Shown in pieces: positions 1 through 24,822 of a stretch of DNA of 24,822 nt (positions are counted from its first letter, which is position 1; every line of letters starts with the position of its first letter). The position numbers and the translations under genes are program-made. Below the pieces are notes generated by a model. It did no database searches. It saw nothing but the letters and a program-made list of their open reading frames with translations, and was not told the DNA's origin. The DNA is taken from the IMG/VR virus record IMGVR_UViG_3300030101_002083, positions 3,041 through 27,862 of that record, one strand, 5' to 3'. The stretch comes from a virus.

Positions 1-96
1 TTCAGCTTCAGCAAGGTAGCTAAAGGATATAGAAAAAGGACCAGCTGTATTATTACCAGTGTGACTAGTAAAGGAAGAGGAAGTGTTAGTTGCCAT
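1..96 (-). CDS. Tail fibre protein, N-terminal fragment (T7 gp17-like), cut by window edge
   Basis: The minus strand opens with ATG at 94-96 and runs open to the window edge for 32 codons. The peptide begins MATNTSSSFTSH and continues with AGPFSISFSYLAEAE. That FSISFxYLxEAE pattern near the start is typical of the T7 tail-fibre N-terminal domain, which anchors the fibre to the tail tube, so this is inferred to be the receptor-binding fibre gene. It sits directly after the gp16-like gene (stop at 99-101), the same gene order as T7 16-17. Only the anchor region is visible, so nothing can be said about receptor specificity. The alternative is another adhesin using the same anchor. Confidence 0.72.
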   Translation of the reverse strand, partial: MATNTSSSFTSHTGNNTAGPFSISFSYLAEAE

Positions 97-98
97 AA

Positions 99-3000
99 TT
101 AGTTAGATAGAGCCTTGATCTCTTCTACATATTTTGATTGTATATCACGTTTCTTGTTTATTTGATCTTGTTGTCTTTTGCTTCCTTGTCTTTTTATCCA
201 ATCATTTTCTCCTGCTTCAATAAATTGATTATTAATTTCTTGTAATTTAGTATGAATTTGGTCTACTCCTGTCACTTCATTTAATGCTCCGTTCTTTTTG
301 ACTAGTTCTATGTTTGCTTTGTAGTGTGGGCTTTTGAGATATGTTTTCATAGCGTCATTAATATTTTGACCTGGATATAAAGGATGATTATTTGGAGCTT
401 TAATTGTATTAATAGTCTTTCTTAGCTCTGCATATTCTGTTGTTGTTAATCTAAATGGTTCTACTTGATTACTAGTTGCACTTCCAGTAATAACATCTGA
501 AGGTTCTCTAAGTTCTTTTCCTATAGTTGCTAATGCAGTAAAAATAGGATGATTTTTACTTTGACTTCTTTTTACAAAACTAAGTAAATCTGGACCTGGT
601 TTATCAGGATATAAAACAGGTTCATTAGTTATATGTTCTCTTTGGTAAGGAAGGTTGCCACCATATCCAGCAACAGTTTCTGTGTATTGGTTTAAAAGTT
701 TTCTTAATGCTCTTGCCGCATCATCTTCTTCATTTTTCTTTTCATTCCAAACATCACCTGCTCTAACTTTTGTGTCTCGTTTTTGACGGAATTTTAAGGC
801 ATCAACTTCTTCTTTTGGAACACCAGCCATATCTAATAAATCACCTGGAAGTCTTTTTGCATATCTGGCAAAGTTCCCATAAGGAACTCTAGAAGCAAGT
901 TGTCTAGACCAGAAATTTTCTCTTGATTCTCCTCCTCTTTCATCAGTAAGAGCTTTCATAGCATCGTCAATTTGCTGTAAGTAAGACCTATCAAAAAGGT
1001 TGCGAGTAAAAGCTCCTGTCCATCCAGTAGTAAATTCATCGTATTCGTCATCTGTAAGTACTCCACTAACTACAACAAAATCAGTCATTAAACCAATCCA
1101 AGTAGATAAAGGATCTAATCTTTCGTAAGAATAATATTTATATACTGGCTTTCCATCTTCACCAATTAAAGGTTGTCCAGCTTCATCCTTTTGTAAATAG
1201 CCAACACTATATGGCAACCAACCATTTTTAAGCATGTTTTTCCAAACTGCTCTTCCTTCTTCCTCTTTCCAGTCAGGGCCACCACCAGTAAGAATTACAG
1301 GAGGAACAAAGTTAGGATCTTGCTGCATTAAAACTCCTGCTCCTACTAATGATGCAACTGTTATTCCTAAATCTTGAGATACTTTTAATTGACCTCTAGC
1401 TTGATTTCTAACAATTGGATCAGTACTTTCTAAATCAACTTTAAGTTCTTTTAATGCTTGATTTATAACTGGTGTTCTTCTTAGTTGTCTTTTAATAATG
1501 TTGGTAGGTGCTCTAACAAATGAAAGCAATGTCCTTACCATTGGTATTTGACCAGCTGCACTATTAACTGCTTTTGCTGCTTTTCCAAAATGAAAATATC
1601 CATCATCTCGAATATTTTCTGTAAAAGTACTTCTCTTTGCAAATTCCTGAGATCTTTTTAAAATTCTTGCTGTAACTTTATCCTTTATTCCTTTACCACT
1701 ATTAGAAGCGTAATACTCAATAATTGCATCTAAATGACCTTTAATATAGTTGTCTAATTCTTTTCCTTTAAGTCCTAGTTTTGTTCCTTCCATATGACCT
1801 TGATAATGAACTGAGGCTATTAAGTTAGGAGCTTGAACCAGAGCATCAACAGATGTCATTAGCTGACTAGGAAATCTTATAACTTTTCCACTTCCGTCAT
1901 AAACTCTTGAAAGTATGTCTTTTCCTTCAGAAGATATAACAAATTTTTCTTGATAATCAGCTTTTACAGCACCTCTATTAATCCAGTTATCTGAAGTTTT
2001 AAATGACTCTTTAAAAGCTTTACGAGCAAAACTAGCATTAGAATGTAATGCAAATAAATGTCTAATAGCTGCATCTAATTCTGTTCTGCTACCTGCTCCT
2101 CTTATTAATTCATAAGAAGACATATAAGTTTCAAGAACACCTGAGATAAAGTTTATTTCGTTTGTAGTAGGAGCAGAAAGTAAAGCGTTAATTCCTATTT
2201 CATTAAAAATTCTATTACCCTTGTTAAACATAGATAAGGTTTTATGTAATAGTTTTGTTTCATATAAAGCAGATAACTTTTCTACATTTCCGTTTGTTCG
2301 CTTAATTGTATTAGTAAGTTTATTTAATTTAGTATAGTCACCTGTTTGTTTGCCTTCTTCAAAAGCTTTTAAAAGATTGTCTTTTAACTCTTCTAATTTT
2401 AAACTTTGTTCTGAATCTTTAATAGTAATATTAGTTTGACCAGTACGATTAAGTTTATATTTTTCAGCTGGAGTCATCTTTGCAAATTCTTCTGGGCTAA
2501 CACCTTGTGTTGGTATTTGCATTGACCTAAGACCACGCCCCTGTTCAGTTCTTAAAGGAATACCTAAACGTAACCATTCATCTATTTCACCAATAGATTC
2601 AATTATTTCATTAATATTTTGCTCTATTAGAACTGGATCTTTTGAAACATTAACAGCGTCAATTAGTTTTTGATTTATATCTGCTGTTTTTTGAGTAGAT
2701 AAAGTTACTGCTTCTGCTAAAGCATAATTAAGTTCATCAGTAGGAACTAAGCCATATATCTTTGCATACATTTGTGCATGACTTTTAAGTTTATTTGTAT
2801 TAGACAACATCCTTATTCCACCATCAATAGTGTCTTCTGTTGTTTTTACTGAAGAGAAAGCCCCTGAATCTTTTAACTGTTTAATTCTGTTAACAATAAA
2901 ATTAAATTGACCACTTGTATTACTAACTTGCTCTGGATTGACTTGATGAGGAGTTGTATCTGTACCTTCTAGTGGGCCTTTCTTTTTCTTTTTACCTGGT

Positions 3001-4703
3001 AAATCTGGTAAATCTTTAGTCGATCCTTCAAAATTATTACCTTCTTGTTGTACTTTAAATTCATTTCTTGCCTGTCTTATTTGTCCTGCCATGTCTTCAA
3101 TACCTTCTTCAAGGTACTCATCAAAATCAACTGGTGATTCTAATGGTCCTTTTCTTTGCTTAACTACATTCTTATTTTTAAGAAAGTCGTTATATATTCT
3201 TTGAGATTGTGGACCACCTAATTTAGCTTTAAGGCTGACAAATAAATCTCTAACAAACAAAGAAACTTCTTGTGTAATTCTTTTCCACGTCCCAGAAGGA
3301 GCAAGTTCTAAGTCGTCATCTAGTCTTTCAAGGGATATATCTTTTAAGTTTTCTGCAAAAAATTCATCTATATCTTTAAATCTATAGTTATCTGCTGTGT
3401 ATCCTGTGCCTTTTTTAAACATGTTAAGTTCATTTGTGTATCTTACAAGTTCTTTTTTAGATAAATTTTTATCTTTAATTTTCTTGTTTAAATTAGTAAG
3501 GTAGTTGCGTTTTTCAACTTGGAAATCTTTAGTTAATTTTGCTAAATCTTTTTTAGGTAAATATCTAGAAAGACTATGCCATAACTCATGGATCATAGTG
3601 TCAGTCAGTTGACCTTCATCTATAGTTTTTTGCCTTATTTGAATTAAGTTTGTAGCAAAGTTATAACGCCCTTGTGGACCTATCTTATTTGTTACTGATA
3701 TAGATACATCATCTAAACGATTTGCAAACTTATCTATAAATTTAACTGTATCTTCTGCCTCAATAGGATCAGCACCTTTAACTGGAAACTGTTTAAGTAT
3801 TCTTTTTTTAAGGTATTCAGCACCTCTTCTTTTTTTACCAATACCTCCTGTTTCTAAATCTTGAAATGGTTGAAGCTTTGTATTAATTAGTTGCTCATAA
3901 GTAGCTCCATCAACTATTTGGTCAATCAATCCATCTTCATCTGTATATCCAATATCACCTTCTCTTATTCCTCTAGCAATTTTTTTTGCTTCGTCACTAT
4001 CAGCATTTTTTAATAGTTCTTCTAACCTTGATTTATCTTCATTTGTTATAAGACTATCTATTTCTGCTGCTGATTTACCTTGAAATTTTTTAGAAAGTGA
4101 TCCAAGAAAATCTATTGATCCTTTAAAGCCAGTACCAAGGACAGTTCCCAATGTTGCTGAAGTACCAAGTTCTCCTGCTGTTGGTAATTTTTGTTCATCA
4201 ATAAGTGTTCTACCTGTAGTTTCTGTTGTTGCTGTAGCAGCACCTTGAAGACCTGCACCAGTTAAACCTTTAACACCTTTACCAGTAGATCCAAATGGGA
4301 TCATCTGGGTAAATCCAGCCATTATTGCTTCTCCTTGGCTGATATTTTTTTCTCCTCTAATCTTTTGTGCAGCTAAGTTTGAAGTATATCCAGAACCAAA
4401 ATTAATAACTCCATAAGCCACTCTAGAACCAGGGACAGGAGCTACAAGTAATGGTGCTGTTAAATAATCTGTTGTTATTCCAGTGCCTATCTCAAGACCT
4501 AAACCACCTACTTGTTTAAATGCTTGTTCCGTAATACTTGGTTCTTTAATATATTTCTCTTCCTCATCATTCAAATAGAAGTTATTGATTGGATCTAAAT
4601 TATTTTCCCCTGTCATTAGTTCATCTCTTCTTAAAACAGGTGTTGGTGGATTATCAGAAACAGTGTTCTCTTCCTTCTTAATCATTAAATTTGAATCAGT
4701 CAT
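99..4703 (-). CDS. Giant internal virion (ejection) protein, T7 gp16 position, with HELWH metallopeptidase motif
   Basis: A 1534-aa protein in the position and size range of T7 gp16 (about 1318 aa), the ejected core protein that helps form the DNA conduit across the cell envelope. A Gly/Ala-rich hydrophobic stretch lies near residues 65-160. HELWH is at residues 372-376, followed by EFFAE around residues 447-451; together they look like a gluzincin-type zinc site (two His plus a downstream Glu). The middle is long and helical, and the C-terminal third contains Pro/Gly/Trp-rich segments often seen in large phage-injected proteins. I see no lytic transglycosylase signature here, although T7 gp16 carries one at its N-terminus; in this phage it lies in the preceding gene. 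The gene starts 2 bp after that gene's stop. The ejection role rests on synteny and the protease on the motif only. Confidence 0.8.
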   Translation of the reverse strand: MTDSNLMIKKEENTVSDNPPTPVLRRDELMTGENNLDPINNFYLNDEEEKYIKEPSITEQAFKQVGGLGLEIGTGITTDYLTAPLLVAPVPGSRVAYGVINFGSGYTSNLAAQKIRGEKNISQGEAIMAGFTQMIPFGSTGKGVKGLTGAGLQGAATATTETTGRTLIDEQKLPTAGELGTSATLGTVLGTGFKGSIDFLGSLSKKFQGKSAAEIDSLITNEDKSRLEELLKNADSDEAKKIARGIREGDIGYTDEDGLIDQIVDGATYEQLINTKLQPFQDLETGGIGKKRRGAEYLKKRILKQFPVKGADPIEAEDTVKFIDKFANRLDDVSISVTNKIGPQGRYNFATNLIQIRQKTIDEGQLTDTMIHELWHSLSRYLPKKDLAKLTKDFQVEKRNYLTNLNKKIKDKNLSKKELVRYTNELNMFKKGTGYTADNYRFKDIDEFFAENLKDISLERLDDDLELAPSGTWKRITQEVSLFVRDLFVSLKAKLGGPQSQRIYNDFLKNKNVVKQRKGPLESPVDFDEYLEEGIEDMAGQIRQARNEFKVQQEGNNFEGSTKDLPDLPGKKKKKGPLEGTDTTPHQVNPEQVSNTSGQFNFIVNRIKQLKDSGAFSSVKTTEDTIDGGIRMLSNTNKLKSHAQMYAKIYGLVPTDELNYALAEAVTLSTQKTADINQKLIDAVNVSKDPVLIEQNINEIIESIGEIDEWLRLGIPLRTEQGRGLRSMQIPTQGVSPEEFAKMTPAEKYKLNRTGQTNITIKDSEQSLKLEELKDNLLKAFEEGKQTGDYTKLNKLTNTIKRTNGNVEKLSALYETKLLHKTLSMFNKGNRIFNEIGINALLSAPTTNEINFISGVLETYMSSYELIRGAGSRTELDAAIRHLFALHSNASFARKAFKESFKTSDNWINRGAVKADYQEKFVISSEGKDILSRVYDGSGKVIRFPSQLMTSVDALVQAPNLIASVHYQGHMEGTKLGLKGKELDNYIKGHLDAIIEYYASNSGKGIKDKVTARILKRSQEFAKRSTFTENIRDDGYFHFGKAAKAVNSAAGQIPMVRTLLSFVRAPTNIIKRQLRRTPVINQALKELKVDLESTDPIVRNQARGQLKVSQDLGITVASLVGAGVLMQQDPNFVPPVILTGGGPDWKEEEGRAVWKNMLKNGWLPYSVGYLQKDEAGQPLIGEDGKPVYKYYSYERLDPLSTWIGLMTDFVVVSGVLTDDEYDEFTTGWTGAFTRNLFDRSYLQQIDDAMKALTDERGGESRENFWSRQLASRVPYGNFARYAKRLPGDLLDMAGVPKEEVDALKFRQKRDTKVRAGDVWNEKKNEEDDAARALRKLLNQYTETVAGYGGNLPYQREHITNEPVLYPDKPGPDLLSFVKRSQSKNHPIFTALATIGKELREPSDVITGSATSNQVEPFRLTTTEYAELRKTINTIKAPNNHPLYPGQNINDAMKTYLKSPHYKANIELVKKNGALNEVTGVDQIHTKLQEINNQFIEAGENDWIKRQGSKRQQDQINKKRDIQSKYVEEIKALSN

Positions 4704-4705
4704 AA

Positions 4706-7144
4706 CTAATTAGTTTGTGGTAAAAAGTCTTTGTATTTTCCGCTGGTGTAAGTTGCCCAAGGTTTAAAACCAAAGGTATCAAAAATCATTTTGGCAGCCT
4801 TAGCATTTGTAAGAGGGTTATAAAGTTCTTCATTTGATTGTATTCCAAATTTTTGTCTTCGATCTGTTCCTAGCATATAACCAGGACTATCTTGCATATC
4901 AATCTGCCATAGACCTAATGAAAACTCATTCTTCTTTTCAGGGTCTAATCCTGACTGAACGGTATCAATACCTGCTCTACCACTAGATTCAGCTAATGCT
5001 ATGGCAGCAGCAATTCTAGCGTCTTCTGGTGAGAAGCCTACTTCTTGTGCAAGTCTTTCTAAAGAATTAAAGGTAAAAGGTTTAGTAACATCTATCTCTT
5101 CTAAAACACTTCTATTTGTTAATTGTTCAGCGGAGGCTGATCCCATCAAAAGATTTAAAACTGAATCAATAACACCTGTTGCTGATTCATCTAAATTCTC
5201 TTTTACATTATTTAATTGACTAACAAGTGTTTCCTTATCTTCTTCTTTTAAATTAGATGACTGATTAAAGAGCATTTCAAAAAAACCTTTTTCTTTATCA
5301 GAAGGTTCTTTTTCTTCTTTTATAGGTTCGCTATCTTCAGAAGTTATTTCATCTCTATTTAATTTAGGTCTAGGTGGACCTTCCTCTTTTTCAAAAACTG
5401 TTTCTACAAATTCTCCATCATAGATTTTTGTAGCATCTTCTTCTCCAAATCCATAGTCATCTACAAGTGCTTGTATTCCAGCTTGTCTTTCTATCTCTTC
5501 AGCCTTTTCCTCTTTTTGGTCTGTAGTAAGAAAAGTTCCTTTTGATTTATATGATTTATTATTAATTGCTTCTGCGTCTTGAAAATATTGTGCTTGTATG
5601 TCTCTAAATATATTTTCTCTTTCTTTTAAATCTGTAACACCCCTAAGTTCATCATCAATTCGTCTGTTGATATTAGTCTTTAAATCTATATAAGAATTTA
5701 GCGTGGCTCTATCATCTTTCTCAAATACATTAAAGTCTTCTCCTGTAGCTCCTAGTAATGCTCTTACATCACGGTGCATATCTTTAATTCTTAAATCAAA
5801 GTTTCCAATATTTCTTTTAGAAACACTATCTCTTGCTATTCTTGCTGATTCTTTATATCTTTTGTCATCTTCATCTGTAAATGTTTCACCTATTTGATCT
5901 TTTATATCATCTAGATCATTAAACATTCTTATGCGATCATTACCGTAATAACCAATTCCAACTTTGTAATTAAAGTCATCAAATAATTCATCTCTGTCAC
6001 CAGAATAAATTTCAATTTGCTTAAATAAAAACTCTCTTCTATTTGGATATTGCTTTAATAATTCATCTGCAATAGAATATTTATTAGGGTTTTCTGTAAT
6101 TCTTTTTATAATGTCAGATTCTTCAGCAGCTTCAACTTTGTTAGCTTCTCTTGCTGCTAATTTGTCTTGTGTTTCACCTAGTTCTACTTTAAATTCAAGA
6201 ATATCTTCTCCAAAAGAATCTACCAATAAACGCTGTTTATAAGTTCCATCTTTTTGTTTTTCTTTTGGTCCATGTTTTAGTTTTCCTATCATCTCTAAAT
6301 ATCTCATGGCTGCGTTATATCCATTACCACCTGCTTGTTCGTTAATTTCAAATATCCTTGAAGCTTGATTCTTTGCTATTTCTAATATGTCATCAGGTTT
6401 AACAGCATCACTTAGACCTAAGTTGACAGTTTGTTCTATAAAATCTTGAACATTTACAATTGCTTGATCTCCATTTCCATCTTCATATTCTTGAAAGTTA
6501 GTTAATAATGTTTCTGATAATTGTCCTTTTCTTCTATCTATTTTAAATTCATTGTGGTTTTTTATATGTTCTGCTGTAACTACTTCTATTGCTTTATCTT
6601 GATAAGGTTGAAAAAATTGATTGATATATTTAGGGCTTATTCCTTCTAATGTTTCTGACTTAAGAGCAAAAGATTCTTTTAAAAAACTTTGATACTGTGG
6701 TGAACTTGCATCAAAATGATGAATAGGTTTTGTAACTTCGTTGCCATTTTCTATGACAGTAAAAGTTTTAGATGAGTAAAGACTGCTCATCTCTCTACCA
6801 AAACTTTGACCTGTTAATTTTGCTTTAGTTCTTTCATATGCTCTTTGAGAAAAAATACTTCCACCAATTAATTGTCTAGCAGCTTCTTCACCATCTTTCT
6901 TTTTTATTATCTGACTAACTTTTTTTAAACCTTTTTCTTCTTCTTCTTCTCTTGCTATGTCTTCACCTATCGCTTGTTCATCTTCAATAGCATCATCTAA
7001 TTTAACCTTGATAAAATCATTAATACCTGGATTAACAGTTTTTAAAGCTCTTACTAATTGATCTAATCCATCAGTAGGAGCAACCGTACTAGGACGTACA
7101 AAAGTATCTACTGGTCTTGCTTGTGGCTGAAAACTAGAAGTCAT
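4706..7144 (-). CDS. Internal virion protein, T7 gp15 position, with C-terminal lytic transglycosylase-like domain
   Basis: An 812-aa protein, similar in length to T7 gp15 (747 aa), between the gp14-like and gp16-like genes. Residues 1-600 are charged and helical. Residues 600-665 are a Glu/Lys-rich low-complexity linker. The last 110 residues read as an SLT/lysozyme-like fold: AALAES-type helix with candidate catalytic Glu719 (IALAESSG), then GLWQID, then NPLTNAKAAKMIF, GFKPWATY and SGKY, the usual order in VirB1/SLT enzymes. It would cut peptidoglycan so that the core proteins and DNA can cross the wall. The start ATG overlaps the upstream stop as TAATG. The unusual point is the domain's place at the C-terminus of this gene rather than the N-terminus of the gp16-like protein. 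Confidence 0.82.
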   Translation of the reverse strand: MTSSFQPQARPVDTFVRPSTVAPTDGLDQLVRALKTVNPGINDFIKVKLDDAIEDEQAIGEDIAREEEEEKGLKKVSQIIKKKDGEEAARQLIGGSIFSQRAYERTKAKLTGQSFGREMSSLYSSKTFTVIENGNEVTKPIHHFDASSPQYQSFLKESFALKSETLEGISPKYINQFFQPYQDKAIEVVTAEHIKNHNEFKIDRRKGQLSETLLTNFQEYEDGNGDQAIVNVQDFIEQTVNLGLSDAVKPDDILEIAKNQASRIFEINEQAGGNGYNAAMRYLEMIGKLKHGPKEKQKDGTYKQRLLVDSFGEDILEFKVELGETQDKLAAREANKVEAAEESDIIKRITENPNKYSIADELLKQYPNRREFLFKQIEIYSGDRDELFDDFNYKVGIGYYGNDRIRMFNDLDDIKDQIGETFTDEDDKRYKESARIARDSVSKRNIGNFDLRIKDMHRDVRALLGATGEDFNVFEKDDRATLNSYIDLKTNINRRIDDELRGVTDLKERENIFRDIQAQYFQDAEAINNKSYKSKGTFLTTDQKEEKAEEIERQAGIQALVDDYGFGEEDATKIYDGEFVETVFEKEEGPPRPKLNRDEITSEDSEPIKEEKEPSDKEKGFFEMLFNQSSNLKEEDKETLVSQLNNVKENLDESATGVIDSVLNLLMGSASAEQLTNRSVLEEIDVTKPFTFNSLERLAQEVGFSPEDARIAAAIALAESSGRAGIDTVQSGLDPEKKNEFSLGLWQIDMQDSPGYMLGTDRRQKFGIQSNEELYNPLTNAKAAKMIFDTFGFKPWATYTSGKYKDFLPQTN

Positions 7145-7701
7145 TACGCTTTCTGATAAAGATTTGCATAGCTGGAAAGACCAGTACTGGCTGTTTGTGC
7201 AATGACATCTAACAAACCTCTTTGATTAGCCATTGCTTGATTTCTAGTATCTATTGCTTGATTAGTTCTACCATCTCTTTGTGCTTCTAATCCTTTGACA
7301 TCTCTTCCATATTGTTGTGTAGCTGACTGCATTGTTTGACTTAAAGCATCTTGCCAATTAGCTGCTTGTCTATCTGCATCAGCTAGTAATAAATCTATAG
7401 TCAAACCTGTTCTTTCACTAGCTCTTATTGCTCCTTGTGCTTGTAATCTTTTCTTGCCAACTTCCTGTCTTTCTTGTGCTGACTTCTGTCTCTCTTCTCT
7501 GAGTCTGGAAGCTAAACCTTCTTGCTGTATAGCAAAAGCTTTATTAGCTGATTCAGCTGCTCTTACTGCTGCTTGTCCTTGGTAACTAGCTATTCGATTA
7601 GCTTGCTGCATCTGCATAACTGATGTCACAGCAGATAAACCTAGTGAAGCATAAAATAGTGGAGCGGCTGCTCCTAAAGCTGGTAATGCTGCAACACACA
7701 T
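7144..7701 (-). CDS. Internal virion protein, T7 gp14-like
   Basis: A 185-aa protein close to the length of T7 gp14 (196 aa). It begins MCVAALPALGAAAP, an Ala-rich hydrophobic N-terminus like the MCWAAAIP start of T7 gp14. A long Gln/Ala/Arg-rich helical region follows, with a second weakly hydrophobic segment near the end. T7 gp14 is ejected and forms a channel in the outer membrane. Position (after tail tube B and gp13-like, before the gp15-like gene), length and composition all agree with that role. The start is directly after the upstream stop and the stop overlaps the next start. Confidence 0.8.
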   Translation of the reverse strand: MCVAALPALGAAAPLFYASLGLSAVTSVMQMQQANRIASYQGQAAVRAAESANKAFAIQQEGLASRLREERQKSAQERQEVGKKRLQAQGAIRASERTGLTIDLLLADADRQAANWQDALSQTMQSATQQYGRDVKGLEAQRDGRTNQAIDTRNQAMANQRGLLDVIAQTASTGLSSYANLYQKA

Positions 7702-8154
7702 TTAGGCAATCCTCACGAACTCATAAAATGGTTTATTCAAGTGACCATATTTAGGGTGCAAATTAATAAATGTAAACCCTAGAGCCTTTAACCATTTAAT
7801 AGCAGAAGTATTCTCTGCATACACATAATTATATAAGACCTCATAAGTTTTTAATAAGCTATCTACCCACTTTCTTCCTTCTCTTATTAATTGAATTCTA
7901 TAACTTCTCTTACTCATTAATTCATCAGTAGCAACCATCCATATAATTCCATTCTTTAATACACCACATAAACCCATTGGTTGATCATTATCTCCGGCAA
8001 TAGCTAAGTTTCTATCTGCTGCTAAATATGTAAGCTTTACTGCTTCTTCTGGTTGTTGACCTGTTTGATACCAAGCTTCTATTTTATCTAAAATTCTTAA
8101 GTGATTACATACATAATTTAAGTCAGATAAATTTGCTTTCCTTAAATACCCCAT
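7702..8154 (-). CDS. T7 gp13-like protein, GNAT-like fold, core assembly
   Basis: A 150-aa protein in the T7 gene 13 position (T7 gp13 is 138 aa and is needed for internal core assembly). The sequence has an acetyltransferase-like layout: an N-terminal MGYLRKANLSDL segment, a central strand around GLCGVLKNGIIWMVAT, and a C-terminal NTSAIKWLKALGF motif that resembles the N-x-x-A-x-x-x-x-x-x-LGF end of GNAT proteins. No clear acetyl-CoA loop (Q/RxxGxG/A) is visible, so catalysis is doubtful and a structural role is more likely. Its start overlaps the tail tube B stop (TAATG). Confidence 0.72.
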   Translation of the reverse strand: MGYLRKANLSDLNYVCNHLRILDKIEAWYQTGQQPEEAVKLTYLAADRNLAIAGDNDQPMGLCGVLKNGIIWMVATDELMSKRSYRIQLIREGRKWVDSLLKTYEVLYNYVYAENTSAIKWLKALGFTFINLHPKYGHLNKPFYEFVRIA

Positions 8155-10625
8155 TAAATTCTTCTAGACCTCATGTGAAACATAGCCTCATACTCTGCAC
8201 TAGACAATTGTGTAGGTAAGAAGGTGTCATTTTTTACATCAATATTTACTCTGTCAGATCTACTCATAATTGGAAATCTAAATGTACCTGTTTCTAAATT
8301 TATATCTCCTATTGAACTAGAAGATGAACCTAATAATCGACCAGTAAATTTATGAATACTTGTGTCTCTATTTTCTGGTGTTACTTCTACTTTAAAAAAA
8401 CCAGTAGTTTCATACTTCAAATAAAAATGATGCAGTTGTAATCTTCCACCTATAATTTCACCTTTACTAGGATCTTCTGTTAGACGTTGTTTAGAAAACC
8501 TATAATGCATTTCATATGGTTCTCCAACTATAAATTTACTATTTCTATAATCACCAGTAGCAGTAACAGTTGTAGTAGAACCATCTATAGCATTAGTTGT
8601 TTGTATAACTTGTCCTGGTTTTAATGCTTTTGTATTGCCTAATGAATCTACAAATGTACTAGTTTCACCACTAGCTAAATGTCTTCCTACTATTTTCATT
8701 AATCCTCTTAAACGATATGGAAGTGTAAAAGTAGAAGTTCCATTAGAAAAAGTAACAGAAACATTAGGATGTGCTTCTGTAGTTTTATGGTCTAAATGAT
8801 ATTCAAACTCTGTATTAGGTTCTTTAAAATCTGGTTCAAAAGGTAACTTTTCTAACGTAGTATTATTTGCTTCTTCTATTACCATATATAAATCAGTACC
8901 AATAAAGTCTATATTTCTTATTGATTTAGCTGGATTTAATGTAAAAGTAGACCAAGAATTTAATACTTTTTTAAATGACTCACCATATAACCAACGATTT
9001 ATATATAATTTATTAGGGTTATCTGTGCCTAGTAATACTAGAACATCTTCATTTGTAGATGCTGCTAATTTAAATATATTAGAAGGTATATATCTTGGTA
9101 TATGTATTGTTATATCACTAGCATCTTTTACTTGTGTACCAGCTTGAGTTATATATTCTCTTATACCAGCAAAAGAACCTTTCTTTGTTAAATAATAAAT
9201 ACTACTTCCAGCACCTACAGGAGCAGCATTGCTACTATTTTCAAATTCTGTAGCTACAAGTATGTTTGCTGTCTTAGGAGTTAATGCATCATCAGAAGCA
9301 CTTAGTACAAATTGTGTTTGATCAGAAAACAATATTAATTGCTCTCCCATAGTCACTGCATGTTTTAATATTGATACTTTTGTATGTGATGCTGCTACAT
9401 CTATAGGGTCACTATCTATGACAGTTGTAGCTGTTTCAGGAAAGAAATTAAAAAACTCTGACACTCTAGATAAAACAACATCATCATCAGCTAAAAAACC
9501 TAATCTATTTCTAAAAAAGAATACGTTATTAATTTTTGATCCTACAAAAGATGGATTAGGTGCAGTGTCTAAATCACCTACAGTTCTTTCAGCATATTTA
9601 GGTAAAGTATAATCTGTACCACTTACGTTGTATGTACCACCATCAGCTTTAGCAAAAATAAAATTACCATCTGCTTTTCTTATTAATACATGTGGCATTG
9701 TTGTATCGTCAAATTTAAATTGTATGCCTGGTTTTAATGTTTCTTCCCATTGACCTTCTTCAAAATCATTACCATTATTAGTTTTAAATTTTACATAATA
9801 ATTATCAAAACTTGTAGCATCATCACCTTTAACTTCTACTACAAAATTGTTAGGTGAAATAGTTGGTAAATCAGTAAACCTTTGAATACTATTTTTTACT
9901 AATGTAAGTTGTGTATTACCTTGTGTATCTTTTACATCTATATCAAAATCACTATTATCATTTTTCTTTATATGCATAACAGGTCCATTTAATTCAATTG
10001 TAAAACCTGTTAAAGCACTACCAATACTAGGACTTAAACCATTTTGACCTAATAATCTATCTCTTAATTTTGTAGCAATATTAGTAGTACTTAATGGATT
10101 ATCAGCATTACTATTGTGTATAGCAACTACACCATTTATATCAATAACGTATTCTGTATTATCAGTAACTTGGTTTACAAATACTACAGCTAACACATTA
10201 GTACCTGGACTTGTATCTGTTGCCATACTTATTGTCTTAGTTGTATTAACAACAAAAGTAAAATCAGCAATAGTAACTGTTCTAAAATCTGCTCTTGGAT
10301 TAGATGATGTTAAATAAGACAATCCATCAGGACTGCTAACAGTTTTTTCTACACCATTTATGTCATATACTTTTATTGTTTGATTACCAAATACAGCTAC
10401 ATACTGTTCAGTTGTATCTCTATTTATTGTTTGTATATGTACGTTTCCAATCGTAGATGATTGTAAATTTGCTAAATGTTGTGTACCAGATCTTTTCTTT
10501 AATCCTTGGGTAGGACTACTTGTAGCATTTTCTTGTATATCAGCATGATCAGCCTGTTTTGTTGAGTCAGCTGTTTGTGATACTCCTCTTAAAAGAGTAG
10601 GAATAGATCTAGAAATAACGCCCAT
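8154..10625 (-). CDS. Tail tubular protein B (T7 gp12-like)
   Basis: An 823-aa protein, similar in length to T7 gp12 (794 aa), which forms the tail nozzle below the gp11 ring and binds the fibres. It starts MGVISRSIPTLLRGVSQ, the typical S-x-P-x-L-x-x-G-V-S-Q opening of this family, and the KKRSGTQHLANL segment soon after fits it as well. The body is rich in beta-strand-forming Thr, Val, Asn and Asp residues. The gene follows tail tube A with a 2-bp gap and precedes the gp13-like gene, exactly as in T7. It probably assembles as a hexamer, by analogy with T7. Confidence 0.92.
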   Translation of the reverse strand: MGVISRSIPTLLRGVSQTADSTKQADHADIQENATSSPTQGLKKRSGTQHLANLQSSTIGNVHIQTINRDTTEQYVAVFGNQTIKVYDINGVEKTVSSPDGLSYLTSSNPRADFRTVTIADFTFVVNTTKTISMATDTSPGTNVLAVVFVNQVTDNTEYVIDINGVVAIHNSNADNPLSTTNIATKLRDRLLGQNGLSPSIGSALTGFTIELNGPVMHIKKNDNSDFDIDVKDTQGNTQLTLVKNSIQRFTDLPTISPNNFVVEVKGDDATSFDNYYVKFKTNNGNDFEEGQWEETLKPGIQFKFDDTTMPHVLIRKADGNFIFAKADGGTYNVSGTDYTLPKYAERTVGDLDTAPNPSFVGSKINNVFFFRNRLGFLADDDVVLSRVSEFFNFFPETATTVIDSDPIDVAASHTKVSILKHAVTMGEQLILFSDQTQFVLSASDDALTPKTANILVATEFENSSNAAPVGAGSSIYYLTKKGSFAGIREYITQAGTQVKDASDITIHIPRYIPSNIFKLAASTNEDVLVLLGTDNPNKLYINRWLYGESFKKVLNSWSTFTLNPAKSIRNIDFIGTDLYMVIEEANNTTLEKLPFEPDFKEPNTEFEYHLDHKTTEAHPNVSVTFSNGTSTFTLPYRLRGLMKIVGRHLASGETSTFVDSLGNTKALKPGQVIQTTNAIDGSTTTVTATGDYRNSKFIVGEPYEMHYRFSKQRLTEDPSKGEIIGGRLQLHHFYLKYETTGFFKVEVTPENRDTSIHKFTGRLLGSSSSSIGDINLETGTFRFPIMSRSDRVNIDVKNDTFLPTQLSSAEYEAMFHMRSRRI

Positions 10626-10627
10626 AA

Positions 10628-11230
10628 TTAACGAATTAAACCGTTAGCAGGTAAGTATGTACTAAATACATTAGTTAAAGATGGATCTCCTCTTAAAATA
10701 TTATGATCTGCATTAGCAGCATCTGTTTCCATTAATATTGCTCTTGCTCTTATTTCATCTTGTTGCGTATAACTTCTTAATCCTTCATCTCCTACTAAAC
10801 GATCAACAAAAATTCTTGCAGCTTTAATCATTACATACCGTCTAGCTGGTTCTGGTATCTCTTCAAAAGTTCTAAAGTAAACAACTACAGAAGTTAAATC
10901 TTCTTCAAATTCATACTTATGTGTTTTACGGTCATACAGTTTTAATCCTATTTGCACTGCATCTACTGATGGATGTTGATAAATATTTGGATCAACTCTT
11001 AAAACATTACTTGCTAATGCAATCTCATTAGAAGCATCTCTAGTTAGAACAACATCTATCTCTGTATTAAAATGCCATCCTTCAGATTGAACATCTTTAT
11101 TAGTCTCTATTAATGTTGTTTGTGCTATACGAGCATCAACAGGCAAAGTCCCAGTAAGACTATTAATAGGTGCTTCACCTATAGCAGCAAGCATAATGTT
11201 TACTGCTTCTAGCTCTGTAGTAGCTGTCAT
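10628..11230 (-). CDS. Tail tubular protein A (T7 gp11-like)
   Basis: A 200-aa protein matching T7 gp11 in length (196 aa). The opening TELEAVNIMLAAIGEAPINSL is the family's hallmark (E-A-V-N-x-x-L-x-x-I-G-E-x-P-I/V), and the LIETNKDVQSEGWHFN segment is also typical of gatekeeper/tail tube A proteins. It would form the dodecameric ring joining portal and nozzle. Its ATG overlaps the stop of the upstream 49-aa gene as ATGA, which indicates translational coupling. Confidence 0.93.
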   Translation of the reverse strand: MTATTELEAVNIMLAAIGEAPINSLTGTLPVDARIAQTTLIETNKDVQSEGWHFNTEIDVVLTRDASNEIALASNVLRVDPNIYQHPSVDAVQIGLKLYDRKTHKYEFEEDLTSVVVYFRTFEEIPEPARRYVMIKAARIFVDRLVGDEGLRSYTQQDEIRARAILMETDAANADHNILRGDPSLTNVFSTYLPANGLIR

Positions 11231-11376
11231 TTACCCACCTTAGCTTGTGCAAGTTTATGAGCTTTAGAGAATGATATACCTTCTCTCATTTTACGCTTCA
11301 TAAAATTCATATGTTCTTTACTATGATGCTCTGAATGTTTAGCTAAAGTGTTTTTTTGTCTTGTAGTTAATTTCAT
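11227..11376 (-). CDS. Small basic phage protein (49 aa), conserved-looking, function unknown
   Basis: A 49-codon ORF between two called genes, joined to both by ATGA overlaps (its ATG at 11374-11376 overlaps the upstream stop, and its TGA overlaps the tail tube A start). It begins MKLTTRQKNTLAKHSEHHSK, continues EHMNFMKRKM, and ends SKAHKLAQAKVGK. This RQKxTLxxHSxHH...HM...M...G.SF..AHKxAxxxVGK pattern resembles a small protein I remember from many marine podo- and myoviruses, though I cannot confirm this without a search. His/Lys-rich and probably helical. Double coupling and family-like sequence argue strongly that it is real despite its size. Confidence 0.8.
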   Translation of the reverse strand: MKLTTRQKNTLAKHSEHHSKEHMNFMKRKMREGISFSKAHKLAQAKVGK

Positions 11377-11564
11377 TTTTTTGCTGTCTTAGCTGCTCTC
11401 CTAAAATTAGCAGCAGTAGGAGCACCTTTGCTACCAGGCTTTCTCATTTTTTCACCTGAACCAGCTGCTATCCTTTTTCTTTTAGCGTGAATATTTGCAT
11501 ATAAACCTCTTTTCTTTTTACCACCTTTTTTTAATTTTAATGAGTTACGAGCTGGATTAGGCAT
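11373..11564 (-). CDS. Very basic small protein (63 aa) next to capsid gene, function unknown
   Basis: The reading frame extends further upstream, but the ATG at 11562-11564 is preferred: AAGGAAC lies 5 bp before it, the same spacing and sequence as at the capsid gene, and the longer version would run into the terminator hairpin. The 63-aa product has 14 Lys and 7 Arg against one Glu, with the segments GLYANIHAKRKRIAAGSGEK and MRKPGSKGAPTAANF. The GLYANIHxKRxRI...GSGEKMRKPGxKGAPT pattern is one I recall in many marine phages beside the major capsid gene. It may bind DNA or the inner capsid surface, but this is only inferred from charge. The stop overlaps the next start (ATGA). Confidence 0.82.
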   Translation of the reverse strand: MPNPARNSLKLKKGGKKKRGLYANIHAKRKRIAAGSGEKMRKPGSKGAPTAANFRRAAKTAKK

Positions 11565-11576
11565 AATAAGTTCCTT

Positions 11577-11620
11577 AAAAAAAAAAAGGAGCATCAATCT
11601 CTTTCCTGACTGATACTCCT
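11577..11620 (-). terminator. Intrinsic terminator after the major capsid gene (T7 T-phi position)
   Basis: On the minus strand, AGGAGTATCA (11611-11620) pairs with TGATGCTCCT (11587-11596): 10 bp with one G-T wobble and a 14-nt loop, followed by ten further T residues (11577-11586). It lies 7 bp beyond the capsid stop, the same place as T7's main late terminator after gene 10. The two basic-protein genes and the tail genes lie beyond it, so it should lower their expression relative to capsid rather than block it. Confidence 0.88.
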
Positions 11621-11626
11621 ATGTGT

Positions 11627-12613
11627 TTAAGATGCAGACAATTTAATTGTAGCTGCTGCTTCTGGTCTTAGGATTCCATGACCAAGAGCATATTTCGCAA
11701 CCATCAACGTACCTTGGTACATAATTCCATAGTCACTTCCACTGATTTCAGTAGTCATGTCCATAAGTTTTACTGTACCAACTGCTGATTTATGGAAGAC
11801 CAAACCAATAGTTTTACTATCATCACCTGAATAGGTGTTATTAGCTCCACTTGGGTTAGATCCAACATTACTTTGTGGCACGTTGTTAGACATCAATACA
11901 GGCATACCTGCAATCTGTTGAACACGACCTGAAGCAAATGAACCATTACCACCTGGGTTAAAATCAGTATCGATAGTACGAGTAGCTGACTCAGGTAACT
12001 TGTAGTATTCGGATGGAGGCAATACAACGTATCTATCTGTAGGAGGTATGTCACGCTCATCAAATGTTTGAGCGATATCATAGATAGCTGCTGCTAACTC
12101 ATCACCAGTAACATTTGCAGATGCAGTGTTACCAGATGCAAGAGTTAAAACAGTACCACCATTACCACCAGATAAAGTAGCTGAACCTCTAGAAGCATTA
12201 GCAATGACTTTTGCTACGTTCTGGTCATAGGTTCTAGCAAGAGCTTTTCCTAATTCAGAAGCATATGTAGCTCTGACATCGTAATGATTTTTTAGCTCAT
12301 CAAGGTTCGTTATAAACGCTTGTGATATGAGGAGATCATCAATAGAGATAATTTTCTCATTAGCCTTGATTTGGTTAGCACCAACTAGAGGGGTTCCTAC
12401 TGTGTGGTAGGCCGCTGTAGCAGTACCTAATACTGGAAACTGAGCTGATTTTCCATTAGAAATAGTTCTTACTGAATGTAAGCTCTCATTGAAAATGTTA
12501 TTTTCTGAGAACGCAGTCAGAACTTCTCCACTGAAAACCTTGAGAAACAAGGCATCAAAATCAGTACCACTATTGTTAACCAAACCAAGGCGTGAAACTG
12601 TGGCGTTAGCCAT
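11627..12613 (-). CDS. Major capsid protein (T7 gp10-like, HK97 fold)
   Basis: A 328-aa protein (T7 gp10A is 345 aa) directly downstream of portal and scaffold genes. It opens MANATVSRLGLVNNSGT. Typical T7-family capsid features follow: LFLKVFSGEVLTAF, a QFPVLGTA segment with NGKSAQFP before it, IDDLLISQAFI, and a late AGMPVLMSNNVP strand. The start has AAGGAAC 6 bp upstream, the clearest ribosome binding site in the late region, and a strong terminator follows the stop; both suit a highly expressed gene. I see no obvious slippery site near the end that would give a gp10B-like extended form. Confidence 0.95.
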   Translation of the reverse strand: MANATVSRLGLVNNSGTDFDALFLKVFSGEVLTAFSENNIFNESLHSVRTISNGKSAQFPVLGTATAAYHTVGTPLVGANQIKANEKIISIDDLLISQAFITNLDELKNHYDVRATYASELGKALARTYDQNVAKVIANASRGSATLSGGNGGTVLTLASGNTASANVTGDELAAAIYDIAQTFDERDIPPTDRYVVLPPSEYYKLPESATRTIDTDFNPGGNGSFASGRVQQIAGMPVLMSNNVPQSNVGSNPSGANNTYSGDDSKTIGLVFHKSAVGTVKLMDMTTEISGSDYGIMYQGTLMVAKYALGHGILRPEAAATIKLSAS

Positions 12614-12762
12614 AATTTGTTCCTTGTGTTAATTAAAAATTGATTAGCACTTCAACTGCCTTTCCTTTCTCAAGGTGTTATCCCTCGCAAGGGGCAACTT
12701 AATATTGAGAAAAACTTAGAAGTAATTAAATGATAACAGTACTTTGTATTTAACAACAATAT
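12614..12762 (-). promoter_or_regulatory. Intergenic leader upstream of the capsid gene, possible phage promoter
   Basis: This 149-bp gap is the longest inside the late region. It carries two small inverted repeats of the same shape: CCTT-TCTC-AAGG (12664-12675) and CCCT-CGCA-AGGG (12682-12693). On the minus strand GGGATAA occurs at 12684-12678, and the same 7-mer recurs in the gap downstream of the RNA polymerase gene. T7 has its strongest late promoter (phi10) at this position, so a phage-polymerase promoter is expected, but the shared sequence is too short to define one. The capsid ribosome binding site lies at 12619-12625. Confidence 0.4.
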
Positions 12763-13014
12763 CTAACATTTCCATCTTCTTAAAGCTAATGCTTTTCGTG
12801 TAGGTCTACCTTTTGAATCTTTCATTGGTCCTTTATTACCTTTCATTCTTGCACAGAAAGATTTTTTCCTACCTTTTGCTTTTTTACTTTTAGGGTTAGG
12901 TGCTGGTGGTTTTAAATTACTACCAGTTTTATTGTTGATATATTTTCTACCAGCAGCAGTCAAACCACCTTTACTACTTTTATGTTCTTTCCTTAAAGAT
13001 AAACTTTTTGACAT
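12763..13014 (-). CDS. Basic 83-aa protein between scaffold and capsid, function unknown
   Basis: A Lys/Arg-rich protein (19 Lys, 8 Arg, two acidic residues). The N-terminal half has GLTAAGRKYINNKTGSNLKPP, and the C-terminal half has the block KKSFCARMKGNKGPMKDSKG followed by RPTRKALALRRWKC. The FCARMxGxxGPMKDxKGRPTRKALALRxWxC block is a pattern I recall as highly conserved across unrelated marine phages (possibly the family named DUF6321; from memory). Two conserved cysteines (54 and 83) could bind metal or form a bond. It starts 2 bp after the scaffold stop. A role in DNA packaging or head assembly is only inferred from charge and position. Confidence 0.85.
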   Translation of the reverse strand: MSKSLSLRKEHKSSKGGLTAAGRKYINNKTGSNLKPPAPNPKSKKAKGRKKSFCARMKGNKGPMKDSKGRPTRKALALRRWKC

Positions 13015-13016
13015 AG

Positions 13017-13829
13017 CTATCTTTTAGTATTAAAGACATCAGAATCAACCATACGAGCATACACTTTTTCTGTGTAAGTAACATCTTTACCGTATCTAGG
13101 ATCACTCATAGCAGCTTTTACTTCATCAGCTGATCTAAATGGTGTTGGTCCAGCTTTAGAAGCACGACCTGTTACTAATTCTGGTTCTACACCCATAGCA
13201 TTTTGGTATTGAGAATAAAGACCTTGCACTGCAAATTTAATTGTTGCAGCATCAGCTGTTTCTGTAATTTTATTAAAAGTATTAAATTCTGACTCGCTTA
13301 AATTATTAGATGCCCATTCAGCCATTTGTGCATAACTTTGTTCACCACCTATAGAATTTTTAATTTCTTGTATTTGTTGTGTTGCTACTTCTTCTGCTTG
13401 AACAGCACCACCTCTAAGTCCGTTTAGATAAGTGTCAACAATATTTCTAGATAATCCACCCTCTGCTAATTTTGCATAATCATCTTCTGTAATTTCATTA
13501 TTTTCTTGAAAGCGTTGTGATATTTCTTGTGGATCAATACCAACTTCTTTCAATGTTTCAGCTAAACCTTCACCATAAAATTCATTAGCATCAAAGTCAG
13601 TTTCTTCTGCTTCAGTTTCTTCAGCTTTAACTTCTGGCTCTTCTTCTGTAGGCTCTTCTTTTCTACCTAACTTACCTTCTAATTCCTTGTAAGAAGCCTT
13701 AAGTTCTTCTATCGATTTAAACTTACCTAAAATAAGACCATTATCATCAGTCTCATTTTTTGCAAGAGTTTCTAAGTCTTCCCTAGACATAGGGGGTGTT
13801 TCTTGTGTTGCTACTTGTGATTCAGCCAT
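13017..13829 (-). CDS. Capsid assembly scaffold protein (T7 gp9-like)
   Basis: A 270-aa, strongly acidic, helical protein in the scaffold position between portal and capsid (T7 gp9 is 307 aa). Residues 45-90 include a Glu-rich run. The segment LGKFKSIEELKASYKELEGK (residues 34-53) is the classic phage scaffold motif G-K-F-K-S-x-E-E-L-x-x-A-Y-x-x-L-E. The C-terminus is basic (KVYARMVDSDVFNTKR), as expected for the part that contacts the capsid shell. Low sequence complexity limits homology, but the motif plus synteny make the call firm. Confidence 0.9.
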   Translation of the reverse strand: MAESQVATQETPPMSREDLETLAKNETDDNGLILGKFKSIEELKASYKELEGKLGRKEEPTEEEPEVKAEETEAEETDFDANEFYGEGLAETLKEVGIDPQEISQRFQENNEITEDDYAKLAEGGLSRNIVDTYLNGLRGGAVQAEEVATQQIQEIKNSIGGEQSYAQMAEWASNNLSESEFNTFNKITETADAATIKFAVQGLYSQYQNAMGVEPELVTGRASKAGPTPFRSADEVKAAMSDPRYGKDVTYTEKVYARMVDSDVFNTKR

Positions 13830-13832
13830 AAA

Positions 13833-14024
13833 TTAACCTTTAGAGGTGGAAATAGTGTTACCTTTTCTAGTTTTATATTCTACTTTTTGTGGTGTGTCAG
13901 TATTAGGTTCAGGAGAAAGTCTACTGACTACAGCATTAGCAGAAGTATCTTCTATTGCTTTTGCTGCTTTGGGTTTTGGTGTTTCTATCTGTTCAGTTTT
14001 CTCAGTTGGTTTCTTGGTTGGCAT
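13833..14024 (-). CDS. Small Lys/Thr/Pro-rich protein (63 aa), function unknown
   Basis: A 63-aa ORF that starts inside the last 23 bp of the portal gene, with GGAG 8 bp before its ATG, and ends 3 bp before the scaffold start. It is rich in Lys, Thr, Pro and Ser, with KVEYKTRKGNTISTSKG at the C-terminus, and is probably disordered. I do not recognise a family. The plus-strand ORF covering the same interval is a shadow. Placement, ribosome binding site and coupling support it as a gene. Confidence 0.65.
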   Translation of the reverse strand: MPTKKPTEKTEQIETPKPKAAKAIEDTSANAVVSRLSPEPNTDTPQKVEYKTRKGNTISTSKG

Positions 14025-15585
14025 CAGTTTGCTCCGTTAGTTGTTGTGCTTGTGCGTTGTTTTTAGGATCCATTAAAGGAGAGCCTAAAGCAGCTGGTCC
14101 TAAATGTTGAATCAGCTGTTGTTGTTGTTGTGCTTGTAGTTCTTGTTGAATTTGCTCTTGTGTCTTAACTAGATTAGCTGTATCTATACCAATTGAGTTA
14201 GCTAATCTCTTAATTGCCTCATCTACATTCATATATTGCCTCATAATATCTGGTCCTAATGCTTGAGAAACTGTACCGATAAATTCAATAAGTTTATTTC
14301 TATCGTTACCTCTACCAAGACCTTGAAGACCAGTAACTATCTTAGGTTTAACTATCTTATCTGGTAACTTAGGAGCCTTACCACTACGAGTAAGCATGTG
14401 CATCCTTCTCTTTAAATAAGGAAGCTGAAATTCTTGAGTCAGTATTGAATATATTCCTCCCAGACTATTTTCCAGCTCATTTGCCATCATTGATACTTCA
14501 GCAGCGGTCACTCTTTCTGCATCTCTTTGTACTGACCTAGCCATTAAAAAAGCGTATTCAAGTCTTCCTTCTATACGTTGAATAGCAGAAAAAGATACTT
14601 GAAAATCTGCTCCTTTATTTACTTGCAGAACAGAAACATCATTAGCAGATCCTTCTCTTATTGCACCATTAGGTGCTTTGGCTAAGGTTGCTGCTCTAGT
14701 AACACCATTAGGATTAACAAGGAATAAAGTCTTAGCACTAGCAGCTGCACCTTCAATAATGGCTTGCATCAATGCTTCTAAACTAATTAAATCTCCTTGA
14801 TATTCTTCTACATATCCTCTTCCATAATCTTCTCCATCAATTCTTGTCCACCGTAAACAAATCCAAGGTGAGACATCAATTTTAGATTTACCATCAGTAC
14901 CTGGAATTCTTTCACCTTTACATTCTTGATGCCACATAAAATCATCACCATGTCTTTTTATGCATGTATAAATATCTAAATCTTCATCAAAATCTTCAGC
15001 ATCGTAATTTTCTTTCTCTTTTATTTTTGCTAAAAATTCTGGTGGCAGTGCTTGTGGATGTATAGTTTCTTTTGTAATAATTTCTAGAACATTTCCTACA
15101 TCATCACGTTTACAAACATACCTATCAAAGTGATAAACTTTTAAACCTTTGTCAGTTAAATAAAGAAGAACATTACCGCCAACAATTAAATGCTTTAGTG
15201 CTTCAAACATTGCAACTCTATCATTACTAACTTCTATTTCATTCATCAGAGCATTTTCTATAACCCTTAGACCTTTATCTATTTCAGTTTCTAATCCTTC
15301 TTGTCCTTCTTGAAGTAAAGCAAGACTATCAATACTTAATTTAAAGAAAGGAGTACTAGGAGGTAAAAGAGCAATTAATAATTTACTAGCTAAAGAATTA
15401 CATCCTCTAGCTCCTACTGCTTGAAAAGGTGTTTTTAACTTTGCTGCTGTACCTACGGTAGATTCTGGTATTAATGCAGGAAGAGTTAACTTAGAAGCAT
15501 CTCTAGCTCTTCTTAAAAAAGTAGAACGATTACTTTCTAGTTGCTCATACCTAGCAACAGCTGTCTGTTCCTTAACTAGTTCCAT
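14002..15585 (-). CDS. Portal / head-tail connector protein (T7 gp8-like)
   Basis: A 527-aa protein close to T7 gp8 (536 aa), which forms the dodecameric DNA entry and exit channel. Family features include RARDASKLTLPALIPE near the N-terminus, the LASKLLIALLPPSTPFFKL segment around residues 65-85, the WTRIDGEDYGRGYVEEYQGD block near residues 245-265, and AERVTAAEVSMMANELENSL followed by GGIYSILTQEFQLPYLKRR. The C-terminus is Gln-rich (about residues 485-525), which is normal for this family. It follows a small protein gene with a 2-bp gap and overlaps the next ORF by 23 bp. Confidence 0.95.
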   Translation of the reverse strand: MELVKEQTAVARYEQLESNRSTFLRRARDASKLTLPALIPESTVGTAAKLKTPFQAVGARGCNSLASKLLIALLPPSTPFFKLSIDSLALLQEGQEGLETEIDKGLRVIENALMNEIEVSNDRVAMFEALKHLIVGGNVLLYLTDKGLKVYHFDRYVCKRDDVGNVLEIITKETIHPQALPPEFLAKIKEKENYDAEDFDEDLDIYTCIKRHGDDFMWHQECKGERIPGTDGKSKIDVSPWICLRWTRIDGEDYGRGYVEEYQGDLISLEALMQAIIEGAAASAKTLFLVNPNGVTRAATLAKAPNGAIREGSANDVSVLQVNKGADFQVSFSAIQRIEGRLEYAFLMARSVQRDAERVTAAEVSMMANELENSLGGIYSILTQEFQLPYLKRRMHMLTRSGKAPKLPDKIVKPKIVTGLQGLGRGNDRNKLIEFIGTVSQALGPDIMRQYMNVDEAIKRLANSIGIDTANLVKTQEQIQQELQAQQQQQLIQHLGPAALGSPLMDPKNNAQAQQLTEQTDANQETN

Positions 15586-15587
15586 GA

Positions 15588-15806
15588 TTAATACCGCAGA
15601 TCACCACGGTTGTTTTGTAGTGGGATTCTTAAAGAACCTATACCTGTATTAGATCCTTTTTTATTATTAAGTGAAGTCATTTTATTTTTTTTAGATCGTC
15701 TTTTACCAGTTACAACACCCATTGCAGTTTGTTCTGGTGCTGGTGCAGTAGGTCTTGGTTCAGGCAAGTCAGGTAACTTGGGTGGTTTTAAAGGTCCAAC
15801 ACACAT
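15588..15806 (-). CDS. Small Pro/Lys-rich protein (72 aa), T7 gp7.3-like tail assembly candidate
   Basis: A 72-aa protein starting MCVGPLKPPKLPDLPEPRP, with a basic middle (TGKRRSKKNK) and a C-terminus GIGSLRIPL followed by a short tail. In T7-like phages a small basic protein with a similar C-terminal block (gp7.3, a virion tail protein) precedes the portal gene. The position and the N-terminal MC start agree, but length and overall identity are weak, so the assignment is tentative. Its ATG overlaps the upstream stop (TAATG). Confidence 0.6.
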   Translation of the reverse strand: MCVGPLKPPKLPDLPEPRPTAPAPEQTAMGVVTGKRRSKKNKMTSLNNKKGSNTGIGSLRIPLQNNRGDLRY

Positions 15807-16027
15807 TAGATTTGATTCTCCATGACGTTGTTTAACATGTTTTCCTTTTGTCTGTTTTGATGTTCTATTAAGAAATCAACAACAGATCTTTGACCAGCCC
15901 TAAACCATATTTCTCTATCAGATAAAGATAGGTCTGGGTGTCTTTGTGGGTAATGACTTTCTAGAGCTTTTATAAGCTCTTCAGTCAAGAAAGGAAAAGG
16001 AAGGGGTTCAGATGTATTGTAGTCCAC
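15806..16027 (-). CDS. Small protein (73 aa) with LSDREIWFRAGQRSVVDFL motif, function unknown
   Basis: A 73-aa ORF with a GTG start at 16025-16027, directly after the TAA of an 11-codon mini-ORF; I see no strong ribosome binding site. The recognisable part is LIKALESHYPQRHPDLSLSD and REIWFRAGQRSVVDFL, a pattern I recall as a short conserved protein in marine T7-like phages, where it lies between exonuclease and portal. Function is unknown. The GTG start is chosen because it keeps the LPFPFLTEELIKALE segment and no closer ATG exists before it. Confidence 0.7.
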   Translation of the reverse strand: MDYNTSEPLPFPFLTEELIKALESHYPQRHPDLSLSDREIWFRAGQRSVVDFLIEHQNRQKENMLNNVMENQI

Positions 16028-16059
16028 TTACAGATAATCACTAAGTATTATGTTGTTAG

Positions 16060-16791
16060 TCATGGGGTCCATAGTTCTACCTCCTTAGTTTTGTAGTTAA
16101 AATCTCCTTCTCGTAAAATGCGAGAAAGACGTGCAGTAAGGATTGCATCAGCGAAAGTTTGTTTCTTTTTTTCGTATGCTTCTACTACTTTGTCCCACAT
16201 ATCAGGCAAAGTTTTTGCATCACCTAAAATCTTATCTGCTGTAACAGGACCACAACCAATTAAACCTTTAAAATTATCTGTACTGTCTCCAGTTAAAGCC
16301 TGAATCATCCAGTGTCTATCAGCTTTTTTCTTAGTAATTAGTTCCATATCATCATTAGCAATAAGAGTACAGGGAACAGTTTTCATATCTTTATCAGGAG
16401 AAACAACAATAGAGTTTGAATATTTTTTTGATGTAGCAAGAAGACCTAATACATCATCACCTTCTAAACCTGTATAAGAAACTGACTCATATCTTTGTTG
16501 TATTTGTTTAACAATTCCATATAAAGCTAATGGTTTACGTTTGTTCTTTCTATTAGCTTTGTATTCAGGAAATATTTCATGTCTAAATGTTGGGTACTCA
16601 GTAAAGCACATGACAACATCAGTTTTATCATCAGCAATGTTTTGGTAATACTCAATACGACTATCAATCATTTCATGTATATCTCTTTCGTCACAATGAA
16701 GAGTATGTAGGTTTTCATCCCACTTAATGTCTTGCTCACAGCTGCAACAAGAAGAATAAATTAACCAGTCAGCATCAATTAATAAGGTCAT
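16060..16791 (-). CDS. 5'-3' exonuclease (T7 gp6-like, FEN/XPG nuclease fold)
   Basis: A 243-aa protein (T7 gp6 is 300 aa), which removes RNA primers and degrades host DNA in T7. The metal-binding motifs are clear in order: LLIDADW (Asp6, Asp8), FPEYKANRKNKRKP, LEGDDVLGLLAT, VVSPDKDMKT and LTGDSTDNFKGLIGCGPVTA (the helix-hairpin-helix part). The end LSRILREGDFNYKTKEVELW matches the T7 gp6 C-terminus in pattern. It follows primase-helicase by 2 bp, although in T7 the DNA polymerase gene lies between them. With no polymerase encoded nearby, it must act with a polymerase from elsewhere. Confidence 0.93.
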   Translation of the reverse strand: MTLLIDADWLIYSSCCSCEQDIKWDENLHTLHCDERDIHEMIDSRIEYYQNIADDKTDVVMCFTEYPTFRHEIFPEYKANRKNKRKPLALYGIVKQIQQRYESVSYTGLEGDDVLGLLATSKKYSNSIVVSPDKDMKTVPCTLIANDDMELITKKKADRHWMIQALTGDSTDNFKGLIGCGPVTADKILGDAKTLPDMWDKVVEAYEKKKQTFADAILTARLSRILREGDFNYKTKEVELWTP

Positions 16792-16793
16792 GT

Positions 16794-18413
16794 TTAAGCA
16801 CCAAAATAAGTGGACATAGGAATAGAAAGACGGCCAGTATTTTCGTCATACAGAAGCTTATCTATTGGTCCCGTAGAACCAGTATGTCTGTTCTTCAAAA
16901 TCCTTAGTTGCATTTCAGATCGTTCAGCAGGATCTCCTTGTTGATTTCTTTCTGCTGAAATACATAAATCTGATAATTGTAAAATTGCAGAACTTCCTCT
17001 TAAATCTGAGGTTGAAACCTGGCTGCCCTGTTCATGTGATACACCTTGTGGTCTTCTTAAATGAGAAACTAAAATAATTGCAACACCAGTATTTTCAACT
17101 ACCTGTCTTAATTTTGTACAAGTAATATCAATAGCTCTTCTCTCATCTACATCAGCTAATCCAGAGATAACAATAGTTAGATGATCAAGAATAACTACAT
17201 CAACTCCTTCTGCTGTAGCCATGTATTGAATTTGTTCTATCAACCTATCTGGTTCCATTGAACCGAAATGGTCATAGAGAAATAATTTTTCTGTACCAAA
17301 TAATTTATCAAAGGCTGATTTCAATCCTTCTACTTCTTCTATCTGTTCTTCTAAATGCAGAGGCTTATTAAGTTCTATACCTAAGATACCCTGCATTGTT
17401 CTTTGTACTGACTCTTCTAAAGCTATATATCCAACAGTCAATTTATTCTTTAAAAAGTGATGAGCTAACTCTCTACACAAACTTGATTTACCAGTACCTG
17501 ATCCAGCACAGATAGTAACCATTTGAGATTTACGAAAACCTCTCGTAAACTGATCTAACTTTGGGTATGGGTATGGACAAACAGAAGTTGCTCCTTCTTT
17601 AGTTAATTCTTCCCATAGATCATTTGCATTTAAGATTGAATCCGGTCTAACAGGTGTTGCTTTCCACAGCAGACTTTTAAGTTCCTCTCCTTCACCTGCG
17701 AGGAGCATTTCATTAGCATCTTTTCTTGGTAATCTGCATATAGCTGCTTTTCCAGCAGGTAATATTTCAATTGCTTTTTCTGCTGCTTGGATACCAGGTT
17801 CATCTGAGTCGAAGCAAAGAACAATCTTGTTGAATTGATTTAGCCATTTTAAATTTGCAGCTAAATACTTATTAGCAGACTGAGCACCAGATGGCAGAGA
17901 AACTACAGGAAATTTATTACCTTGTACCTGTGAAATAGACATAGCATCTATCTCTCCTTCAGTAATTACAGCAAAAATGTTTCCGTAACTTCCGTGTTGT
18001 CGCCATAGTTTTTGTCCCCATAACTGTACATTTTTACAGTCACCAACCCATATAAATCTTTTATCTTTAAACCTTATATGTTGTGCTGACTGTCTACCTA
18101 ATTGATCTTCATAAGTAGCTACTTGTACAGGAGAGCCATTGTAATCAGCTATTCCATAATTAAAAAACTTAGCAGTTTCTTCTGTAATACCACGTTTAGG
18201 AAGTTCTTTTGGCGTGACAAATTTTATTAATGGTGAAGTCACTTGTGTAGATGAATAATAAGTTTTGCGTTTGTGTTTTGTTTCAGTAGGAGCTGGCACT
18301 CTGTAACTACAGCCAAAGCAAAAAGCATGACCGTCTGAATAAACAGCAAGATTGTCTTTGCTGCCACAGTTAGGACAGGGTTCTTTCCTGACGTACTTGT
18401 TTGTTTCTGTCAT
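16794..18413 (-). CDS. DNA primase-helicase (T7 gp4-like)
   Basis: The protein is 539 aa from the ATG at 18411-18413 (T7 gp4A is 566 aa). A TTG 18 bp upstream would add six residues, but the ATG has GGAAGG just before it and is preferred. Domains in order: an N-terminal zinc ribbon (CPNC near residue 13, CFGC near residue 32), a TOPRIM primase region with VITEGEIDAMSI and IVLCFDSDEPG, and a RecA-like helicase with Walker A GSGTGKS (Lys309) and Walker B VVILDHLT. A SHLRRP and SDLRGSSAILQLSD segment follows, typical of gp4. It unwinds DNA and makes primers at the fork. The C-terminus lacks a clearly acidic tail like the one T7 gp4 uses to hold DNA polymerase. Confidence 0.95.
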   Translation of the reverse strand: MTETNKYVRKEPCPNCGSKDNLAVYSDGHAFCFGCSYRVPAPTETKHKRKTYYSSTQVTSPLIKFVTPKELPKRGITEETAKFFNYGIADYNGSPVQVATYEDQLGRQSAQHIRFKDKRFIWVGDCKNVQLWGQKLWRQHGSYGNIFAVITEGEIDAMSISQVQGNKFPVVSLPSGAQSANKYLAANLKWLNQFNKIVLCFDSDEPGIQAAEKAIEILPAGKAAICRLPRKDANEMLLAGEGEELKSLLWKATPVRPDSILNANDLWEELTKEGATSVCPYPYPKLDQFTRGFRKSQMVTICAGSGTGKSSLCRELAHHFLKNKLTVGYIALEESVQRTMQGILGIELNKPLHLEEQIEEVEGLKSAFDKLFGTEKLFLYDHFGSMEPDRLIEQIQYMATAEGVDVVILDHLTIVISGLADVDERRAIDITCTKLRQVVENTGVAIILVSHLRRPQGVSHEQGSQVSTSDLRGSSAILQLSDLCISAERNQQGDPAERSEMQLRILKNRHTGSTGPIDKLLYDENTGRLSIPMSTYFGA

Positions 18414-18492
18414 TAGCCTTCCAATGTTCAATTAATGCTTGAAGTTCTAAAATTCTTTCTTCAGCTTTTTCTATACGTTTTTTGTTATTCAT
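18370..18492 (-). CDS. Possible small helical protein (40 aa) overlapping the primase start
   Basis: A 40-codon ORF whose ATG (18490-18492) overlaps the endonuclease I stop as TAATG and whose end overlaps the primase-helicase start by 44 bp in another frame. The peptide begins MNNKKRIEKAEERILELQAL, an amphipathic, charged helix, then IEHWKAN. It fills the otherwise empty 78 bp between endonuclease I and primase-helicase. No ribosome binding site is evident, so translation would depend on coupling. It may be real or a chance frame; I do not recognise a family. Confidence 0.45.
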   Translation of the reverse strand: MNNKKRIEKAEERILELQALIEHWKANDRNKQVRQERTLS

Positions 18493-18956
18493 TAGAACCA
18501 ATCAGCAGGAATTGTTTTATGACACCAGAGAAACCCATTCTTAGTAGCCCATTGCCCATAAGTAAGGCTTCTCTTTTTGCCACGACTTAGTTTTGTCTTT
18601 GCGTTTTGAAAGCAGAAACGTATATCTAAACTGGGATTTGCCTCCTTAACCGCAACCATTTTTCTTCTGTCTTCTGGAGAGAAGAAGCCTTTAGTTTCAA
18701 TAATGATCCCGTTGTTAAAGATAAAATCAGGCTTGTAACTGCAACTGAGAATGTATTTAAGTTCAATGGATTCATAACTAAAGGCAACTTTGTTTTTGTT
18801 AAGGGTAGCGGCAATTCCAGCTTCAAATTTACTTCTGTACTTTTGTTTAGAACTCGTCTCCTGCAACTGCTGTTTGTGCTTGGAACTCTTGACTTTGTTC
18901 TTGCGGCTCTTCTGTTTGAAAACCATAGCCAGTTGCACTTCTTGAGTATTCAACAT
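18492..18956 (-). CDS. Endonuclease I, Holliday-junction resolvase (T7 gp3-like)
   Basis: A 154-aa protein (T7 gp3 is 149 aa) that resolves branched DNA and helps break down host DNA in T7. Catalytic residues align: Glu45 (RSKFEAG), Asp77 (YKPDF), Glu87 and Lys89 (IETKG). The 10- and 12-residue spacing from Asp to Glu and Lys is identical to T7 Asp55, Glu65 and Lys67. The N-terminal 40 residues are very basic. They are encoded inside the 3' end of the SSB gene (110-bp overlap from the first ATG, or 80 bp if Met11 is used); Glu45 lies only 23 bp past the SSB stop, so an overlap of some length is needed for a complete N-terminus. Confidence 0.93.
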   Translation of the reverse strand: MLNTQEVQLAMVFKQKSRKNKVKSSKHKQQLQETSSKQKYRSKFEAGIAATLNKNKVAFSYESIELKYILSCSYKPDFIFNNGIIIETKGFFSPEDRRKMVAVKEANPSLDIRFCFQNAKTKLSRGKKRSLTYGQWATKNGFLWCHKTIPADWF

Positions 18957-19479
18957 GGTTTTTAATCATTACTGCTTCAGGTTGAATTTTGATTCCAACT
19001 CCAAAGGCAGGAGTTTCCCAACCGCTACAACGTAGGTTGACTTGTCCTGTTGTACCTGGACCACATTTGTTAACAACAACTTTTTGACTGTCTGACATAA
19101 CAGAACCATCAGCGTTAAATAATGTTGGTGGTCTGTTTTTCCATTGCGTACCGTCAGGTCTGTTACCACCTACTTTCATCTTGGCTTTAATTTTAAAATA
19201 ACCTTTGGTTTCTCCTCCATCAGTTACTTCTTCAAAGCCCCAAGGCAAAGCAGCAAGTTTAAATTTCTTACTTGGTTGAGCAGTTTTTAGTTGTGCCTTC
19301 CATCTGTCAAGAAGACCAGTTAATTGTTGTTCAATTTCCTGTGATTCTTCTGGATCTATTAGGCAAGTAATTCTCCATTCACCCATAGGATCAAACTTAG
19401 TGTCTGGTTCTACAAGCCATGCAAATTGAAACTTACAAATTGGTGTGGTGACGTTTAGAATTTCAGATTTGAGATTCAT
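18847..19479 (-). CDS. Single-stranded DNA-binding protein (T7 gp2.5-like)
   Basis: A 210-aa protein (T7 gp2.5 is 232 aa) in the T7 order just before endonuclease I. An OB-fold-type beta-rich body includes APICKFQFAWLVEPD-like and WRITCLIDP strands. The C-terminus is acidic and ends in GDEF; T7 gp2.5 likewise ends in an acidic tail with a final Phe that contacts its DNA polymerase and helicase. That tail is retained although no T7-type polymerase is encoded here. Its last 110 bp double as the coding region for the basic N-terminus of endonuclease I. Confidence 0.88.
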   Translation of the reverse strand: MNLKSEILNVTTPICKFQFAWLVEPDTKFDPMGEWRITCLIDPEESQEIEQQLTGLLDRWKAQLKTAQPSKKFKLAALPWGFEEVTDGGETKGYFKIKAKMKVGGNRPDGTQWKNRPPTLFNADGSVMSDSQKVVVNKCGPGTTGQVNLRCSGWETPAFGVGIKIQPEAVMIKNHVEYSRSATGYGFQTEEPQEQSQEFQAQTAVAGDEF

Positions 19480-19581
19480 TTTGTAAATCAGTTAGTGGAT
19501 CTGTTGTAATCACTTGAAAACCATATGGTCATCATGTGCGTATGTAATCTTACTCCTCATTTATCCCTTGTCACTGATTAA
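19480..19581 (-). promoter_or_regulatory. Gap between RNA polymerase and SSB genes, possible phage promoter
   Basis: These 102 bp separate the early RNA polymerase gene from the replication block, where T7-like phages place promoters for their own polymerase. On the minus strand GTGACAAGGGATAA occurs just past the polymerase stop (GGGATAA at 19567-19561). The GGGATAA part is also found upstream of the capsid gene. There is a palindrome CCATATGG at 19521-19528. No typical intrinsic terminator and no strong ribosome binding site for SSB are visible. Confidence 0.35.
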
Positions 19582-21993
19582 TCAACTAAATACATAAGGA
19601 GCTGACATAACTTCCTCAATATCAAAATCTCCTATTTTAGGTATTGGTGGTAATTTACTTGGATCATCTAGCTGAATAGAAACCTGATCATGTATATCAT
19701 TTAATACATTATTTTTATATATTTGTATAAAACTTTCTTTTGCACAAGAAATAAAATCTTCTATTTGTCCTGCAACGGCTCCATAACAATCATGCACTGT
19801 ATATACCTGATCTATACCTCTACTTTTTGCTTTTTCTAATGCTAAATGTACATTTGCAGCATCCATGCTATGAACAAAATTAGCCGGAAAACTTTGTATT
19901 GATCTTCTTTTATCTACTTTATTTAGATCTTCTAATAATGTAAGTCTTATTGTACTATGACCCATTTGTGTTTTTATTTTCTTACTAACAGTTTTTTTAT
20001 AACTTTGTTTTACTAAAAAATTAGATGGAGTTAACCATTCTATCTGTTTGTCTTCTCTTGTAAAACATTTACCTAATTTATTTAAATAAGACATAACTTC
20101 AGTAGAAGATGGACAAATGTTTGCTACTGATTCTTGTATCATTTCTGCTAAATAATGATAATGTTTAAATGTTTGTGTGCCCCAAGGTACATCTATATTA
20201 TTTTTTACTAAATATTCTTTTAAACATAAAGCTATACCATAAATAGTACCTGAATAAGGTATCATCATTATTGGTTTTTTTATTAGCTTTCTTGTTATAA
20301 ATTCTCTATGATTAAACCAATCTTTTGCATATGGTCTTTCATCATTTGATAAACTAAATATTAAATTAGTTCTTATATTCTCATATAAATCTTGTGGCTC
20401 TTCTGACTTACATAAATTGACTGAAGCAGCTAAATGTTTATCTAAAACCATAGCAGCAAAGTGTTGATATCCATTATTAGTTCCATCAAGCATTACTGGA
20501 TGATGACTAATAAATCCATATCCTTCTTCATCTAATCCATTCATATCTAAACACCAGCTAAGAAACTGAAAAGGCTCTTCTGCTTTACTCCATAAACTTA
20601 CATAATTTTCAGGATTACCAGCAACATTTCTAGCTATATGTATTCCTTCATTGTTAGCCCATTCTATTCTTTCTTTATAACTAGCTTTAGTCATGCCCCA
20701 ATGATTAGCACCAGCAATACAAAGCCAATTTCTATCTTTTTCATCTCTTATTGGAGCACCTTTTTTTAACTTATGTAATCCTCTTGTCAAATCATTTCCT
20801 TGTGGATTAAATGAACCTGATACTGCATATAAACGACCAGTAAAATCAGCTTGGTGTACATGAAAAAAAGATTTAGTACGATAATATTCAGCAGTATCTA
20901 AAATAGTTAAACATTGGTATCTTTTTGCTCTATCATGTGCATTTGTATCATGTGTAATTGATGCTTCTCTTTTCCATTTATTTTTTGCATCATCATTAGT
21001 ATTGATATCAAATGGTTTAGGAGGTATAGGCAATGGTTCTGCATCTATTAAGCCACCAACTTGTGTGTTTGTATTCCAGCAATAATTAGCAGCTTCTAAA
21101 ACAGGTTCATTTATACCATTTTCAGTACCTTGTAAAACATTTAATGCAACATAAAAAACTTCAGGGTTTTCATCATCAAATTCTTTTGAATAATCATCTC
21201 CTTTTGTTTTAACAGCTTTTATACTATTTAGTCTTTCTGTATAAAATCCACCATCAGCAAAGTTAGACCAGTTCTTAGGTTGAATAAGACAAGGCATTAG
21301 CAATGGATAAGCAGCTAATCTATTAGTTTTTTGTCTCTTTATCCAAGCCAAGCTACCTTCCGTAAATTCTAAATAAGTTCTCTTTGTTTTATTAAATAAA
21401 TACCCTTTATTAATTAATTTTACCAGGCCAACTGATTTCATTAATAGGTCAATTAATGTTAAACCTACTCTTAGTTTGTCTTCTTTTTTCCAAGGTTCAA
21501 ATTTATATCCTTTGTTTCTCATATGACCTAAAACCATAGCTCTTCTATATCCATAATGTTTTGTATCACTAATATGAGTTTTTAATATTTCAAAGTATCT
21601 TGGATCATCTTTATTAAATGTAGAAAACTTAATTTCATCTTCTAATAAACTTCCTATCTTTACAGCTACAACAGCAGCAGAAGTTTTGTATTGACTAACA
21701 TTATCTAAAATTACTTTAAAAGCTATATATGCAACAACATCAATATCACTAAATTTTTGCAATAGAATTGCAGCTCTAGCTTTTCTTCCTGGCGTTGCTC
21801 TCCAAGCTCTATCTATAAACTTACCAATTTCTTCTACATAAGGTTGTAATCCTGCATGCATCATAGAAATTGCATAGGGATTATCTGATTCCCTACCTTT
21901 TTCTATGTTGTGTTTTATACGACTGGTATAAGCATCAAAAGCTCTACCAGCCATTTCATTTTCATGCTCTATTTGTAATTTAGTTTGATCCAT
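19582..21993 (-). CDS. Single-subunit DNA-directed RNA polymerase (T7 gp1-like)
   Basis: An 803-aa protein (T7 RNA polymerase is 883 aa). Catalytic residues can be matched to T7: Asp503 in MLDGTNNGYQHF (T7 Asp537), Lys572 and Tyr580 in KKPIMMIPYSG (T7 Lys631 and Tyr639), and Asp735 in VHDCYGAVAGQ (T7 Asp812, usually HDSFG). The FPANFVHSMDAANV segment fits T7 PNFVHSQDGSH. RADFTGRLYAVSG-type sequence (QADFTGRLYAVSG) is also present. It would transcribe the middle and late genes from phage promoters. It is the last gene of the early block, 2 bp after a small gene. HDC in place of HDS is a small deviation from T7. Confidence 0.97.
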   Translation of the reverse strand: MDQTKLQIEHENEMAGRAFDAYTSRIKHNIEKGRESDNPYAISMMHAGLQPYVEEIGKFIDRAWRATPGRKARAAILLQKFSDIDVVAYIAFKVILDNVSQYKTSAAVVAVKIGSLLEDEIKFSTFNKDDPRYFEILKTHISDTKHYGYRRAMVLGHMRNKGYKFEPWKKEDKLRVGLTLIDLLMKSVGLVKLINKGYLFNKTKRTYLEFTEGSLAWIKRQKTNRLAAYPLLMPCLIQPKNWSNFADGGFYTERLNSIKAVKTKGDDYSKEFDDENPEVFYVALNVLQGTENGINEPVLEAANYCWNTNTQVGGLIDAEPLPIPPKPFDINTNDDAKNKWKREASITHDTNAHDRAKRYQCLTILDTAEYYRTKSFFHVHQADFTGRLYAVSGSFNPQGNDLTRGLHKLKKGAPIRDEKDRNWLCIAGANHWGMTKASYKERIEWANNEGIHIARNVAGNPENYVSLWSKAEEPFQFLSWCLDMNGLDEEGYGFISHHPVMLDGTNNGYQHFAAMVLDKHLAASVNLCKSEEPQDLYENIRTNLIFSLSNDERPYAKDWFNHREFITRKLIKKPIMMIPYSGTIYGIALCLKEYLVKNNIDVPWGTQTFKHYHYLAEMIQESVANICPSSTEVMSYLNKLGKCFTREDKQIEWLTPSNFLVKQSYKKTVSKKIKTQMGHSTIRLTLLEDLNKVDKRRSIQSFPANFVHSMDAANVHLALEKAKSRGIDQVYTVHDCYGAVAGQIEDFISCAKESFIQIYKNNVLNDIHDQVSIQLDDPSKLPPIPKIGDFDIEEVMSAPYVFS

Positions 21994-21995
21994 AA

Positions 21996-22190
21996 TTATA
22001 TTAATTCTTGACTATCTACAACCATCATTCCTTCTGCAGTAGGCCATTTTTCTTTTGCTATTTCTACTGCTTTTTTAGCTGAAAATGCAGTAATAGTTTC
22101 AGTTCTAACTTTTGGATTTTTATTAGAATCAGCAACTTTTATTATGTATAGCTTTTTAGGTAAAGCACTAGAAAAAGAATGATAAGACAT
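21996..22190 (-). CDS. Small early protein (64 aa), function unknown
   Basis: The ATG at 22188-22190 is chosen over one 15 bp upstream: GGGAG stands 8 bp before it and it overlaps the upstream stop as TAATG. The product has a strand KLYIIKVADSNKNPKVRTET followed by a helix ITAFSAKKAVEIAKEKWP. That layout (strand, strand, then an AFSAKKAVEIAKEKxP helix) is one I recall in short phage proteins of unknown role. It lies 2 bp before the RNA polymerase gene. Confidence 0.75.
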   Translation of the reverse strand: MSYHSFSSALPKKLYIIKVADSNKNPKVRTETITAFSAKKAVEIAKEKWPTAEGMMVVDSQELI

Positions 22191-22381
22191 TAAATATTCT
22201 CCCATTCATTTAAATCAAGCATGAAATTAGCTGTTTCAGCAGCAAATTTAGGAGATACAGTTTGAGCAATCATAAGAATTGCTAACTGCTTTTTTTCACT
22301 GTCTGGTAATTCACTTAAAAGGCTCAAACATTCCTTAACTTTGTTAGAAATGCCACCAAATTCTTCTTTGTTAATTGACAT
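22190..22381 (-). CDS. Small early protein (63 aa), function unknown
   Basis: A 63-aa ORF that starts with ATG overlapping the upstream stop (TAATG) and ends overlapping the next start in the same way. It appears fully helical: NKVKECLSLLSELPDSEKKQ followed by LAILMIAQTVSPKFAAETAN. No family recognised. Tight coupling on both sides in the early operon makes it a likely gene. Confidence 0.72.
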   Translation of the reverse strand: MSINKEEFGGISNKVKECLSLLSELPDSEKKQLAILMIAQTVSPKFAAETANFMLDLNEWENI

Positions 22382-22617
22382 TAGTTGCTACCTCCTTGTA
22401 CTTGAAGATTCCACTCACTTAAAGATGTCCAAGATAAACCTGTAACACCTTCTAAAAGTTCTCCATCTTCGTTGTACTCACGAATACTTACATAAACATT
22501 AGTTGGATCATTAGCGTAAAAATGAAATCCATTAATGCGAAATTCAGCACCATGAGGATTAGTTAATAATGCTCCTTTCAGAATGTTTAAATCAAAGGAT
22601 GATGTTTGTAAATCCAT
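22381..22617 (-). CDS. Small early protein (78 aa), function unknown
   Basis: The frame is open 51 bp further upstream, but the ATG at 22615-22617 is preferred because AAGAGGAA lies just before it and it overlaps the upstream stop as TAATG. The 78-aa product looks like a small beta-rich fold: FRINGFHFYANDPTNVYVSI, then REYNEDGELLEGVTGLSW. No family recognised. It lies between the zinc-ribbon gene and another small early gene, all coupled. Confidence 0.72.
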   Translation of the reverse strand: MDLQTSSFDLNILKGALLTNPHGAEFRINGFHFYANDPTNVYVSIREYNEDGELLEGVTGLSWTSLSEWNLQVQGGSN

Positions 22618-22964
22618 TAGTTTTTCCTCTTGAGTAGTTTTTTGTGTTTGTTTACTTGTCCAGCCCATGAAAGCAGCTCTTCTAGTAAATCTGATACTTC
22701 AGCAGCAATAGAAGCTAAGTGTTTTTCACTTCCTTCTAAATCTCCTGCTTCTTTTTTTACCCCAAGCATGATTGATTGAAGTTTTTCTACCTCATATTCC
22801 CTAGTAGAAAACAAGTGGTTGCATTTAGTACACCGCCTCCTTCTACGGATATATGGTGTTTGTCCTGTATTTCTTGTCTCCACTGAAGGAGCATCAGGTA
22901 TTTTTTCTTGACCTGCTCCAGTGGATACAAAACTTACAGAACCACAAGAAGGGCACTTAAGCAT
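22617..22964 (-). CDS. NrdR-like zinc-ribbon protein without ATP cone (115 aa)
   Basis: The N-terminal 60 residues carry a zinc ribbon: CPSC (Cys4, Cys7) and CTKC (Cys45, Cys48), with the second pair inside IRRRRRCTKCNHLFSTREYE. This closely resembles the DNA-binding ribbon of NrdR (VRRRRECxxCxxRFTTxE), the repressor of bacterial ribonucleotide reductase genes. NrdR's ATP-cone domain is absent; instead residues 60-115 are a charged helical tail ending KHKKLLKRKN. It is inferred to bind DNA or RNA, perhaps as an early transcription modulator. Whether it acts on host NrdR sites is unknown. It begins 2 bp after the 53-aa membrane protein gene. Confidence 0.75.
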   Translation of the reverse strand: MLKCPSCGSVSFVSTGAGQEKIPDAPSVETRNTGQTPYIRRRRRCTKCNHLFSTREYEVEKLQSIMLGVKKEAGDLEGSEKHLASIAAEVSDLLEELLSWAGQVNKHKKLLKRKN

Positions 22965-22966
22965 AT

Positions 22967-23128
22967 TTAAAAAAGCAAATGGATAATAAATAAAAATCCG
23001 GCCAGGGATATTAAGACAATTTGTCTCTCTTTTAAAGTTTTAATCTCCTCCCCTTGGCTATCAATCACCTCTAAGGCAGCTGTAACAATCTCTACTCTAG
23101 TAGAGTTCTCTGTGATGTTGTAAGACAT
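22967..23128 (-). CDS. Small C-tail membrane protein (53 aa), function unknown
   Basis: A 53-codon ORF from ATG at 23126-23128 to TAA at 22967-22969, filling an apparent gene desert and ending 2 bp before the zinc-ribbon gene. Residues 1-35 are soluble and charged (VEIVTAALEVIDSQGEEIKT). Residues 36-53 (IVLISLAGFLFIIHLLF) are one hydrophobic segment that would span the membrane with the N-terminus inside. It has no Shine-Dalgarno; instead the repeated AGTCCCAGAA leader lies 11 bp before the ATG. It could be a host-takeover or superinfection protein or a small holin-like protein; nothing shows which. Confidence 0.62.
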   Translation of the reverse strand: MSYNITENSTRVEIVTAALEVIDSQGEEIKTLKERQIVLISLAGFLFIIHLLF

Positions 23129-23139
23129 AACAAATACAT

Positions 23140-23201
23140 TTCTGGGACTTTGTAGGCTCTATATGAAGAGCCTGTTAAAGAAAAATTCCTTAATAGGCTC
23201 T
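23140..23201 (-). promoter_or_regulatory. Structured leader with three alternative hairpin arms and AGTCCCAGAA box
   Basis: On the minus strand, in order of transcription: AGAGCCT (23201-23195), AGGCTCT (23173-23167), AGAGCCT (23160-23154), then AAGTCCCAGAAA (23150-23139) and the ATG of the 53-aa gene. The middle arm can pair perfectly with either outer arm (7 bp each), so the two hairpins exclude each other, as in attenuators. The first pairing can be extended by TTAA/TTAA inside. It follows a strong terminator, so it may control read-through or initiation for the downstream early genes. The same box is found near 24024 and 24445. Confidence 0.5.
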
Positions 23202-23245
23202 ACAAAAAATTTGGCCAGGGATATATAAGACCTGATACCCACAAC

Positions 23246-23285
23246 AAAAAAAAAGAAAGAGACCATAGGTTTATATGGTCTCTTT
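23246..23285 (-). terminator. Intrinsic terminator in the early region
   Basis: A perfect 12-bp inverted repeat, AAAGAGACCATA (23256-23267) and TATGGTCTCTTT (23274-23285), with a 6-nt loop. On the minus strand it is followed by C and then nine T residues. It lies 4 bp after the stop of the 76-aa gene, so it should end or reduce early transcription before the zinc-ribbon and RNA polymerase genes. On the plus strand the T run is only short. Confidence 0.88.
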
Positions 23286-23289
23286 TGGC

Positions 23290-23520
23290 TTACCAGGTTA
23301 AAGTTTCCATCACATAAGCTTTAAAGTTGATCGGCAAAATAGATTTATCTTGACCATTTAACTTATAAGCCAGCTTATGAGCTCTTTTGTTGCCTACTTC
23401 GCCAAAGAATACTCTTGGGCCTGTGTAGCCAACTTCAGAAGGATTAACAAACCTTTTAGGGTTAGTGCTGTCTTTAAAACAGACTTGAGATTCTAAAACA
23501 GGAGTTGATTCCATAATCAT
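23290..23520 (-). CDS. Small early protein (76 aa), function unknown
   Basis: A 76-aa ORF with ATG at 23518-23520 overlapping the upstream stop (ATGA); a second ATG two codons later is possible. The product is Pro/Gly/Phe-containing and basic: VNPSEVGYTGPRVFFGEVGN followed by KRAHKLAYKLNGQDKSILP. No family recognised. It is the last gene before the early terminator. Confidence 0.68.
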   Translation of the reverse strand: MIMESTPVLESQVCFKDSTNPKRFVNPSEVGYTGPRVFFGEVGNKRAHKLAYKLNGQDKSILPINFKAYVMETLTW

Positions 23521-23660
23521 TCAGGTAAAGAATCAGAGTCATTAAATAACCAATCATCAGCTGCTTTCGCTTGCCGATACTGTTTCAACTTCTCTTCTTC
23601 TAGTTCGTTTGGGCTTTTATGTTTAAGCCCATAACCTTGGAATAGTTCTTTTTCAGTCAT
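23517..23660 (-). CDS. Small early protein (47 aa), function unknown
   Basis: A 47-codon ORF from ATG at 23658-23660 to TGA at 23517-23519, coupled by ATGA overlaps to both neighbours. It starts MTEKELFQGYGLKHKSPNEL and ends in an acidic DDWLFNDSDSLPE. The N-terminal half is helical and mixed-charge. No family recognised. It exactly fills the gap between two early genes, which is the main support. Confidence 0.65.
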   Translation of the reverse strand: MTEKELFQGYGLKHKSPNELEEEKLKQYRQAKAADDWLFNDSDSLPE

Positions 23661-24019
23661 GGTTGAATAGGTGAAGGATCAATAATTAAGTTGCCAATAC
23701 TCTTAAAGATTTCTCTAAATTCATCTTCTGTAAAATGTTTACAGACATGCTTGTAGCCGAGTTTTTCTTTTTCGTTAAAACACATACCACTATTCTCATC
23801 CTCAATCTTTTTATTGAGTTTGAGTTGTGCTTTGTCTTCTTCCGAAATCTCTTCCTCAAGCTTTTTAACAGCACAGTCAAGAGTGTCAAAACAACAACAT
23901 TGACCACCAGTTTCAAGCATTAAATAAATAACATCTTGAAGCTTTCTCCTGTTCTCTTCTCCTACTCGTGACAGATAACTATATTGTTGATCTGTTAAAG
24001 GAATAGAAATAGTTTTCAT
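23657..24019 (-). CDS. Early protein (120 aa) with possible ribbon-helix-helix N-terminus
   Basis: The frame is open to 24157, and an ATG at 24136 with AGAGGAAG before it would give 159 aa overlapping the previous gene by 41 bp. I prefer the ATG at 24017-24019: the sequence from there (MKTISIPLTDQQYSYLSRVG, then EENRRKLQDVIYLMLETGG) looks like a natural N-terminus. Also, the region just upstream carries the same hairpin plus AGTCCCAGAA leader as two other early starts. A strand (KTISIPL) followed by two helices within 40 residues fits a ribbon-helix-helix DNA-binding fold, but without a diagnostic motif. A CCC run at residues 41-43 and a Glu/Lys-rich middle follow. Possibly an early regulator; low certainty on function. 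Confidence 0.65.
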   Translation of the reverse strand: MKTISIPLTDQQYSYLSRVGEENRRKLQDVIYLMLETGGQCCCFDTLDCAVKKLEEEISEEDKAQLKLNKKIEDENSGMCFNEKEKLGYKHVCKHFTEDEFREIFKSIGNLIIDPSPIQP

Positions 24020-24022
24020 AAG

Positions 24023-24069
24023 TTTCTGGGACTTATAAAGGACATTAGGCTTCTTCATAAGAAGAGCCT
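24023..24069 (-). promoter_or_regulatory. Hairpin plus AGTCCCAGAA leader, copy before the 120-aa gene
   Basis: On the minus strand a 9-bp hairpin with a one-base bulge and ATAA-type tetraloop (24069-24047) is followed 12 nt later by AAGTCCCAGAAA (24034-24023), and an ATG begins 3 nt after that. The hairpin's AGGCT/AGCCT base and GAAGAGCCTGT flank are shared with the copy at 23140-23173. No Shine-Dalgarno is present between box and ATG. Confidence 0.5.
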
Positions 24070-24095
24070 GTGGAGCCCCTAAGAGCTCCATAGGA

Positions 24096-24431
24096 TCATC
24101 TAGTAGTGCATCTAACCATGAAATATTCATGATCATTACAACTTCCTCTTGATGCAATATCCCAATACTCTTCCTTCCTTAATTCAATTGGCCAGGTTTT
24201 AATTAATTCAATAGCAGCTACATAATGATTTTCTACACTACTTAGTGCTGATTGATAATCAACAGTTTTTCTGTAGGTGCAATCATGTCCTCTTTTGTGC
24301 TCTGCTTTAATTTTTCCCCTACCTTGTGAATCTGTTTTATATGTAGTGGTTATACAAATAAATGAAGGAATAGTTTCCGCTTCTTTTATTGGTAAAAAAG
24401 AAGTGGTTTCTACTGTTGCAGTAGTAGTCAT
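24096..24431 (-). CDS. First early protein (111 aa), function unknown
   Basis: The first gene after the sigma70-type promoter. The 111-aa product has a Thr-rich N-terminus and a core IPSFICITTTYKTDSQGRGK followed by IKAEHKRGHDCTYRKTVDYQ and a helix SALSSVENHYVAAIELIKTW. The core's ITTxYxxxxxxRGxxIKA arrangement resembles a short phage protein family of unknown function that I recall (usually TKxLxPTNTRGxRIKA), but the match is loose. There is no clear ribosome binding site; AGTCCCAGAA lies 13 bp before the ATG. As the first early gene it is a candidate for host takeover. Confidence 0.75.
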   Translation of the reverse strand: MTTTATVETTSFLPIKEAETIPSFICITTTYKTDSQGRGKIKAEHKRGHDCTYRKTVDYQSALSSVENHYVAAIELIKTWPIELRKEEYWDIASRGSCNDHEYFMVRCTTR

Positions 24432-24444
24432 AAGTTTTTAAAGG

Positions 24445-24473
24445 TTCTGGGACTAGCTACCAGGTAAAACCTG
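24445..24473 (-). promoter_or_regulatory. Hairpin plus AGTCCCAGAA leader, copy before the first early gene
   Basis: On the minus strand a small hairpin CAGGT-TTT-ACCTG (24473-24461) is followed 6 nt later by AGTCCCAGAA (24454-24445) and, after 13 nt, by the ATG at 24431. It lies within the 5' untranslated leader predicted from the upstream promoter, so it would be transcribed. It shares the box, but not the hairpin sequence, with the other two copies. Confidence 0.45.
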
Positions 24474-24486
24474 ATAACTAAATCTC

Positions 24487-24514
24487 ATTATAACCTTACC
24501 TAGTGCTTTATCAA
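24487..24514 (-). promoter_or_regulatory. Sigma70-type early promoter
   Basis: On the minus strand, -35 TTGATA (24514-24509) and -10 TATAAT (24492-24487) are separated by 16 bp. The -10 is perfect and the -35 matches TTGACA at five of six positions. Initiation would fall near 24480, giving about 50 nt of leader before the first early gene. This fits the T7 plan in which host RNA polymerase reads the early block. Confidence 0.8.
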
Positions 24515-24634
24515 GGTTTCCTAGTGTTATTGGTTCCTTATTGATGCTTCATCACCTGCTATCACTTACCATTCTTTCTTTTGTTTCATTCTGTTAAGAT
24601 GTTTAGGAGGCTTATCGATGAAATACAAAAACAA

Positions 24635-24646
24635 GTACATATGTAC
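24635..24646. repeat. Perfect palindrome GTACATATGTAC
   Basis: A 12-bp perfect palindrome about 120 bp upstream of the early promoter's -35. It could be an operator for a dimeric regulator. It lies inside the plus-strand 14-codon ORF. Confidence 0.6.
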
Positions 24647-24674
24647 CATAAGCACTAAATAGACCTTGTTTAGT

Positions 24675-24686
24675 GGCTATATAGCC
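24675..24686. repeat. Perfect palindrome GGCTATATAGCC
   Basis: A 12-bp perfect palindrome 40 bp from the previous one (start to start) but with a different sequence, so it is not a second copy of the same site. It is a possible operator. Confidence 0.6.
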
Positions 24687-24693
24687 CCCATAG

Positions 24694-24712
24694 TGTCCAA
24701 AAAATGTCCAAA
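24694..24712. repeat. Direct repeat TGTCCAAA, two copies 11 bp apart
   Basis: TGTCCAAA occurs at 24694-24701 and 24705-24712, spaced 11 bp start to start, about one turn of DNA. On the minus strand it reads TTTGGACA twice. Such in-phase repeats are typical of operator half-sites or integrase arm-type sites. Confidence 0.55.
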
Positions 24713-24760
24713 TAGTATCTATTAACTACTAAAGTACTGCTATCACTAGCCTTTTAGTCT

Positions 24761-24791
24761 TTGCGTAACTGTTCTGTAAGCAGTTATGCAA
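24761..24791. repeat. Imperfect inverted repeat (11-bp arms, 9-nt loop)
   Basis: TTGCGTAACTG (24761-24771) and CAGTTATGCAA (24781-24791) pair over 11 positions with one mismatch that would be a G-U pair in plus-strand RNA. No T run follows, so it is not an obvious terminator. Confidence 0.55.
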
Positions 24792-24822
24792 GATTTATAC
24801 AGTAAAAAAGGTCTTTTTTTCT

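Follow-up and report, generated by a model that had tools for sequence, protein, structure and literature searches.

The MPP-C cyanopodoviruses, which have genomes of ~37-38 kb and infect Prochlorococcus MED4, were described by Cai et al. 2022 as a lineage without DNA polymerase (PMC9860041). The same study reported a very high abundance of polymerase-less T7-like phages in surface oceans (PMC9860041). In T7, the acidic tail of the primase-helicase gp4 binds basic patches of the DNA polymerase gp5 (PMC12593628; PMC5997990).

Here we analyzed a stretch of 24,822 nucleotides of viral DNA (the window), which corresponds to bases 3041-27862 of a virus record of 27,862 bp. It derives from the genome of a T7-like (Autographiviridae) marine phage related to known Prochlorococcus phages. 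We consider it very likely that this is a polymerase-less genome of the MPP-C lineage and that the phage primase-helicase works with a host polymerase, most likely Pol III.

Gene organization of the window

The main genes all lie on the minus strand, in the order small early genes, RNA polymerase, single-stranded DNA binding protein (SSB), endonuclease I, primase-helicase, exonuclease, portal, scaffold, capsid, tail tubes, and internal virion proteins. The single-subunit T7-type RNA polymerase and the T7 gene order assign the window to the Autographiviridae. The features discussed below are as follows.

19582-21993, minus strand: T7-type single-subunit RNA polymerase (PF00940, E 1e-83; catalytic residues kept)
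18847-19479, minus strand: gp2.5-like SSB, ending in VAGDEF (phrog_112, E 6e-19)
18492-18956, minus strand: endonuclease I, T7 gp3-like (PF05367, E 3e-33)
16794-18413, minus strand: primase-helicase, T7 gp4-like, ending in TGRLSIPMSTYFGA (phrog_239, E 1e-174; motifs; tail comparison)
16792-16793, minus strand: 2-bp junction, the site of the DNA polymerase gene (gene 5) in T7-like phages (read from the sequence)
16060-16791, minus strand: 5'-3' exonuclease, T7 gp6-like (phrog_107, E 6e-59; PF02739)
14002-15585, minus strand: portal protein (74.5% identical to the P-SCSP2 portal and 50% to the P-SCSP1u portal)
11627-12613, minus strand: major capsid protein, used in placement (90% identical to that of P-SCSP2)

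An earlier note on this DNA had listed SSB, endonuclease I, primase-helicase, and exonuclease in T7 order, and all four were recovered by profile searches (phrog_112, PF05367, phrog_239, and phrog_107, respectively). The endonuclease I gene and the end of the SSB gene overlap in different frames, and a motif check found the zinc-binding, toprim, and DnaB-type helicase domains of the primase-helicase intact. The note had also placed the primase-helicase and exonuclease genes 2 bp apart where gene 5 belongs, as can be read directly from the sequence: the primase-helicase stop codon TAA, which ends at 16794, is followed by AC and then by the exonuclease ATG, which starts at 16791.

The same order of SSB, endonuclease I, primase-helicase, and exonuclease is common to T7, P-SSP7, HTVC031P, HTVC168P, HTVC119P, and CRP-125. 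However, these phages have gene 5 between the primase-helicase and the exonuclease, unlike the window. The MPP-C isolates of the P-SCSP1 subgroup and P-SCSP2 share with the window the T7 gene order, the lack of DNA polymerase, a primase-helicase adjoining the exonuclease, a neutral helicase end without the acidic Phe tail, and a Phe-ending SSB. Near-complete relatives have genomes of 37-38.5 kb.

Search for a DNA polymerase gene

No DNA polymerase family match was found among the window proteins searched, as the earlier note had claimed, and the source record and its relatives were negative too. The profile search that the note had proposed was run on the record and its relatives with profiles for family A, B, and C polymerases and primase-polymerase, together with a phage polymerase query (HTVC168P), and found none. 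PF00476 matched neither the 27,862-bp source record nor any of 33 related records, which include a 10-kb fragment. PF07733, PF00136, and PF09250 had no match in 23 records of the clade, and the HTVC168P query had no match in any of 23 clade records. The HTVC168P query did recover the gene in the positive controls T7, P-SSP7, CRP-125, and HTVC168P, which indicates that the search works. The T7-type replisome comprises gp4, gp2.5, and gp5 with thioredoxin; its phage-encoded family A DNA polymerase, gp5, was not found in the source record or its relatives by profile searches, nor in the clade records by the query search.

The source record is partial (27.9 kb), as it has no terminase region; its left 3 kb, outside the window, is the remainder of a tail-fibre gene. 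Because the record is a fragment, the absence of a polymerase from the whole phage rests on near-complete relatives. The records searched include a near-complete relative of 38.5 kb (G002), compared with ~37-38 kb for MPP-C genomes, and the complete genomes of P-SCSP1u and P-SCSP2. G002 is a 38,477-bp contig whose primase, portal, and capsid proteins are 95%, 96%, and 88% identical to those of the window, and it carries the terminase large subunit, integrase, RNA polymerase, structural module, and tail fibres. No polymerase-like protein was found among the G002 proteins searched. Its ORFs from the terminase to the RNA polymerase gene, integrase excepted, are shorter than 120 aa, and the large ORFs in the rest of the contig encode proteins of the virion or for packaging, or else small late-region proteins (185-323 aa).

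One of the several ORFs without an assigned function might encode a polymerase too divergent for recognition. However, searches for four polymerase families gave no match, and the sizes and roles of the G002 ORFs speak against it, which makes this explanation very unlikely. A polymerase beyond the reach of the profiles used retains a slim chance. The earlier note had suggested either a host polymerase or one encoded elsewhere in the genome. The second part is improbable because none of the near-complete relatives has such a gene, and we infer the first.

Tyr639 of T7 RNA polymerase selects ribonucleotides. It is highly improbable that the single-subunit RNA polymerase also serves as the DNA polymerase: although a member of the same polymerase superfamily and different from T7 at the residue beside the selecting Tyr, it retains the Tyr639 equivalent and the other catalytic residues. 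P-SSP7, which has a DNA polymerase, shares the change at position 640, so this change is no signature of DNA polymerase activity. The window, P-SCSP1u, P-SCSP2, and P-SSP7 have Ser or Asn here in place of the Gly of T7, perhaps a cyanophage trait.

The polymerase-free junction in related phages

Among loci fetched by primase similarity, 162 had the primase-helicase followed by the exonuclease with no polymerase between them. The gap between the two genes was -4 to +8 nt in 151 of these loci and 81-852 nt in the remaining 11. As a few contigs were counted twice, the 162 loci represent ~155 independent contigs. The earlier note had named an assembly deletion at the junction as a possible refutation, in which case the real phage would have a polymerase gene. 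The source is indeed a metagenomic contig, but the occurrence of the same polymerase-free junction in ~155 contigs and in sequenced isolates reduces the probability of this explanation to almost nothing.

The longer junction inserts were also considered as hidden polymerases and rejected: those identified encode a thymidylate synthase (ThyX), a DNA methylase, and a Mom-like protein, and three others had no Pfam match, the ORFs extracted from them being no longer than 195 aa. The Mom-like DNA modification protein (PF25680, E 4e-42) lies between the primase-helicase and exonuclease genes in loci L029 and L030, and the DNA methylase lies at the junction in L008. By these annotations, the old polymerase site also hosts predicted DNA-modification genes.

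The deeper members L061 and L062 carry thyX. In CRP-125, which has a polymerase, a thymidylate synthase gene lies between the polymerase and exonuclease genes. This position, together with the ThyX insert at the junction, would fit a deletion of the polymerase gene from such an ancestor.

Phylogenetic placement

The closest isolates by primase identity were the P-SCSP1 phages (60%), the uncultured phage MedDCM-OCT-S08-C159 (59%), and P-SCSP2 (56%). Other T7-like phages followed at ~46%; most were marine roseophages and pelagiphages, and a polymerase gene was present in those phages whose annotation was examined. The window differs from the MPP-C isolates in its primase (only 60% identity to P-SCSP1u and 56% to P-SCSP2), and it comes from a metagenomic record. 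MedDCM-OCT-S08-C159 (Jalkavirus, GU943031) resembles the window in that the exonuclease directly follows the primase-helicase and no polymerase occurs in its 10-kb fragment. However, its helicase ends in YENDFADL, and it grouped with P-SCSP2 in a first primase tree.

The capsid protein was 90% identical to that of P-SCSP2 and 49% to that of P-SCSP1u, and the RNA polymerase was 41% and 26% identical, respectively. The genomes are therefore mosaic, and the window represents a separate, mosaic subgroup. We built a tree of 68 primase-helicases after trimming the C-terminal tail. The polymerase-less sequences all fell into one clade (support 100/100), and the smallest clade uniting the P-SCSP1 and P-SCSP2 isolates with the window had support of 100/97. 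One change of polymerase status was enough in all bootstrap trees checked. Since the polymerase-less phages form one clade, a single loss of the polymerase gene in the ancestor that they share is the simplest explanation. The window is a further subgroup of the published MPP-C polymerase-less cyanopodovirus lineage, in keeping with the earlier note, which had suggested membership in such a lineage; its nearest isolates are the MPP-C phages P-SCSP1 and P-SCSP2, in the same clade of the primase tree.

The G+C content in deeper branches (L051, L055, and kin) was 55-62%, unlike that of high-light Prochlorococcus, and other hosts are therefore likely for these branches. A search of genome contigs for a host lead found no relative. 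To judge from the wider clade, the phages overlooked by polymerase-gene surveys extend beyond the Prochlorococcus isolates.

C-terminal tails of the helicase and SSB

We defined an acidic Phe tail as a terminal Phe with a net charge of -2 or lower over the last 15 residues and compared distinct tails. Such a helicase tail was found in 75 of 96 distinct tails from polymerase-bearing phages (mean charge -4.6) and in 0 of 48 from polymerase-less phages (mean charge +0.15); two of these 48 end in Phe but are neutral. Polymerase-bearing T7-like phages thus usually have the tail, HTVC119P-type phages excepted. The window helicase, which ends in TGRLSIPMSTYFGA, has no acidic Phe tail for gp5 docking, and the CRP-125 helicase ends in TGRMIETDDPNTAFGDGMDEDF. 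The polymerase-less helicase ends are neutral, with a recurring aromatic residue near the terminus (YFG, FFG, TFG, NFL), and their length from the TGR motif has a median of 14 residues versus 19 with polymerase.

The SSB ends in Phe in all 65 distinct polymerase-less tails, with a weaker mean charge than in polymerase-bearing phages (-2.2 vs -5.1). The window encodes a gp2.5-like SSB with this C-terminal Phe tail (phrog_112; VAGDEF), so the earlier note was correct about its presence. However, the tail did not hold up as a pointer to a polymerase: it is kept with or without one, its use is therefore independent of the phage polymerase, and it offers no argument for a hidden polymerase. The tail that is missing is that of the helicase, the second site of contact with the polymerase in T7.

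Polymerase status changed once on the tree, so that the link between helicase tail and polymerase is one event with no independent replicates, and the test of tail against polymerase, with one independent pair only, has no power. The deletion of the polymerase gene may also have clipped the end of the primase-helicase gene, in which case the tail would have gone with the deletion and not because docking became useless. To this explanation we assign somewhat less than an even chance. The primase-helicase end abuts the exonuclease start in nearly all members, and the polymerase-less C-terminus is the shorter one; however, the remaining end is neutral with a recurring aromatic residue, and members with inserts of 81-852 nt have regained no acidic tail. 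Under either scenario, the tail stayed absent throughout the polymerase-less clade.

No report of helicase tail loss was found in the literature searched (open-licence papers only), and the terms C-terminal, acidic, and phenylalanine are absent from the main text of PMC9860041. The matched absence of the helicase tail is a modest addition to the published polymerase-less lineage, as is the breadth of the clade. It provides a concrete, testable handle on how the abundant polymerase-less T7-like phages of the surface ocean copy their DNA, and it might serve as a sequence marker by which fragments of such phages are recognized.

In the Votkovvirus-type phages L099, L270, L312, and L313, in which the polymerase is present, the helicases end in HSEL, FNEL, or HEEI with no terminal Phe, which limits the link between helicase tail and polymerase. 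The SSBs of these four phages end in DFI or DFL, which places Phe in the penultimate position. Both tails appear to have changed together in these phages while the polymerase was retained.

Proposed replication mechanism

The zinc-binding, toprim, and helicase motifs are intact, and unwinding and priming are therefore probably performed by the phage. With no phage polymerase, synthesis almost certainly comes from a host polymerase. We propose that the phage primase-helicase would unwind and prime the genome, gp2.5 would coat the single strands, and a host polymerase, most likely the replicative Pol III holoenzyme and less likely Pol I, would synthesize DNA. Endonuclease I and the exonuclease would act on host DNA, primers, and concatemers, as their T7 counterparts do.

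On general grounds, we judge Pol III, the processive host replicase, to be the more probable partner, with some reservation. Recruitment of Pol I instead is doubtful. It belongs to the same polymerase family (family A) as T7 gp5 and was listed as an option by Cai et al. (PMC9860041), who proposed the same options for the source of the polymerase. However, Pol I is a repair enzyme of low processivity, and the polymerase-less helicases lack the tail at which gp5, the T7 family A polymerase, docks.

As the polymerase-less helicases have no acidic Phe tail, coupling between the helicase and the host polymerase would occur by other means or be loose. It is conceivable, though unlikely, that after a single loss of gene 5 the clade rewired its primase-helicase, so that the neutral aromatic end now contacts a part of the host replisome (e.g., the sliding clamp or Pol III); if true, this would be a mixed phage-host replisome, biochemically not yet described. 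We also considered the helicase end (RLSIPM, RLKLPLF) as a clamp-binding hexapeptide and rejected it: the resemblance is faint, the key Gln is missing, and the assignment would be a guess.

Other genes in the window and its relatives

P-SCSP2 was reported to have no recognisable endonuclease (PMC9860041). At ~5185-5622 (plus strand) of P-SCSP2 (L090, OM416780), we observed an unannotated open frame that overlaps the SSB gene and shares 48% identity with the endonuclease I of the window across 153 aa. The integrase gene of G002 (L106 6080-7027, plus strand) lies immediately upstream of the RNA polymerase gene, where the window has no integrase.

An early gene of the window (22617-22964, minus strand) encodes an NrdR-like zinc ribbon (PF22811, E 1.6e-7) with no match to the NrdR ATP-cone, and it has relatives in G002 (L106 5391-5681) and P-SCSP2. 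Its product might act on the control of host ribonucleotide reductase. In addition, three proteins encoded at 99-7701 (minus strand) match or resemble T7-type internal virion proteins (phrog_6651, phrog_15746/805), and the middle one has a C-terminal lysozyme-like domain. Unannotated genes of P-SCSP2 align with all three and are thus candidates for an internal-core role.
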